From: Isosphaera pallida ATCC 43644
Lineage (GTDB): Bacteria; Planctomycetota; Planctomycetia; Isosphaerales; Isosphaeraceae
Length of the DNA: 64,000 bases
Direction: 5' to 3'
Assembly (NCBI RefSeq): GCF_000186345.1
Contig: NC_014962.1
Location: 2,232,001-2,296,000 of the forward strand
Part shown: piece after piece, positions 1 to 64,000 of the stretch
Layout of the letters: every line of letters starts with the position of its first letter
Position numbering within the stretch: the first letter of the stretch is position 1
Position numbers and translations under genes: made by a program
Notes under the pieces: model-generated
Told to the model about the DNA's origin: nothing
Database searches by the model: none
The model's input: the letters and a program-made list of their open reading frames with translations, nothing else

Positions 1-1
1 G

Positions 2-1870
2 ATGATCGACGAGGACGATCCGATCAGTCGCACCAATGAGAATCCATACACTGCTGCCTATGCCGCTCCCGAACAGATCGACCCCTCCATCAACAACAAC
101 CAACTCGACGAACGGACTGATCTGTACGCCGTTGGGGTCATGCTTTATGAGTTCCTGACCGGGCGGCGACCCTTCGTGGGGGGACTGCCTCAGATTTGCA
201 TGAACAAGCTGGCCTCGCTCCCCAAACCGCCTTCGCACCACAACCCCGAAATCTCTCCCCAACTCGACGCCTTCACGCTACGTTGTCTAGCCAAAAACCC
301 AAGCGATCGTCCTCAAACGGCCAGGCAGCTTCTGGAGGACTTCGCCGCCATTTTGGGCCACTCCAGCGTACTTCGTCTCCCACCCCGCCCAGTCGTTGTC
401 CCCGGCGAGCAGATATCCACCAACCCCAGTGGTTATTCAACCCTCCCCCCCTCGACCACTCAACCCAATACGGGCTCCACGACCGCCAAGAGCTCCAGCA
501 CACGCGATTCCACCGCCACCAACGATCACTCGCTGCCCAACGAACATGAGAGTCTCAACACGGATTTCCTTCGCTCTTCCAACTTCGCCCCCTCCTCTTA
601 CCCCACTCATTTCATCAGCGGCGATTCCTCCGCCCCGACGCCTGGAAGTTCTCACGAAAACAGCGACGTTTCCCAACACCTGACCGCCTTTCCAATCCAA
701 GTGGTGGGAACGTTGGTGGCGTTTGGCGTCCTGGTCTTGGCGGCCGTCTTCCTGCTCCCGCGAGAATGGTTCTCCAACACCAAAGGTATCGATCCGCCGA
801 AGATCGAGTCAGATGGTCCGAAGAGGTCGCTGACTTGGGACGGCATGATCGACGAGGAGGGCCGTTCAAGCTTCGCCGATTGGCCCGCCGTGCTGGTGCG
901 GGCCGACAAACCGGGCATTCGCTATCGTCGCCTAGACCGCTTCATGGGCAAGGACCTCAACCCCCGTCCGCTCTACCTCCCCGATGGCCTAGAGGCGGTT
1001 TCCGAACCCCGCGACGACAACCGCGACGGCTGGCCAATCCAACTGCGCCGCAGCCTCGACGGCGCGACCTTCCGCCTCATCCCGCCAGGGTCCTTCGAGA
1101 TGGGACGCGACGAGGGTGGCACCCAGGGACCTCGGGGCGATTTCCCCGCCCACCGGGTCGAACTGACCCGGCCGTTCTATTTGCAAGATCACGAAACCCG
1201 TTATCGGGAGTTCGAACTCTGGCTCGGGGAAACTAACCGCAAACCGTCCGCTGAGTTGGAGCGCACCCGTCAGGAACTCATCGAGGCCTTGGGAGCCCAA
1301 GCGATCGACGACCTGCCGGTCGGCTCGGTCACCTGGGCCGAGGCCGACGCCTTCGCCCGCTCCCGAGGCGGTCTGCTGCCCACCGAAGCGCAATGGGAAT
1401 ACGCCGCCCGCTCCCGAGGCGCACGCGCCTTACCCACCGTCTGGCCGGCCAACCTGAATGTGCGCGACCGCGTCGAAAACCTCGCCAACCTGCGCCGGGA
1501 CACCCCAAGCCCCCCCGGCTCGTTCGTTAACGACACCACCGCGGAAGGAATCCGCGACCTGTTCGGCAACCTCGCCGAATGGACCCGCGACCTTGGCCGG
1601 GTCTACAACTATGACTCGCAAATTGACCCGGGCGACGGAGCCGACGTTGGCGGCTCCCACAACGCGGAGGGCCCCCGGATCGTGCGGGGCTTTTCCTACA
1701 ACGACACCGACGCCAACCCCGTCCTCACCAAACGTAGAGAGTGGGAGGCCAGCTCCTCGGCTCCCTGGATTGGTTTTCGCATGATTCTGGTTCCCCTGTC
1801 CCGCCCGGACTCGAACGACGCACCGGTCCGGGTCGCGTCCTCGTCTGGCCCCCGAGGGTCGTCCAGATGA
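2..1870 (+). CDS. Ser/Thr protein kinase (C-lobe) - TM - SUMF1/FGE-sulfatase domain protein, 5' end outside window
   Basis: The first visible residues are the activation-segment end and C-lobe of a Hanks-type kinase: AAPEQ at about residue 22, then DLYAVGVMLYEFLTGRRPF and a DRPQTA stretch. The catalytic HRD and DFG motifs lie before the window. A Ser/Thr/Pro-rich linker (about 125-225) leads to one membrane helix (about 233-252). An extracytoplasmic SUMF1-type domain follows (about 358-600), with the family landmarks PPGSFEMG, LPTEAQWEYAARS, FGNLAEWTRD, RIVRGFSY and WIGFRM. The region that in true formylglycine-generating enzymes carries the two active-site cysteines has none, so I infer a binding or structural role rather than sulfatase activation. 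The stop overlaps the next start as ATGA, implying translational coupling to the pseudocaspase lipoprotein. Kinase and SUMF1 calls are firm; ligand and substrates are unknown. Confidence 0.9.
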   Translation: MIDEDDPISRTNENPYTAAYAAPEQIDPSINNNQLDERTDLYAVGVMLYEFLTGRRPFVGGLPQICMNKLASLPKPPSHHNPEISPQLDAFTLRCLAKNPSDRPQTARQLLEDFAAILGHSSVLRLPPRPVVVPGEQISTNPSGYSTLPPSTTQPNTGSTTAKSSSTRDSTATNDHSLPNEHESLNTDFLRSSNFAPSSYPTHFISGDSSAPTPGSSHENSDVSQHLTAFPIQVVGTLVAFGVLVLAAVFLLPREWFSNTKGIDPPKIESDGPKRSLTWDGMIDEEGRSSFADWPAVLVRADKPGIRYRRLDRFMGKDLNPRPLYLPDGLEAVSEPRDDNRDGWPIQLRRSLDGATFRLIPPGSFEMGRDEGGTQGPRGDFPAHRVELTRPFYLQDHETRYREFELWLGETNRKPSAELERTRQELIEALGAQAIDDLPVGSVTWAEADAFARSRGGLLPTEAQWEYAARSRGARALPTVWPANLNVRDRVENLANLRRDTPSPPGSFVNDTTAEGIRDLFGNLAEWTRDLGRVYNYDSQIDPGDGADVGGSHNAEGPRIVRGFSYNDTDANPVLTKRREWEASSSAPWIGFRMILVPLSRPDSNDAPVRVASSSGPRGSSR

Positions 1871-4800
1871 CGAGGTTTCCAAGAAACTGGTCAACGTGGC
1901 CAGAGCGGGGGCGGCGTCCGCCGTTCGTGTTGGGTTTGGGTTTGCTCATCCTGTGGGCCGCGTCATCAAGCGGTTGCGGACCGGGACAGCCCGAGCCGAT
2001 CGACCCTCTCACGGTTTCCGATCGACCCGCGACCACCCAACCCAACGTTACGACCGAGCCATCCGACTTCGAGCCGCCTCAAACGCAAGCAAGCCGGCGT
2101 TTCCAAGCCGCGGACGATCCGCCCGGTTCCCCCCCCGATGACGACGATCCCGACGGCGTTGGCCCCCGTCTGCGGGTGATCGCGGTGGGAATCAATCAGA
2201 CCGACCCACCCGACCCGGCCATTCCCGCCCGTCCCGACGCCGAATCGGCCGCCCGCGCCTTCGCCGCTTGGATGGCCGACGACCTGGGCTGGCAGGGCGA
2301 TCGGCTGCTGCGGATGAGTCCCCGCGATCCTGACCCGCCGCTGGACCGTCGGGCTTCGCTCGGTTTCCTACGCCCTACTCGCGCCAACCTTGATTGGGCC
2401 GTCACCGCATGGGCCGCCCGCGACCTGCGCCCGGGCGATTGGGTCTGGATTCATTTCGTCGGTCAACCCGGCTGGGTCGGACCACGCGGCCTGGAACCCC
2501 TCCAAACCGCCCAACCCAACCCCAACCCCGCACCTACAGCGGCGTCCTCACCTCGCGCCGTGCTAATCGCCTCCGACACCCGGTCCGACCACGCCGAAAC
2601 TGCTTGGATGCCCGCTCCCGCGTTGGCCGAACTCGCCCGACGTGGGGCACGGGTGCTGCTCGTGGTGGACGCCTCGTCGCACACTGCCGACCAATCCGAC
2701 CCGTCGCTCCTGCGTTGGATGGAATCGGTCGCAATTCATCCCCATATCAGCGTCTGGATGACTCAAACACCCATCACCGCGTCTCCTTCGTCCGACGAGC
2801 CGCGGACCAACTCGTTGGTCGCTGCGCTGAGGCGAGCTACCCAAGGACGAACGGGCCCCATCTCTCCCGCCGAACTGCTAGCGCGGGTGCGAATGGACCC
2901 TTCCTGGCGCACACAAGGACGCACGCTTTGGAGCGTCGGCGCGGTCCCCTTCGACGTGAGCCTAAGACCATCAGCCTTGAACGCGCTGGAACCGCCTCGA
3001 CCCTTGCCACAACGCGGCCATTCCGACGCGGTGACTGCCTTGGCGTGGACCCCCGACGACCGCTTTCTCATGAGCGGCTCGCATGATTCGACCCTTCGCG
3101 TCTGGCGTGTGGAGGGGTCTGGCGAGTTGACACTGAGCCGAGTCTGGGCCGATCCCATCAATGGCGTGACTGATCTCGCGTTGTCATGGGATGGAGTCAG
3201 TCTGATCGGGGGCGACCTGGGCCGCCGAGTCCAGGTTCACCGTCTGGGAAGCGACGCGGTCTTCAACCTCGCCGAACCTCCCGCCCACGAATCCGGGATC
3301 GTCCAGGTCGGGGTTTTGCCCGACGGCACGCGCGGCTTGTCACTCGACGATCGCGGCGAGTTGCGGCTCTGGACCTGGAACACCGACGGCAAAGCGGCGG
3401 TCCCCTCACGCAAGCTGGCCGATCGAATCCGCCGGTTCGCGCTGATTGACCCGCGGCGCAAGCGCGGCGGGGAGTTCCCGGCGGCTTCCCGGAGAATCGT
3501 GGGAGCGCTCGTTGGTGAGGAGGAGGTGCATCTTCTCGAATCCATCGACAACTCATCCGACGCAGCTGCGGCAGAGATCCGTCTGCGTCGTTTGTCGGAA
3601 TTGGACTCAAGTGTGATCGCCTTCGACGAGGTTCTCACGCTGGCAATCGCGCCCGACGGCTCGGCTCTAGGTGGGATCGACCAAGAGGGAAGCGTCTGGT
3701 TGATCGACCTGACCGGCGGCTCGGAATCGGCGAGTCAACCCCGCGTGACGCGACTCAGCGGCCTGCCTCCCGCCTTGGATTTGTTGCTCGATCAAGAGGG
3801 GGGATTCGTCGCCGCGGGTGGTCAAGCCTGGCGTTTTGGACCCGCCGGCCAACCCGGAACGCCCCGCCCTCTTCGAACCGGGGCTGATTCCGCGGCCGGG
3901 GAGAGCAAAGAGCGGGGTGAAACGGCGGCCCGAAAACTCACACGCCTGCGAATCTCACCGGATGAGCGCTGGCTGGTCGGTCTGACCGAAACGGCCACGC
4001 CGCTGGTCTGGCGTTGGGACCATTGCAACGGCAAGGCGACCCCCATCACGGTGGAGACTCCCCATTTCTCCTCCGCGGTCGCCGCCCGAGCGTTGGCCGT
4101 GGGTTCCTCTCGACTGGCGGTGGGCGACCGCTTAGGAGGCTTGTGGGTCTGGTCTCTGGAGGAGGCCACGCCCGACGCAGGGGCGGGTCTCTCAGGCAAC
4201 CGTCCGGGGGCCGCGCGGCTCCAAGCGCGACTGACGGCCTGGCGACCTGCCCAAGGAGATGGGATCGTCACGCTGCGGGCCAGCCGCGACGGCTCGCGCG
4301 TTGTGTTGATCCGCCAGGATGGAACCGCTTGGCTCGTCGAGCCGACGTTGGGACGAACCCGCCTCCTTCCCGGCGTCTGGTCGGCGGGCACCATGAGCGA
4401 AACCGGCGAGTTGCTGGCTCTGGTGGATCGGAGAACCGGCGCGATTGAACGTGTGGAGATTCAAGCCGATCAGACACGCTTGGAGACGTTGGCGAACACC
4501 GAGGGGTCAGACTGGTTCGCGGTGTCGATCGCGCCGGATGGCCGTCGAATCGCCGGAACGCGGCGAGACACGCCCGAGATTTCTGTCTGGGATGGAGCTA
4601 CGGGGCGTTTGCTGGCCAACCTCGACCTTCAACGTCAATCGCCGCCGCTGGGGATGATATTCGTCGCCAACGATCGCCTAACCGTGATCGACGCGAAGGG
4701 TGCTGTTCTGGTGGCTTCAGGTGAGGAAACACCGGACGGCGTTTTGCAATTCGAGGTGGTCGCCCAAGCCGATCTCGACTTGTTTGACGATGAACGCTCG

Positions 4801-6684
4801 GTTTGGGTTGCAGCCTGGACTGGCCCTGCGTCAGGAAACCAGGGATCGCCACCGTTGCTGGCATTGCTCGCGGAACCCCAAAGCGAAACGCTTCCCACCG
4901 AAACCAACCACGCCCGCGACCTCTTCGTTTGGGAACGTCTCGACGCCACCCCGGAGCCGCTCCGCCGTCTTGGCGCGACGACTCTTGAGCCGCTGGACCT
5001 GGCCGTGGTCAATCAGGGCAACGCGGTGGTGGTGGTGGGCGAACGAGGCCGCATCGAGGTGTGGGATCGAAGTCGCGGCGGTCGCAGCGAACGGGGACGC
5101 CAACCAGGTTGGCGTCACGACGGGGCGGTTCGAACCGTGGCCGCCTGGCCGTTCTCCAACGGATTCGCCACCGCGGGCGACGACGCGGCGATTCGTCTCT
5201 GGTCGGTCGAAACCTCCAAACCGCTTGGGATGATCTTGCCTCAAGGCGACACCTGCCAGGACTGGTTGGCGCTGACGCCCGACGGCCGATTCGACGGCCC
5301 CGACTCCATGCATTCGATCATGCGGTTTCGTCAATTCGACGAGAATGACTTGATCGCTCCGCCACATCTGGAACGGCGGTTCCACGCCCCCGGGTTGCTC
5401 GCCGACCTGCTGGCGGGCCAATCCTTCCCCGATCGACCGACGCTGAGAAGATGGGGCTCCCCTCCGGCGGTTCGCCTCGCTGTAGTCCCCGCTGGCCCGA
5501 ACACTCTCTCGCCAAACGAGGTGACGTTGGAGGCCTGGATCGAACCCGCCGGGCCGACGCCTCAGCTTTTGCATAATGGAACCCCCATCGATGCGATGGA
5601 GCCATCATCCGAACAACCCGGCCGTTTCTTCAAACGGGTCAACCTCATCGCAGGATCGAATCTGTTTCAAGTGATCGCCCGCACACACGACGCGGGTGGA
5701 CTGGATGGGATGTCCGAGCCCGTCTTCATCGACCATCCCCAAACGGAGAATCAGACCGACGCGGAGGGTCGGCGTCACGTCGTGGCAGTGGGAATCAACG
5801 CAACGAACTTTCGCCCACCGCTCAAGCACGCGGTCCGCGACGCGCGAAGCATGGCGCGGGTGTTGAACCAAACCACCCGCGAGGGAAAACGCGGCGAGAT
5901 GATCCTGCTGACCGACGAGGCCGCGAGTTCTTCGGCGATCTTCGAGGCGCTAGAGCAGGTCGCGCGGGCTTGCCGCAACCGCCCACAAGACACGGTGGCC
6001 TTGGTGCTGGTCGGACGGTTGGCGTGGGTGGAGGGCCAGATGGTTCTTCCCTTGACGCCGAGTCTCGACGCAGAGTTGGGCGATGTGGTGCAGTTGGGCG
6101 ATCTGATCGCTCGGTTGGAAGGGATGGCTGCGCTCCAACGTTGGTTGATGATTGATGGATGCGCGGTTCCGGGGATGGACACCGAGACTTGGCGACGGGC
6201 CTTCGTTCAAGCGGTCACGCCCGCCCGATTGGGTTGGCTGCTGGCTATCGCCCCTGAACCCGACGCGCGGGAGTCGGATCGCCTGGGTCATGGACTTCTC
6301 ACCGCCGCCGCCCTGTTGTGTCTCGACAGAGATGGTCGTGAGACGGCGTCGAGCGAAGTCGCGCGGTGGCGCGAGCTTGTCGCCGAAGCCCCGAAGGCCG
6401 CATCCCTCGAACCCGACCGCAACGGCGACGGTCTGCTGGACACGTTGGAACTCCGCGATGCGATCCAAGCTTGGCGCGCGGTACTAACCGGCACGCTTGC
6501 CCAAACCGAGCCGGTGGATCGAAGCAGCCTTCGCCTCTGGGGAGCGGGAGGGGCAGGGGGCACGCCCACGGGCCTCACGGTCGCGGATCGGTTTCCTCTG
6601 GTAAGGTTGTCGAATCCAAGGGGCCGGCCTCCAGGTCAGGAGGAAGCCGAACCCAAACCCTCCCCGCCCGCACCTGGGCGTTGA
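1867..6684 (+). CDS. Large lipoprotein with two inactive caspase folds, WD40 repeats and an EF-hand loop
   Basis: I chose ATG 1867 (ATGA overlap with the previous stop) rather than an in-frame ATG at 1741, because it places a basic/hydrophobic signal and a lipobox-like SSGC (Cys37) at the N-terminus. The mature part has a caspase-like fold (about 95-370) opening with RLRVIAVGIN. WD40-type repeats run from about 384 (HSDAVTALAW...LRVWRV) to about 1120. The motif WLALTPDGRFDG, common in WD40-caspase proteins, comes next, then an Ig-like segment and a second caspase fold from about 1302 (RRHVVAVGIN). Catalytic residues are lost. In fold 1 the GHG site reads VGQPG (199-202) and the Cys is Ser (DASSH, 268). 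In fold 2 the His is Arg1384 (VGRLA), although Cys1432 (IDGCA) remains. DRNGDGLLDTLE at 1517-1528 is a canonical EF-hand loop. It probably acts at the cell envelope as a scaffold or sensor with its coupled kinase. Its last 110 bp overlap the convergent Rieske gene. Confidence 0.85.
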   Translation: MTRFPRNWSTWPERGRRPPFVLGLGLLILWAASSSGCGPGQPEPIDPLTVSDRPATTQPNVTTEPSDFEPPQTQASRRFQAADDPPGSPPDDDDPDGVGPRLRVIAVGINQTDPPDPAIPARPDAESAARAFAAWMADDLGWQGDRLLRMSPRDPDPPLDRRASLGFLRPTRANLDWAVTAWAARDLRPGDWVWIHFVGQPGWVGPRGLEPLQTAQPNPNPAPTAASSPRAVLIASDTRSDHAETAWMPAPALAELARRGARVLLVVDASSHTADQSDPSLLRWMESVAIHPHISVWMTQTPITASPSSDEPRTNSLVAALRRATQGRTGPISPAELLARVRMDPSWRTQGRTLWSVGAVPFDVSLRPSALNALEPPRPLPQRGHSDAVTALAWTPDDRFLMSGSHDSTLRVWRVEGSGELTLSRVWADPINGVTDLALSWDGVSLIGGDLGRRVQVHRLGSDAVFNLAEPPAHESGIVQVGVLPDGTRGLSLDDRGELRLWTWNTDGKAAVPSRKLADRIRRFALIDPRRKRGGEFPAASRRIVGALVGEEEVHLLESIDNSSDAAAAEIRLRRLSELDSSVIAFDEVLTLAIAPDGSALGGIDQEGSVWLIDLTGGSESASQPRVTRLSGLPPALDLLLDQEGGFVAAGGQAWRFGPAGQPGTPRPLRTGADSAAGESKERGETAARKLTRLRISPDERWLVGLTETATPLVWRWDHCNGKATPITVETPHFSSAVAARALAVGSSRLAVGDRLGGLWVWSLEEATPDAGAGLSGNRPGAARLQARLTAWRPAQGDGIVTLRASRDGSRVVLIRQDGTAWLVEPTLGRTRLLPGVWSAGTMSETGELLALVDRRTGAIERVEIQADQTRLETLANTEGSDWFAVSIAPDGRRIAGTRRDTPEISVWDGATGRLLANLDLQRQSPPLGMIFVANDRLTVIDAKGAVLVASGEETPDGVLQFEVVAQADLDLFDDERSVWVAAWTGPASGNQGSPPLLALLAEPQSETLPTETNHARDLFVWERLDATPEPLRRLGATTLEPLDLAVVNQGNAVVVVGERGRIEVWDRSRGGRSERGRQPGWRHDGAVRTVAAWPFSNGFATAGDDAAIRLWSVETSKPLGMILPQGDTCQDWLALTPDGRFDGPDSMHSIMRFRQFDENDLIAPPHLERRFHAPGLLADLLAGQSFPDRPTLRRWGSPPAVRLAVVPAGPNTLSPNEVTLEAWIEPAGPTPQLLHNGTPIDAMEPSSEQPGRFFKRVNLIAGSNLFQVIARTHDAGGLDGMSEPVFIDHPQTENQTDAEGRRHVVAVGINATNFRPPLKHAVRDARSMARVLNQTTREGKRGEMILLTDEAASSSAIFEALEQVARACRNRPQDTVALVLVGRLAWVEGQMVLPLTPSLDAELGDVVQLGDLIARLEGMAALQRWLMIDGCAVPGMDTETWRRAFVQAVTPARLGWLLAIAPEPDARESDRLGHGLLTAAALLCLDRDGRETASSEVARWRELVAEAPKAASLEPDRNGDGLLDTLELRDAIQAWRAVLTGTLAQTEPVDRSSLRLWGAGGAGGTPTGLTVADRFPLVRLSNPRGRPPGQEEAEPKPSPPAPGR

Positions 6685-6988
6685 ATCGTTCGACACGCTC
6701 GCCGGGAATGTTGGAACAGCCTCCATCAGGGAGGCGAAACCGCCAACGGTGCAGGGGGCAAACCAATTCGCCATCCTCCACCCACCCACGACCCAGCGAG
6801 CCGCCGGCGTGCGGACAACGATCGCTTAGGATCACCGGCTGGTCCCCGTGACGAACCAAAGCCACGGTCCAACCGGCGACGGGTTCCAGGCGGGTCACGT
6901 CCCCTTCCTTGAGATTGGCCCAGACAACCGACGTGGGACGCCAACCCTCGCGGTGGTGCAACGTATGGTTGGTGGCTTCGAGACCCAT
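6575..6988 (-). CDS. Rieske [2Fe-2S] ferredoxin-like protein
   Basis: This 137-residue protein carries the Rieske cluster motif C58-P-H60 ... C77-P-L-H80 (C-x-H-x16-C-x2-H). The spacing is typical of soluble Rieske ferredoxins and NirD-like proteins rather than of the membrane-bound bc1 type. There is no signal peptide or membrane helix, so a cytosolic electron-transfer role is inferred. The ATG at 6988 has GGGAG 8 nt upstream; a TTG at 7003 is an alternative. It is the last gene of the leftward XRE-ABC ATPase-permease-Rieske run, 72 bp after the permease. Its 3' end overlaps the convergent lipoprotein gene by 110 bp. The redox partner is unknown. Confidence 0.85.
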   Translation of the reverse strand: MGLEATNHTLHHREGWRPTSVVWANLKEGDVTRLEPVAGWTVALVRHGDQPVILSDRCPHAGGSLGRGWVEDGELVCPLHRWRFRLPDGGCSNIPGERVERFNAQVRAGRVWVRLPPDLEAGPLDSTTLPEETDPRP

Positions 6989-7060
6989 TGAAACGGCTCC
7001 CAACGAGGGAGGAGAAGGGGGGAGGGAACAGGTGAGCGCAGTTGCGGATGGACCTGATGT

Positions 7061-7990
7061 TCAGGAATTGGAAGGAAGGTCGCGATGCAGGAACAGAACG
7101 AACGCAAGCGCGACGAAAAGGGTTCCCAAACCTCCCAGAATGACCAGCGAATTGCCCAGATATTCGGCCTCCTTGACGGCGTCGAGCGGGTCGTAGGCCG
7201 AGAAGATTGAGGTGTTTTCCAGGTAGGGCTTGAACTCCTTGAGCGAACGAATCTGCGCGAGCGCCGCAGTCACTGAGCTGACCAAGGTGAAGGAGGCGGC
7301 GATCAGGTTGGGCCGCCAACGGACTAGGTCGTAACAGGAACACATCAAGGTAAGACCATAGATGGTCCAGGTCAAGGCGGCGAGATTGGCGGAGGCTTTC
7401 AGGAGTTGGGCGAGGGTGGTGGGTGGGGTCGTGGGAAACACGGAACTCCCCACGAGGTTGCCGCCCACCAAAAGCGTCAACAGGATCAACATACCTACCA
7501 GGAACGAACTCACCTGAACCGCGAGGTAATCGAAACGACTCACCGGCCGGGACATCACGAGGTCCAGCGTCCCGCGCTCGATTTCGCCCGCCACGGCGAT
7601 TGAACCCCGCGCAATGGCCCACAGGATGAAGGGCAATAATACGCCCGGGGTTTGCCAAAACCGAATTTCGATCTCGGCAGGAGGAGGAATCTCGAACTTG
7701 GGGGTTTCCAGATTACGGAGGCGGCTGGCGAGGCGTCGCAGACGCGAGGCGTTCTCCCGACCCAAAGCCGCGTTGATCTCCTCGTCGGTAGGAATCGCCG
7801 TCTGATCCGACTCCATCGACCGAGCCTGGGTCTCAGCCAATTCGCGGAGCTGCTCTAGTTCCTGTTGTTGCAGGTGCGAGGCGTAAACCGAGATCATGCT
7901 CAACGCGAACAGGGCCAAGCCCGAGAGTCCCAGAAGCCAACGGGACTCGCTCAGGTTCTTAACAAGCAGAGCGCGATGGAGGCCCATCAT
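7061..7990 (-). CDS. ABC-2 type transporter permease
   Basis: This 309-residue polytopic membrane protein has an N-terminal hydrophobic segment (WLLGLSGLALFALSMISV). A soluble, charged loop of about 100 residues (roughly 40-125) follows, then several membrane segments and a final helix near VILGGLGTLFVALAFVLFL. The GTLDLVMSRPVSRFDYL stretch is typical of ABC-2 permeases (NatB/YhaP-like), which work with a NatA-like ATPase. The start ATG overlaps the ATPase stop as ATGA, which strongly supports a two-component transporter. The substrate cannot be told from sequence; exporters of this class move Na+, antibiotics or lipids. Confidence 0.87.
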   Translation of the reverse strand: MMGLHRALLVKNLSESRWLLGLSGLALFALSMISVYASHLQQQELEQLRELAETQARSMESDQTAIPTDEEINAALGRENASRLRRLASRLRNLETPKFEIPPPAEIEIRFWQTPGVLLPFILWAIARGSIAVAGEIERGTLDLVMSRPVSRFDYLAVQVSSFLVGMLILLTLLVGGNLVGSSVFPTTPPTTLAQLLKASANLAALTWTIYGLTLMCSCYDLVRWRPNLIAASFTLVSSVTAALAQIRSLKEFKPYLENTSIFSAYDPLDAVKEAEYLGNSLVILGGLGTLFVALAFVLFLHRDLPSNS

Positions 7991-9114
7991 GCGACCAAAT
8001 CCTCGCGTGGGATGTTGGTGTTGGCACCGTTGGGACGGGCGGTCCCGTGGTGGCTGGGGAGGGAGCGCCAGGGGTTATAGTCCTCGACCTCGTCGTCAGA
8101 GAGGGCGTTAGGACCGTGGTAGCGATCGTAAAGGCTTTGGAGATCGTCGGTTCCGATCGCCAGGTCGATGAGGGGGGTTTGGGCCAGCCAGTCGAGTAGG
8201 GGGGGAGGAGCGCCTCGATGTTCCATCAAGACAGTGCGGGGATCGACCCACTCGCGGAGTTGGAGTTCCAGGTGCTCCGGCCAGGAGGTGGGGACTGACT
8301 GGGGATCGGCGAACCGCAGGAGGAGCAGGCGGTAACCACGGCGGCGGTGGGCCAGGTCCTCGACCCACAAGAGCCGCCCGGTACGCATGATCGCCACCCG
8401 GTCGCAGACCTTTTCGACCTCGGAAAGGACGTGACCGGAGAAGATGATGGTTTGGCCGCGTTGGCGAGCCTGACGCACGAGATCAAGCACCAAGGCACGG
8501 GCCGAAGGGTCCAGCGCCGAGGTGGGTTCGTCGAGGATCAGAATTTCGACCGGGTCTGCGAATGCCTGAGCCAGGGCCAGTTTCTGCTTCATGCCGGTCG
8601 AGTAGCCGCGTACCTTGCGGTCCAGGGCCGGCCCCAAACCCAAAGGGCCTTCAGCTAAAGCCACGGCGGCTTCATACGGCACCCCGTCACGCAGACGCGA
8701 GAGGAAGCGGAGCATCCGCCGGCCGGTGAAATGGCCAAACAGGCGGATTTCCCCCGGCAAAAACGACACCAGGCGCCGCACTTCGACGCTCTGAGTCCAA
8801 CTATCCAGACCTGCGATCCGCGCCTCGCCCGCCGTGGCGCGGAGCATCCCCAACAAGATGCGGATCGTCGTGGTCTTGCCCGAACCGTTGGGACCGAGCA
8901 AGCCGAAGATTTCGCCCCGCTTCACTTCCAACGACACCCCGCGCAGCGCCCGAACCGAACCATAAGTCTTGGTCAGCCCGCGCGTGACGAGGACTGCATC
9001 ACGTTCGACCGAATCGAGACTCAATGCCGTCGCGCTCTCTTCCAGTCGTCGTGGGATGGTTCGGACTCGGACCCCTCGTCCACCGAACCGAAGTCGAAGA
9101 CACCGTGGGATCAT
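7987..9114 (-). CDS. ABC transporter ATP-binding protein
   Basis: The NatA/CcmA-type ATPase domain begins at LVTRGLTKTYG. It has Walker A GPNGSGKTTT, a Q-loop region near VSFLPGEIRLFG, signature YSTGMKQKLALAQA, Walker B ILILDEPTSALD and an H-loop IIFSGHVLSEVEK. A C-terminal extension of about 100 residues is usual in ABC-2 partners. ATG 9114 is the only ATG ahead of the domain and is used here. A TTG at 9222 would add 36 residues and overlap the XRE stop as TTGA, so it is a real alternative. The ATPase energises the coupled permease and lies downstream of its likely regulator. Confidence 0.88.
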   Translation of the reverse strand: MIPRCLRLRFGGRGVRVRTIPRRLEESATALSLDSVERDAVLVTRGLTKTYGSVRALRGVSLEVKRGEIFGLLGPNGSGKTTTIRILLGMLRATAGEARIAGLDSWTQSVEVRRLVSFLPGEIRLFGHFTGRRMLRFLSRLRDGVPYEAAVALAEGPLGLGPALDRKVRGYSTGMKQKLALAQAFADPVEILILDEPTSALDPSARALVLDLVRQARQRGQTIIFSGHVLSEVEKVCDRVAIMRTGRLLWVEDLAHRRRGYRLLLLRFADPQSVPTSWPEHLELQLREWVDPRTVLMEHRGAPPPLLDWLAQTPLIDLAIGTDDLQSLYDRYHGPNALSDDEVEDYNPWRSLPSHHGTARPNGANTNIPREDLVA

Positions 9115-9218
9115 ATCGGCGGCCGTCCCCAGCGGACAGAGCCCACTCCCGATTGATTGGATTCCCCGGTCGCGTTGGCGTTGCCCTGGCGCGGCGTGGC
9201 TCCGAAGACCTCCGGAGT

Positions 9219-9641
9219 TCAAACCGTGCGGGACGCAGGTCGGGTCTCCCCCCCTCCCTCGTCGCGTCCTTCGGGGTCCCCGACCGACCCAGTCGGTGCG
9301 GTCCCCCCGATCATCAGCAACCGCTTAAACGCTTCTTGCAGCCCGAGGCGTCGAACGATCCTCAACAGCTGCATCTCCTCCTCGGTCAAATGCTCGAAGT
9401 AGCCCTGAGACTCCACCCCTTCCTCGCTTACCAGACGGTCCAACGGAACCTCCAGAATCTTAGCCATCTCGTAGGCCAACTTGATCTTGGGTTCCTGGTT
9501 GCCGTTCCAGATGCGAGACATCGACGACTTGGACACGTTGACCTTCTCCGCCAACGTCCCCTGGTCGATTCCGCGCAACGCGCAAATCTGTCTCAGGTTC
9601 TCTGAAAATCCCATGTCGCCCAACATAGCTGAAACTCCCAT
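9219..9641 (-). CDS. XRE-family helix-turn-helix regulator
   Basis: The protein is 140 residues. Its HTH_3/XRE domain spans about 10-70 (LRQICALRGIDQGTLAEKV-NVSKSSMSRIWNG), with the recognition helix around SKSSMSRIW. A Glu-rich helical tail (LTEEEMQLLRIVRRLG) and a disordered Gly/Pro C-terminus follow. Starts at 9641, 9626 and 9614 are all possible; the domain begins just after the last. It is the first gene of the ABC-Rieske run and faces the AT-rich, inverted-repeat-rich region that separates it from the divergent SelU-like gene, so autoregulation there is plausible. The signal it senses is unknown. Confidence 0.85.
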   Translation of the reverse strand: MGVSAMLGDMGFSENLRQICALRGIDQGTLAEKVNVSKSSMSRIWNGNQEPKIKLAYEMAKILEVPLDRLVSEEGVESQGYFEHLTEEEMQLLRIVRRLGLQEAFKRLLMIGGTAPTGSVGDPEGRDEGGGETRPASRTV

Positions 9642-9780
9642 CGCGTCTCAAGTCCCTCCCCAAACAAGACGCAAAATTTCCTAACTTTAACTATCCCTTA
9701 CAAAGTTTGCATTCCTTTCCCTCAATATAACCTGTCTATAGCAATTTTTCCTCTTAGTTTTCCCAAACTGTGTTGAATTT

Positions 9781-9798
9781 TTCCAAAAAAATTTGGAA
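9781..9798. repeat. Inverted repeat TTCCAAA-N4-TTTGGAA
   Basis: This perfect 7-bp inverted repeat has an AAAA spacer and sits in the AT-rich divergent region. Its near-dyad shape is compatible with an XRE-type operator. No binding evidence is visible. Confidence 0.5.
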
Positions 9799-9811
9799 TT
9801 TCGTTTCGTTT

Positions 9812-9848
9812 TTCGGAAACCTATTCGAGCGGGAACAGGGTTTCCGAA
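9812..9848. repeat. Inverted repeat TTCGGAAACC-N17-GGTTTCCGAA
   Basis: Perfect 10-bp arms at 9812-9821 and 9839-9848 are separated by 17 nt. They could be two operator half-sites or a long hairpin upstream of the XRE operon. The arms share the TTTCCGA word that recurs across the region. Confidence 0.55.
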
Positions 9849-10161
9849 CTCGGAATTGAAGAAGACCATTTCGTAACCTCTGAGTGTCCTCTCACAATAA
9901 CCTGTTTTCGCAATTCGAGTTATGGCGAAACATTGACTCGGGAATCGGTCTGGGCTTTGACAAGGCGGGGGAAAGTTGATCTCGACGGCGACGATGTCGC
10001 TTTGACAATTCGAAGACGCTGTCGATAATCCCTGTCTGAGAAATGGTTGAGCTGTTTCATCGCTTTTTTTAGAGTTATCCCGTTCGGATTCACAATTCCC
10101 AACCCGATCTTGGGATGAGAAGTGCCATTTTTTAGCAAAGGCGGAATGATTCAGAAACCTC

Positions 10162-10171
10162 GTTTCGAAAC
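10162..10171. repeat. 10-bp palindrome GTTTCGAAAC
   Basis: This perfect palindrome lies 64 bp before the chosen start of the SelU-like gene, where a regulator could affect its transcription. It is short enough to occur by chance. Confidence 0.35.
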
Positions 10172-10235
10172 ATTTTTCCGAGTTTTTCCCGAGAGTCGCA
10201 AAACCTGGTCATTGAGGCTGTTAGTGAGGGACACA

Positions 10236-10826
10236 ATGATGACGCAACGCAACGAGGAGTCTGCAAAGAGAAACAGCGATCCTTGGGAACGCTGGGGTCT
10301 CGGGCGAGGCGGAGTGGGTGGCTCGGGTGGTTGGAAGTGGCTCCGCGACTTTATTGGGGATCGCCCCTCTTGCTGGATCTTCCTCCGTCACCTGGCTTGA
10401 CTGCCTTGCCGAGACCACCTGGTTCAGGTGGCGGAGCGATTTGAGGAGCTCGCTCAGCGAGGCGTGGTGATCGCGGTCTCGTTCGCCGACGGCTGGCGAA
10501 TCGATGCGTTTCGGGCCGAGAGGGATTGGCCGATGCCCATCGTCTCGGATCCGGAGCGGCGGCTTTATCATGCCTTTGGGATCGATCGACTACCCTGGTG
10601 GCGGGTCTGGACGCCGGGCGTTCTTGCACGCTCGGCGGTCCTGATCGCGCGGGGATACCGCCCGCGCCGGCCGACCGAGGACATTTATCAAGGGGGGGGA
10701 AACGTGGTTCTAGATGGACGGGGGCAGTTAGTTTGGCGGCGGGTGGGGCGGGGACCGGATGATCGTCCCAGCGTCGAGACCCTGCTCGACGCGATGAAGC
10801 GTGCCCAAACCCGTTCCTCAACCTAG
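10236..10826 (+). CDS. Probable selenoprotein, SelU-like AhpC/TSA_2 thioredoxin-fold protein (in-frame TGA = Sec55)
   Basis: One frame runs from ATG 10236 (GAGGG just upstream) to TAG 10824-10826 and is interrupted only by TGA at 10398-10400. Read through, it gives 196 residues with the AhpC-TSA_2/PRXL2 (SelU) hallmarks in order: WIFLRHLA-U-LPCRDHL, VVIAVSF, IVSDPERRLYHAFGI and DIYQGGGNVVLDGRG. The TGA falls precisely on the first Cys of the redox CxxC, giving U55-x-x-C58. Conservation continues on both sides, which argues against a decayed gene. A SECIS-like hairpin lies at 10409-10434. Family members are cytosolic thiol/peroxide oxidoreductases. If TGA were a true stop, the N-terminal part would be only 54 residues and a GTG at 10428 would give a protein lacking both redox residues. 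No selA/B/C/D gene is in the window. A point mutation or sequencing error TGC to TGA is the main alternative. Confidence 0.8.
10409..10434 (+). promoter_or_regulatory. Candidate bacterial SECIS element
   Basis: A perfect 7-bp upper stem CCACCTG/CAGGTGG (10415-10421 and 10425-10431) closes a GTT loop. Below it is an AGA bulge on the 5' side and a CCG/CGG lower stem (10409-10411 and 10432-10434). The loop starts 21 nt after the TGA and begins with G then U. This satisfies the published bacterial SECIS rules (loop about 16-37 nt from UGA, G among the first two loop bases). It lies inside the reading frame, as bacterial SECIS elements must. Confidence 0.7.
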
Positions 10827-11013
10827 GCGAGGCGCGTGGGGAAACCACACCACCTGGCGGAGCGGCGAAGGGAAGGGTGGGCGATTCAACGCCAGTTGAG
10901 AACCCGCACTCGCCTGGCCTCGTGACACGAGGATGGTCTACGCTGGCGTGTTCTCCGCCGACTCATCGTGAGCATGGCTGGGGACGAACGCGGCTGGATC
11001 GTTGTCATTAGCC

Positions 11014-11030
11014 AAAACAAACAAACAAAC
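11014..11030. repeat. Short (AAAC)n microsatellite
   Basis: Four tandem AAAC-like units lie in the 295-bp space between the SelU-like gene and the YdjY-like gene. I see nothing else clear in that space; a 79-codon minus-strand ORF there has no recognisable product. Confidence 0.5.
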
Positions 11031-11121
11031 CACCCCGATCTCCCGGATGACAATCTGGTCGATCGGTGTGGGAGTGCCTTAAGGAAGTCCATTCGTAACA
11101 GCCAAGACCCAGCGGCCTGAA

Positions 11122-12057
11122 TCAATCCCGTTGATCCTTGTCGTTGGGAGTGGGGTTAGCGGGGTCGGCGGCGGGCTTGGGATTCGAGGGTGACGAGGTC
11201 GCGGCCACGGTTTTGGGACGTAGGTAGAGCGTGACGGGAGTGCCCTTGGGAGGAATCGCGGGGGTGTTGGCCTCAAAGACACGATCTTGGTCGCTGGCGG
11301 AACTGGCAATCGGTAGGTCGAGGATGGCGGTGGGAAAGTTGACCACGGTGATGAGGTCCCCCTCGTCTCCTCCAAAGTAGGTTTTGCCGGTCTCGCGGTC
11401 GGTGTAGGTGGAACTGCCTGCGAAGACCCAATCCTCGTGGAGAAGGTCGCCCTTCAAACTCCGAACCCAGGTTTGGGCGGGCTGACGTTGCAACCGTCCT
11501 TGGTCATCCTTCCATTCGAGGTCGATCGCCATGGCAGTGCCGTGGGGAGGGCGAAACTTCGGTTCGTAGCGCACCACTCCGCCGGGTTCGGCTCCGGTGA
11601 GCAACAGACCGGCCTGAATCAGTTTGGGGGTGGCGGGGGTTGTGAGAATTGACTCATGCTCCTTAGTGCGTCTGAGGCAGAGCAGATGTTCCAGCGCTCC
11701 TTCGCGGAGGCACACTTCAGCGCGAAGGATCAGCCGCTTCTCCGCCGGATCGAACCAGAGGGCTTGACCGAGGGGTTTCCACTTGGGGTTGGGCTTGAAG
11801 CCGTCGCGGTCGGAAACTTCCACGGCGCGGGCCGCGGCGTCGTCCGGCATGACGAAGCCGCCGGCGGTGGAGAGAGGATCCGTCTCGGGGGGTTGTGGCT
11901 GGGCGGCTCGAAACGCAGGCGGACGCAGTTGCTCGACCGCGCTGACCGGCTCTTCGACCGATCCACCTACCACAAGCCAAATGACCATCCCCATCGTCAT
12001 TGTCATCGTCGTTTGGATCGTGAACCGCCTGGTGAGGACTTGCCGTCGTGGTCGCAT
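11122..12057 (-). CDS. Secreted YdjY-domain-like protein
   Basis: The start at 12057 gives a basic N-terminus (MRPRRQVLTRRF) and a hydrophobic stretch (MTMGMVIWLVVGG), so a signal peptide is likely; an upstream in-frame start at 12180 would bury it. The 311-residue product has the features of planctomycete YdjY-like proteins: EVCLREGALEHLLCLRRTKEHESIL, then PHGTAMAIDLEWKD, WVFAGSSTY and GDLITVVNFPTAILDLP. The C-terminus is Pro/Ser/Ala-rich and looks disordered. Function is unknown; such proteins are exported and often encoded near other envelope proteins. It lies downstream of, and on the same strand as, the coiled-coil gene. Confidence 0.7.
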   Translation of the reverse strand: MRPRRQVLTRRFTIQTTMTMTMGMVIWLVVGGSVEEPVSAVEQLRPPAFRAAQPQPPETDPLSTAGGFVMPDDAAARAVEVSDRDGFKPNPKWKPLGQALWFDPAEKRLILRAEVCLREGALEHLLCLRRTKEHESILTTPATPKLIQAGLLLTGAEPGGVVRYEPKFRPPHGTAMAIDLEWKDDQGRLQRQPAQTWVRSLKGDLLHEDWVFAGSSTYTDRETGKTYFGGDEGDLITVVNFPTAILDLPIASSASDQDRVFEANTPAIPPKGTPVTLYLRPKTVAATSSPSNPKPAADPANPTPNDKDQRD

Positions 12058-12234
12058 TCCCGCCTCCGAAAGACTCGGGATCTTTGTTGAACGTTCCCAT
12101 CTCAAGACGGGCTGGTCCAGGGTAACCCTCTCGAAGACGATCGGGTTTGGCGGCGAGGCGATCAAGAGGGGCCCGGCCATGACGAATACGCCGGCGAGAC
12201 CGCCACAACGCGAGAGGCCGCGACGCGAGGCGGC

Positions 12235-15200
12235 TCACTTCTTGCCGCTGAAGAAACTCAAAAGCCCTCTCTTAGTCTTAGGACGGCGGGCCTTTTCCTT
12301 CTCGTGAGTCTCGTCGAGGAAGCGGCGGAACTCGCGGATCCGTGCGTCGATGCTGATGTCGGCCGAGAGATTGGCGACGGTGGAGGTGCTAGTCAGGCTG
12401 GTCAAACCGGTGCTGCCGGAGTAGGAGAGCGAAGTCAGACCGCCATCGAGATTCGACTGCGCCCGATTGGCCTCGGCTTCGGCCAGACGGGTTTGCAGTT
12501 CGGTCAGTTGTTCGTTGTATCGGGCGATTTCCTGATCGGCAGCGAATCGGATCTGCTCGATCTCTCGACGCGCCTCGTCCTGGACCTGAACGAGGCGAAT
12601 CCGGGTTTGTTCCAGTTCGTGAACCGCCGAGCGAAGCTCGCTGAGCGATTCCAGTTCCTTTTCCATTTCGGCAAGCTGGGCCTGAAGGACGCGATTTTCG
12701 TCCTCCAAGGCAGAACGCTCCTCGCGGGCCTCGGCCATCAGACGGGCCTCGCGGGCCTGCAGCTCCTCAATGAGTTTCTCGCGTTCAGCCATCCGGGCGA
12801 CGATCGACCGCAACCGTGCCAGTTCCTGAGTTCCCTTGCGGGCCTCCTGGAGTTCTCGGTTCAACCGGTCAATCTCGCCGACCAATTCCTGACGATCGCG
12901 CTCCAATTGAACCAGCGCCTCGGGTTGGGGCGTGGTGGCCTCAGCCTCGCGGCGAGCGCGTTCCAAAGCAAGTTCCAGATCGGCAACCCGGCTTTCAAGA
13001 CGGCTGGAGTAATCGCGCATCCGTTCGAGTTCGGCCAGGGTGGCGTGCCAATCCTCTTCAGAGACTCCCCCAGCGCCGTCTTGTTCAGCGGCGGCAGCCT
13101 CCGCGGCCTCCACGGTCTCCAGTGCCTCCTGCAACGCCTTTTCGACCTCGGCCAACCGTTGCTTGAGTTGGTCCCGCTCGGTCTGGACCGTCTTGAGGGC
13201 TTCGGGGTCGGCCGTCTGTGCCAAGTTGCTGAGACGAACGACCTCGGCCTCCAAGGCGTCGATCGCCTCTTGCTTGACCTGATGATCCTTTTCGACGGCG
13301 GCGATCAACTCTTCGGCCTGGCGGATTTGCTCGTCACGTTCGCGCAGTTCGGAGCTGAGTTGAACCACCTGGCCCTGCAACATGGTGCGGACTTGTTCAA
13401 GTTCAGACAACTGACGCTTGAGTTCCTCGCGGCTTCGTCCCCCTGAACCCGAGCCGTCCTCGGGTGCCTCGAGCTTCTCCAACCGTGTCCTTGCCTTGGT
13501 CAACTCGCTTTGAAGCGTCTCAAGCTGACTCGTCAATTGCTCGATGCTCGCCTCGCGTTGACGGAGCGTCGCGTTCAGCTCCGCCACCATCGCCTCGACC
13601 TCCGCCGATGCTGGCGATTCCGATGCCGACCCAGTCTCCAACTCCGCCAAGCGGCCTTGAAGCGTCTCAAGCTGACTCGTCAATTGCTCGATGCTCGCCT
13701 CGCGTTGACGGAGCGTCGCGTTCAGCTCCGCCACCATCGCCTCGACCTCCGCCGATGCTGGCGATTCCGATGCCGACGCAGTCTCCAACTCCGCCAAGCG
13801 GCTTTGAAGCGTCTCAAGCTGACTCGTCAATTGCTCGATGCTCGCCTCGCGGGCGGCGAGTTGTTCACGAGACACACGCAGATCGTTGCGAAGGCGTTCC
13901 AATTCGGCGGCATCGACTGGGGGAACCGGCGTGAGCGGAGTGGCCGACGCGGTTTGAGACTCAAGTTGCTTGATTCGTCCCTGCAGCGTCTTGAGCTGGG
14001 ACTCGTAATTCATTGCCAGGTCTTGAAGCCGCATCGTCTCGCTGATTAGCAGTTCGGGATCACCGCCGAAGTCGGCCAAACTGGACTCGATCTGCTTGAG
14101 GCGTTCCAACCGCGCGACCGTCTCCGGATCGGGGGTTGAGGTGGGCTTGGCAAGGGGCTCCTCAACGCTCGGCGCGGTGGACTGCCATGCTGCGAGTTGA
14201 TCGCGCAACTCGACGAGTTCGCGCTCGCGTTGGCTCAGGGTGTTGCCCAGCCGCTCAAGTTCCTCGGCGCGACGGCGGCCGTCCTCGACTTCGCGGGCCA
14301 ACGCTTCCTCGGTCGCCCGCAGCTTGGCCGCGAACTCGTCGAGCAGCTCCTGGGAGATCGACGCATCCGCGCTTGTGGACGCTGCTTGCGACTCTTTCAA
14401 CACCGTGTCGAGTTGTGCCCGGGTGGTTTCGAGTTCAGCGCGAACCGCTTGCAATTCGGCGCGCGTCGTTTCGAGTTGACTACGAAGGGTTTCGGTCGTG
14501 GCACGGGCACGCTCGAGGGCGTCCTGATCGACCGCCTGAGCGCGCACCGACGAGGCTCGGGACGATTCGGCCAACTTGCGTTCGAGTTCGGCGATTCGCC
14601 CTTTGAAGAACTCGCGTTCGGCGCGGGCTTCAGCCCGAAGGGTGTCCAGGTCGAGCCAGACTTCTTGAGTAGGTCGGTCCAACGAGTTGAACAGGTCTTC
14701 GGCTTTGGCGGTGGCGATCTCCAACTGAGACGAGAGCGCCTCGTTCTGCTCGCGAAGGCGTTTGAGTTCGGCTTGGAGTTGGTCGATGGCGGGCGATCCG
14801 CTGGCCTTCTCGGCTTCCGAGCGTTCCAAACGGTCCCGAAGCTCGGCGATGGTGGCGCGAAGTTCGTCGGTGAGACGTTGATGCGCCTGGCGCTCCTGGT
14901 CTAGGCTCTCCAGACGTTCGGCCAACTCCATGTAGAGTTGCTGCGAGTCACCGTCGAGTTGGGTGAACAGCGACTGGGTTTTGGCGTAGACCTCGTCCCG
15001 CGCGGCGATTGCCTCGTCGCGCTCTTGTTGAAGGCGTGCGAGTTGTTCGGCCAAGTCAGCGGGTAAAGCCGTCCCTTGACTCACTTCATCGAGGCGTTGC
15101 CGAAGCGTTTGGATTTGGCGCTCGTAGTTTTGCTTTTGTTCCTGCGCCTCCCTCCTAACCGCGTCTAGTTCGAGATAGATCGAGCGGGAACCGGCATCGA

Positions 15201-16713
15201 GGGCAGCGAACAGTTCGGACGCCTGGGTTTCGGCGGCCTCAAGACGTTGACGAGTGCGGTTAAGTTCCTCCATCAATTCCAGATGGTCCTGGGCGGGGAC
15301 TTTGTCCAGGGCTCCGGTTTCGATGGTGGGGGGAGGCTCGAAGGGCGGGGTACCGTCGGCTTGGGCGTGAGCTGCGGAGTCGAAATTGCGGAGGGCGGCG
15401 AATTGATCGAGACGTTCTTGAATCTCCTCGATCAGTTGAAGCGCGGCGTGAGGATCGTCGGAAGGCGGAACGGTTTGGGAATCGTGTTCGAGGGCGTGGA
15501 CCTCGCCCATCACCAGGGCCGTCATTCGTTCCAAGCGTTGCTTGAGGGTGACAAGGCGGACTGGCAGTTGCAGCCAAGCGGGGTCGGGCGTCGAGGGAAC
15601 CTCCACCAGGGAAGAGGTCTGCTCGCCAGGCGGAATTGGGATCGGTTCGGCCTCTTTGGGCCGGTCGTCGCCTCGTCGATCATCCGCCTCCAAGGACTGA
15701 TCGATGTCCGGGGCCGAGACAGTCTCCGCCTCACCTAAACGTTCTTCGAGCTGGGCGGCGAACTTGGTCAGTTCCTCGACCCTCTCTTCGAGACGTTCGA
15801 TGAGGGACTCGCGCTGGGCCAAGGCGTCGCGGAGTTCTTCAAGCTCGCGGTTCGAGCCGCTCGGCGACACGCCTTGCTCGGCTGTTGTTTCTTCGAGGGG
15901 GGCCGCGGCGTCGGAGCCGGCGCGTTGGTCGCCGTCGTCCTCCAGGGTGGGCACGACGAACTCGCTAGGAGCGAGGGGTTGGGAAGCTGCCGAAGTGGTG
16001 TTGGAATGGGACTCCTCCCCACTTTCGACGCCGCCGGTCCGCCGTTGCTGTTCAAGCTCGACGCGGAGGCGTTTGAGCTCCTCCTCATGGGCCCGTCGAG
16101 ACATCTCCCAGGTGCGTCTCTGGATCTCGTGGGCTTGACGTTGAGCTTCGGCGAGGCTGCGTTGCTCTTCGAGCAGACGCAGTAAGGTCTCACGATCGAG
16201 TTCGGCTGCCTCGGCGGAAGGAGACGCGGCGTCGGCCACGGTTTGCAACCAGGAAGTTGCGGTTCGAGAGCCACTGGCGGAGGACGTGTCGGCAGCGGGG
16301 GGGAAGGAGGCCGTGGCCGAACGGGCCAACAACTCACGCAACTGGCGATCCGACTCCAAACTGCCGGCGCGGAAGGCTTCGACCGCCTCAAAAAAAACGT
16401 CGAACCGGTGGGAACGCTCTTCAAGCCACTCACTCAGCGCCTTCATCGAAACCGCTGGCTCGACGGTGGGCGGAGCGACGGCGGTGATCCGGTTAGATGA
16501 TTCGTTGCGACGCTCTCGGAGCAGAGTTTCCAGTTCGTCGATTCGGCGCAACAATTCCTCCACGGAAAGCGGAGCCCGAGTCGAGGTCGCATCCGTTTCT
16601 TCAGCGGCGGGGCCGGCGTCCAGACCGACTTCGCGCCCGTTGAGAGCTTCGTCATTCATCGCGGCGTCCAGGGTGTCGGGGGAAGGCGGAGCGTCGGAAG
16701 GATCGCGTCGCAC
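12235..16713 (-). CDS. Giant coiled-coil protein (about 1490 residues) with internal 49-residue repeats
   Basis: Almost the whole protein from about residue 50 to 1440 is Glu/Gln/Arg/Leu/Ala heptad sequence typical of long parallel coiled coils (SMC/myosin-tail like), without an ATPase head or membrane segment. Short non-helical breaks are Ser/Pro/Ala-rich. The C-terminus is basic (ARRPKTKRGLLSFFSGKK) and could bind membrane or nucleic acid. Two and a third near-identical 49-residue units, exactly seven heptads each, occupy 13510-13851. The start may be GTG 16713 or ATG 16659; neither has a good Shine-Dalgarno site. A cytoskeletal, cell-shape or scaffolding role is inferred from structure only. 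Several plus-strand ORFs opposite it are shadows of the repeat. Confidence 0.85.
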   Translation of the reverse strand: MRRDPSDAPPSPDTLDAAMNDEALNGREVGLDAGPAAEETDATSTRAPLSVEELLRRIDELETLLRERRNESSNRITAVAPPTVEPAVSMKALSEWLEERSHRFDVFFEAVEAFRAGSLESDRQLRELLARSATASFPPAADTSSASGSRTATSWLQTVADAASPSAEAAELDRETLLRLLEEQRSLAEAQRQAHEIQRRTWEMSRRAHEEELKRLRVELEQQRRTGGVESGEESHSNTTSAASQPLAPSEFVVPTLEDDGDQRAGSDAAAPLEETTAEQGVSPSGSNRELEELRDALAQRESLIERLEERVEELTKFAAQLEERLGEAETVSAPDIDQSLEADDRRGDDRPKEAEPIPIPPGEQTSSLVEVPSTPDPAWLQLPVRLVTLKQRLERMTALVMGEVHALEHDSQTVPPSDDPHAALQLIEEIQERLDQFAALRNFDSAAHAQADGTPPFEPPPTIETGALDKVPAQDHLELMEELNRTRQRLEAAETQASELFAALDAGSRSIYLELDAVRREAQEQKQNYERQIQTLRQRLDEVSQGTALPADLAEQLARLQQERDEAIAARDEVYAKTQSLFTQLDGDSQQLYMELAERLESLDQERQAHQRLTDELRATIAELRDRLERSEAEKASGSPAIDQLQAELKRLREQNEALSSQLEIATAKAEDLFNSLDRPTQEVWLDLDTLRAEARAEREFFKGRIAELERKLAESSRASSVRAQAVDQDALERARATTETLRSQLETTRAELQAVRAELETTRAQLDTVLKESQAASTSADASISQELLDEFAAKLRATEEALAREVEDGRRRAEELERLGNTLSQRERELVELRDQLAAWQSTAPSVEEPLAKPTSTPDPETVARLERLKQIESSLADFGGDPELLISETMRLQDLAMNYESQLKTLQGRIKQLESQTASATPLTPVPPVDAAELERLRNDLRVSREQLAAREASIEQLTSQLETLQSRLAELETASASESPASAEVEAMVAELNATLRQREASIEQLTSQLETLQGRLAELETGSASESPASAEVEAMVAELNATLRQREASIEQLTSQLETLQSELTKARTRLEKLEAPEDGSGSGGRSREELKRQLSELEQVRTMLQGQVVQLSSELRERDEQIRQAEELIAAVEKDHQVKQEAIDALEAEVVRLSNLAQTADPEALKTVQTERDQLKQRLAEVEKALQEALETVEAAEAAAAEQDGAGGVSEEDWHATLAELERMRDYSSRLESRVADLELALERARREAEATTPQPEALVQLERDRQELVGEIDRLNRELQEARKGTQELARLRSIVARMAEREKLIEELQAREARLMAEAREERSALEDENRVLQAQLAEMEKELESLSELRSAVHELEQTRIRLVQVQDEARREIEQIRFAADQEIARYNEQLTELQTRLAEAEANRAQSNLDGGLTSLSYSGSTGLTSLTSTSTVANLSADISIDARIREFRRFLDETHEKEKARRPKTKRGLLSFFSGKK
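13510..13851. repeat. 147-bp tandem repeat inside the coiled-coil gene
   Basis: Units begin at 13510, 13657 and 13804 (period 147 bp, 49 codons). The third is partial, breaking off at about 13851. Differences between units are few, including single-base changes that give SRLAELETAS versus GRLAELETGS. The near identity implies recent duplication or gene conversion, keeping the heptad register intact. Confidence 0.9.
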
Positions 16714-17346
16714 CGAGTTGGGATTCGCTAAAGTGAAGGGAAGGGTTCGGCGAACCGCCCGGTGGGGCGAAAAATCCGGTCAGGGAACAAGGGCGGGAAC
16801 CAGTCGATCCGTCTCTCTGCTGATGGGAACGCGCGGTCGCCTACGGACCAAGCGGCGCTCCCCGGAGCTTGCGTAGCGTGTCGGACCAAAGCCAATGACG
16901 GGATCGAGAAAAGAAAAACAAATCAGGGGCTCCTCCCCGGAAGAGTCCACGACACTCTCCCCAAGGCGAACCAACCCCTTGCCATCGGCTGGTCACCCTG
17001 TCCCTGTAAGTTTACCCGTTCCTCTCAGGTTCACACTCAAGAATTTGCCGACTCGGGTGACGGAACGGGACAAGGGGGAACTAATGGGATGAGAATCCCG
17101 CTGCGATTCGGGATAAGGCAGGCAGGACGGTGAGACCCACCCCCTCGACCCAACTCGATCGCGTCCATGTCGAGTGTCGGGAGTCGTTGGTATTATAGGA
17201 TGATTCGGGGGCGATTCGGATCTGGAATCCTCCCAAGATGGAAATCCAGGTTGCGAACCGCGCAATGAACTTGACGAATCGCGCAAAGCGGCGCGACACC
17301 GCACACGGGTTTCCTCACGCAAAGCGCGAGCAAAGGGTTTGAGGCA
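16714..17346. other. Divergent intergenic region between coiled-coil gene and galT
   Basis: These 633 bp have no convincing gene. They hold a short ATCCCG-N8-CGGGAT inverted repeat near 17095-17114 and a TATTAT that could be a -10 element for galT near 17189, without a good -35. Promoters for both flanking genes must lie here. Confidence 0.5.
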
Positions 17347-18366
17347 ATGTCGGAGTTGCGGATCGACCCGGTCTGGGGGACGCGGGTGGTGCTTTCAACC
17401 AAGCGTTCGAGTCGCCCCACGGACTTCCCAACCCAGCCGGTGGCGGCCGCCTCGCAAATCCGCGCGCCGAATCCCAACTGTCCGTTTTGCGAAGGCAACG
17501 AGTCACAAACTATGCCCGAAGTCCTCGCCTACCGCGAGCCGGGCAGCCCAACCGACGGGCCAGGTTGGCAGATTCGGGTCTTCCCCAACCGCTACCCGGC
17601 CGTGATGGAGGAAAACGACGGACCAAGCTACGGGCGGCACGAAGTGCTAATCGTCGCGCCTTGGCATGTGCGGAGTTTCGCCGAACTTGATCATGAAACC
17701 ACGACGGCGACTCTGCGAGCAGTTTGCCAGCGGCTGCGCGACCTCAAAGCCAATCCCAAGACCCGCTATGTGTTGCCGTTTTTCAACGTGGGACCCGACG
17801 CGGGAGCCAGCCTCCAACATCTTCACGGCCAGATTGTCTCGCTGGCTCGGGTCCCTGGAACGATCGGCCGAGCTTGCCAGGCTTTGGCCGCCCATCAGAA
17901 GCGTCGGGGCGGGTCGCTCTGGAACGAGTGGCTCGACCACGAAGCCACGGAGCAAACCCGAATCGTCCGCCGGGGACGCGGTCACCTTGTCCTTTGTCCC
18001 CCCGCCTCCCGTACCCCCTACGAAACCTGGATCATCGCCGACCACCCTCAACCCTTCCTCGAAGAGACTCCTGAGGACCACCTGCACGACCTAGCCCGCT
18101 CGCTCGATCAAGTGGTCCGCGGCATCGACCACGCGCTGAACCGTCCCAGCTACAACCTCGTGATTCACACCGCTCCAGTGATTCGAAGCCGTCGCGGTGC
18201 GGCGTTGATCGCCGCGTTTCGCTGGCACCTTCAGATCGTTCCTCGCTCCACCCGGATCGCTGGCTTTGAGTTGGGCTGCGGCTGGTTCATTAACACCACC
18301 GCTCCCGAAGAAGCCGCTCGGAACCTCCGTGAGCTCGTCGTTCACTTTGAGTCACAGTCAACCTGA
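17347..18366 (+). CDS. galT: Galactose-1-phosphate uridylyltransferase
   Basis: The HIT-superfamily enzyme exchanges UMP between UDP-glucose and galactose-1-phosphate in the Leloir pathway. It has the N-terminal RIDPVWGTRVVLSTKRSSRP and zinc-site NCPFCEGNE motifs, FPNRYPAV, GRHEVLIVAP and the active-site region ASLQHLHGQIVS (His-x-His-Gln, about residue 160). A second HIT-like half ends near FELGCGWFINTTAPE. Its length of 339 residues is normal for bacterial GalT. It sits ahead of a GH57 glucanotransferase, a common planctomycete pairing for glycogen or sugar-phosphate metabolism. ATG 17347 follows GAGGCA. Confidence 0.93.
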   Translation: MSELRIDPVWGTRVVLSTKRSSRPTDFPTQPVAAASQIRAPNPNCPFCEGNESQTMPEVLAYREPGSPTDGPGWQIRVFPNRYPAVMEENDGPSYGRHEVLIVAPWHVRSFAELDHETTTATLRAVCQRLRDLKANPKTRYVLPFFNVGPDAGASLQHLHGQIVSLARVPGTIGRACQALAAHQKRRGGSLWNEWLDHEATEQTRIVRRGRGHLVLCPPASRTPYETWIIADHPQPFLEETPEDHLHDLARSLDQVVRGIDHALNRPSYNLVIHTAPVIRSRRGAALIAAFRWHLQIVPRSTRIAGFELGCGWFINTTAPEEAARNLRELVVHFESQST

Positions 18367-18478
18367 CCAGCTCGATATCACAACCAACGAAGCCCGACCT
18401 GAACCTTGTCTGGTGGAACCAACCAGACGCGGACGTACCTCTCGGAGTGATTGGGTCACACGATGATTTTCAATCACA

Positions 18479-18508
18479 ATCGCGTCGGCGTTGACAATTC
18501 GACGCGAT
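18479..18508. repeat. Inverted repeat ATCGCGTCG-N12-CGACGCGAT
   Basis: Perfect 9-bp arms at 18479-18487 and 18500-18508. The loop contains the TTGACA box. It shares base 18487 with the next inverted repeat and encloses that repeat's 5' arm. Confidence 0.65.
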
Positions 18509-18530
18509 CCGGTTCGATTATGTCAACGCC
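18487..18530. repeat. Inverted repeat GGCGTTGACA-N24-TGTCAACGCC
   Basis: Perfect 10-bp arms at 18487-18496 and 18521-18530. The arms include TTGACA/TGTCAA, so a dimeric regulator could cover a promoter here. In RNA it would compete with the overlapping hairpin at 18479-18508. Confidence 0.65.
18491..18521 (+). promoter_or_regulatory. Candidate sigma-70-type promoter for GH57 gene
   Basis: TTGACA (18491-18496) is followed after 19 nt by GATTAT (18516-18521, four of six matches to TATAAT). The spacing is slightly long. Both boxes lie in the overlapping inverted repeats, which would suit repression. Confidence 0.4.
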
Positions 18531-18741
18531 TCCTCCTTGGCTTGAAACACTGAAGTGGTCCCATCCGGTCGGTGGAAGCCCGTTGAGTCCCCGCCGGGCG
18601 AAGCGGTCCCCCAACCGGTTTAGCCTCCCGGACCTCCGCAGATCGTGAGTCGATCTGAGTCGGCTGATCAGTCCATCATTCCCCCCTCATTGTTGTTGGC
18701 GTCACGCCCCCTGCGCCGCTTGGGAACGGAACCCCGAAACG

Positions 18742-20991
18742 ATGTCCACCATCCGCTTGATCCTGGCGATCCATAATCATCAGCCGGTGGGCAACTTCGA
18801 CGGCGTCTTCGAGGACGCCTTCAACACCGCCTATCTCCCGTTCCTGCAAGTCTGGGAGGACTATGGCGATCTGCCGTTTTGCCTGCACCTTTCCGGTCCG
18901 CTGCTAGACTGGTTGTCCGACCGCAAACCCAACTATCTAGAGCGACTCCAGCGCCTGGCCCGGGCTCACCGCCTCGAACCGCTAGGGGGAGCCTACGCCG
19001 AACCCATTCTCACCATGATCCCCCACCGCGACCGGGTCGGCCAACTCCGCGAATCGCAACGGATGCTCACCGAGCTTTACGGTCAAGCCCCCCGCGGTGT
19101 CTGGATCGCTGAGCGGGTCTGGGAACCCCACCTGGTCAGCGCCCTGGCCGAAGCCGGCGTCGAGTATACCCTGCTGGACGACTTCCACTTCCAACGCGCC
19201 GGTCTCGAAGGACGCGACCTGCTGGGCTACTACCTCACCGAGGACGAAGGCCGCCTGCTCAAAGTCTTCCCTGTCGATGAACGGCTCCGCTACGTCATCC
19301 CATTCGAGGAGCCCCATTCGGCTTATCTGAGGCTCCGCGAACTGGCCGACACCCAACCCGGCGCGGTCGTGGTCTTCGGTGACGACGGCGAGAAATTCGG
19401 CTCCTGGCCCGAGACCTACGATCATGTCTACGTCCGCGGCTGGATGAGGCGGTTCTGCGACATGCTGGTGGCTAACCGCGACTGGTTGGAGGTCACCACC
19501 TTCTCACGAGTCGTCGATTCCCAACTCCCGCTGGGCAAGGTCTATCTGCCCGAATCCTCTTACCGCGAAATGACCGAGTGGGTGCTTCCACCCGCCCTCC
19601 AACAACGTCTGGCCCAAGCGCGGACGGTCCTCGATCGGCTTCCCCCCGACCAGGCCGACCTCCTGCGTCCCTTCTTCCGCCCCGCCGGCTTTTGGCGCAA
19701 CTTCCGGGTCAAATATCCCGAAGCCGATGAAATGATCGCCCGCATGATGGCCGTCTCGAATCGGCTAGCTCAACTGGAGTCCCGGCCCGACGCCGACCCC
19801 GACTACCTCGAAGCCGCCCGCTTAGACCTCTATCGCGGCCAATGTAACTGCCCCTACTGGCACGGCGCCTTCGGCGGCCTCTACCTTCCCCACCTGCGCA
19901 ACGCCATCTATGAACATCTGATCGCAGCCGATCTGGCGCTCGACGCCGCCCAAGGTCGCCCTGAAACCTTCGTCGAGGCAATCGCCGCCGACTGGAATTT
20001 CGACGCCCGCCAGGAAATCCGTCTGGCCAACGACCGCATGATCCTCTGGCTGCGCCCCGCCCAGGGCGGACACCTCTACGGCTTCGACGACCTCCGCGCC
20101 CGCTTCAACCTGCTGGCCACCCTCGATCGTCGCCCCGAACCCTACCACGACAAGATCCTTCGCGCGATCCGGGAGGGAACCGTTGTGGATCCCAAAGCCC
20201 CCTCCGACGAAATCAACAATCTCCAGAACAAAATTATTCTCAAATCTGCTGACCTCGATGCGAAATTAATCTACGACACCACCCCGCGCAAGGCGCTAGT
20301 GGATCATTTCTTCGCCGCCGAGACCACCCTCGGCGACTTGATCGCTGGTCGTTCGGTCGATTTAGGCGACTTTGCCACCGGCACTCACTTGGCCAAACTG
20401 ATCCGCGAGCCAGGGGTCGTCACCCTAGTCATGGAGCGGGTGGGGGTCGTCAAAGGGCACGCGATCGGCCTACGCAAGCAGGTGCGTCTGGAGGCTGGTT
20501 CGCCCGCGTTGTCGATCCGTTACGACCTGGACGAACTGCCTCCCGGCATGGAATTGCGGTTTGGCGTCGAGATCAATTTGGCGGGCATGGCTGGTCACGC
20601 CGACGATCGCCTGCTGATCGCCCCCGATCAACGCCCCCTAGGACGACTCGACGCCCGGCTTGATCTGGCCGAACTCGGCGGAATCGCAGTGCGGGATGCC
20701 TGGCGCGACGCCCGCATCGACTTGAGTTGGTCCCGCCCCGCGGCGGTTTGGTCCTTCCCGATCGAGACGGTCTCCCAAAGCGAGGGCGGGTTTGAGGCAG
20801 TCTACCAAAGCACGGCGTTGATCCCGCGTTGGGTCGTCCAGGGAGACCGCGACCGCCGTTGGTCGGTCGAGATGACCTGGACCCTGGGCCCAGCCGGTCC
20901 CGAACCGCTCGACCTCGACCGCATCGACCTCGATCGGATCCACCACGCCACCGGTGCGGCGTTGACCGCCTCCCGCGCCGGGGTCGAATGA
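18742..20991 (+). CDS. GH57 4-alpha-glucanotransferase / alpha-amylase-like enzyme
   Basis: This glycoside hydrolase family 57 enzyme remodels alpha-1,4-glucans (glycogen, maltodextrin). It opens with the family signature LILAIHNHQPVGNF. The predicted nucleophile is Glu124 in GVWIAERVWEP and the acid/base Asp214 in VFGDDGEKFG, numbers almost identical to those known for Thermococcus litoralis 4-alpha-glucanotransferase. A helical domain (about 270-420, including GQCNCPYWHGAFGGLY) and a C-terminal beta domain (DUF1925/1926 type) follow. At 749 residues it is somewhat longer than archaeal members. No signal peptide, so it is cytosolic. Glucanotransferase is preferred over amylase because of the C-terminal domains. 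Confidence 0.9.
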   Translation: MSTIRLILAIHNHQPVGNFDGVFEDAFNTAYLPFLQVWEDYGDLPFCLHLSGPLLDWLSDRKPNYLERLQRLARAHRLEPLGGAYAEPILTMIPHRDRVGQLRESQRMLTELYGQAPRGVWIAERVWEPHLVSALAEAGVEYTLLDDFHFQRAGLEGRDLLGYYLTEDEGRLLKVFPVDERLRYVIPFEEPHSAYLRLRELADTQPGAVVVFGDDGEKFGSWPETYDHVYVRGWMRRFCDMLVANRDWLEVTTFSRVVDSQLPLGKVYLPESSYREMTEWVLPPALQQRLAQARTVLDRLPPDQADLLRPFFRPAGFWRNFRVKYPEADEMIARMMAVSNRLAQLESRPDADPDYLEAARLDLYRGQCNCPYWHGAFGGLYLPHLRNAIYEHLIAADLALDAAQGRPETFVEAIAADWNFDARQEIRLANDRMILWLRPAQGGHLYGFDDLRARFNLLATLDRRPEPYHDKILRAIREGTVVDPKAPSDEINNLQNKIILKSADLDAKLIYDTTPRKALVDHFFAAETTLGDLIAGRSVDLGDFATGTHLAKLIREPGVVTLVMERVGVVKGHAIGLRKQVRLEAGSPALSIRYDLDELPPGMELRFGVEINLAGMAGHADDRLLIAPDQRPLGRLDARLDLAELGGIAVRDAWRDARIDLSWSRPAAVWSFPIETVSQSEGGFEAVYQSTALIPRWVVQGDRDRRWSVEMTWTLGPAGPEPLDLDRIDLDRIHHATGAALTASRAGVE

Positions 20992-21081
20992 CCAACCCTC
21001 AACCACGTCCCCTCCTGGCCATCGCGTTGCGTTCGCATGGGCTTGATATCCACTTGTTGAGGATCACACGTAGGTGTGGAT

Positions 21082-21981
21082 ATGGGCGCGTCTGCCATCC
21101 CTCCGCCACCGGACCCCGAGCGTCTCCGACGCGCGTGGGAACGCTGGATGATCCGCCGCGAGCGGGTACGCAACCCGTTGCGACCCGTCGCGGCCGCGCG
21201 CTCCTCCACTCCGTCGCCTTCGGGTCGCGTGGGACGCCCCGCCGTTGGTCGGGCTTGGGAGTTCGACCGTCTGCGGCCCTACGAACCGGGCGACCCGATC
21301 AGCGACCTCGACTGGAACGCCACCGCCCGCCTGGGCATCCCACACCTTCGAGCCTATCGGGAGGAACGCACCGGACCGGTCTGGGTCGTGCTCGACGTCT
21401 CCTCCAGTGTCCTGGTCGATCCGCTAATCCGCGTGGGCACCCGCCACTTGGGCCTGATGATCCTGGAAACCGCCCATCGCGCTGGTCGCCCCCTCGGCCT
21501 GATCGAAGCCTCCGACCGGATTGAACGAGTCGATCCGCCCCACCAACCCCGCCCGCTCTCGGCCTGGCGACGGCGCCTGGCCACTGATCCCGGTCCGCCT
21601 CGTCAGGTGGCCCGCACCGACCCCCGAATTTGGATCGATCACCTCGACCACTGGGCGCGTCGTCACGGCTCGGCGCTGGTTTTGGCCGTCGGCGATGGTT
21701 GGATCCCTCCCGAAGGCCGCGCGGCCTTGAGCCGCTTTGCCCGCACAAGCCGATACTTTTTCACTATGGTTGATGTTTATTCGCGGCATCGTCCCGTCGC
21801 ACCCTGGAGTGTCGAGCCCCGCCCCATGCGGGACGCGGAAACCGGCGAGGTGGTCTGGGTCGGCCCCATGCCTGCGTATTTGGAACCACCGCCCCCCGCC
21901 GAGGATGTCGATCGACTGACGTTGGATTTTTCCGCTCCCCAACCCTGGCTCGACCTGGAGCGCTGCCTGGATTCCACTTGA
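21082..21981 (+). CDS. DUF58 domain protein
   Basis: About 299 residues with the DUF58 core RAWEFDRLRPYEPGDPISDLDWNATAR (residues about 54-80). Next comes a von Willebrand-A-like segment, VWVVLDVSSSV (D-x-S-S-S, a MIDAS-like start). Family members usually pair with a MoxR AAA+ ATPase and VWA proteins in envelope-stress or protein-maturation systems, but no moxR is nearby. There are no N-terminal membrane helices, unlike longer DUF58 proteins. ATG 21082 was chosen after TAGGTG; GTG 21076 is two codons upstream. It follows the GH57 gene by 90 bp on the same strand. Confidence 0.85.
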   Translation: MGASAIPPPPDPERLRRAWERWMIRRERVRNPLRPVAAARSSTPSPSGRVGRPAVGRAWEFDRLRPYEPGDPISDLDWNATARLGIPHLRAYREERTGPVWVVLDVSSSVLVDPLIRVGTRHLGLMILETAHRAGRPLGLIEASDRIERVDPPHQPRPLSAWRRRLATDPGPPRQVARTDPRIWIDHLDHWARRHGSALVLAVGDGWIPPEGRAALSRFARTSRYFFTMVDVYSRHRPVAPWSVEPRPMRDAETGEVVWVGPMPAYLEPPPPAEDVDRLTLDFSAPQPWLDLERCLDST

Positions 21982-22341
21982 CCCAGCGAGCGCTCCGCCT
22001 GACCGAACCAACCCCGGCGGACAGAGTCGCGCTGTTCTTCTCAAAGTAGTGAAGACTTTCTTTACATACATGCTTTTTATCCACTCCTTCTTGAAGGATC
22101 GCCTGGTGACGGCTCCTTGACACCGCCTCCTCACCGCCCTCTCCAGAGAACCTTGGCGCGGATCTGACCGAGCGGGTCTATGCGCGGGAAAGCGATTTCG
22201 GTAAAATGGGTCTATTCGGAACCTCACCGCAAGCGGGATTGGAGGTTCCGCTTCAGCGCTCGATCGGCCCTGGGGGGCTGAGTGTCCCTCTCTGTCCCCG
22301 CCCCCGATCGATCCTCTTGGTGGAGCCGCGGAAGACCAGCC
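21982..22341. other. Intergenic region upstream of rpsA
   Basis: These 360 bp have no gene. A TAAAAT (22202-22207) could be a -10 box, but no matching -35 is seen. A locally AT-rich patch lies at about 22040-22090. Confidence 0.4.
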
Positions 22342-23937
22342 ATGACCCAGCCCGACCAACCCCCTACGCCACCCAACGACCGCGTTGAATCGTCCGACTC
22401 CACCCCAACCGCTTCAGCTCCTTCGACTCCACCCAAACGTCGGGTGCAAATTGGTCAATCTTACGTGGTGCCCAAACCAAACCCCTCCGCCACGGCCACC
22501 TCTACGCCCGACCGTCCCGGTCCCGATTCGGGTTCTGCCCGTCGCCCCCGGCGTGATCGGGACGAAGACGATGGACCAGCTCGCCGCTCCCTTTCCCAAA
22601 TCGACCGCGACCTGGACCAAGCGATGGCCGAATCGGTCCGCAACCTTGCTCCGCCCAGCTTCGGCAACAAACCGCTCAAGAAGCTCTGGGACGAGGAACT
22701 CGAAGCCGAATTCGCCGAAACCATGGGCGACTTCGACTTCGGCGACCTGGAGGACCAGGGCGGAACACGTCGCGAGCCCAAACCCCCTGGTTCCAAACTG
22801 GCCGGTCCCCGCAAAGGACGCATGATCGCCGTCCGAGGCGAGAATGTCTTCATTGACTTGGGCGGCAAATCCGAAGGGGTTGTTCCCCTGACGCAGTTCC
22901 TCGAACTCAACCGCCCGATCCCCGCCAAAGGGGAGGAGGTCGAGGTCCTCGTCGAACGGTTTGACCCCTCCGAAGGGGTCGTCCGGCTCAATCTGCGTGG
23001 CGCGGTGGTCGAAGCCAACTGGGACAACCTCCAGGTGGGAACCCCAGTCGAAGCCCGGGTCACCAAAGTCAACAAGGGAGGGCTGGATGTCGATGTGGAC
23101 GGCATCCGCGGCTTCCTGCCGATCAGCCAAATCGAACTCGGACGGGTCGAGGACGCCAGCGTTTATCTCAACCAGCGACTCAAGTGCCTGGTCACCGAAG
23201 CAAATCCCCGCCTGAAAAACCTCGTCGTGTCCCGCCGCGCCCTGCTTGAACGGGAACGCGAAGAACTCCGCGAAAAGACCTGGGCCGAACTGGCCGAAGG
23301 CCAGGTACGCCAAGGTAAGGTCCGTACCGTTCGTGACTTCGGTGCCTTCGTCGATTTAGGCGGGGTCGATGGCCTGCTGCATGTCTCGGACATGTCCTGG
23401 GTCCGCAACAAAGACGCCCGCGCAGTGGTGTCGGTCGGTCAGGAACTCACCGTCAAAGTCCTCAAAATCGACCGGGAGAACCGTAAGGTCAGCCTCGGTC
23501 TCAAACAACTGACCGTCAGCCCCTGGGACGATTTGGCCCAACGCCTCGCTCCCGGTGACATCGTCAAGGTCAAAGTCACCAAGATCATGGACTTCGGCGC
23601 GTTCGCGGAGATTGAGCCGGCGGTGGAGGGGCTGATCCACATCTCCGAACTCGCTAATCGCCGCGTCAACCGTGTCTCCGACGTCCTCAAGGAAGGGGAC
23701 GAACTCGAAGTCAAGATTCTCTCGATCGACCCGGCCGAGCGCAAAATCGCCCTGTCGTTGCGTCAAGCGTTGGAAGTCAAAGCGCGGGCTCAGGCGGAGC
23801 AGGACCAGGCGGAGGACCAAGCCGACGACCAACCTGACGACGACCCGCCGCCCGCCAAACCCAAGCCCACCGTTCCACTCAAGGGTGGCCTAGCCCGCCA
23901 CGGCGACGACGCGGCTTCGCTTGGTCTGAACCTCTAA
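22342..23937 (+). CDS. rpsA: 30S ribosomal protein S1-like, four S1 domains
   Basis: ATG 22342 has GGAAG 7 nt upstream; an in-frame start 60 nt earlier lacks support. The 531-residue protein has a Pro/Ser/Thr/Arg-rich, probably disordered N-terminal region of about 150 residues. Four S1 RNA-binding repeats follow: about 155-225 (ENVFIDLGGKSEGVVP), 238-305 (GGLDVDVDGIRGFLP), 323-392 (RDFGAFVDLGGVDGLLHVS) and 408-478 (MDFGAFAEIEPAVEGLIHIS). The tail is acidic and Pro-rich. The last two repeats are the most canonical; the first two resemble the S2-binding repeats. S1 recruits mRNA to the 30S subunit; E. coli S1 has six repeats, so this is a shorter architecture. Confidence 0.88.
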   Translation: MTQPDQPPTPPNDRVESSDSTPTASAPSTPPKRRVQIGQSYVVPKPNPSATATSTPDRPGPDSGSARRPRRDRDEDDGPARRSLSQIDRDLDQAMAESVRNLAPPSFGNKPLKKLWDEELEAEFAETMGDFDFGDLEDQGGTRREPKPPGSKLAGPRKGRMIAVRGENVFIDLGGKSEGVVPLTQFLELNRPIPAKGEEVEVLVERFDPSEGVVRLNLRGAVVEANWDNLQVGTPVEARVTKVNKGGLDVDVDGIRGFLPISQIELGRVEDASVYLNQRLKCLVTEANPRLKNLVVSRRALLEREREELREKTWAELAEGQVRQGKVRTVRDFGAFVDLGGVDGLLHVSDMSWVRNKDARAVVSVGQELTVKVLKIDRENRKVSLGLKQLTVSPWDDLAQRLAPGDIVKVKVTKIMDFGAFAEIEPAVEGLIHISELANRRVNRVSDVLKEGDELEVKILSIDPAERKIALSLRQALEVKARAQAEQDQAEDQADDQPDDDPPPAKPKPTVPLKGGLARHGDDAASLGLNL

Positions 23938-24180
23938 ACCCAAAACCCAACGCCGGAGGGGGTCGGCCCAACTCCCCCCTCTTCTCTCGATTGGGAGTCT
24001 GACCCTCTCGATTAGGAGTTCTACCTCGCTCGGCAACATCTTGATTCTGATTCTGAGGATTGAAACGACTTCCACCGAATCGAATCGCTCCGGCGAACGC
24101 GGGTCCACACGGCCATCGCGTCCCTTCGGAGCGTTCCCGCGTCGCAATGATCGGTTCTTCGGCACAGATATTTTTTCAAT

Positions 24181-25824
24181 ATGGCTAAACACATTTTCGT
24201 TACGGGAGGGGTGGTCAGTTCCCTGGGCAAAGGTCTGACCAGCGCCTCGATCGGCATGATGTTGGAGCATCGCGGGCTGAGGGTAAAGCTCCAGAAGTTC
24301 GACCCTTATTTGAACGTTGATCCCGGCACGATGAGTCCCTACCAGCACGGCGAGGTTTACGTGTTGGACGACGGCTCAGAGACCGACCTTGATTTAGGGC
24401 ACTACGAGCGGTTCACTCACGCGCCTCTGACGGCTGACTGCAATCACACCACGGGCAAGATTTATCTTTCGGTGATTCGCAAGGAGCGGGAGGGCAAACA
24501 CTACGAGGGGAAGACGGTGCAGGTGATTCCCCACGTCACCGACGAGATCAAGGCGGCAATCACCAAGCTGGCCAACGATGGGACCGACGTGGTCATCACC
24601 GAGATCGGCGGCACAGTGGGTGACATTGAGAGCCTACCATTTCTGGAGGCAATCCGCCAGTATGCGCTAGATGTGGGCCGGGAGAACTGCCTTTATATTC
24701 ATTTGACCCTCGTGCCCTACCTCAAGGCGGCGGGGGAGATGAAGACCAAGCCAACCCAGCACTCGGTGGGCCATTTACGGCAGATCGGGATTCAACCAGA
24801 CATTTTAATTTGTCGAACCGAGCAACCGCTAGCCAATTCAGATCGTGACAAGATCGCGCTATTCTGCAACGTTGAGCGGCGGGCGGTGATCGAGGAGCGG
24901 GATAAGGAACTGAGCATTTATGAGGTGCCGCTGAGCCTGGTTAAAAACGGGCTGGACGACCTCATCGTGGAGAAGCTGCGGCTCAAGGCTGCTCCCTTGG
25001 CGATCGACGACTGGCGCGAGTTGGTCGAGACGATCCGTCATCCCAGCCATCAGGTGACGGTGGCGGTCGTGGGCAAGTATATGCGTCACAAAGATGCCTA
25101 CAAATCGGTTTATGAAGCACTTGACCACGGCGGCATCGCCCACAAAACACGGGTGGTGGTACGGCGGATCGAGGCCGAGGAGATCGACGCACACACGGTT
25201 GATCAGCTGTTGGCTGGCGTGGATGGCCTGCTGGTGCCTGGCGGGTTTGGCATGAGGGGCATCGAGGGTAAGATCGAGGCGATCCACTATGCCCGAACGC
25301 GGGGCATTCCCTACTTTGGCATCTGTCTGGGAATGCAGTGTGCTGTCGTCGAGTTCGCTCGTTCCGTCCTGGGGTTCGAAGACGCCAACTCGACCGAGTT
25401 CGCCACCGACACCCGCCACCCCGTCATCTCGCTCATGGCCGACCAAGCCACGGTGCGGGAACGCGGCGGCACGATGCGTTTGGGAGCCTTCCCTTGTCGT
25501 TTGACCGAATCTGGCCGGGCGCGGCAGGCCTACGGGGCGGAGGTCGTTTCGGAGCGGCATCGCCACCGCTACGAATTCAACAATGATTACCGCGACACCT
25601 TCGCCCGCGCCGGCATGGTCGCCACCGGCACCAGCCCTGACGGACGCCTGGTCGAAATCATCGAGGTGGTCAATCACCCGTGGTTTGTCGCGGTTCAATT
25701 CCACCCCGAGTTTCAATCCAAGCCAACACGGGCTCATCCGCTGTTTGCCGCATTCATTCGCGCAAGCCTGGATTTCAAGGAAAACCGACGCTCAAGCGAA
25801 CTCGCCGCCGCCCGTTCCGCTTGA
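24181..25824 (+). CDS. pyrG: CTP synthase
   Basis: The enzyme makes CTP from UTP, ATP and glutamine. The N-terminal synthetase domain has [17 protein letters not shown] (ATP loop), [15 protein letters not shown] and [10 protein letters not shown]. The C-terminal class I glutamine amidotransferase has nucleophile Cys382 in GICLGMQ, and the His/Glu pair in VQFHPEF. The 547-residue length is standard. There is no obvious Shine-Dalgarno site before ATG 24181. It is followed by a convergent sulfatase gene. Confidence 0.97.
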
Positions 25825-25904
25825 GTTGTCGTTTCCGTCAGAGAGATCAGATTCCTTCTCACGTTGACATCAATTTGCCGATCTTGCGCCGAGGAGGGAA
25901 TGCT

Positions 25905-28763
25905 TCAGGGTCGGGCGGGGGGGAGTTGGGGTGTGGTCGGCGGCGCGAACTTCTCCGGAGCGGCTTGAGGCGCGCTGAACGGAGCGTCGTCCCCCCAGGC
26001 GGAACGAGCCGCTTCCAACCACGCCGTCAGTTGAGCGATCCGCTCGGCCTGGGCTGGGTCGCCGGCCAGATCGTGTTGCTCGAAGGGATCGGCCGAAAGA
26101 TCGAACAATTGGGTGCGATGAATCTTGGGATAACGAATCAGCTTGAACCGCCCGTCGGTCACAGCGCGTTGCTTATCCCGATAGGCGAACCAAAGAAACT
26201 GGCGCGGATGGGCGGACGGGTCGTCGGGGCGTCGCAGAGCCGGGGCGAAGCTCACTCCGTCGAGGGGTTGGGAAGGCGGTTTCAAACCGGCGAGGTCGCA
26301 AAGGGTGGGAAATAGGTCCAGCAGCCAGACCATCGCCGCGCATCGTCCGGGCCGCAGGCCGGGTCCGGCCACGATGAAGGGCACGCGGATTGAATGTTCA
26401 TACAGGTTTTGCTTGCCGAGCAAGCCGTGGTCGCCCAGCGCCAAACCCTGGTCGGAGGTGAAGATCACATAGGTGTTGTCCCGCTCACCCGCCACTGTCA
26501 AAGCTTCAAGCAACCGGCCCACCACCCGGTCGATTCCGGCGACCACCGCCAGATAGTCTCGCCAGCGGGTCCGAATCGCTTGGGGGTCGCGCGGGAAGGC
26601 TTCCAGACGCTCGTCGCGCACGAGCATCTCGCCATTGTCGAAGGGGTGGAACGGTAGGAAGGACGGGGGCAACGGAAACGCTTCGATGGGTGGCAGCGCG
26701 GCCAGGTCGGCGGGGTCGGGCGCGAGCGGGTCGTGGGGACACTCCAACGCCAGATGCATCAGAAAGGGGCGGCGTTGGTCGGGAGGCAGGGCAGCGCGGT
26801 GTTCCAGGAACTCCACCGCCGCGTCGGCAATCTCGACGGCGGGGCGTCCCGAGAGCCGCGATTGATGCTCCTCGATGTAACGCTCGATCTCGAAGCGCGC
26901 TTGCAAGGGCAGGGGAGTGTTGCCCTTCTTGCCGTGGTGATAGGTGAGATAACCCTGGTCGCGGAAGTGACCAGCCAGCGACGGCCCCTCGGCCCAGTGT
27001 TCTGCGGTGTGGCGGAACATAGCGCGGCCCGAAAGCAACATCGCGCGGCTCGGCAGGCAAACGGCCGGGATGTCGCCGCCGAGGTTGTAAACCCGATCCA
27101 GCACCACACCCGAGTTGGCCAACCGATCCAAATGGGGCGTCGAAGCCAGCGTGCCAGGCCCACTTCCCGCCAAAGCACGCACGGCATCGGGCCGCAGATC
27201 GTCGGCCAGAATGATGAGGAAGTTGGGCCGCGGATGCGACGGCGAGGTGTTGGCGGCCTGTCCGTCCCCAGGAGGACACGGGGTCAAACGAAAGCGGAGG
27301 GGCCGCGGACGGAAGCGAGCGTAAAGCGATCGGGCCTCGGCGTCCCAATCCGCGTCCAGAGCGTCCGGGCCGGGCGGACCTTGCTCGCGGCGTTCGCGCC
27401 AAGCGGCGTCGAGACGCGCGCGCCGCGCGGTCATGGCTCGATCGAGGTCTGATGCCTCAGAAGCCAGAGGATGGCGTGCGGCATGTTCAGGATCAACGAG
27501 GTCGAACCCGCCGTGGGCGAACTGGTCGGAGTTGCCCCGCCCCACCTCGAACCAGGCGGGTTCGCCTTCGGGGTCGTCGCCTGCGGCCCACAGGATCCAT
27601 TCCCGATCGGGCGGCAGACCGGTCAAGACAAGCGGTTGACGTTCCCAGGGCTGGCCGCCGTTGAGCGCGCGCGCGGCCCAGGCGGCCAAATCCGGCTCGA
27701 CCCCCTCGCCCAAGGACAAGGGGGGAGGGACCGCCACGATGAAGCCGTAACCGCCCGGCCCCTCGCGAGCCAGGGCATCCCAGGCGTCATCCCGCTTGGT
27801 GGTCCGCAAGTCCGGGCCAAGTTGGTCCCCCCCATCGTCCGCGCCCGGCTCGAAGCGAACCGCGGCTCGAAGTGGGGTTTCCAACGTGGAACGTCCCCAG
27901 CCTTGGCTCCAAAGGGTCAACGCGATCAGGGCGTGACCATCGGGGCCAGGGTGAACCCCGTCACCCGCGAGAAACGCCGAGGCATGGCGACGCTGACGGT
28001 CGGCGAGGTAGGCGTTGAGGACGCGGTGGGGATCCCCCACCCGTGCCCGGGGACGGCGGGAAGTCGGGGAAGCCGGGTCCGAATTCTCCTCCTCGGGCGA
28101 CAGACGGGGATCGAAGGCCCGCACCAAGTCGGCTTGACGACGCAACACCCCGTCGTAACCCACATAGGGAAAGCGATAGCCAAACCGGGGCGACTCCGGT
28201 TCCCACACCCGTGCGCGCCGCGCATCAAACGGCGGATTGGTCAACAACGTCAATGTGGCAGCAGGCTCGCTCAGAGCCGCCACCCGTCGCGCCAACCGCT
28301 CCAGACCATCCCGGTAAAGGTCCAGCCGAGTGGGGTCGATCGGATGATAAATCCCGTCGTTCATGCCATAGCAGGCCACCACCTGGTTGGGCTTCCACCC
28401 CGTCACGTCTCGCTCGAATCGGTCGTAAAGGTAGGGGCGGCGCGGATGATGGTCCGCCTCGCTCGTGTTGGACAGCGTCTCGCTGGAAAGACCCCGGTTG
28501 AACACCTGAGCCGGACGAGAAGCCCCCCGACGAGCCGCCTCAGCCCACAGCCACGATTCCACCCGCGCGACGTAGCCCCCCGCTTGGGTAATGCTGTCGC
28601 CCACCATCACCACCCGATCCCCCGGCGCGGGCCCCGGCGACTCCCACTCCCGACCGTAACCCCCCTCCATCTCCCCCCAGCCAACCCAACCCAACCCCAT
28701 CGCCAGCAGGATCAATCCCCTCCAACCAATTCCACCTCCCCATTGCCACCGCCTTCGTTTCAT
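25905..28763 (-). CDS. Secreted SGNH hydrolase - sulfatase fusion protein
   Basis: ATG 28763 is preceded by GGAGAGGAG at good spacing and opens with a signal peptide (MKRRR then a hydrophobic stretch of about 20). The 952-residue protein holds two enzymes. The SGNH/GDSL hydrolase (about 45-300) has block I VMVGDSIT, block III YGMNDG and block V GDGVHPGPDG. The type I sulfatase (about 510-940) has FLIILADDLRPD (metal-binding), CLPSR with the cysteine to be converted to formylglycine at about residue 568, and later SDQGLALGDHG. A planctomycete would use this on sulfated, acylated polysaccharides, but the substrate is not known. The two catalytic halves in one chain are unusual. A true formylglycine-generating enzyme must be encoded elsewhere, because the SUMF1 domain at the window start lacks cysteines. 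Confidence 0.88.
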   Translation of the reverse strand: MKRRRWQWGGGIGWRGLILLAMGLGWVGWGEMEGGYGREWESPGPAPGDRVVMVGDSITQAGGYVARVESWLWAEAARRGASRPAQVFNRGLSSETLSNTSEADHHPRRPYLYDRFERDVTGWKPNQVVACYGMNDGIYHPIDPTRLDLYRDGLERLARRVAALSEPAATLTLLTNPPFDARRARVWEPESPRFGYRFPYVGYDGVLRRQADLVRAFDPRLSPEEENSDPASPTSRRPRARVGDPHRVLNAYLADRQRRHASAFLAGDGVHPGPDGHALIALTLWSQGWGRSTLETPLRAAVRFEPGADDGGDQLGPDLRTTKRDDAWDALAREGPGGYGFIVAVPPPLSLGEGVEPDLAAWAARALNGGQPWERQPLVLTGLPPDREWILWAAGDDPEGEPAWFEVGRGNSDQFAHGGFDLVDPEHAARHPLASEASDLDRAMTARRARLDAAWRERREQGPPGPDALDADWDAEARSLYARFRPRPLRFRLTPCPPGDGQAANTSPSHPRPNFLIILADDLRPDAVRALAGSGPGTLASTPHLDRLANSGVVLDRVYNLGGDIPAVCLPSRAMLLSGRAMFRHTAEHWAEGPSLAGHFRDQGYLTYHHGKKGNTPLPLQARFEIERYIEEHQSRLSGRPAVEIADAAVEFLEHRAALPPDQRRPFLMHLALECPHDPLAPDPADLAALPPIEAFPLPPSFLPFHPFDNGEMLVRDERLEAFPRDPQAIRTRWRDYLAVVAGIDRVVGRLLEALTVAGERDNTYVIFTSDQGLALGDHGLLGKQNLYEHSIRVPFIVAGPGLRPGRCAAMVWLLDLFPTLCDLAGLKPPSQPLDGVSFAPALRRPDDPSAHPRQFLWFAYRDKQRAVTDGRFKLIRYPKIHRTQLFDLSADPFEQHDLAGDPAQAERIAQLTAWLEAARSAWGDDAPFSAPQAAPEKFAPPTTPQLPPARP

Positions 28764-29055
28764 CCGAGCATCTCCTCTCCAAACGCGCCATCCAACTCCC
28801 TTTGGCTCACGAGATTCCCTAAACCAATGACACGAAACGAAATCCGATATCAAAAACCGAAACCACCCTGCTGTTTTTGAGAAAAGTTCCCTGACGGCGA
28901 ACTTGGATCCGGCGAAGCGGGTGGCGATACTCTAGAATAAGAAACGCATGGGAAATCCACCATCGTCCAATGGTCTCCAAGCGCCGACGCAAGGGTTTCA
29001 AGTCAGGTCGTTGGAGTGTCGAACCCGACTTTGCAAGGCTCCACCGAGGAAAGCG

Positions 29056-30288
29056 ATGTCCGCCCCGACCTCCAGCGATTCCTACGGCCAGGACCAACCT
29101 CCGAGCGATGCTCTGATCCCGCCCAGCCAAGGCGTCAACGGCGAGTTGCGGCTGCTCCACGAGCAAGCCAACATCTTGATCGTGGATGATCGCCGCACTG
29201 ATCTTCTCTTGATGGCGGAGATGGTCTTGACCTTAGGTCACCGCGCGTTTCTGGCCGAGGATGGCGAGCAGGCGATGATCCAGGCGCGTCGGCACCCGCC
29301 GGACCTGATCTTGCTGGACTTGAACATGCCGGTGATGGATGGTCGCAGAACCCTGGAGCGGCTCAAGGACCATCCAGTCTACAAGGGAATTCCAGTGGTG
29401 GTGGTGTCCGGGGTGGACAACACCGAGGAAATCGCCCGCTGCCTTCAAGCCGGAGCCGATGACTACATCACCAAACCCTACAACCCCGCGCTGCTCAAAG
29501 CCCGCATCGAGGCGTGCCTGGCCAAAAAACGCCTCAGCGACCTAGAGGCGCGACGCTACCGCGAACTCGAAGCCGCCCACAACCAATTGCAACTCTTGAT
29601 CAAACAGCAGTTCGGCAAAACCTACTCGGCCCAACTCGCTACCATCTTCGCCCTCTCCAAACTGGTCGAGTCACGCGACCGGGAAACCGGCAAACATCTC
29701 GAACGGATTCGAGAATACTGTCAGGCAATCGCCCGCCAACTGGCCGCCCATTCCCGCTATGCTCAAAATATCAACGAACTCTTTATCGACAACCTCTATA
29801 ACGCCAGCCCGCTGCACGACATCGGCAAAGTGGCGATTCCCGACTCGATCTTATGCAAACCAGGACAACTCACCGAACCTGAACGCGAAATTATCAAAAT
29901 GCACACCGTCATCGGTGCACGCACCTTGCGCGAGGTCGATTTACTTTATCCGGGCAACGCGCTTCTGGAATTCGGCACCATGATCGCCGAAAGCCACCAC
30001 GAGCGTTGGGACGGCAACGGTTATCCCCACGGCAGCTCGGAGGACAACATCCCCCTGGCGGCACGAATCCTGTCGGTGGGTGATGTTTACGACGCCCTGA
30101 CCGCCAATCGGTGTTACCGCCCGATCTCCTACACGCACGAGGAGGCGGTGGAGATGATCCGCAACGGTTCGGGTACCCAGTTCGACCCGGTCATTGTCGA
30201 GGCGTTCCTCAACATCCGCAGTCAAATCAACCGCATCCACCAAACCCTGGCCGACGACCCAGACCCTCCCAGCATCCGCTCGGTCTAG
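29056..30288 (+). CDS. Response regulator with HD-GYP phosphodiesterase output
   Basis: ATG 29056 follows GAGGAAAGCG. The 410-residue protein starts with a disordered stretch of about 35, then a REC domain with DD at ILIVDDRR, phospho-acceptor Asp88 in LLDLNMPVMDG and a Lys in DYITKPYNP. A coiled linker (about 160-190) leads to an HD-GYP domain: HD pair 254-255 in LHDIGKVAIPD, then ESHHERWDGNGYPHG. All expected metal and GYP residues are present, so active hydrolysis of cyclic di-GMP is likely. No partner histidine kinase is adjacent. It is divergent from the sulfatase gene across 292 bp. Confidence 0.93.
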   Translation: MSAPTSSDSYGQDQPPSDALIPPSQGVNGELRLLHEQANILIVDDRRTDLLLMAEMVLTLGHRAFLAEDGEQAMIQARRHPPDLILLDLNMPVMDGRRTLERLKDHPVYKGIPVVVVSGVDNTEEIARCLQAGADDYITKPYNPALLKARIEACLAKKRLSDLEARRYRELEAAHNQLQLLIKQQFGKTYSAQLATIFALSKLVESRDRETGKHLERIREYCQAIARQLAAHSRYAQNINELFIDNLYNASPLHDIGKVAIPDSILCKPGQLTEPEREIIKMHTVIGARTLREVDLLYPGNALLEFGTMIAESHHERWDGNGYPHGSSEDNIPLAARILSVGDVYDALTANRCYRPISYTHEEAVEMIRNGSGTQFDPVIVEAFLNIRSQINRIHQTLADDPDPPSIRSV

Positions 30289-30447
30289 GAAGGGCCGACT
30301 AGCACCCGCGTCGTCGCATCACCTGGCCGTACCCGACGAGGCGTAACCCCTTGCGGAGACAGGCGGAAAACGCGAACGCAAGACGAGGAAAGGCTCAACC
30401 CCGGCGTGAACCCCTGGGTCGAGCAGTGACTGGGAAGGTTTGGTCAG

Positions 30448-30521
30448 TACACCCGGTAGGACTCGAACCTACAACCGCTGGTTCCGAAGACCAGTGCTCT
30501 ATCCAATTGAGCTACGGGTGC
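30448..30521 (-). tRNA. tRNA-Arg (anticodon TCG)
   Basis: On the minus strand the acceptor stem GCACCCG pairs with CGGGTGT (one G-U). The D arm reads GCTC...GAGC and the T arm has GGTTCGAGTCC. The anticodon stem-loop CTGGT-CTTCGGA-ACCAG gives anticodon TCG at positions 34-36. The discriminator is A, and CCA is not encoded. Confidence 0.93.
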
Positions 30522-30854
30522 GTCACGGCTGGTTGGGATCCACAACGTGAACCAGCCTTCGGTCGCTGGGGATAAATCATACTCCAAACCTTGGGCAGGG
30601 GACAAGACGACTCATCACCAAACACGCTCCGATTTCGACCAACCATCGAATCCCCTTCCACCGAGCGAATCGGTCCTCAAACCGATCGCATCGCCCACGT
30701 CTTCATCGCAGGTTTTATGCCCGAAGCTCCAACGCGACGGCACTGGCATGCCTCAAACCAACATCGCAACACGCTGATCTCAAATCGCCTTGGTCCTAGC
30801 CACCCAGATGAAATCTTACTTATCTAGCTGCAGTGTCTTATACATATCTATTAA
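30522..30854. other. Region between tRNA-Arg and truncated M48 gene, with an IS-end-like sequence
   Basis: These 333 bp have no credible gene and lower G+C than the surroundings. At 30834-30849 the sequence TGTCTTATACATATCT resembles the outer end of IS4/IS50-type elements. It lies just before the point where M48 homology begins. I read this as a possible scar of an insertion/deletion. Confidence 0.4.
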
Positions 30855-31361
30855 TACGTTCAGACTTTTGCTCAGCGACTGGGTTTGGATCATCCTCCCG
30901 AGGTTTTCATCATCGAATCGGAGATGCTCAACGCCAACGCGGTGCGGGTGGGCCGCAAGTCGATGATCCTGCTGACCGACGAAATCGTTTACGGGGCGTT
31001 GATGACGGGCCAGCCCCAGGTGCTTTCCTTCATTCTGGGCCATGAAATGGGCCACATCGCCCTGAATCATATGGGGACCTGGCGGACGTGGATCAAGCAG
31101 ATCAACCCTCGCATCTCCCGCCTGGACGAGTTCACGGTCGATCGTATTGCCATGAAGTTGGTCGGCAAGCGTGGGGTCGCATTTCAGGGCGTCCTGATGC
31201 TCACGATCGGCCCGCACCTGCTCCCTTTCTTGAACATTCCCGCCCTGAAGGATCAGATCGAACAGGTCGAGAATGACCGCAATTCGGCCAAGTCGGAAAA
31301 AACTCTTCGATTGTCTCATCCGCTTTTGATTCGTCGCCTCGCGCGCATCCTCAACGGCTAA
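30855..31361 (+). pseudogene. M48-family zinc metalloprotease, 5'-truncated
   Basis: The reading frame is open from 30855 (after a TAA at 30852-30854) with no ATG or GTG before the conserved core. Only a TTG at 30885 could initiate, without a Shine-Dalgarno site. The remaining about 168 codons encode the peptidase core: HEMGHIALNH (HExxH zinc motif) and EFTVDRIA (third ligand ExxxD). A typical C-terminal SHPLLIRRLARIL follows. Full M48 proteins have a membrane-spanning N-terminal part that is missing here. The zinc site is intact, so the fragment could fold if translated, but the missing 5' end and the odd upstream DNA favour a truncated gene. Confidence 0.65.
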
Positions 31362-31474
31362 ACCACGTGGTGGGGATGAAGCGTATTAGACGCCTCGTCC
31401 ACCAGCGGGGGATCGCGGACGCGCGAGCGTCTATGGTGGGGGAATTACGTCACGCGAGCTAAAAACCGCGTTAG

Positions 31475-31548
31475 TGGCAGCGGGCGGGCTCGAACCGCCG
31501 ACCTACGGGTTATGAATCCGTCGCTCTAACCAGCTGAGCTACGCTGCC
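31475..31548 (-). tRNA. tRNA-Met (anticodon CAT), probably elongator
   Basis: On the minus strand GGCAGCG pairs perfectly with CGCTGCC. The D arm is GCTC...GAGC, the T arm GGCGG-TTCGAGC-CCGCC, and the anticodon loop TTCATAA. The first acceptor pair is G-C, unlike the C1/A72 mismatch of initiator tRNA. The discriminator is A and CCA is not encoded. A tRNA-Ile with modified CAT anticodon is not excluded. Confidence 0.9.
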
Positions 31549-31753
31549 TAAAGGGTGTCAAGCTGAACCCATCTCCGATGGGGACGGTTTGCGTCACGTT
31601 TCGGAGTGAGTTGATTCGACGCGCTGAAAGCTCTACGTTGCCAAGAAGATTTTATCGTCATCGACGTTGGTTTTCAATGGGGAACGACTGGGAACGATCG
31701 CCGCTCAAGGCTGCGGGTCGGTGGGGGCCGTTGGCGTCGGGGAGTCAAGGGTG

Positions 31754-33136
31754 ATGGAGTCGGCACAAGGCTGGAGCGATCCCAGAGGGAAAGGGTTTCG
31801 GAGACGGTGGCCGGTCGCGGAGGTGATCGCCTGGTTGGAGGAGAGCCTCGCAACGCAGTGGAGCCATCCGGGCGTGGAAACGGTGCCGCTGGCGAAGGCG
31901 GCGGGGCGGGTCTTGACCGAGGCGGTGGTTTCCCAGGTGGCGGTACCCGGGTTTGCCCGCGCGGCGATGGATGGTTACGCCGTGCGGGGCGAGGACACCT
32001 TCGGCGCCGATCCCACCAATCCCCTCACATTTCGCGTGGTGGGACGGTCGCGCCCGGGGGTGGCTGCTGAGGTCGTGGTGGGCAGCGGCGAGGCGGTGGC
32101 GATCGCCACTGGAGCGCCGTTGCCGCCGGGCGCAGATGCGGTGGTTCCGGTCGAAGCCACTCGTCTTCGGGTCCATGATCACGCCCCCTCCACCGCCTCC
32201 CTTTCCCCCGCTGAGCTTCTGGTCGAGGTCATCGAACCGACCCCGCCGGGGCGTCACGTGGGTCGGATCGGCGAGGATGTCGCGCCGGGCGAAATGATTC
32301 TGGAGCCGGGACGCTGGCTGCGACCTCAAGACCTGGGTGTTTTGAGCGCGCTGGGATGGAGGGAGGTTCTGGTGAGACGACGACCGCGGGTGACCATCCT
32401 AGCGACGGGGCCGGAGATTCTGCCGGTCGGGTCGGCCCCTTCAGACGTGCGGATTCCCGACATGAATTCGCCGATGCTGGCGGCCCTGGTCGAGCGCGAC
32501 GGCGGCCACGCCGAGATTCAGGGCCCCCTCGCCGACGACCGCCACGTTCTGGCTGAGGCCCTCGCGCGAGCCGCCAATCGCTCAGAGTTTGTGATTGTCT
32601 CGGGGGGGTCCTCCACCGGGCCGGAGGATCATCTGCCAAGCTTGGTGGCAGAATTGGGAAGTCTGCCGTTTCACGGCCTGGCGCTTCGACCAGCGGGACC
32701 AACCGGGTTGGGGACGATCGGCTCGACCCCAATTCTGCTAGCACCGGGCAATCCTGTCAGTTGTCTTTGCGCCTACGACCTTCTGGGCAGCCGTGTGGTG
32801 CGTCGTCTGGCCGGTTGGCGTCAAGCATGGGCCTATCGGGCGACCCGTCGGCCTTTGACTCGGAACCTGGTCTCCGTGTTGGGACGACTTGACTACGCTC
32901 GCGTGCGGTTCGACGCTCGGGGTGGCGTGGAGCCTTTGGCGATCTCGGGGGCCTCGATCCTTTCTTCGACCGTGCGCGCCGACGGATTCACTTTGATCGC
33001 GCCTCACTCAGAAGGAGCGGCCGAGGGCACGGTGGTCACCGTTTGGCGTTACGACCCCACGAGCTCCCATGTTTGGGACGAGCTTCAAGACGATCCATTC
33101 GGATTTGGATTGGCTGATTCCAACTCCGCGTGCTGA
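31754..33136 (+). CDS. moeA: Molybdopterin molybdenumtransferase
   Basis: MoeA inserts molybdate into adenylylated molybdopterin. The roughly 460-residue protein has the family signatures PVAEVIAWL, GRVLTEAVVSQVAVPGFARAAMDGYAVRG, IATGAPLPPGADAVVPVE and GRIGEDVAPGE. The MoaB/Mog-like domain has TGPEI, PDMNSPML and VSGGSSTGPED, followed by LAPGNPVSCLCAYD and a C-terminal beta domain. ATG 31754 follows AAGGGTG; a TTG at 31667 would add a non-homologous leader. Other Moco genes are not nearby. It converges with the XRE/S24 gene with only 10 bp between stops. Confidence 0.93.
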   Translation: MESAQGWSDPRGKGFRRRWPVAEVIAWLEESLATQWSHPGVETVPLAKAAGRVLTEAVVSQVAVPGFARAAMDGYAVRGEDTFGADPTNPLTFRVVGRSRPGVAAEVVVGSGEAVAIATGAPLPPGADAVVPVEATRLRVHDHAPSTASLSPAELLVEVIEPTPPGRHVGRIGEDVAPGEMILEPGRWLRPQDLGVLSALGWREVLVRRRPRVTILATGPEILPVGSAPSDVRIPDMNSPMLAALVERDGGHAEIQGPLADDRHVLAEALARAANRSEFVIVSGGSSTGPEDHLPSLVAELGSLPFHGLALRPAGPTGLGTIGSTPILLAPGNPVSCLCAYDLLGSRVVRRLAGWRQAWAYRATRRPLTRNLVSVLGRLDYARVRFDARGGVEPLAISGASILSSTVRADGFTLIAPHSEGAAEGTVVTVWRYDPTSSHVWDELQDDPFGFGLADSNSAC

Positions 33137-33146
33137 GGCCGGGGCG

Positions 33147-34190
33147 TCAAGGCACGCCTGGGGGAGCGTCGCTTTGGTGGTCCAAGGAGGACTCCACCAC
33201 CCACAAAACCCGGCGAACCGTCCAGATTCCCGGTTGCTCGATGGGGTCCAGATCGGGACGGCTATCGGCGGTGATCCGCTTGTCGCCTGGTCCGGGCGGT
33301 TGCTTGAGGTGACGATCGCTGGAGCAGCGTTCCAACCGCAGACGGTAGGAACGGATTCGGGATTCACCTGTTTCAGTCCGCGAGGGAGATTCCTCTTGGG
33401 CAACAGGTTCGAGCCAACCGATCGCCTCGGAAACCGAACCGCGCCAGGCGGCCACCAGCTTGCCCACCAGGTCGTCGAGGGGTTCGGGGATGTCGCTGTA
33501 GACCACGAAGGCTCCCCGAGGCGCGATTGGCTCGATGGAGTCGTCGCGGACGATCATCCAGCGTCCGCTTTGCCGGGCGTTGAACCATTCGCACAGCGCA
33601 ACCCGATAACGGAGGCCGTGGGCGGGGGTCAAGCGTTCATGGGCGGGGTCGTCGGGACTGGACAGCACCCAAAAGGGCTGAGGCGCGGCGGGATCAACGT
33701 CAGCAAGGTTGTCTTCGAGTCGCAAACCGGGCAACGGTTCGCGGGCGCGGAGTGATTCGACATCCCGCCCGCCCCGCGCCAATCCTTGAGGGAACGTCTC
33801 GGTCGCGGCGGGCCACGATGACCAAGACGGGGGGGAATGGGTGGCCCGCTCCAACCTCTGAAGCGCTGCGCGAAGCAAAACCTCGACCGACTCGGTGGGA
33901 TTGGCGTTGGAACTTCCCCAGAGGGGGGGAGGGGTTCGAAACCGCGGCCCTTGGCCGTGGAGCAACCACATCGGTTCGACTGACGTGAGTTCCACGAATT
34001 TGAGCAGAATTTCACCCGGAATTGTCACGCCACTTTCATAATTATACCAGGTTCGAACCGGCAAGTTGAGCCGACGGGCCAATTCAGGTCCACCGCGCTC
34101 GCCATAGAGGTCGGCCCGGATGATTTTCAGACGATTGGCCAAGTCGCATTTCATGCGAACGGATTCGGGTGGATTTTTGCGTCGCGCCAT
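33147..34190 (-). CDS. XRE regulator with S24/LexA-like C-terminal domain
   Basis: The 347-residue protein has an N-terminal HTH (about 15-75) with the motif PELARRLNLPVRTWYNYESGVTIPGEILLKF. A linker of about 100 residues and an S24-like fold follow: DDSIEPIAPRGAFVVYSD (Ser of the Ser-Lys dyad present) and LVGKLVAAW. The LexA-type catalytic Lys position (in VKRL of LexA) reads SEAIGWL here, so self-cleavage looks unlikely. It resembles a CI-type repressor turned stable regulator. No phage genes adjoin it. ATG 34190 is chosen because the domain begins soon after. Confidence 0.8.
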   Translation of the reverse strand: MARRKNPPESVRMKCDLANRLKIIRADLYGERGGPELARRLNLPVRTWYNYESGVTIPGEILLKFVELTSVEPMWLLHGQGPRFRTPPPLWGSSNANPTESVEVLLRAALQRLERATHSPPSWSSWPAATETFPQGLARGGRDVESLRAREPLPGLRLEDNLADVDPAAPQPFWVLSSPDDPAHERLTPAHGLRYRVALCEWFNARQSGRWMIVRDDSIEPIAPRGAFVVYSDIPEPLDDLVGKLVAAWRGSVSEAIGWLEPVAQEESPSRTETGESRIRSYRLRLERCSSDRHLKQPPGPGDKRITADSRPDLDPIEQPGIWTVRRVLWVVESSLDHQSDAPPGVP

Positions 34191-34473
34191 AAGTCGCCAT
34201 GCTCCCCTCGTGGTGGCCCGGGGTTTGGGGGGATCCCAGTTGGGGATCGCCATCCACCACGATTGTTAGGACAAGCATGGCCGTCCCCCAACCGTTGTAA
34301 ACTCGGGGTCGTTCCGGATCAACGCGGGGTTGACCACGAACCGCCAAGCTGGCATGGGATGTAAGTTGCTCGCTTACCTTCGCAACCGACGTGGCTCAAG
34401 AGCAACGGCACACGTCGCGGCCCCGCCCCGCTCCACTGCTCCCATTGCCAAACCGGGAGGGGGTAGGTTCAAG

Positions 34474-35958
34474 TCAAGACCGCGTCGAACGCCCCGACCG
34501 AAACAACGAGAGCAGAAACTCCCAGGTGGCGTAGGGGAAAGTCGCGCTTAGAACGACCAGAGGAATGCCGATAAGCAAACCGGCCGAGGAAATCCATTCG
34601 GGATGCCGTCTCAACACGATCACCGCCGTCGCCAGGGTTGTGACCACCAAGTAGAGGCGCACGCGTGGACGCCACTGGAACCGCAGCGGTTTACGGCCCG
34701 TTGTGTCGCCAAGGGCGGGGGCTGGAACCGCGGCGCTGTGCGTCCGTCGTTCGCCGGAGCGTGGCGACAGCGACCTTGCCGTCACTTGAGGCCGAGCCGG
34801 GCTGGTCTTGTGCGACGCGCGACCACCAGCAACCGGCGGCCCGGGTGTGTCGCCGCCACGACTCCCCGCCCCGTCGGGAGTCGCTGGAGACAACCTGGAA
34901 ACAGATGAAGTTCGGTTCAAAGGCGTTTCTTCAAACTCCCGCAGACACTCTTGGAATCGCCCGACAATCGCCCGTGCCGACGAGGGACGATCGCGGGGGT
35001 CTTTGGCCAGGCAACACGTCACCAACTCCTCAATCCCGAGCGGAATCTGCCGGGCGGCGTCCGGGTTGGCCTGGCTGAAAGGCGGCGGAGGCGTGTTCAC
35101 GTGATGGTGAATCAGCGCGTAGGTCGAGCCGTGGAATGGGGTCGAGCCGGTTAGGCATTGATACAGGATGACTCCGAAGGAATAGAGGTCGGAGGCCATT
35201 TGAGGCGGCAGTTCCCGGCATTGCTCGGGGCTGGCGTACATCGGGGTGCCGCGAAATCCCTCGATGAGGGACTGGGTCTCGGTCTCTTCGAGGATTTTGG
35301 CCAGACCGAAATCCAGCACCTTGAACCGTGGAGGGAGATCTATCTGGGGTTGGACCACCATGATGTTGGAGGGCTTGAGATCCCGATGAACGATGTTCTT
35401 GTCGTGTGCCGCTTGAATCGCCCCGCCGACCTGCTCCACCAGGGCGGCCGTCCAGCGCAGGGGCATCGCCGTGCCGGGACGGATCACGCGGTCGAGGCTG
35501 ACGCCATCAATGTGTTCTAAGATGAGGCAAATCAGGTCGGCATCGACGTGAAAATCATGAACCGTGGCGACGTTGGGGTGGCTAAACGCCGCCATTACTT
35601 TGGCTTCGCGGCGAAAGACCTCGCGATAAAGCGAGTCGTTCCGGTGAGCGTTGCGGATGAGCTTGATGGCCTGGAACCGATCGAGTTGCAGGTGACGCGC
35701 CAGGTAGACCTCGCCCATGCCACCCCTACCCAGGAGGCGAATCAACTCGTATTTGCCGAACAGGACACAACGCGCAGGTGAGCCACAGCCGACCACGACG
35801 GGCAACGGATCGGTCCCGTAAGCTTTGGTCGACTCGCCGCTTTCCGATTTGAGGGGTGTAGAACCATCGGTCCGTGACGACCAGTCGGTAAGGTCGCCTT
35901 GGCTCCGGCCGGCGGCGGTAGGTTCGGGAACCTCCTCGTTGGTGTGGGAGACCGTCAT
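34474..35958 (-). CDS. Membrane-anchored Ser/Thr protein kinase
   Basis: The Hanks-type kinase domain (about 65-330) is complete: GRGGMGEVYLAR, the VAIK-like AIKLIRNA, HRDLKPSNIM, DFGLAKI, TPMYASPEQ and DLYSFGVILYQCLTG. A Ser/Pro-rich linker follows, then two C-terminal membrane helices (YLVVTTLATAVIVL and LLIGIPLVVLSATF), leaving only a short tail. ATG 35958 overlaps the stop of the glycosyltransferase gene as ATGA, so translation is coupled; longer in-frame upstream ORF sequence is ignored. The lack of a sensor domain suggests it senses through partners, perhaps the coupled membrane protein. Confidence 0.93.
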   Translation of the reverse strand: MTVSHTNEEVPEPTAAGRSQGDLTDWSSRTDGSTPLKSESGESTKAYGTDPLPVVVGCGSPARCVLFGKYELIRLLGRGGMGEVYLARHLQLDRFQAIKLIRNAHRNDSLYREVFRREAKVMAAFSHPNVATVHDFHVDADLICLILEHIDGVSLDRVIRPGTAMPLRWTAALVEQVGGAIQAAHDKNIVHRDLKPSNIMVVQPQIDLPPRFKVLDFGLAKILEETETQSLIEGFRGTPMYASPEQCRELPPQMASDLYSFGVILYQCLTGSTPFHGSTYALIHHHVNTPPPPFSQANPDAARQIPLGIEELVTCCLAKDPRDRPSSARAIVGRFQECLREFEETPLNRTSSVSRLSPATPDGAGSRGGDTPGPPVAGGRASHKTSPARPQVTARSLSPRSGERRTHSAAVPAPALGDTTGRKPLRFQWRPRVRLYLVVTTLATAVIVLRRHPEWISSAGLLIGIPLVVLSATFPYATWEFLLSLFRSGRSTRS

Positions 35959-38033
35959 GGGCGAAACCTTGCCTCGGTCGGTGATCCAGCGCTCGTTGCG
36001 GCTTCGTCGTCGGTCCGAGTCGCCAGCGCGTCGAGAACGCCGGTTGAGCCGGGGTGGATGGATTGCAGTTTTAACTCGGACTGCAAGGAGTAGGGTAACT
36101 GAGTTCGAACGCCATGCAAAATGACCAAGCGGTTGACTGGGGCCGGTGGGGAGGGGGGTTGTCGGGAAACGACGAGCGACGTGGCGTTGACGGAGGGGGA
36201 GGCTTTGGAGTTGTTGGGCACTGGAGGCGGGAGTTGATCGACCGATTCGAGCCAACGCGCAGGCAGGTCAGGCAAGGCGCAGGACAGGATGAAACGAAGA
36301 CGTCCTCCTGCCGGGGCGGTGAAGCGGATCGGCTCGACCGAACGATCGGAGTGATCCAGGGAAGGGGTTGGAGAAGGCGTAGAGTACGTTGGGTTGACGA
36401 CGTAGACCGCTTCAAACGGCCGTTCGGCGTGCCTCTTGATCAAAACCCGGTAAAGGTCGAGCAAATCCCGGGTTTCCTGATTCTGAAACCGAAGTTCTCG
36501 AACACCGGTCACCACCACCATCAGGAGGATCAAGCAGGTCACCACCACCAGCACTCGCTGCTGACGATCGTGGCGACGTCGCGCCCAGCGATGCAGGCCC
36601 CCCACCACCAAGGCCAGCAGTAGGATGATGTCCAGCACCAAGTGAAGGCGCAACAGCGTCGCGGGATTGATCGACTCGGCATTGGTGAGTAGGATGGACT
36701 CACGGCGCAGTTCGGGCCAGGCCCACCAGAGGACAGTGGCCGTGGTCGCTGGGCCGAGCCAGATCAAATGGCGAACATTGGTTTGCCGCTGGAACAAATC
36801 GATCAACGCCCGTGTGGCCAACAGCGCCAGGCCGACCGCCAGGAGGGCGTGGAACAAGGACGGCGGTCCCCCGCTCCAGACCGAGGAGGCCAAGGCCACC
36901 ACCGCCGTCTGGATGACGACCAGCGCGCCGATCGCCAGGGATTCGTCGTTGGCCAGCGGATCATCCTTCAGCGCTTGGAAAACCAGGCGCGCCACTCCCA
37001 AGAGGGCGAGAGGGAGAGTGACTGGGGCCACCAGGATGAGGCGGTCGGGGAGCCAACCAGGGGAAACGCCGAGATGACGGGGTGAGTGGGGCAAAACGAG
37101 TTGGGCGTCCAGCCATTCCATGCCATAACGCCAGGCCATCCAGCCAGTCCAGGGACCAGCCAGAGCCAGGGCGACCCCTAAGGTGATCAGGGTGAGCGGC
37201 AAACCGGGCACGACCCGATCCAAACGCCACATGTTGGCCGGTCGTTCGTCCGGGGGCGCTTCGGTTCGCAAGTAGAGATGATGCAGCCAGATTATCGGCA
37301 GCACCAACAGAGCGCTCCAGCCCACGCTCAGCAAGCCCAACCCCAACGCCGTCCCGCCGAGGACCGCCCAACGCTCCCGACGTCCCGGAGTCCCCTGTAG
37401 AAACTTGACATGACAGATCAACACCGACAGGATCAAAGCCACGCCGAGAGTCACCGGGCCGGCTCTCTGCATCGATCCCAGCAAAGCAGGGCTGAACGCG
37501 ACTAACAACGCCGCAACCAAACCGAATGGCGGCCCGCCTTGCATCATCCCGAGGCTCCCGGTCAGCAACACCACCACCGCCCCGGCAACCACGCTGGGCA
37601 AGACCGACAACACCGGATCGCGTCGCGGCGACACCCCAAAGCAAATCCCCTCCAACCAAGCGTAGAGCGGCGGCTGCATGGCCACCCGACGGTAGCTTGA
37701 CGCTTCTGCCGCGGTCCAAAACGAGCCGACTTCGAACGCTGTGGACTCGGATCCTTCCCGAGCCTCCCTCAACGTGTTCTCGGCGCGTGCCCCTCTAGGG
37801 GACCCCTCGATCGGCACGGTTTGGTCCCAGATCCAACCCTCGGCCACTCGAAGACCACGCACTCCCCACCAAGGACCAGGCGGCGTCAAATCCCAACGGG
37901 TCAACCCGTATAGTCCCGGCAGAACCCCAAGGAGAATCATCAACGGGAACGCAGTGGATTCGCGTAAAACCGCGATCCAACCCGGGCGAGCCGACCCCAA
38001 AGGCCGCCGTACTTCCCGTCGCGCTTCGTTCAT
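35955..38033 (-). CDS. GT-C family glycosyltransferase (ArnT/PMT-like), polytopic membrane protein
   Basis: This 692-residue protein has an N-terminal helix, a first loop with WDLTPPGPWW, and the PMT_2-type motif MQPPLYAWLEGI. About ten or more membrane helices follow between residues 25 and 520. The roughly 170-residue C-terminal soluble tail is mostly Pro/Ser-rich, with beta-strand-like pieces. GT-C enzymes transfer sugars from polyprenyl-phosphate donors outside the membrane; the acceptor here is unknown. It is the upstream partner of an ATGA-coupled Ser/Thr kinase and lies 193 bp after the PII gene. Confidence 0.78.
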   Translation of the reverse strand: MNEARREVRRPLGSARPGWIAVLRESTAFPLMILLGVLPGLYGLTRWDLTPPGPWWGVRGLRVAEGWIWDQTVPIEGSPRGARAENTLREAREGSESTAFEVGSFWTAAEASSYRRVAMQPPLYAWLEGICFGVSPRRDPVLSVLPSVVAGAVVVLLTGSLGMMQGGPPFGLVAALLVAFSPALLGSMQRAGPVTLGVALILSVLICHVKFLQGTPGRRERWAVLGGTALGLGLLSVGWSALLVLPIIWLHHLYLRTEAPPDERPANMWRLDRVVPGLPLTLITLGVALALAGPWTGWMAWRYGMEWLDAQLVLPHSPRHLGVSPGWLPDRLILVAPVTLPLALLGVARLVFQALKDDPLANDESLAIGALVVIQTAVVALASSVWSGGPPSLFHALLAVGLALLATRALIDLFQRQTNVRHLIWLGPATTATVLWWAWPELRRESILLTNAESINPATLLRLHLVLDIILLLALVVGGLHRWARRRHDRQQRVLVVVTCLILLMVVVTGVRELRFQNQETRDLLDLYRVLIKRHAERPFEAVYVVNPTYSTPSPTPSLDHSDRSVEPIRFTAPAGGRLRFILSCALPDLPARWLESVDQLPPPVPNNSKASPSVNATSLVVSRQPPSPPAPVNRLVILHGVRTQLPYSLQSELKLQSIHPGSTGVLDALATRTDDEAATSAGSPTEARFRP

Positions 38034-38226
38034 AGTCGTTCTACTCGCGGGATTCCTGTTCGCCCCCAGCGCGCTATCGAAAAGGGATCCTAACAGGTTG
38101 TTCCCATCGCGGGGAGGCCGATCTGAGCGAATGTCACCGCGATCATGCCTTGACGGCGTGTTGGATCTGCGACTCCTGCGGGGTCACGTCTCGCCACCCA
38201 GCCCGCGTTCGAGACCGAGATTCATT

Positions 38227-38550
38227 TCATTCCCCACGCCAGATGACAGCGGGCGCGTCGCTGCGCAGCACCAAGATCTTACCGTCCCCCATCCGACCGG
38301 TCCGGCTGTGGGTCACAATCGTGCGAATGGTTTCCTCCAACGTCGAGGCGTCGGGCAACGCAATAGTGATCTCCACCTTGGGGAGAAACGCATCCGCGTA
38401 TTCACTTCCCAAGTATAATCCTAGTCGCTCCTTCTGACGCCCGAATCCCTTGACCTCGCGCACCGTAATCGACAACGCCGATGAGTCCTCCAGGGCGCGG
38501 AGGACCATCGGCGCTCGAAACGGTTTCACCAAGGCGATCACCAGGATCAT
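38227..38550 (-). CDS. P-II family nitrogen/carbon regulator
   Basis: From ATG 38550 the protein is 107 residues, close to the normal 112. It opens with a KPF-like strand (VIALVKPF), has EVKGFGRQK and a T-loop ending GSEY51-ADAFLPK. Tyr51 is the residue uridylylated in GlnB. The C-terminal signature RTGRMGDGKILV is present. PII trimers sense 2-oxoglutarate and ATP/ADP. No amtB or glnA adjoins it; instead csrA is 138 bp upstream on the same strand. An in-frame longer start is possible but would precede the conserved first strand. Confidence 0.88.
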   Translation of the reverse strand: MILVIALVKPFRAPMVLRALEDSSALSITVREVKGFGRQKERLGLYLGSEYADAFLPKVEITIALPDASTLEETIRTIVTHSRTGRMGDGKILVLRSDAPAVIWRGE

Positions 38551-38688
38551 GGAGTGGCGATTCCAGCGGGATCGACGGAATCGGATCGGGCGAGGCATCC
38601 CAAACACGCTTGGCGGGCGGGTCGATTGGGGAACCCTCGCCCCTGATGACATAGGACAGCTTCCGGCCAGCCGATCACGACCAGCCGA

Positions 38689-38922
38689 TCACGAAGCATG
38701 AGCAACGGCGTGCGGGTCGGGGGCTGGAACGAACTCGACCATCGCGCCTGCGCCGGCTTCCTCCGCTTGACGCTCGGTCACCAGTTCCTGACGATAAACC
38801 CCCACTTCCCGAGGGGCGTCGATCGCCAGTCGGACTTGGTTGCGGTCGATCTTCACAATCTTCACCACGATGCGGCCATCAATCACGATCGACTCGTCGA
38901 GTTTGCGGCTTAGAACCAGCAT
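38689..38922 (-). CDS. csrA: Carbon storage regulator CsrA
   Basis: CsrA binds GGA motifs in mRNA leaders to control translation. The 77-residue protein has the diagnostic MLVLSRKLDESIVI start, the strand VKIVKIDRNQVRLAIDAP and the VYRQE motif. The tail is Ala/Pro-rich. GGAGG precedes the ATG by 7 nt. It heads the csrA-PII-glycosyltransferase-kinase series. Confidence 0.95.
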   Translation of the reverse strand: MLVLSRKLDESIVIDGRIVVKIVKIDRNQVRLAIDAPREVGVYRQELVTERQAEEAGAGAMVEFVPAPDPHAVAHAS

Positions 38923-39275
38923 GGCGCGTCCTCCGTGCTTGCCGAACAGTTGGTGCGGAGTCAGTTGGGTCAGGACAGTGACCCGGAATCATTCCTCAAC
39001 GTTGACCACGTTCTGATCCATCCGAGCCGAACCGTCCCGCGTCTCATCGTTTTGGAGAGTGGGTCCTGCCTCTCACGCCTTGACTCTGCCTTCGGGAAGG
39101 GCCTCGCCAACCAAAGCGATGACGTGTCACCTTGTCGAACTTTGTAGAGCCGACCCAACCTGACAAAGAACACTACGGAGAATCCTGTCGGTTCGCGTCA
39201 CTCATTCTAAAAAAAACCTCAAGTTCGCGCAGCGAAATGCCGACGCATCGGCTTCAACGAGCGATGGGACCGTTT
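38923..39275. other. Intergenic region between crtC-like gene and csrA
   Basis: These 353 bp hold no convincing gene. An A8 run at about 39210 reads as a U-run only on the minus strand and has no clear stem before it. Promoter elements for csrA should lie at the left side but are not recognisable. Confidence 0.4.
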
Positions 39276-40445
39276 TCAAGAACGCGGCGTGCTGGAAGCG
39301 GGACGCTTGAGGCGATACGGGATCATCCAGTTGAACCAAATCCGATTGAGGTGATGGGTGTCGAGCAGTTCCGAGATGCCGCGGATGATCGGAGCGGAGA
39401 CGTCCTGATCCAGACGACGAGCAATAGGCAGCCAGCGCAGGTAAAACGGTCCTTGATCAACGAGATGGGTCTGTTCCCAGGTCAGACCGTGACCAGGGGC
39501 GGTCAAGCGTCGGGCGTGCTGTAGGCCGAAGACGGTACGAGAGCGGTCGTCGAGTTGGAGAACGGGCCGCTCGTCGAGTTGGATGGGTTCCCCGTCGCGG
39601 CATTCGATCACGAGCGCCGCCGGGTCGCCTTTGCCGGGTCGGGGTTCAGACTGATAATAAATGAGGGTCCGGTCCTCAAAGTGAAATCGTCCCCAACGCC
39701 AGCGGGTCATGGCGCGGGACATCTCCTCGGCCCCGGCGTTGTGGTCGTGATAGCCGCGTCCTTGGAACGCAAGATGGGCGGCGGAGAGTTTACGGGGCCC
39801 CCCTGAAGGACCATCAGGTTGAGCCGGGAGGCGGAAGCGGGGACGTCCGTGCGTGATCGGTACGATTTCCAAATCGCCCTCAACCCGACAATCGGCGGCG
39901 GCCAAAATCCAGTGATGGGGATGATCCGGCGCGCCGAGGTTGCGCTCCAGAGGACGAGTGGAGGCCGCCGGGGTGAAATGAAGCTTAGCCTTGAGGCGGG
40001 CGTCGCCATTTTTCGAGGGCGTGTCGAGACTCAGGTGGTAGACGCCTTCGTGGTCGCGTTCCAGACAGTTGGCGTCGATCGCCACTGTGAACGGATCGGT
40101 CCGGTAGGAGAAGTCGGGGCGGCGGAAGCCGTTGAGGGCGTAGGCCGCCGTTTGTCCGTCCCGATACCAGCACAAGCCCACCGCGCAATGGTCCAGCGGG
40201 TCAGGCTTGGGAAAACGGGAAGGGTCGCGGTGGTGACGGATCGCCGCCACGCCGAACGAGGGATCGAACGGCAATCCTGCGTAGAACACAATCACCAGCG
40301 CGTCGCGGCCATCATGGGAGATCGCGTCGAAATACCACCATTCGTGAGCGCCAGGTTGCTCGAAGGCGAAGAATCGGTCGGGGTCGGGGGTGGTAGCGAC
40401 GTGCGTTGGCTTGGTGAGAACGTCGTGGTGGGGCTGGGGAATCAT
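39276..40445 (-). CDS. Carotenoid 1,2-hydratase-like protein (CrtC family)
   Basis: The 389-residue protein has CrtC landmarks: AFEQPGAHEWWYFDAISHDG near the N-terminus, YALNGFRRPDFSY, GRGYHDHNAGAEEM (probable active-site region) and WRWGRFHFED. CrtC hydrates the terminal double bond of acyclic carotenoids such as lycopene or neurosporene. It begins 9 bp after crtB and is the last gene of the crtE-crtI-crtB-crtC operon, which supports the assignment. The exact substrate (C30 or C40) is not known. Confidence 0.85.
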   Translation of the reverse strand: MIPQPHHDVLTKPTHVATTPDPDRFFAFEQPGAHEWWYFDAISHDGRDALVIVFYAGLPFDPSFGVAAIRHHRDPSRFPKPDPLDHCAVGLCWYRDGQTAAYALNGFRRPDFSYRTDPFTVAIDANCLERDHEGVYHLSLDTPSKNGDARLKAKLHFTPAASTRPLERNLGAPDHPHHWILAAADCRVEGDLEIVPITHGRPRFRLPAQPDGPSGGPRKLSAAHLAFQGRGYHDHNAGAEEMSRAMTRWRWGRFHFEDRTLIYYQSEPRPGKGDPAALVIECRDGEPIQLDERPVLQLDDRSRTVFGLQHARRLTAPGHGLTWEQTHLVDQGPFYLRWLPIARRLDQDVSAPIIRGISELLDTHHLNRIWFNWMIPYRLKRPASSTPRS

Positions 40446-40454
40446 GGTCGAACG

Positions 40455-41468
40455 TCACATGAGGGACAAGGTCAGGAACGATGAGCGGCCCGGTACGCCA
40501 GCGAGCGAGCGGGGCGCATGGCGGCGGGGCAAAGGACGGGGCGGTTGGTCGAGGATCGGATCGAATAGACAACGGATCAACCGAATGAGCTTGCGCGACG
40601 TGGTCACATGAGCGCGATGATGGAAGACATCGTAATCCAACGCCTCAATCTCGTCGAGAATCCCGCCGTAAAGGTTGCCCATCACTTTGACCGTCAAACG
40701 ACTCGACCAACCAATCAGGTCGGGAATCCCGGCGTCCGAAGCGCGATAGAGTTCGCGGGCGCGACCGATCCATTCAGCCATGAGGCGTCGGAACCCCTCG
40801 GTGACCCGAGCTTGGCCAAGATCGGACTCGGTCACACCGTGACGCGCCAACGAGTCTTGGGGGAGGTAGATTCGGCTCATGCTCAGATCTTCGGCCACAT
40901 CGCGCAGGATGTTGGTCAACTGCATAGCGCGGCCTAGTTGATCGGCGTGAACCAGACAACGTTCGTGGCGGAATCCGAACACGTAGGACATGATGATTCC
41001 CACCACCCCGGCGACCCGATGACAGTACAAATCCAGCGCCGCGGCGTCGGGATAGCGGTTGATGGTCAAGTCCATCGCCATGCCGTCAAGCAGGGCGTCG
41101 AACGGTTGGCGGGGGATGCCGCGCCGCCGCACCGTCCAGCGAAAGGCCCGCAGCCCGTCGGAAACCGGGGCCGTGCCGTAGGCGTCGTCGAGCGCCTGGC
41201 GGGCGCGTTCGATGCGGGCGAGCGCCTCAGAGGGATCTCGGGCGTCGTCCACTGCGTTGTCGGCCCAGCGGCAAAACCCGTAGACCGCATAGGCGTGGGT
41301 TCGGACTTCGCGTGGCAGACAGTGGGAGGCGAAATGAAAGGTGCGGGCATAGCGCCGGGTGATCCCCCGGCAAATCGCCATTCCCCGCGAGGTACGGGAG
41401 TCAGTCCAATCCCCATCCCACCGAACTTCGGTCGGGACGCTCCGGCAGGAGTTGGTCTCACGTCCCAT
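40455..41468 (-). CDS. crtB: Phytoene/squalene synthase family
   Basis: Head-to-head prenyl synthase of 337 residues. It has ARTFHFASHCLP, first Asp motif DNAVDD, VAGVVGIIMSYVFG and second motif NILRDVAEDLSMSRIYLP. Members condense two GGPP (or FPP) to phytoene (or dehydrosqualene/squalene). The start codon directly follows the crtI stop (TAA-ATG). With CrtI it forms the carotenoid backbone. An in-frame internal start is possible before CRGITRRYARTF. Confidence 0.92.
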   Translation of the reverse strand: MGRETNSCRSVPTEVRWDGDWTDSRTSRGMAICRGITRRYARTFHFASHCLPREVRTHAYAVYGFCRWADNAVDDARDPSEALARIERARQALDDAYGTAPVSDGLRAFRWTVRRRGIPRQPFDALLDGMAMDLTINRYPDAAALDLYCHRVAGVVGIIMSYVFGFRHERCLVHADQLGRAMQLTNILRDVAEDLSMSRIYLPQDSLARHGVTESDLGQARVTEGFRRLMAEWIGRARELYRASDAGIPDLIGWSSRLTVKVMGNLYGGILDEIEALDYDVFHHRAHVTTSRKLIRLIRCLFDPILDQPPRPLPRRHAPRSLAGVPGRSSFLTLSLM

Positions 41469-43034
41469 TTAGATAAACTTCTCCAACACTTTGGCGCTGC
41501 TGACGACTCCGGGCAAACCCGCTCCGGGATGGGTGCCGGCCCCCACAAAGAACAGACCCTCGACATCCTCGCTGATGTTGTGGGGACGAAACCAGGCCGA
41601 CTGGGTCAACACCGGCTCGAACTGGAACGCCGAGCCCTGGTAGGCGTCGAGCACGCCTTCGAAGTCAGCGGGGGTGAAGATCCGCTTGGTCACGAGATGG
41701 TGGCGTAAGTCCGGGACCAGATACTCTTTCTCCATCGAGGCCAGGATGCGGTCGGCGTACTCCTCCTTGATCGCCTCCCAATCTTGGCCGCCGGCGAGGT
41801 TGGGCACCGGACTCAGCACGTAAAAGCATTCGCAGCCCGGCGGAGCCAAACTGGGGTCAGTGCGGGTCGGGGCGTGCAAATAGAGCGAAAAATCCTCGGC
41901 GACGATCTTGTGGTCGAAAATGTCGGTCAACAAGCCTTCGTAGCGCGGTCCGAGGATGATCGAGTGATGGGGCAGATGCGGATAGGTCCGATTTGTACCG
42001 AAGTAGATGACCACCAACGACATGGCGTATCGCATCTTCTCCAGGCGTCGATCGGTCCACTTGCGGCGATGTTCTGGCTTGATCAACTTGCGGTAGGTGT
42101 TGGCCACGTCGCCGTTGGAGACCACTAGATCGGCGGGGAACCGTTGATCACCCACCCGAACCCCCACCACCCGGCCCCGCTCGACTTCAATCTCCTCGAC
42201 GCGGTGGTTGAGCTTGAGTGTGCCCCCCGCCTCCTCGAACATCTTGACCAGGCCGTTGACCAACGCCCCAGTGCCACCCATCACGAAGTGAACACCCCAG
42301 GTTTTCTCTAGATAATGAATCATCGAGTAAATAGAACTGGAGCGCAGGGGATTGCCTCCGATCAACAACGGCTCGAAGGTGAAAATCTGCCGTAGTTTCG
42401 GGTGCTTGATGAATTTGGAGACTTGGGCAAATACCGATCGGTCGGCCCGCAGCTTGATCAGGTCGGGCGCGACCTTGAGCATTTCCCAGACCGAATGAAA
42501 CGAGTGATCGGCTAGATCCGTGAAGGCCCGGTCAAAGATGCGCCGCGAGTAGTCCAGAAAATCACGGTAGCCCCGCACATCCTCGGGAGAAAACTTAGCG
42601 ATCTCGCGTTCAAGGCGATCTTGCTCGCCCACGTAGTCGAAGTACGCGCCATCGTGGAAGTAGATCCGATAATAGGGGTCGCACGGCACGATCGTGACGT
42701 ACTTCTCGAGAGGCTGGCCCACCAGCTCGGCCAACTCGTCAAACAGGAACGGCACGGTCACGATGGTGGGACCGGCGTCAAAGATAAATCCCTGATCCTC
42801 GTAAACGTAGGCTCGGCCGCCCGGTTTGTCGCGCATCTCCAGCAACGTGGTGGCGTAGCCCTTGGTCTGAAGCCGAATCGCCGCGGCGAGACCGCCGAAT
42901 CCCGAACCAATCACCACCGCCTTTTTGCCTTGGCCGGTGCGGGGACGGGGTGGGCGGGGGCGACCCGCGTAGGGCGAAGGGGGGAGGGGCGAGGCCGAGA
43001 GCTTGGGAGAGGAGGGGGGAGGAGCGATGCTCAT
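41469..43034 (-). CDS. crtI: Phytoene desaturase family FAD enzyme
   Basis: The 521-residue flavoprotein has the dinucleotide-binding motif VVIGSGFGGLAAAIRL after a Pro/Arg-rich leader, then MRDKPGGRAYVYEDQGFIFDAGPT. The C-terminal FAD region GLFFVGAGTHPGAGLPGVVSSA ends the domain. CrtI-type enzymes introduce several double bonds in phytoene. The start ATG overlaps the crtE stop as ATGA and the stop abuts crtB, so the operon is tightly coupled. It could be a CrtN-type C30 desaturase if the precursor is C30. Confidence 0.94.
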   Translation of the reverse strand: MSIAPPPSSPKLSASPLPPSPYAGRPRPPRPRTGQGKKAVVIGSGFGGLAAAIRLQTKGYATTLLEMRDKPGGRAYVYEDQGFIFDAGPTIVTVPFLFDELAELVGQPLEKYVTIVPCDPYYRIYFHDGAYFDYVGEQDRLEREIAKFSPEDVRGYRDFLDYSRRIFDRAFTDLADHSFHSVWEMLKVAPDLIKLRADRSVFAQVSKFIKHPKLRQIFTFEPLLIGGNPLRSSSIYSMIHYLEKTWGVHFVMGGTGALVNGLVKMFEEAGGTLKLNHRVEEIEVERGRVVGVRVGDQRFPADLVVSNGDVANTYRKLIKPEHRRKWTDRRLEKMRYAMSLVVIYFGTNRTYPHLPHHSIILGPRYEGLLTDIFDHKIVAEDFSLYLHAPTRTDPSLAPPGCECFYVLSPVPNLAGGQDWEAIKEEYADRILASMEKEYLVPDLRHHLVTKRIFTPADFEGVLDAYQGSAFQFEPVLTQSAWFRPHNISEDVEGLFFVGAGTHPGAGLPGVVSSAKVLEKFI

Positions 43035-44125
43035 GACGCGGCGGAACCCATATCGGTGAACAGTTGAGCCAACGCGAGGAAGTCCTGGCGCTGGGCGACG
43101 GTCAAGGGAGCCTCTTGAAGCAATTCGACTGCTTCATTCCGCAGGTCGTGCACCCGCTGGCGACACAACGCGACGGCGCCCGACCTCACAATCAGATCGC
43201 GTAGGCGACGACGGCGTTCTAACCCCACCGGGGCCTCTAGCGCCTGCGCCAATGCGGCGCGTCCCAAAGGGTCGAGGACTCGGTGGGCAGTCCAAAGCAC
43301 GTAGGTCCGCTTGCCGGTGTCGAGATCGGCGTGGTCGCCGCGCTCCAAATCGTCCTCGAGCGATTCAAGGTCGTTGCAAATCTGATATCCAAACCCGAGA
43401 AGATCACCAAACCGGTTGAGGCAGCGTCGGGTCGCCGCCGGCGCGTTGGCCAACGCCGCGCCCAACACCAACGGACCGGAGACGGTGTAGCGGGCGGTCT
43501 TCCAGCGGTAAAGCGTGGTGATGTCCTCTTCGGTGATTGACTCCAGCGAGCGGCCGTCGTGCAAGAGGTCGAGCGACTGACCCAAGCCGGTCTCGATAAG
43601 CATTTCGGCGATGATCCGCACGACTCGAGCAAGTCGAGTACCTTGGAGCCCCGCACGGCCCAGCATTCGAATCGCCAGGGCAAACATCCAGTCGCCCGCG
43701 ACGATTCCAAGATCGCCCGCGGTTCGGGCCGAAACGTTCAGACCTTCGCGGTAGCGTTCATGAAGGGTGGGACGATCGCGCCGGGTCAGGCTCTGGTCCA
43801 TCAGATCATCGTGAACCAGCATGAAGGCGTGAAGCGCTTCCAAAACCACGGCCACGTTCCAGACGGGAGCCGGCGGCGGTTCGAATCGCTGGGTCAAAAT
43901 CCGATACGCGGCCAGACACAACCGAGGACGGATCCGCTTGCCGCCCTCCAGCGTGAACTTGAGCGCCTCTTCGACGAGGGGAGCAACTTGGGGGTTGCAG
44001 GCATAGCGGCGACGGGTTTGGTCGAACACCCGGGTCAAGCGGGCGTCGATGCGGGCGCGATCCTCGCCGGGCATCAGACGTGTCAATGAAAAGGCCAGGT
44101 CGGGCGTTCCTGCGAGTTGAATCAC
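43031..44125 (-). CDS. crtE: Geranylgeranyl/polyprenyl diphosphate synthase
   Basis: The all-alpha isoprenyl synthase has GGKRIRPRLCL and the first Asp-rich motif HDDLMDQS. The second motif reads QICNDLESLEDD, with Asn replacing the first Asp and Ser the last, so it departs from the usual DDxxD. GTG 44125 has GGGGA upstream; ATG 44074 is an alternative that also retains the domain. The 364-residue product would supply GGPP (or FPP) to CrtB. It heads the carotenoid operon, and a 16-bp palindrome lies 186 bp upstream. Confidence 0.9.
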   Translation of the reverse strand: MIQLAGTPDLAFSLTRLMPGEDRARIDARLTRVFDQTRRRYACNPQVAPLVEEALKFTLEGGKRIRPRLCLAAYRILTQRFEPPPAPVWNVAVVLEALHAFMLVHDDLMDQSLTRRDRPTLHERYREGLNVSARTAGDLGIVAGDWMFALAIRMLGRAGLQGTRLARVVRIIAEMLIETGLGQSLDLLHDGRSLESITEEDITTLYRWKTARYTVSGPLVLGAALANAPAATRRCLNRFGDLLGFGYQICNDLESLEDDLERGDHADLDTGKRTYVLWTAHRVLDPLGRAALAQALEAPVGLERRRRLRDLIVRSGAVALCRQRVHDLRNEAVELLQEAPLTVAQRQDFLALAQLFTDMGSAAS

Positions 44126-44310
44126 GTTCGGGTCCCCGGGGCGGACGGGTCACCGTGGCCGTCTCGACGTCGGAACGGCGGACGTCAAACGGCGGGGCGG
44201 CGGATCAAGACGCTTGCAGCGTAGCCGCTCGGAAAGGTCTCGGAAAGACGACACAATCTGTTTCCCGACCAATTCCCGCCGTTTTTCACCGGTTTGACCG
44301 CTTGAAACGC

Positions 44311-44326
44311 TTGTCGCGTGCGACAA
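44311..44326. promoter_or_regulatory. Palindrome TTGTCGC-GT-GCGACAA upstream of crtE
   Basis: Perfect 7-bp arms with a 2-bp centre lie in the 293-bp gap between crtE and yacG, on the upstream side of the carotenoid operon. It is a candidate regulator site; no factor is identified. Confidence 0.4.
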
Positions 44327-44418
44327 ATGCGCCGCCAACCGTTCGACATCCTCTTGACATTACGGCGCAAGCTCACCCTCACCACTTCGCTCGGACCTCT
44401 GGAGCGACCGACTCCCCG

Positions 44419-44631
44419 TTATTCGTCCGGGTCCGACTCCACCGGCCCGACCGGTTCTTCGGCCTCCTCCTCATCCGGGCCGCAGGCTGTCGCCGGAATC
44501 CGGTAATCGCCGTCAATCCATCGCCCCAAGTCAATCAAGCGGCAACGCTCCGAACAAAAAGGAAAGCTCGGCGTCGCCTCGAACGAAACGAACTCGAAGG
44601 ATCGACCGCAAATCGGACACCGCATCACCAT
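44419..44631 (-). CDS. yacG: YacG-like zinc-binding protein (DNA gyrase inhibitor family)
   Basis: ATG 44631 follows GGAGG at 7 nt. The 70-residue protein has the YacG zinc knuckle C5-x2-C8 ... C26-x3-C30 and the family signature [22 protein letters not shown], then an acidic tail. E. coli YacG binds GyrB and inhibits gyrase; here the role is inferred by homology. It follows fmdB by 114 bp on the same strand, downstream of the chaperone cluster. Confidence 0.9.
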
Positions 44632-44745
44632 CACCCAACCTCCGATCCTTGGTCGTCCCGCCAACCCCGAGCGGATGGATGATTCCACCCCCTTGTTGTC
44701 ACCAAACCGCCAACCTGTTCACTCCTGGATTCCAATGAGTGAGAT

Positions 44746-45096
44746 TCACGAGGACGTCTTAGCCGAGGCAGCTGAGGAAACCAAGGTACCCTTGGACGAC
44801 GGCGATGCCGAGCCGTTGGACGACCGCGATGCCGAACCGTTGGACGACTCTTTTACCGTCGAGCCACCCAAGGCACTCGACTTATCGGCCTCGGCCCCTT
44901 TGCGGTAGGACTCACTGCGATAGTCGGTGATGTAAAACCCTGACCCTTTGAAGAGAATCGCCGCCCCGGTACCGAGTTTGCGGCGCAGTTTGGGCGCGCC
45001 GCAGGCGGGACACACCGTCTGTGGTTCCGCCTTGATGGACTCGAAGGCGTCGAACTCATAACCGCAAGCCTCACAAACATACTCGTATGTTGGCAT
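44746..45096 (-). CDS. FmdB-family zinc ribbon protein
   Basis: The start MPTYEYVCEACGYEF is diagnostic, and GGAGG precedes it. Zinc ligands are C8, C11, C29 and C32. GSGFYITDYRS is the usual middle motif. The 116-residue protein ends in a Ser/Asn/Gly/Ala repeat (two SSNGSAS units encoded by a 24-bp tandem repeat), likely a disordered tail. Function is unknown in general. It follows grpE by 141 bp. Confidence 0.88.
   Translation of the reverse strand: MPTYEYVCEACGYEFDAFESIKAEPQTVCPACGAPKLRRKLGTGAAILFKGSGFYITDYRSESYRKGAEADKSSALGGSTVKESSNGSASRSSNGSASPSSKGTLVSSAASAKTSS
44792..44848. repeat. 24-bp tandem repeat in the fmdB tail
   Basis: TTGGACGAC recurs at 44792, 44816 and 44840 with a near-identical 24-bp unit. 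It encodes the repeated SSNGSAS segment. Confidence 0.8.
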
Positions 45097-45237
45097 CGTG
45101 TATCGCCTCCGTTCACACGGATATGAGAACACTGGGGACTCTTGATCGTAGCGGCCGCTCAAGGTGATTGGGGAAACCGACGGACGCGGGGTTCGGGGTG
45201 GGAAGCTGAGCCGTTCTTGGGGCGGCTTAGTTCGACC

Positions 45238-45846
45238 TCAAACGCTTTGGGAGGGATCGCAGGCAACGACGACCTGGGCGGGGCGGAGCAATCGGTCGTG
45301 GTGCAGGTATCCCTTACGATGCTCATGGAGGACGGTGCCGGCGGGATGATCGCTGGAGGGTTGATTGGTCAGCGCTTCATGATGATGCGGGTCGAAGGGT
45401 TGATGAAGCGCGACGATCGGCTTGACGCCGTGTTTGTTCAGAATGTCGAGCAGCTGTTTATGGACCATCGCCACACCGTCGCGCAACGAGGCGGTGGCGG
45501 GATGATCCGAGGCGGATGCGTCCACGGCGTCCAAAGCGCGTTCCAGATTGTCTACCACCTGAAGCAACTCGGCGGCCAGGGGACCGACGGCGTATTTGAT
45601 TTCCAGTTCGGCTTGCGCCCGGGCTCGTTTTTGGAAGTTCACATGGTCGGCCAGGGTGCGTTGGAGCTTGTCACGCAGCTCGTCGCGTTCCTGGGTGACC
45701 CGAGCGAGTTCCGCAGCGAGCGGATTCTCCACCGCCTGGTTTTGGGGGGACTCCGGGGGAGGACTCGAGGAGGTCTCCTCGACCACTGCCGGAACTGGTT
45801 GAGGTTCGGCGGTGGACTGGGGTTGAGGATTGTTGGGAGTGGTCAT
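45238..45846 (-). CDS. grpE: Nucleotide exchange factor GrpE
   Basis: GrpE drives ADP release from DnaK. The 202-residue protein has a Pro/Gln-rich leader and a long helix (AAELARVTQERDELRDKLQRTLADHVNFQKRAR). VDNLERALDAVDA and the beta-domain motif HQPFDPHHHEAL follow, though the usual EVLRPGYLL end reads EHRKGYLHHDRLLRPAQVVV. It follows dnaJ by 188 bp. dnaK is not in the window. Confidence 0.93.
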   Translation of the reverse strand: MTTPNNPQPQSTAEPQPVPAVVEETSSSPPPESPQNQAVENPLAAELARVTQERDELRDKLQRTLADHVNFQKRARAQAELEIKYAVGPLAAELLQVVDNLERALDAVDASASDHPATASLRDGVAMVHKQLLDILNKHGVKPIVALHQPFDPHHHEALTNQPSSDHPAGTVLHEHRKGYLHHDRLLRPAQVVVACDPSQSV

Positions 45847-46034
45847 GGGAGGGTTCCAGGTTCGAGCGTGATTCGGCGAAACGGTGTGGTCGAATTGGTT
45901 TGTCTCCGCGAGACGCGGGCTCCGGTTAAGCGATGCCCGGACTCGCCGAAGACCGGGATTCGGGAACGAGGCGGACCGGCTGGAGGGTGGTTGGAGGCCA
46001 CGCCGGAACGGATGAACCCTGCTTCTTCAAGGTG

Positions 46035-47207
46035 TTACGGACGATCTTCCGGTGGAGAGGGGGAGCCGGAGGACTCGGCGGAAAAAAAATCGCGCACCTT
46101 CTCGAGAAACGACTTGCGACGCGGTGAGACGTTCTCGTGTTCGAGCTCGGCGAGTTCGCGGATCAGTTCTTCCTGACGCGGGTTGAGTTCGCGGGGAATC
46201 TCGACGACCACCTCGACCAGCAGGTCGCCGCGGGTCCGGCCGCCGCGTTCGGGAACGCCCTGGCCCTTGATCCGGAACACCTCGCCGCTCTGGGTGCCGC
46301 GTGGGATGGTCAGGGTCTGGGCTCCGTCGAGAGTAGGGACCTGCAAATCGGCTCCCAGCGCGGCTTGAGCGAAGCTGATGGGCACCTGAGTGACCAGGTT
46401 GAGACCGTCCCGCTCGAAGAAGGGGTGGGGTTTGACGTGGACTTGCACTCGCAAGTCGCCGCGTTCGCCGCCGAGGTCACCAACTTCGCCTTGACGGGGG
46501 ACGCGGTACCACTCGCCCGAATCGACCCCTGGCGGTAGGGGAATGGTCACGGTCGTCGGGACCACGACCCGCCCGCTTCCCCGACAGGTGGGGCAGGGGT
46601 CGGCGATTCGTTGGCCCTTGCCTTTACAACTGGGGCAAGTCGTCGCCACTTGGAAGAAGCCCCGGGAGTGAACCACCTGGCCGCGACCGCCGCAATAGTG
46701 ACACACGACCGGTTTGGAGCCGCGACGTGCGCCAGTTCCCCGACAGTCCGGGCAAATCTCGGAACGACGCAGCTCCAGGGTTTTGGTGACCCCACGTACC
46801 GCTTCTTCCAGCGTCAACTCCACCCGCGCCAGCAAATCCTGACCGCGACGCGGACCGGTCGCCCCCCCCCGCGCCGCGTGGCGAAACAGGTCGCCAAACA
46901 GCGAGGAGCCGAAAATCTCGCCGAACATCGACATCACGTCGTCGGTCGTGGCGTTGCGGAAGTCGTGAACGCCTGCCCCTTGCAAACCGGCGTGACCGAA
47001 CCGATCGTAGCGCTGACGCTTCTCCCGGTCCGAAAGCACTTCGTAGGCTTCCGCGGCTTCTTTGAATCGCTGTTCGGCTTCGGGGTCGCCCGGGTTCAGG
47101 TCTGGGTGGTATTTCTTGGCCAGGTTGCGGTAAGCGACTTTGATCTCCTCGAACGACGACGACCGCTCGACGCCGAGAACCTCGTAATAATCGCGCTTGG
47201 CGGCCAT
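46035..47207 (-). CDS. dnaJ: Chaperone DnaJ
   Basis: The type I J-protein has a J domain with HPD ([11 protein letters not shown]). There is no long Gly/Phe linker in the usual form, only a short GFR-like segment ([18 protein letters not shown]). Four zinc-finger repeats follow: [24 protein letters not shown] and CPTCRGSG. The C-terminal substrate domain ends with KKFLE-like [10 protein letters not shown]. Length 390 is standard. It works with DnaK and GrpE. It lies 478 bp after a groEL copy. Confidence 0.95.
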
Positions 47208-47560
47208 GAACGGATCACCTTCCCCAGCGGAGACTCACACCCATTCCACATCGTGCTCGTCGCGTTTGCGACGTGACCTCTCACCCATGCGGGATGCGGA
47301 ACGATAGCATACGACACGCCTCATCGCCAAAGGCGCGGGGCAACTAAACCACCCCACCACCCACGCAGTTCGATTGTGCGAAGAGACCCCATTGGGGTTT
47401 AATCCGTCCTGGAGGCGAACCGGGCGTCGGTCGTGGGACACGCGGCTGCGATCCGAACCGGGTCGCGTTCCTAACGCTGACCCCCCCTGGGGTGGGTGGC
47501 TTGGAGTTGGCCCGCGCCTGGACTTCGACGATCGGAGTCGCGGTCTGATCTGAAGAGACG

Positions 47561-47598
47561 GTGTGGGGGTGGTTCATTGTCGAGAACCACCCCCACAC
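47561..47598 (-). terminator. Strong hairpin downstream of groEL (14-bp stem)
   Basis: GTGTGGGGGTGGTT and AACCACCCCCACAC are perfectly complementary, with a 10-nt loop. It lies 88-125 bp after the groEL stop. There is no U-run on the minus strand, so termination is possible but may not be intrinsic. Confidence 0.5.
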
Positions 47599-47656
47599 TT
47601 GGGAAGAAGGCGATCGCGCCGCTCACTTCGTCGAGCCGGGTTCACCCGCAAGGCAA

Positions 47657-47674
47657 CCCGGCCGCGAGGCCGGG
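47657..47674 (-). terminator. GC-rich hairpin just after groEL stop
   Basis: CCCGGCC-GCGA-GGCCGGG forms a 7-bp stem with a tetraloop, 11 bp after the stop. It could stabilise the mRNA end or aid termination. Confidence 0.4.
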
Positions 47675-47685
47675 CACGCGATGGC

Positions 47686-49308
<1,623 letters not shown>

Positions 49309-49557
49309 GTTGAAGACTCCGGTGGAAATGGTTCATCGCTGAAACAAGAAACCGTGCGGAACGGGACCCCAAACCAGGGAACCCGAACACGCCATCAGGG
49401 TGCGGCGAAGCATCGGGTCGGGTCCATCCACGGAGGAGAAGGTGGGGGGATCCTCTCGACCGCGGCGCGACTTGCGTGGTGTGTCGCGTCATCGCCGGAA
49501 CCGGCCAGGCCACCTTCTCCGAGTCGGCGGAGACCGCGAACTGGTCCGCGGGTGGAC

Positions 49558-49854
49558 TCAGTTGACGATCTTGGCCAAAACTTCGGACTCGCGGAGGATC
49601 TTGACCTCCTTGCCATTGACCTTGATCTCGGTGCCGGAGTACTTGCCGAACAGAATCTCGTCGCCCACGGCCAAGCCGATGCTGGCCCGCTCGCCGTTGT
49701 CCAGCAACTTGCCGGGGCCGACCGCCAGGACGCGACCTCGTTGAGGCTTCTCCTTGGCGGTGTCGGGCAGCACAATGCCGCCGGCGGTCTTCTCTTCGGC
49801 TTCGACCTCTTCGATCACGACCCGGTCGTCAAGCGGACGAATGGTGATGGACAT
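49558..49854 (-). CDS. groS: 10 kDa co-chaperonin GroES
   Basis: The 98-residue protein has the GroES landmarks [10 protein letters not shown], mobile loop [18 protein letters not shown] and roof segment [20 protein letters not shown] 49854 has GGAGAG 7 nt upstream; the longer upstream ORF sequence is not part of the protein. It is the only groES in the window and sits between two groEL copies, so it may cap both. Confidence 0.96.
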
Positions 49855-50051
49855 CGTTGATCTCTCCGAAAAACACAACAGACTTGAAGAAAGGGACGAA
49901 CACCAGAACCGAATCGGATGGGGAACACCGGCGGAATGGGTCACCGCGTCGAGGCGATCCCATGAGGCCGATGAAAACGACCTCGGACGCGATTCCGGGC
50001 CGCCAAGCAGGTTCGACCGAAAATCGCGCCGCGCCTGGGTTCCCACTGACA

Positions 50052-51689
50052 TCACATCATGCCCATACCGCCGTGGTCATGGTGGTGGTGGTGATGGCCG
50101 CTTTCCTTAGCCTTGGTCTTGACCTCGACAACGATCGCCTCCGTGGTCAAAAGCAAGCCCGCAACCGAGGCGGCGTTCTGCAAGGCGGTGCGGGTGACCT
50201 TGGCCGGATCCACCACGCCAAAGCTGAACATGTCGCCGTATTCGCCGGTGTCCGCGTTGAACCCGAAGTGGGGATCGGTATGACGACGCACCTTGTTGAC
50301 CACGACCGCGCCGTCGATCCCCGCGTTCTCGGCGATCGCGCGAGCGGGCTGCTCGATGGCCCGACGGACGATCTCAACCCCGAGCCCCTCATCCCCTTCC
50401 AACTTGATCGCATCCAGCGCGGCCGCGGCGCGAATCAACGCGGTCCCGCCGCCGGGCACGACCCCTTCCTCCAAAGCAGCGCGGGTGGCGTGCAGGGCGT
50501 CCTCCACCAACGCCTTCTTCTCCTTCATCTCGGTCTCGGTGGCCGCGCCGACCGAAATTTGCGCCACGCCCCCAGCCAACTTGGCCAGACGCTCCTGGAG
50601 TTTCTCGCGGTCATAGTCGCTGTCGGTAATGGCGATCTCGCGCTTGATGCTCTCGGCGCGTCCTTTGATCTCTTCGGGTGAGCCGGCCCCTTCGATGATC
50701 GTGGTGTTCTCAGAGGTGATGATCACCTTGCGGGCGCGTCCTAGGTCGTCGAGCTTGACGCTTTCCAGATCGATGCCCAGATCCTTGAAGATCGCCTTAC
50801 CGCCGGTGAGGGCCGCCAGGTCGCCGAGCATCGCTTTGCGACGATCACCGTAGCCGGGGGCCTTCACTGCCGCGGCCTGGATGATATTGCGCAGCTTGTT
50901 GACCACCAAGGTCGCCAGCGCGTCGCTTTCCACATCCTCGGCGATAATCAGCAGCGGTTTCTGAGCCCGGGCGATCTGTTCCAGCAGCGGAATGAGCAGC
51001 TTAGGCGAACTGATCTTTTCTTCATGAATCAGAATGTAGGGGTCTTCAAGAACCACTTCTTGACGATCCTGATCGGTCACGAAGTGGGGCGAGAGGAAAC
51101 CGCGGTCAAACTGCATGCCTTCGACCACCTCGACAGTGGTCTCGGCCCCCTTACCTTCCTCGACAGTGATGACGCCGTCGCGTCCGACCCGCTCAAAGGC
51201 GTCAGCCAGACGTTCGCCCACGGTCGGGTCGTTGTTGGCGGCGATGGTGGCAACCTCGGCGATTTCCTTCTTGCCGGAGATCGTCTTGGCCTGGCTCTTG
51301 ACGTGTTCGACAACCGCCTCGACGGCACGGTCGATGCCACGCTTCAGGGCCATCGGGTCGGCACCGGCGGCCAGGTGCTTGAGACCTTCGCGGAAGATCG
51401 CCTCGGCCAACACGGTGGCAGTGGTGGTGCCGTCACCTGCCGCGTCGGAGGTCTTGCTCGCGGCCTCCTTGACAAGCTTGGCCCCCATGTCCTCGTAAGC
51501 GTCGGTCAGTTCAATCTCCTCGGCCACCGTCACCCCGTCCTTGGTGACCGTGGGAGCGCCCCAGCCTTTGTCGATGACCGCGTTGCGGCCCCGCGGCCCT
51601 AAGGTGCATTTCACCGCTCGCGCCAACTTGCCCACGCCCGCAGCCAGCTTTTGACGGGCATCCTCGTCGTAAATCAGGGTCTTCGCCAC
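50052..51689 (-). CDS. groL: 60 kDa chaperonin GroEL, copy 1, with His/Gly/Met-rich tail
   Basis: I chose GTG 51689 (product starts as [13 protein letters not shown]) because GGGAG lies about 8 nt upstream; an in-frame ATG at 51704 lacks a site. The 545-residue protein has [36 protein letters not shown] and [11 protein letters not shown]. Its tail reads [15 protein letters not shown], combining the usual GGM end with a natural His cluster. It is first in the groEL-groES-groEL order. Such tails in chaperonins can bind metals, which may matter here; that is inference. Confidence 0.95.
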
Positions 51690-52145
51690 AACTAGGTCTC
51701 CCATCCAAATCAATGACGCGCAACGACGCACATGCTGTTGGACTTCACAACGCGTGCCCCCAAGTCGGGTCGCGTGAACCACTCTCCCGCCGGCTCAATC
51801 GCCCAAGCCGCCCCACTCACGAAGCGCTCGGGCGGAGTCGTCGGACAGGGGATCGTCCGCTTCAACAAGCTCCGTGCAACTTTCATACCACCCAGAGTCA
51901 TTTGTCCTAACCTCGCTTTTGATCGAGACTTCCAGCGAGCCAATCACTTTGGGCACCGGACATGAACCTGCCGGAATGGCAGGTTCGCGGAAGGAAACCG
52001 ACTGCCGGAATGGAAACGATCAAGGTACGCAAGGCTGCAGGCGCGAGGGCCGAGGCTTGCCGGGAAAGCCGCGTCGGGGGATCATCCCTCAACGCTGGCG
52101 GACAGTTCTGGTTGCGTCCCTGGTCCCGCTCGGGAAGTTGTTCCA
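51690..52145. other. Divergent region between groEL copy 1 and the methyltransferase
   Basis: These 456 bp hold a 9-bp hairpin (51964-51986) and a repeated CTGCCGGAATGG, but no CIRCE and no clear sigma-32 site. No gene is apparent. Confidence 0.55.
51964..51986 (+). repeat. Hairpin GAACCTGCC-GGAAT-GGCAGGTTC with a downstream direct repeat
   Basis: Perfect 9-bp stem with a 5-nt loop. The 12-mer CTGCCGGAATGG (51968-51979) recurs at 52002-52013. It lies upstream of the methyltransferase start and could be a regulatory RNA or operator pair. Confidence 0.55.
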
Positions 52146-53012
52146 ATGTTCACTCTCACCGACAACTCGCGGCGGGTTGGTGACTCCATCGACGAACGGA
52201 TGGATCCCAACCGGGCCGGAGCGCGGATTTTTTGGGAGCATGTGGCCCGCTACCGTTTCGCCGCCGGGTTTGTGGCTGGGCGCAGCGTGCTGGATGTGGC
52301 CTGCGGCCTGGGCTATGGGGCGATCGGTCTGAAACGGGCTGGAGCCTCGGCGGTCCTAGCGCTGGATCGGGACGCCTCCACCTGCCAACGGGTTCTCCAC
52401 GAGGCACGCCGACACCCGGTGGATCACGCCCCGCGGATCGTCCGCGCCGACGCCCTGCGTTTACCGCTGGCCGACGCTGCGGTGGAGGTGGTCGTCTCGT
52501 TCGAGACCCTTGAACATCTGACCGACCCCGCGCGGTTTTTGGATGAATGCGTCCGAGTTCTTCGACCCGGCGGGCGTTTGATCATCTCGACCCCGAATCG
52601 GCCAGTTTATCGAGAGGGAACGGACGGGGTGGACAATCCCCACCACCTCCACGAACTGGACGCTGGGGAGTTCCGCGACCTGTTGACACCTCGCTTCGCG
52701 CGCTTCGACCTGTATGGTCAGACCCCCTATCATGCCCCTTGGTGGCGGACCGCCTCGCTGAGGGCGGAGCGTTCCGCCTGGCTGAAAATCAGGGGATTTT
52801 GGCGTGTAGCGTCCTGGCTTTGCCCACGACGGCGCTCCGACCTGGACCCAACGCTAAGGCACCTTGCCCCGGCGATTGTGGCGGGCGAGGTTGGCGATTG
52901 CTCCGGCCCCTCTTGGGCGCAGGCGTTCGACCCGTTCGCAATCCGCCCTTGGACCGACGAACGACACGACTCCCCTTGGTATCTGCTGGCGGTCGCCGTG
53001 CGGGACGGATGA
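52146..53012 (+). CDS. Class I SAM-dependent methyltransferase
   Basis: The 288-residue protein has motif I LDVACGLGYGAIGL, an acidic residue after strand 2 (ALDRDAS), VRADALRLPLAD and motif IV VVSFETLEHLTDP. ECVRVLRPGGRLIISTPN follows. The HHLHELDAGEF segment resembles that of methyltransferases acting on sugars or lipids. Substrate unknown. It stands alone between groEL (divergent) and the aldolase gene (285 bp on). Confidence 0.87.
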   Translation: MFTLTDNSRRVGDSIDERMDPNRAGARIFWEHVARYRFAAGFVAGRSVLDVACGLGYGAIGLKRAGASAVLALDRDASTCQRVLHEARRHPVDHAPRIVRADALRLPLADAAVEVVVSFETLEHLTDPARFLDECVRVLRPGGRLIISTPNRPVYREGTDGVDNPHHLHELDAGEFRDLLTPRFARFDLYGQTPYHAPWWRTASLRAERSAWLKIRGFWRVASWLCPRRRSDLDPTLRHLAPAIVAGEVGDCSGPSWAQAFDPFAIRPWTDERHDSPWYLLAVAVRDG

Positions 53013-53296
53013 GCCGCAATTGGACCCCGCGGAACAACCAGTCCCGCGTCGCGGATGAAGACACGGTGAGAATTGGCTCCACCCGCCACGCTCCGACCGC
53101 CACAATCAACCACGCGCGGGGATTCGCACCGCGACCCACCTGAACAAACCCGCGTTCGCCATCACTTCGGGGTTGGAGTCGCTCGCCGCGCGTTGGTCCA
53201 TCCGCTGTGATCTGATCTGATCCGATCAATGACCCGACCCCAAAACCCATCCTTACCACCCATCCTTACCATGCTTGTTGGGAGATCCAATCGACC

Positions 53297-54307
53297 ATGA
53301 GCAGCCCCTTCCCATCCTCTTTGCGGCCCGCCGCGACGACGCCCCGCCTAAGCCAATCACCACGGTTCCGAGGTCTGATCGCCGCGCCTCATACCCCGTT
53401 CCGCGACGACGCGACCCGCACGCTCGATCCATCCCGCATCGCCGACCAGGCTGCCTTTTTGAATCGCTCCGGAGTCGTCGGGGTCTTTATTGGGGGAAGC
53501 ACCGGGGAATGGTCGTCGCTGACGTTGGAGGAACGCCTGACCCTGGCGCGGGTGTGGTCCGAAACCATCGCCCCGCGACAGCCGGGAGCCGGTTTGAAGC
53601 TGCTCATCCACGTCGGATCAAACTGCCAGGCCGATTCGATCGCTCTGGCCGCCCAGGCCCGCGAGCTCAAGGCCGACGCCGTCGCCGCGCTGGCCCCCAG
53701 CTACGTCAGGCCTCGGACCGTCGCCGATCTGGTGGAGTTCCTCACCCCCATCGCCCAAGCCGCCGGTGACCGCCCTTTTTTCTATTATGATATTCCCAGC
53801 CTGACCGGTGTCGAACTGCCCGCGTCCGAAGTCCTTCGTTTGGGTGGCGAACGCTGGCCCAACCTCGCCGGATTGAAGTTCACCAACCCCGACCTCATGG
53901 AACTGCAAGCCTGCTTGGAGATCGCGGCCGATCGTTTCGAGGTGTTGTTCGGCGTGGACGAGTTACTGCTGGCGGCGGCCTGTCACGGGGTCGTCGGCGC
54001 GATCGGGACCTCCTACACCTGTGCGGCCCCGGGATTCGCCCGGATCCTGGCGGCGGTCCAACTTGGCGACCTTGAAGCCGCCCGCGCGGCTCAACGCGAG
54101 GCCACGGCGTTCGTGCGGGCGGTTGAACCGCTCAACCTAGTCCGTGGCACCAAGGCAGTCTGTCGTCTGCTGGGATTGGACTTGGGACCATGTCGCCCAC
54201 CTCTCACTCCCCTCACCGAGGAGGAAACCGAACGTCTGCGTGAACGCATTCGCAGCTTCAACCTATTTCCCCAAATGGTGGCCACCGCCGAATCCCAAGC
54301 GGTTTGA
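53297..54307 (+). CDS. Dihydrodipicolinate synthase family aldolase, N-acetylneuraminate lyase-like
   Basis: Class I aldolase TIM barrel of 336 residues. GLIAAPHTPF, GGSTGEWSSLTLEER and FFYYDIPSLTGVELP are more like N-acetylneuraminate lyase than DapA; the Tyr and Ser/Thr-Gly after the IP motif fit. Schiff-base Lys194 is in LKFTNPD. FGVDELLL follows. NAL cleaves sialic acid to N-acetylmannosamine and pyruvate. No other sialic acid genes adjoin it, so a related sugar-acid aldolase is possible. ATG 53297 follows a weak site. Confidence 0.8.
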   Translation: MSSPFPSSLRPAATTPRLSQSPRFRGLIAAPHTPFRDDATRTLDPSRIADQAAFLNRSGVVGVFIGGSTGEWSSLTLEERLTLARVWSETIAPRQPGAGLKLLIHVGSNCQADSIALAAQARELKADAVAALAPSYVRPRTVADLVEFLTPIAQAAGDRPFFYYDIPSLTGVELPASEVLRLGGERWPNLAGLKFTNPDLMELQACLEIAADRFEVLFGVDELLLAAACHGVVGAIGTSYTCAAPGFARILAAVQLGDLEAARAAQREATAFVRAVEPLNLVRGTKAVCRLLGLDLGPCRPPLTPLTEEETERLRERIRSFNLFPQMVATAESQAV

Positions 54308-54405
54308 CTCAACGCCGACTCCCAGGGCAGAACCCCCCATCGTCTCGACCCAGGGCGGTCTTCGTCGGCTCGTCGAACCACCTCGTTCGTCGTGGTCATT
54401 CTTGG

Positions 54406-55383
54406 TCATTCATCGTCGTCCTTCTCGTCGAGCGCGTCCTCCGAATCCTCGCTCGAGTTCGAGTTCCCGTCCCAATTTGGGGCGGCGTGCAGGCGTTCTT
54501 TGAGACGGTGGGCCAGTCCGACGAGTTGGTCAACCGTCATGGTCTCAGCGCGGGCGTCCGGTGCCAACTCGGCCTGGGACAACAGATCCTCAATGTCAGA
54601 TTTTGTGAGCATGTCTCGATAATAGCCATGCAGAACCCGGCGGATGTTTTTCCGGCGATGGTTGAAGACGCGGCGTATCACCGACTGAAACCAAACCACA
54701 TCTCCCAAACGGGTGCGTCGCGCTGGATCGGGCCGAATCACCATGATCGCCGAATCGACCAGAGGGCGCGGCCAGAAGACCGAAGGCGGCAGTTTGCGGA
54801 CGATCTCGGCGGAGGCCAAAGCGTTGGTCAACACGCTCAGTGCGCCATAGGCGGATGTTCCGGGGGTGGCGACGATCCGTTCGGCAACCTCCCACTGGAT
54901 TGTGACCGCCATTAATTCGACCCGGGGCTCCTCGGCGACCAGTAGGTTGGTGAGGATGGGGGTAGCGACGTTGTAGGGCAGGTTGGCCACCAGTTTGAAC
55001 CGCCGGGCGACGGGATCGACCGCCAGCCCCGCGCGAACGGCGTCCAGCACCTCGGGGGCGATCCGATTCTTGTTGGCAAGCGCGTCGCGCTGGAGGACCC
55101 GCACGTTAGGGCGGCCTTCGACCGCATTTCGAGTCAGGCGGGCCATCGCTGGATCAATCTCCACTGCGATCACGGCGGCTCCCAGATCGGCCATACGGCG
55201 GGTTAGCGCGCCCGCGCCTGGTCCCACTTCCAACACCACGTCGTTGGGACCGACTTCGCCGGCGGCCACGATGACATCATGCAAATTGAGGTCGATCAGA
55301 AAGTTTTGACCATACCGTTTCCGGGGGGCGATCCCCTCGCGTTCGAAGAGGGTCCGCAAGTATCCCAGGGTCTGTCGCGCCAT
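54406..55383 (-). CDS. rsmA: 16S rRNA dimethyladenosine transferase
   Basis: KsgA/RsmA dimethylates two adjacent adenines near the 16S 3' end. The 325-residue protein has RYGQNFLID, SAM motif VLEVGPGAGALTRR and catalytic NLPYNVATPIL. VFWPRPLVDSAIM is followed by the C-terminal helical domain and an acidic tail (DSEDALDEKDDDE) that is longer than usual. It converges with the aldolase gene. Confidence 0.95.
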   Translation of the reverse strand: MARQTLGYLRTLFEREGIAPRKRYGQNFLIDLNLHDVIVAAGEVGPNDVVLEVGPGAGALTRRMADLGAAVIAVEIDPAMARLTRNAVEGRPNVRVLQRDALANKNRIAPEVLDAVRAGLAVDPVARRFKLVANLPYNVATPILTNLLVAEEPRVELMAVTIQWEVAERIVATPGTSAYGALSVLTNALASAEIVRKLPPSVFWPRPLVDSAIMVIRPDPARRTRLGDVVWFQSVIRRVFNHRRKNIRRVLHGYYRDMLTKSDIEDLLSQAELAPDARAETMTVDQLVGLAHRLKERLHAAPNWDGNSNSSEDSEDALDEKDDDE

Positions 55384-55458
55384 GATTCGTGCGTAGAGAG
55401 AGGTAAGATCTCTTCGTCCAGTCGAGGTGGGTGGAATCTGAGGGGTGAACGTGGGTTG

Positions 55459-56088
55459 TTACGGCGAGGTGGGGCTGGATTTACCCGCGTGGCTCATCCA
55501 GGCTTGAAACAGTTTACGAACATGCCGTGCCAGAATGTCGGTTTCAAGGTTAACTTGTCCACCGATGGGCAAACGCCCCAAGGTGGTGACTTGAAGGGTG
55601 TGAGGAATCAGCATCACGGAGAACTCCACGATCCCCACTTCCACTAGCGTGAGGCTGACGCCGTCGAGGGTGACCGAGCCTTTGGGGACCATCAGTTCGG
55701 TCCACTCAGGTTGAGTCTCGAAGACCAGATGATCCCAGTCGTTTTCGGGGCGGCGACTGCGGAGGGTGGCCAAGGCGTCAACGTGGCCTTGGACGATGTG
55801 TCCGCCCAGACGGTCCCCCATGCTCAACGCCCGTTCCAGATTGACCACGTCCCCCGCGGCCAACCGCCCGATGTTGGTTCGGTTCAAGGTCTCGGGACCC
55901 GCCTGAACCATGAAGACTTCGCCGCGGGATTCCACCACGGTGAGACAACACCCGTTGACAGCCACGCTCTCACCCAAGGCGAGTCCAGTATTTCCAAGGT
56001 TGGGCCAGCGGATCGCCAGGCGGCGTCCAGGGGGCTCCAAACGAACGAATTCGACTTTTCCCAAAGCTTGGACGATTCCTGTGAACAT
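55459..56088 (-). CDS. ribE: Riboflavin synthase alpha chain
   Basis: The start MFTGIVQALGKV is diagnostic. The 209-residue protein contains two lumazine-binding halves, with LGESVAVNGCCLTVVE and GDRLGGHIVQGHVD in the first and SVTLDGVSLTLVE and HTLQVTTLG in the second. The enzyme converts two dimethylribityllumazines to riboflavin. Other rib genes are not adjacent. ATG 56088 is far inside a longer reading frame whose upstream part is not homologous. Confidence 0.95.
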   Translation of the reverse strand: MFTGIVQALGKVEFVRLEPPGRRLAIRWPNLGNTGLALGESVAVNGCCLTVVESRGEVFMVQAGPETLNRTNIGRLAAGDVVNLERALSMGDRLGGHIVQGHVDALATLRSRRPENDWDHLVFETQPEWTELMVPKGSVTLDGVSLTLVEVGIVEFSVMLIPHTLQVTTLGRLPIGGQVNLETDILARHVRKLFQAWMSHAGKSSPTSP

Positions 56089-56377
56089 CTCAGGTCCCGA
56101 GGTGGAATGAGGCTGGCGGAGTCGGGTTGGCGGCGGACGACCGAAGCCAACGGAACCACGGCTGAGGTCGGTCACCAGCCGATTCGCCGTAGAGGAATTG
56201 TAACCGACCCCGGAACACCGCGTCGGTTTACCCGGCGGATCCCACGCCAAACCGGCACGGCAACCACCGCGTCGGCGTATAATTGGAAGCAAGGCGATCT
56301 AACCCAAGGAAAGGCAATGGCACGGAATGGATTTGACGCTGAATGGCTCGAACTCCCGGCGGCGCGACGCGAGGGGT

Positions 56378-57451
56378 TCAGGGGGTCAACCCCGCGGCCG
56401 CCAGGATTGCCGTGGCCGCGGCGTTGGGGGTGAGCCGCCCTTGCTCGACCTCCACCTCGACCTGATGGGCGACCTGACGGGCCCGAGGATGATTCTGGAG
56501 ATACTGATTCAAGCCCTCCCGCACCATTGACCACATCCAACGCACCGCCTGACCGGCTCGGAGTTTTTCCAAGCGTCCTTGTTGGTTGAGGTAGTGGCGA
56601 TGGTGTTGCAAGGTCGCCCAGAACTCGTCCAGACCGGTTCCGGTCGCGGCGCTGAGAGTCAACACGGGGGGCAACCAAACCCCGTCGGCCCCCGGACGGT
56701 CCGAGATGTTGTCGGCGTCGGCGGGGGGGGGGTGAAGCAGCTTGACGGCCGCGCGAAGTTGAGCGGCGGCTTGACGGGCGCGGGAGAGATTGTCGCCGTC
56801 GGCTTTGTTGATGACCAACACATCCGCCAATTCCAACACGCCTCGCTTGATGCCCTGCAACGAGTCGCCGGCTCCGGCGATGAGCAACACCACCAGGGTG
56901 TCGGTCAATTCGGCCACCACCGCCTCCGACTGGCCGACGCCGACGGTTTCGACCACCACCACGTCAAACCCGGCTGCCTCGCACAGCAGGAGGGTTTCGC
57001 GGGTTTTGGCTCCGACGCCGCCCAGGGTCCGCGCGCTGGGGGAGGGTCGGATGTAGGCGTGGGGCGAGGCAGCCAGACCGGGCATCCGGGTCTTGTCGCC
57101 CAGCAGACTGCCACCGGATCGCCAACTCGACGGATCGACCGCCAACACCGCCACTTTGTGTCCGCGATTGATCAGCATTTGACCCCATGATTCAATGAGG
57201 GTGCTTTTCCCCGCGCCGGGGGTCCCGGTCAACCCAATCCGATAAGCGCGCCCAGTGTCCGGCATAATGCGATCGAGAAACCGTTGCGCTTCAATGCGAT
57301 CGGCGGGGCGGGTCGATTCCATGAGGGTGATGGCCCGGCTCAGAGCGTTGCGATCGCCCGCCCGGACCCGCTCGACCCATTGTTCCAGGGGAAGGCGCGG
57401 CGGCCGCGGAGGCGGGACGAATCCCGGCGCGATTGAGGAGGGCCCGGACAT
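56378..57451 (-). CDS. meaB: Methylmalonyl-CoA mutase-associated GTPase
   Basis: MeaB/ArgK G3E GTPase protects and loads B12 into the mutase. It has P-loop GLTGTPGAGKST, VLAVDPSSWRSGGSLLGDKTRM, VVETVGVGQSE and VINKADGDN. The 357-residue length is typical. ATG 57451 has GAGGA upstream. It is 66 bp after mutB on the same strand, matching its function. Confidence 0.95.
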   Translation of the reverse strand: MSGPSSIAPGFVPPPRPPRLPLEQWVERVRAGDRNALSRAITLMESTRPADRIEAQRFLDRIMPDTGRAYRIGLTGTPGAGKSTLIESWGQMLINRGHKVAVLAVDPSSWRSGGSLLGDKTRMPGLAASPHAYIRPSPSARTLGGVGAKTRETLLLCEAAGFDVVVVETVGVGQSEAVVAELTDTLVVLLIAGAGDSLQGIKRGVLELADVLVINKADGDNLSRARQAAAQLRAAVKLLHPPPADADNISDRPGADGVWLPPVLTLSAATGTGLDEFWATLQHHRHYLNQQGRLEKLRAGQAVRWMWSMVREGLNQYLQNHPRARQVAHQVEVEVEQGRLTPNAAATAILAAAGLTP

Positions 57452-57517
57452 CACGTTCCTCGGTTTGGTCAGCGATTGGTCGAGATCGGCTGGACTTTGA
57501 CAGGATTCCGATTCGCT

Positions 57518-59773
57518 TCACTCCGTGGGGCTGACTCGACGCTGAGCTTCGAGCAGGTCGATCAACTCCGAGGCCGCTTCCGAGACCACCGTTCCCGGCC
57601 CGAAGATTGCCGCGACTCCGGCCTGACGGAGCGGCTCGTAATCTTGAGGGGGAATGACACCGCCGACTACGATCAAGATGTCAGGCCGCCCGAGATCGTT
57701 CAGGGCACGACGAATGGCCGGAACCAAAGTCAAGTGTCCAGCCGCCAGCGAACTGACACCGACGATATGGACATCCTGATCCACCGCGTCGCGGGCCGCC
57801 TCCTCGGGGGTCTGGAACAGCGGCCCCACATCCACGTCGAAGCCGAGATCGGCGAATGCGGTGGCGATAACGTGTTGGCCGCGGTCGTGACCGTCCTGAC
57901 CGAGTTTGGCCACTAAGATGCGGGGACGACGCCCTTCATGAGCCTCGAACGCTTCCGCCTTGGCCCGAACCCGCGCAATTGCGTCGCTGTTCTCGCCAAT
58001 CTCGCGGGCGTAGACCCCACGCACTTCCTGAAACTCGGCCCGATGGCGTCCGAACACTCTTTCCAGCGCATCGCTCATTTCGCCCACCGTGGCCTGAGCG
58101 CGGGCGGCCGCGACTGTGAGTTCCAACAAATTCCCCTGGCCACTGGCGGCCGCTTGTGTCAACGCCTCCAGAGCCTGACGAACCTTCTCCGGATCACGTT
58201 GGGCGCGGAGTTGCTCCAGACGCCGCACTTGAGCCTCGCGGACCGCGGAGTTATCCACCTTGAGAACCTGAATGGCCTCTTCGCCGGTCGGTTTGAAGCG
58301 GTTGACCCCGACCACCACCTGCGCTCCCGAGTCGATTTTGGCCTGGGTGCGGGCGGCCGCCTCGGCGATCCGGGTTTTGGGAATGCCCGCCTCCAGGGCC
58401 TTAGCCATGCCACCGGCCGCTTCGATCTCGACCAGATGTCCCCACGCCCTCTTGGCCAAATCGGCCGTGAGACGCTCCACGAAGTAAGAGCCGCCCCAGG
58501 GGTCGATGAAAGTGTCGGTGTCGGTTTCCTCCTGGAGGAACAGTTGGGTGTTGCGGGCGATCCGCGCCGAGAAGTCGGTGGGCAACGCCAAGGCCTCATC
58601 CAGCGAGTTGGTGTGCAGACTTTGGGTGCCGCCCTGGGTGGCGGCCATCGCCTCGATGCAGGTGCGCACCACGTTGTTGTACACATCGCGGGCCGTCAGG
58701 CTCCAGCCCGAGGTTTGCGAGTGGGTCCGCAGCGCCAGGCTTTTGGGGTCGCGTGGCTGGAACTTCTGGACCAACCGCGCCCAAAGCAAGCGAGCGGCCC
58801 GCAGCTTGGCGATCTCCATGAAGGTGTTCATGCCAATCGCCCAGAAGAAGGACAGCCGGGGCGCGAACTCGTCGATATTCAGTCCGGCGTCCACGCCGAT
58901 ACGCAGATACTCCAAACCGTCGGCCAGGGTGTAGCCCAATTCAAGGTCGGCAGTGGCTCCGGCCTCCTGCATATGGTAACCGCTGATCGATATACTGTTG
59001 AACTTCGGCATATACTTGGAAGTATAGCGGAAAATGTCGGCGATGATCCGCATCGAGGGCTCGGGTGGATAAATATAGGTGTTGCGGACCATGAACTCTT
59101 TGAGGATGTCGTTCTGAATCGTGCCGGAAAGCTGGTCGGGCCGAACCCCTTGTTCCTCGGCAGCGACGATGTAAAGCGCCAGGACCGGCAGCACCGCGCC
59201 GTTCATGGTCATGGAGACGCTCATGCGGTCGAGCGGGATGCGATCGAACAAAATCCGCATATCCAGAATCGAATCGACGGCGACCCCTGCCATGCCCACG
59301 TCGCCGACGACGCGCGGGTTATCCGAGTCGTAGCCGCGGTGGGTGGGCAGGTCGAAGGCGATGGAGAGTCCTTTTTGACCGGCAGCGAGGTTACGGCGGT
59401 AGAAGGCGTTGGATTCCTCGGCCGTCGAGAACCCGGCGTACTGGCGGACGGTCCAGGGGCGGTTGGCGTACATGGTGGCGTAGGGACCGCGCACGTAGGG
59501 CGGGAAGCCGGGCAGCGAGTCGAGGTGGTCGATCCCGTCCAGGTCGGCGGCGGTGGCTAGGGGGGGGATCACAATCCCTTCGGCCGAGGGCCAGGCCAGA
59601 CGCTCGACGGGTTGGCCGCTGAGGGTCTCGACCCGCGTACGCCATGACACCAGAGCCTCAGAGGAGGCGGAGGGGTCCAGACGCATCCGCGCGGCGACCT
59701 GATCCCAGGAGATCGCGGTCAAATCAGGGTGGGTGCTGTTGGCGGGCGGGCAGGAGGAAGAAGAAGGGGTCAC
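57518..59773 (-). CDS. mutB: Methylmalonyl-CoA mutase, large subunit
   Basis: The catalytic subunit interconverts succinyl-CoA and methylmalonyl-CoA. The TIM-barrel domain has [44 protein letters not shown] and GYHMQEAGA. The C-terminal cobalamin domain has the complete [10 protein letters not shown] base-off motif (DxHxxG) and [14 protein letters not shown] 59773 is chosen because it overlaps the mutA stop as GTGA; this gives 751 residues. Confidence 0.96.
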
Positions 59774-61965
59774 AGCTTGGCTCCTTCCTCGATCAGGAGG
59801 TCTCGAAGAATCCTGGGAACGTCGCACTTGATGAAGATGTACCGATCCACTCCCGCTGCTCGATCTTTGGCCTCGCGCGCGCCGGGCGCGCCGGCGAGGA
59901 TCAAGGTCCGCGCGCCGTTCTGTTTCAGCACCGGGGCGATCCGTTCCACCAGGGTTTCGTACAGCGGATCACTTGAGCAAAGAACGGCGATTTTGGCTTG
60001 GGAATCGCGGAATGCCTGGGCGATGGTTTCGGGGTCCTCCCCACCCGGTCCCTCGATGGTCTCGAAGCCCCCGGCCTCGAAGAAGTTGCGGGCATAGGTG
60101 GCGCGGGGCAGCGACTGGGCGGTGTTGCCCAGGGTCGCCAGGAAGACGCGGGGACGTTGTCCGCCTCGGGCGGCGGTCAAGGCGTCCGCGGCGTCGCGGA
60201 GTTCCTCGAACGCCTCGGCGGCTGGATGAATCGCAAGCGGTGTGATGGTCAACGGCGTGGGATCGGCCAACGAGTGGGTGTGGATTTGGCCCAACGTCGC
60301 TCCCGCCTGGGCCGCGGCGATCGCGGCCGTGGTCAACTCGCCTAATCGTCGCTCGTTCAACGGGGTCCGGGCGACCCGGGCCAGATGGTCCAGCGCTTGG
60401 GTCAAGGCTTGGGAGTCATGCGTTCCCAGGGCCCGCCTCCAGGCTTGGAGACGTTCGACCGCCTCGCGGGCCAACGCCTTCTGGTCGGGCGCGGGTCGCT
60501 CCAACCGAAGTTCGCGGAAATCAGGGTGGTCGCTGACCCCGGTGATGACCTCTTTGCGGGTGGCGATATCTCGAGATCGTTTGGTGTACGCCTGGTCGAT
60601 CAACTCGGCGACGTATCCCTTCTGAAGACACGCCGCCATACCACCACGGCGTTCGATCTCCTGGAGGATCTCCCAAGCGCGCTGAGCGAGCGTGTTGGTT
60701 AGACGCTCCAGCGACCAGGAGCCCCCGGCCGGGTCGAGGGTCCGGCCCAGGTGCGACTCCTCGCGGAGGATGATTTGGGTGTTGCGAGCGATGCGGCGGG
60801 CGTGATCGTCAGGCGGACCAATCGCCGAATCGTAAGGCGCGGTGGTGATCGCTTCGACCCCGGCCACCGCTCCGGCGAAGCAGGCGGCCACGTCACGCAG
60901 CATGTTGATCCACGGGTCGCGGGTGGTCAGAACCCGCCGCGAGGTACGCACATGAATCCTGGCCGCGCGGCCCTCAGCGCGAACGCCGTGACATTCGCTC
61001 AGCACTGCCCAGAGCCCCCGCAGCGCTCGGAGCTTGGCGATGGCTTTGAAGAAGCGGCAGCCCAGCGACTCGCTGAAGACAAATTGCCGGGCCGCCGCGG
61101 TGGGGTCGAGCCCGCGGTCGATCAGGCCGCGGAGCATTTCCACGGCGGTGGCCATTGTGAAGGCCAAATCCTGCGCCGTGTCGGCCCCGGCGTGGTGATA
61201 AGGACTGGAACAGACTTCGATCGAACGCAGGTGTGGCGTCCGGCGGATTGTCCAGGCGCAAAGGTCGGCCAAACGGTCCAGTTCCTGACTCAAGGAACCG
61301 GCAAGCATCCCGTCGCGGGCCCAGGATCCTAGGGGATCGAGCCCGAGTTCTCCCTTGAGGACCGCGCGATCGACACCCCGGCGGTCGGCCAGCGCCAAAA
61401 ACAGTGCCGAGGCGGCGAAGCCGCCGGCACCCGCGTCCAGAGCAATTGGCGCGATGTCCAGGCGGACCGTGGCCAGGACGGTTTCCAAATCCCCCAGATG
61501 GGCGATCATGACCCCGTCGTGACCTACCAGGCCGGAGGAACGCGGGTCGTCGGGGTCCAGTCCCGAGGCGGAGGCCGCGTCGAACCGCAAATGGATCGAC
61601 GTGGCCCCATTCATCAGCTCGTCAAGAATGATCCGATTGGCCTCGTTGACCTGGGGCGCTTGGCAATCGGCGCGGATGTCCCAACCGTTGATCACGCTGC
61701 CCAACGGGTCCGATCCTCTCAGGAACGGCGCGGAGCCGGGAAACCCGCGTGGATCCCCAGAGCCGTCCCAGTCCTGGGCAGTGGAAAGCGCCGGAATGGC
61801 GATGCCTTCGAGAACCGTTTGAATCAGTTTCTTCTCAAACGGAGCGCCTTTGAGTTCGGCCTCGGCCAACGACCGCCATTGCTCGTAGGAGGGCGGCGGA
61901 AAGGTGGCGCGGAGGTCGAACGGTTCGTCGGATGTCACCGTCACCCGTGGGGTGGTCGTTGTCAT
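59770..61965 (-). CDS. mutA: Methylmalonyl-CoA mutase, small (non-catalytic) subunit
   Basis: The 731-residue protein is homologous to MutB through the barrel ([31 protein letters not shown]). Its C-terminal B12-like domain starts [11 protein letters not shown] and lacks DxHxxG, as expected for small subunits, which do not bind cobalamin. It forms a heterodimer with MutB. It overlaps the CoA-transferase stop (ATGA) and the mutB start (GTGA). Confidence 0.95.
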
Positions 61966-63461
61966 GAAGCCGCCTCCGAGAGGGTCAGACCGGGGAGCAT
62001 TGCTCCATGTTCGATCAAATTGCGGTGCAATTCAAAGGCGCGGTCCAGATCGTGCCTCAAGTGGCCAACCCGCGCTCCGGCTAGATAGCCTCGCAGGTAG
62101 TCCCGATAAGCCGGATGGGCGCAACGCTCGATCAACAACTCAGCCCGGCGCTCAGGAGCCACCCCCCTCAAATCGGCCAGACCATATTCGGTCACCACGA
62201 TCTGCACCGAATGCTCGTTGTGGTCCACATGCGAACACATTGGCACAATCGCGGAGATGCGTCCCCCCTTGGCGACCGACGGGCACATGAAGAAGCTGAG
62301 GAAGGCGTTGCGCTCGAAGTCACCCGACCCGCCGATGCCGTTCATGAGGTCGGTGCCGTGGACGTGGGTGGAGTTGACGTGGCCGTAGAGATCGACCTCG
62401 AGCGCGGTGTTCATGGCGATGACCCCGAGTTGGCGGGCGACGGCAGGGTGGTTGGAGATTTCCTGGGGCCGCAGCACGATCCGCGGGGCGAAGAAATCGA
62501 TTTCGTCGTAAATCGTCCTAAGCCCCGCCTTGCTCACCGCCAGCGCCGAGGCGCTGGCCCCCAGACAGCGTCCCCGACGCATCAGTTCGATCAATGCATC
62601 CTGATAAACTTCAGTGTACATCAAAAAGGGAGGAAAGTCGGGGGATTCGCCCAGTTCACCCAAGACGGCGTTGGCGACATTGCCGACGCCGCTTTGGAGC
62701 GGCAAGTCGGCGGGAAGCCGCCCTTGGGCCATTTGGTCGAGCAGGAAGGTGACCAAATGGCGGGCGATCTGGCGGCACACCTCGTCGGGGGGTGCTAAAT
62801 CCACCGCCTCGTCCGGCTCGTTGGTTCGCACTACGCCGACGATCTTGGCGGGATCGACCTGAATGTAGGGCCGACCGATTTTGGTCAGGGGTTGCTCGAT
62901 TGGGATAACCCCGCGATGGGGGGGCGGGGGGAGGGTCACGATGTCGGCCATCTCCCGCAACCGGGGGTGATGGGCCTGGTTGAGTTCGACCACCACCCGC
63001 GCGGCGAGGTCGCAGAAGGTGGGGCTCAGACCAATCGAGGTGGTGGGGTAAAGTTTGCCGTCGTGGGTCAATTCGGTTGCTTCGATCACGGCCCAGTCGA
63101 TCGCGCCATAGACCCCTTGCCCCAGCTGCTGAGCCACGTGGGACAGGTGCATATCGACGAATTCGACCTCACCGCGGTTGATTTGTTGGCGTAAGGTTTT
63201 GCTGGATTGATAGGGGGCGCGAAACGCGATCGCGTTGGCGCGGGCCAACGTCTCATCGACGCTGGCTCCGGTCGAGGCTCCGGCCAAGACCCGCAATCGA
63301 AAGGGGCGACCGGCTTGATGTTCGGCCTCAGCGCGGGCGGCAAGGGCGCGGGGGACCGCTTTGGCCGCCCCCGCGGCGGTGAACCCGCTGAAGGCCACGG
63401 TAGAGCCGTGAGGGATCATGGCCGCGGCTTCACCCGCGCTCAACTCGGTCCCAACCGACAT
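61962..63461 (-). CDS. Acetyl-CoA hydrolase/succinyl-CoA:CoA-transferase family
   Basis: This 499-residue class I CoA-transferase has HGSTVAFSGFTAAGAAKAVP and LQSGVGNVANAVLGEL. MYTEVYQD carries the likely catalytic Glu, and GIGGSGDFERNAFLS is followed by VTEYGLADLRG. The neighbours (mutA, mutB, meaB, decarboxylase beta) suggest propionyl-CoA:succinate or acetate:succinyl-CoA transfer, as in ScpC/SucC-type enzymes. ATG overlap with mutA supports one operon. The acetyl-CoA hydrolase annotation is the main alternative name. Confidence 0.88.
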   Translation of the reverse strand: MSVGTELSAGEAAAMIPHGSTVAFSGFTAAGAAKAVPRALAARAEAEHQAGRPFRLRVLAGASTGASVDETLARANAIAFRAPYQSSKTLRQQINRGEVEFVDMHLSHVAQQLGQGVYGAIDWAVIEATELTHDGKLYPTTSIGLSPTFCDLAARVVVELNQAHHPRLREMADIVTLPPPPHRGVIPIEQPLTKIGRPYIQVDPAKIVGVVRTNEPDEAVDLAPPDEVCRQIARHLVTFLLDQMAQGRLPADLPLQSGVGNVANAVLGELGESPDFPPFLMYTEVYQDALIELMRRGRCLGASASALAVSKAGLRTIYDEIDFFAPRIVLRPQEISNHPAVARQLGVIAMNTALEVDLYGHVNSTHVHGTDLMNGIGGSGDFERNAFLSFFMCPSVAKGGRISAIVPMCSHVDHNEHSVQIVVTEYGLADLRGVAPERRAELLIERCAHPAYRDYLRGYLAGARVGHLRHDLDRAFELHRNLIEHGAMLPGLTLSEAAS

Positions 63462-63539
63462 GGCTCGATCTCCTTTGCGATGAGATGAGGTGAGATAGTC
63501 TCGACGCGCGGGGGAAACAAGCTAGGGGATCCCACTCAT

Positions 63540-64000
63540 TCAACCAAAGTAGGACAGCAAAACCCCGGCCGCGACCGCCGAACCGATCACCCCCGCGACA
63601 TTCGGTCCCATCGCGTGCATCAGGACAAAGTTCTGGGGATCCGATTCCTGAGCGACCTTGTGGGCCACCCGCGCGGCCATGGGCACCGCCGAGACCCCGG
63701 CCGCTCCAATCAAGGGATTAATTTTTGTCTGGCTGACCAGATTCATGAGTTTAGCGAACAGCACGCCACCTGCGGTAGAAAGGGCAAAGGCCACCATCCC
63801 TAGAACAAAGATCGAGATGGTCTGCCAGGTCAGGAACTCGCCAGCGCGGGTTTTGGCCCCCACGGTCAAGCCTAGCAGGATTGTCACGATGTCGATGAAA
63901 CTGGTCGAGGCGGTTTTGGCCAAGCGTTCGGTCACGAGGCTCTCACGCAACAGGTTGCCGAAAAAGAGCATCGACAGCAGCGGCAACGCTCCGTTGGCCA
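63540..64000 (-). CDS. Na+-translocating decarboxylase beta subunit (OadB/MmdB/GcdB type), N-terminal part outside window
   Basis: Only the C-terminal about 153 codons are visible; the frame stays open to the window edge. The membrane segments include [49 protein letters not shown] and [17 protein letters not shown]. The end [22 protein letters not shown] is typical of the family. These subunits couple decarboxylation of oxaloacetate, methylmalonyl-CoA or glutaconyl-CoA to Na+ export. The adjacent mutase genes point to methylmalonyl-CoA. It is 78 bp upstream of the CoA-transferase. Confidence 0.92.

Follow-up and report, generated by a model that had tools for sequence, protein, structure and literature searches.

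A predicted selenoprotein gene of Isosphaera pallida with an in-frame TGA in the redox motif of a SelL-related protein

The window analysed here, a stretch of 64,000 nt from the genome of I. pallida ATCC 43644, contains a 196-codon reading frame that runs from an ATG to a TAG (10824-10826) and is interrupted only once, by a TGA at codon 55 (Table 1). Mechanical ORF calling divides this locus into a frame at 10122-10400 and a 132-aa ORF at 10428-10826 that starts with GTG. An earlier note on this DNA, made from the letters alone, had proposed that the two frames are a single gene with one TGA and that standard calling would start at the GTG, missing both redox residues. The ORF calls bear out the latter point, and the former is confirmed by the 196-residue translation together with homology on both sides of the TGA. 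The geometry of the ORFs was rejected as evidence for read-through, as the window holds 57 TGA codons that are preceded by more than 50 open codons and followed by more than 120. What raises the read-through frame above chance is homology, since relatives align over the TGA and 18 other genomes carry a TGA in the same column. The GTG is unlikely to be the true start, since it lies in the 3' arm of a hairpin and both redox residues are encoded upstream of it. The sigma-70 consensus match upstream of the gene is the only one found, against 0.5 expected.

Table 1. Features of the predicted selenoprotein locus, in window coordinates
Feature	Coordinates	Strand	Basis or remark
Predicted complete selenoprotein gene, SelL-related / PRXL2-like thioredoxin-fold redox protein	10236..10826	+	Read-through of 196 aa, then TAG
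Codon 55 (TGA), predicted to encode selenocysteine at the first position of U-L-P-C	10398..10400	+	TGA in 18 relatives, Cys in 11 TGA-free homologues read
Codon 58 (TGC), resolving Cys at the second position of UxxC	10407..10409	+	Translation, alignment
GTG, would-be start of 132-aa ORF under standard calling; in hairpin 3' arm, downstream of both redox residues	10428..10430	+	
Putative bacterial SECIS hairpin, 7-bp stem CCACCUG/CAGGUGG, GUU apical loop	10415..10431	+	Model fit, covariation
Possible Shine-Dalgarno GAGGG, upstream of ATG 10236 (about 6 nt) and of a second ATG, 10239 (9 nt)	10225..10229	+	Read from sequence; inference
Possible sigma-70 promoter TTGACA-16-GATAAT, 11/12, about 200 nt upstream of start	10002..10029	+	Consensus match only

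Homologues of the encoded protein were detected at E <= 1e-6 in 49 of 119 related genomes. A TGA lies within the motif RH(L/M/I)xUxxC in 19 genomes, including that of I. pallida, while the codon-55 site is Cys in all 11 TGA-free homologues read, and the U55 column is invariant C/U in the homologue alignment. As expected of a bacterial selenoprotein gene, the in-frame UGA thus stands over the catalytic Cys of homologues, with conserved sequence on either side. In a phylum-wide sample, the TGA was at the active site in 16 of the 20 TGA-bearing homologues fetched. Four matches recorded with one TGA (L084, L085, L090 and L093) proved to have Cys at the site and an ordinary terminal stop, and the raw phylum TGA counts were left unused. 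The Sec-only alignment served as the scan query, the alignment including the Cys rows being too diverse for this purpose; a single-sequence scan of genome contigs and a protein search of a plasmid collection returned no match. The earlier note had equated the TGA with the first Cys of the PRXL2 CxxC (U55-LP-C58). This equivalence holds through the full-length Cys homologues and through human PRXL2B (9us9/9usa), in which the first Cys of FGCVVC falls under the U55 column, but not through the PF13911 HMM itself, whose match begins at residue 67, 3' of the CxxC-equivalent motif, so that full-length homologues were needed to establish it.

The read-through protein is a member of SelL_rel_redox (NCBIfam NF040769), with 130.1 bits against a cut-off of 120; the 132-aa ORF reaches 82.3 bits, below that cut-off. 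It also matches PF13911 AhpC-TSA_2 (44.2 bits; gathering cut-off, 27), which, with the PRXL2-like fold and the Cys column, places it in this superfamily, and further profile matches are to Prx/Bcp and AhpC-TSA. The AlphaFold2 model has a pLDDT of 87 and a disordered N-terminus, where 26 residues are of low confidence and unlike those of the relatives. Its top match among solved folds is human PRXL2B (TM 0.71/0.84), and U55 is placed at the turn from a strand (45-49) to a helix (56-67), as is typical of thioredoxin-fold redox motifs. Besides the start Met, all nine invariant columns are kept (R51, H52, U55, D105, Y111, P127, D149, Q152 and P178); the QLGGDF of the family reads QGGGNV in the I. 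pallida copy. The label 'SelU-like' given by the earlier note therefore stands at the level of the SelU/PRXL2 superfamily, the nearest fold being that of PRXL2B, but SelL-related (NF040769) is the more exact name. The I. pallida genome contains 29 PF00578 (AhpC-TSA-type) stretches, and an in-frame stop (TGA) occurs only in the one at 10236-10826.

Beginning 14 nt past the TGA, with a UGA-to-loop spacing of 21 nt and an energy of -9.7 kcal/mol, the hairpin contains all elements of the published bSECIS model (PMC13188914). The criteria of this model are passed by 17 of 19 TGA forms (L026 and L032 fail the strict version), by none of the 11 Cys forms and, as background, by 6.3% of the window's TGA triplets. 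Across 19 relatives, standard pairs occupy 92.5% of the hairpin pair cells, and 12 cells show changes on both sides, e.g. from C-G to G-C beside the loop; none of 500 shuffles matches either figure, and shifting the pairing partner lowers the pairing to 37-53%. Under a null of synonymous-codon resampling, the mean z was -2.0 in the 19 TGA forms versus -0.07 in the 11 Cys forms, and z was also negative in 41 of 43 further TGA forms, whose species partly overlap the first set. As an isolated 43-nt RNA, the region has an alternative fold that is better by 0.8 kcal/mol. Removing roughly the first 6 nt or more, which mimics their cover by a ribosome, makes the hairpin the favoured fold, with a pair probability near 1. 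It is therefore the covariation, the synonymous-codon null and the folds with an occluded 5' side that support the hairpin, not the raw energy. A search of the region with Rfam found no SECIS, as expected for an element that is short and variable.

The proposal of a selenoprotein had been made to depend on the presence of selABCD and a tRNA-Sec, and all of these genes were found. The genome of I. pallida (5,529,304 bases in two contigs) encodes a tRNA-Sec with anticodon TCA (UCA; 72.9 bits), SelA (452 bits), SelB (322 bits) and SelD (352 bits), the complete set required for a bacterial selenoprotein, and a full Sec gene set in this species has been reported independently (PMC4807772). Both tRNA-Sec and SelB are present in all 19 TGA-form genomes, I. 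pallida included, while tRNA-Sec was found in 2 of the 29 genomes with only TGA-free homologues (Fisher p 1.8e-11, a value that ignores kinship). Phylum-wide, 15 of 16 genomes with the active-site TGA have tRNA-Sec; the one genome without it, G281, is a draft of 88% completeness in which no SelB exceeds the cut-off. An alternative code in which UGA is read as Trp was set aside, as tRNA-Sec and the Cys-equivalent column account for the site and several relatives use TGA as a normal stop. In I. pallida, the FdhA-family protein (formate dehydrogenase alpha, L101) has no TGA inside its match and SelD (L048) has no TGA either, so neither of these usual selenoproteins explains why the genome has retained the Sec pathway. 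Next to the Sec genes, a 313-aa ORF (L047:2940-3881, minus strand) overlaps the start of selA by 4 bases and likely shares an operon with it, and a 435-aa ORF (L009:2782-4089, minus strand), which we take to resemble a LarA/DUF2088-type protein, lies immediately upstream of selB.

Homology past the TGA, U/C equivalence, the Sec pathway, the conservation and covariation of the hairpin and the predicted fold were each found directly, and from these we infer Sec incorporation at codon 55. The locus is thus very probably one intact selenoprotein gene, in which UGA is predicted to be read as selenocysteine, at the active site of a redox enzyme with a thioredoxin fold; the TGA/Cys column and the covarying SECIS-like hairpin support this interpretation, which the earlier note had put forward. 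It is highly unlikely that the gene is decaying after a nonsense mutation of its catalytic Cys codon to TGA. Such a pseudogene would fit with the I. pallida copy being the most divergent in the tree and with the absence of the gene from most same-family genomes sampled, but the TGA is at the identical position in 18 other genomes, all with Sec machinery, the frame contains no further stop or frameshift, all nine invariant columns that follow the start Met are intact and the hairpin is kept. A misreading of TGC or TGT as TGA, for which one base change suffices, has next to no probability, considering that the same codon is TGA in many independent assemblies and that the hairpin accompanies the TGA forms. 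There is also very little chance that the locus yields a short N-terminal peptide and, from GTG 10428, a 132-aa protein, each functional on its own. Although this is the outcome of mechanical ORF calling, the GTG is part of the hairpin and has no evident ribosome-binding site, the 132-aa product is without the two redox residues and scores below the family cut-off, and the relatives encode one continuous protein through either Cys or TGA.

For the intact selenoprotein gene, we propose that, when a ribosome reaches UGA 10398, SelB-GTP carrying Sec-tRNA-Sec and bound to the hairpin would insert selenocysteine, and termination would not occur. The product, of about 21 kDa, would probably be cytosolic and have the thioredoxin fold of the SelL-related/PRXL2 superfamily. 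Sec55 may act as the attacking nucleophile and Cys58 as the resolving thiol, in a catalytic cycle that would proceed via a selenenylsulfide reduced by thioredoxin or a similar donor; candidate substrates are a peroxide, a disulfide or a lipid hydroperoxide. The canonical peroxiredoxin signature PxxxT/SxxC is missing, position -3 being H52 and position -7 I48, counted from U55, so that peroxidase activity is no more than a possible function. There is nearly an even chance that the selenoprotein is chiefly a reductase of the thiol:disulfide or prostamide-synthase-like type rather than a peroxidase; such a role would be compatible with Sec insertion. The lack of the peroxidatic signature, the nearest solved fold (PRXL2B) and the resemblance of UxxC to thioredoxin-type motifs all point in this direction, whereas the profile matches to Prx/Bcp and AhpC-TSA point to the peroxidases too.

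With SelU/PRXL2 (FAM213), the protein has in common the PF13911 match, the PRXL2B fold and the first Cys of PRXL2B under U55, although identity is only about 18% and the likeness is shown via the PRXL2B profile and fold. In eukaryotic SelU, the SECIS lies in the 3'-UTR. With the SelL-related redox proteins (NF040769), it shares a full-length match above cut-off, a thioredoxin fold of Prx-like type, Sec as the first residue of the CxxC-equivalent motif and a bacterial SECIS in the coding region. SelL proper reportedly has a UxxU motif with a diselenide; in the ULPC of I. pallida, the second position is Cys58, so no diselenide is possible. SelL itself goes back to Shchedrina et al. (2007, PNAS; cited in PMC2397514), and a bacterial 'ULPU-containing selenoprotein' has been listed (PMC5029168). 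Among other bacterial selenoproteins, an AhpC/TSA protein (PF13911/cd02970) of a gutless-worm symbiont shares the domain family and Sec at the first motif position, though its motif is UxxS rather than UxxC (PMC9312934, PMC13188914). The Prx-like thiol:disulfide oxidoreductase selenoproteins with UxxC or UxxU (PMC1794560, PMC13188914) have in common the AhpC-TSA superfamily, the UxxC motif and bacterial Sec insertion; they differ in being listed under PF00578. The gene hence belongs to an already known selenoprotein family, with UxxC, UxxS and UxxU relatives published or curated. The planctomycete protein is not named in the papers found by a literature search of partial coverage, and the gene probably lacks annotation so far. 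The description 'unrecognised' in the earlier note can accordingly be kept for this gene but not for its kind, as Sec-containing PF13911/cd02970 proteins and Prx-like UxxC proteins of bacteria are already listed (PMC9312934, PMC13188914).

In a tree of 74 rows, which included no SelU sequences and in which the Sec/Cys site was masked, 5 state changes were counted versus 14.7 in shuffles. The I. pallida protein is the most divergent row (end branch, 1.88), and its placement is unsure, within a group in which 45 of the 46 rows have Sec. One Gemmataceae homologue (L118:3001-3579) has TGC at the Sec site and still contains the SECIS-like hairpin sequence CACCTCGGAGAGGTG, apparently the outcome of a recent Sec-to-Cys switch. 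Three UxxC proteins from Deltaproteobacteria MAGs (L121, L123 and L125) nest among planctomycete Gemmataceae sequences, suggesting horizontal transfer or mis-binning. It is possible, although we put it forward tentatively, that UxxC selenoproteins related to SelL/PRXL2 form a broad group in Planctomycetota that is for the most part uncatalogued, occurs in many families and has been transferred to some Deltaproteobacteria. This group may be among the main reasons why such genomes keep the Sec trait, given that formate dehydrogenase and SelD both lack Sec here.

Annotating the read-through restores to a redox enzyme the active site that it would lose under standard annotation, and Isosphaera-type planctomycetes, in which the Sec pathway was already known (PMC4807772), gain a concrete predicted selenoprotein. 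Dozens of planctomycete genomes are probably mis-annotated in this way, and the family constitutes a natural set for Sec/Cys comparison. As for the surroundings of the gene, it is adjoined on the opposite strand by a YdjY-domain protein (11122-12180; NF040466, 180 bits against a cut-off of 50), and a 1647-aa ORF at 1741-6684 appears, by eye only, caspase-like with WD-repeat-like stretches.
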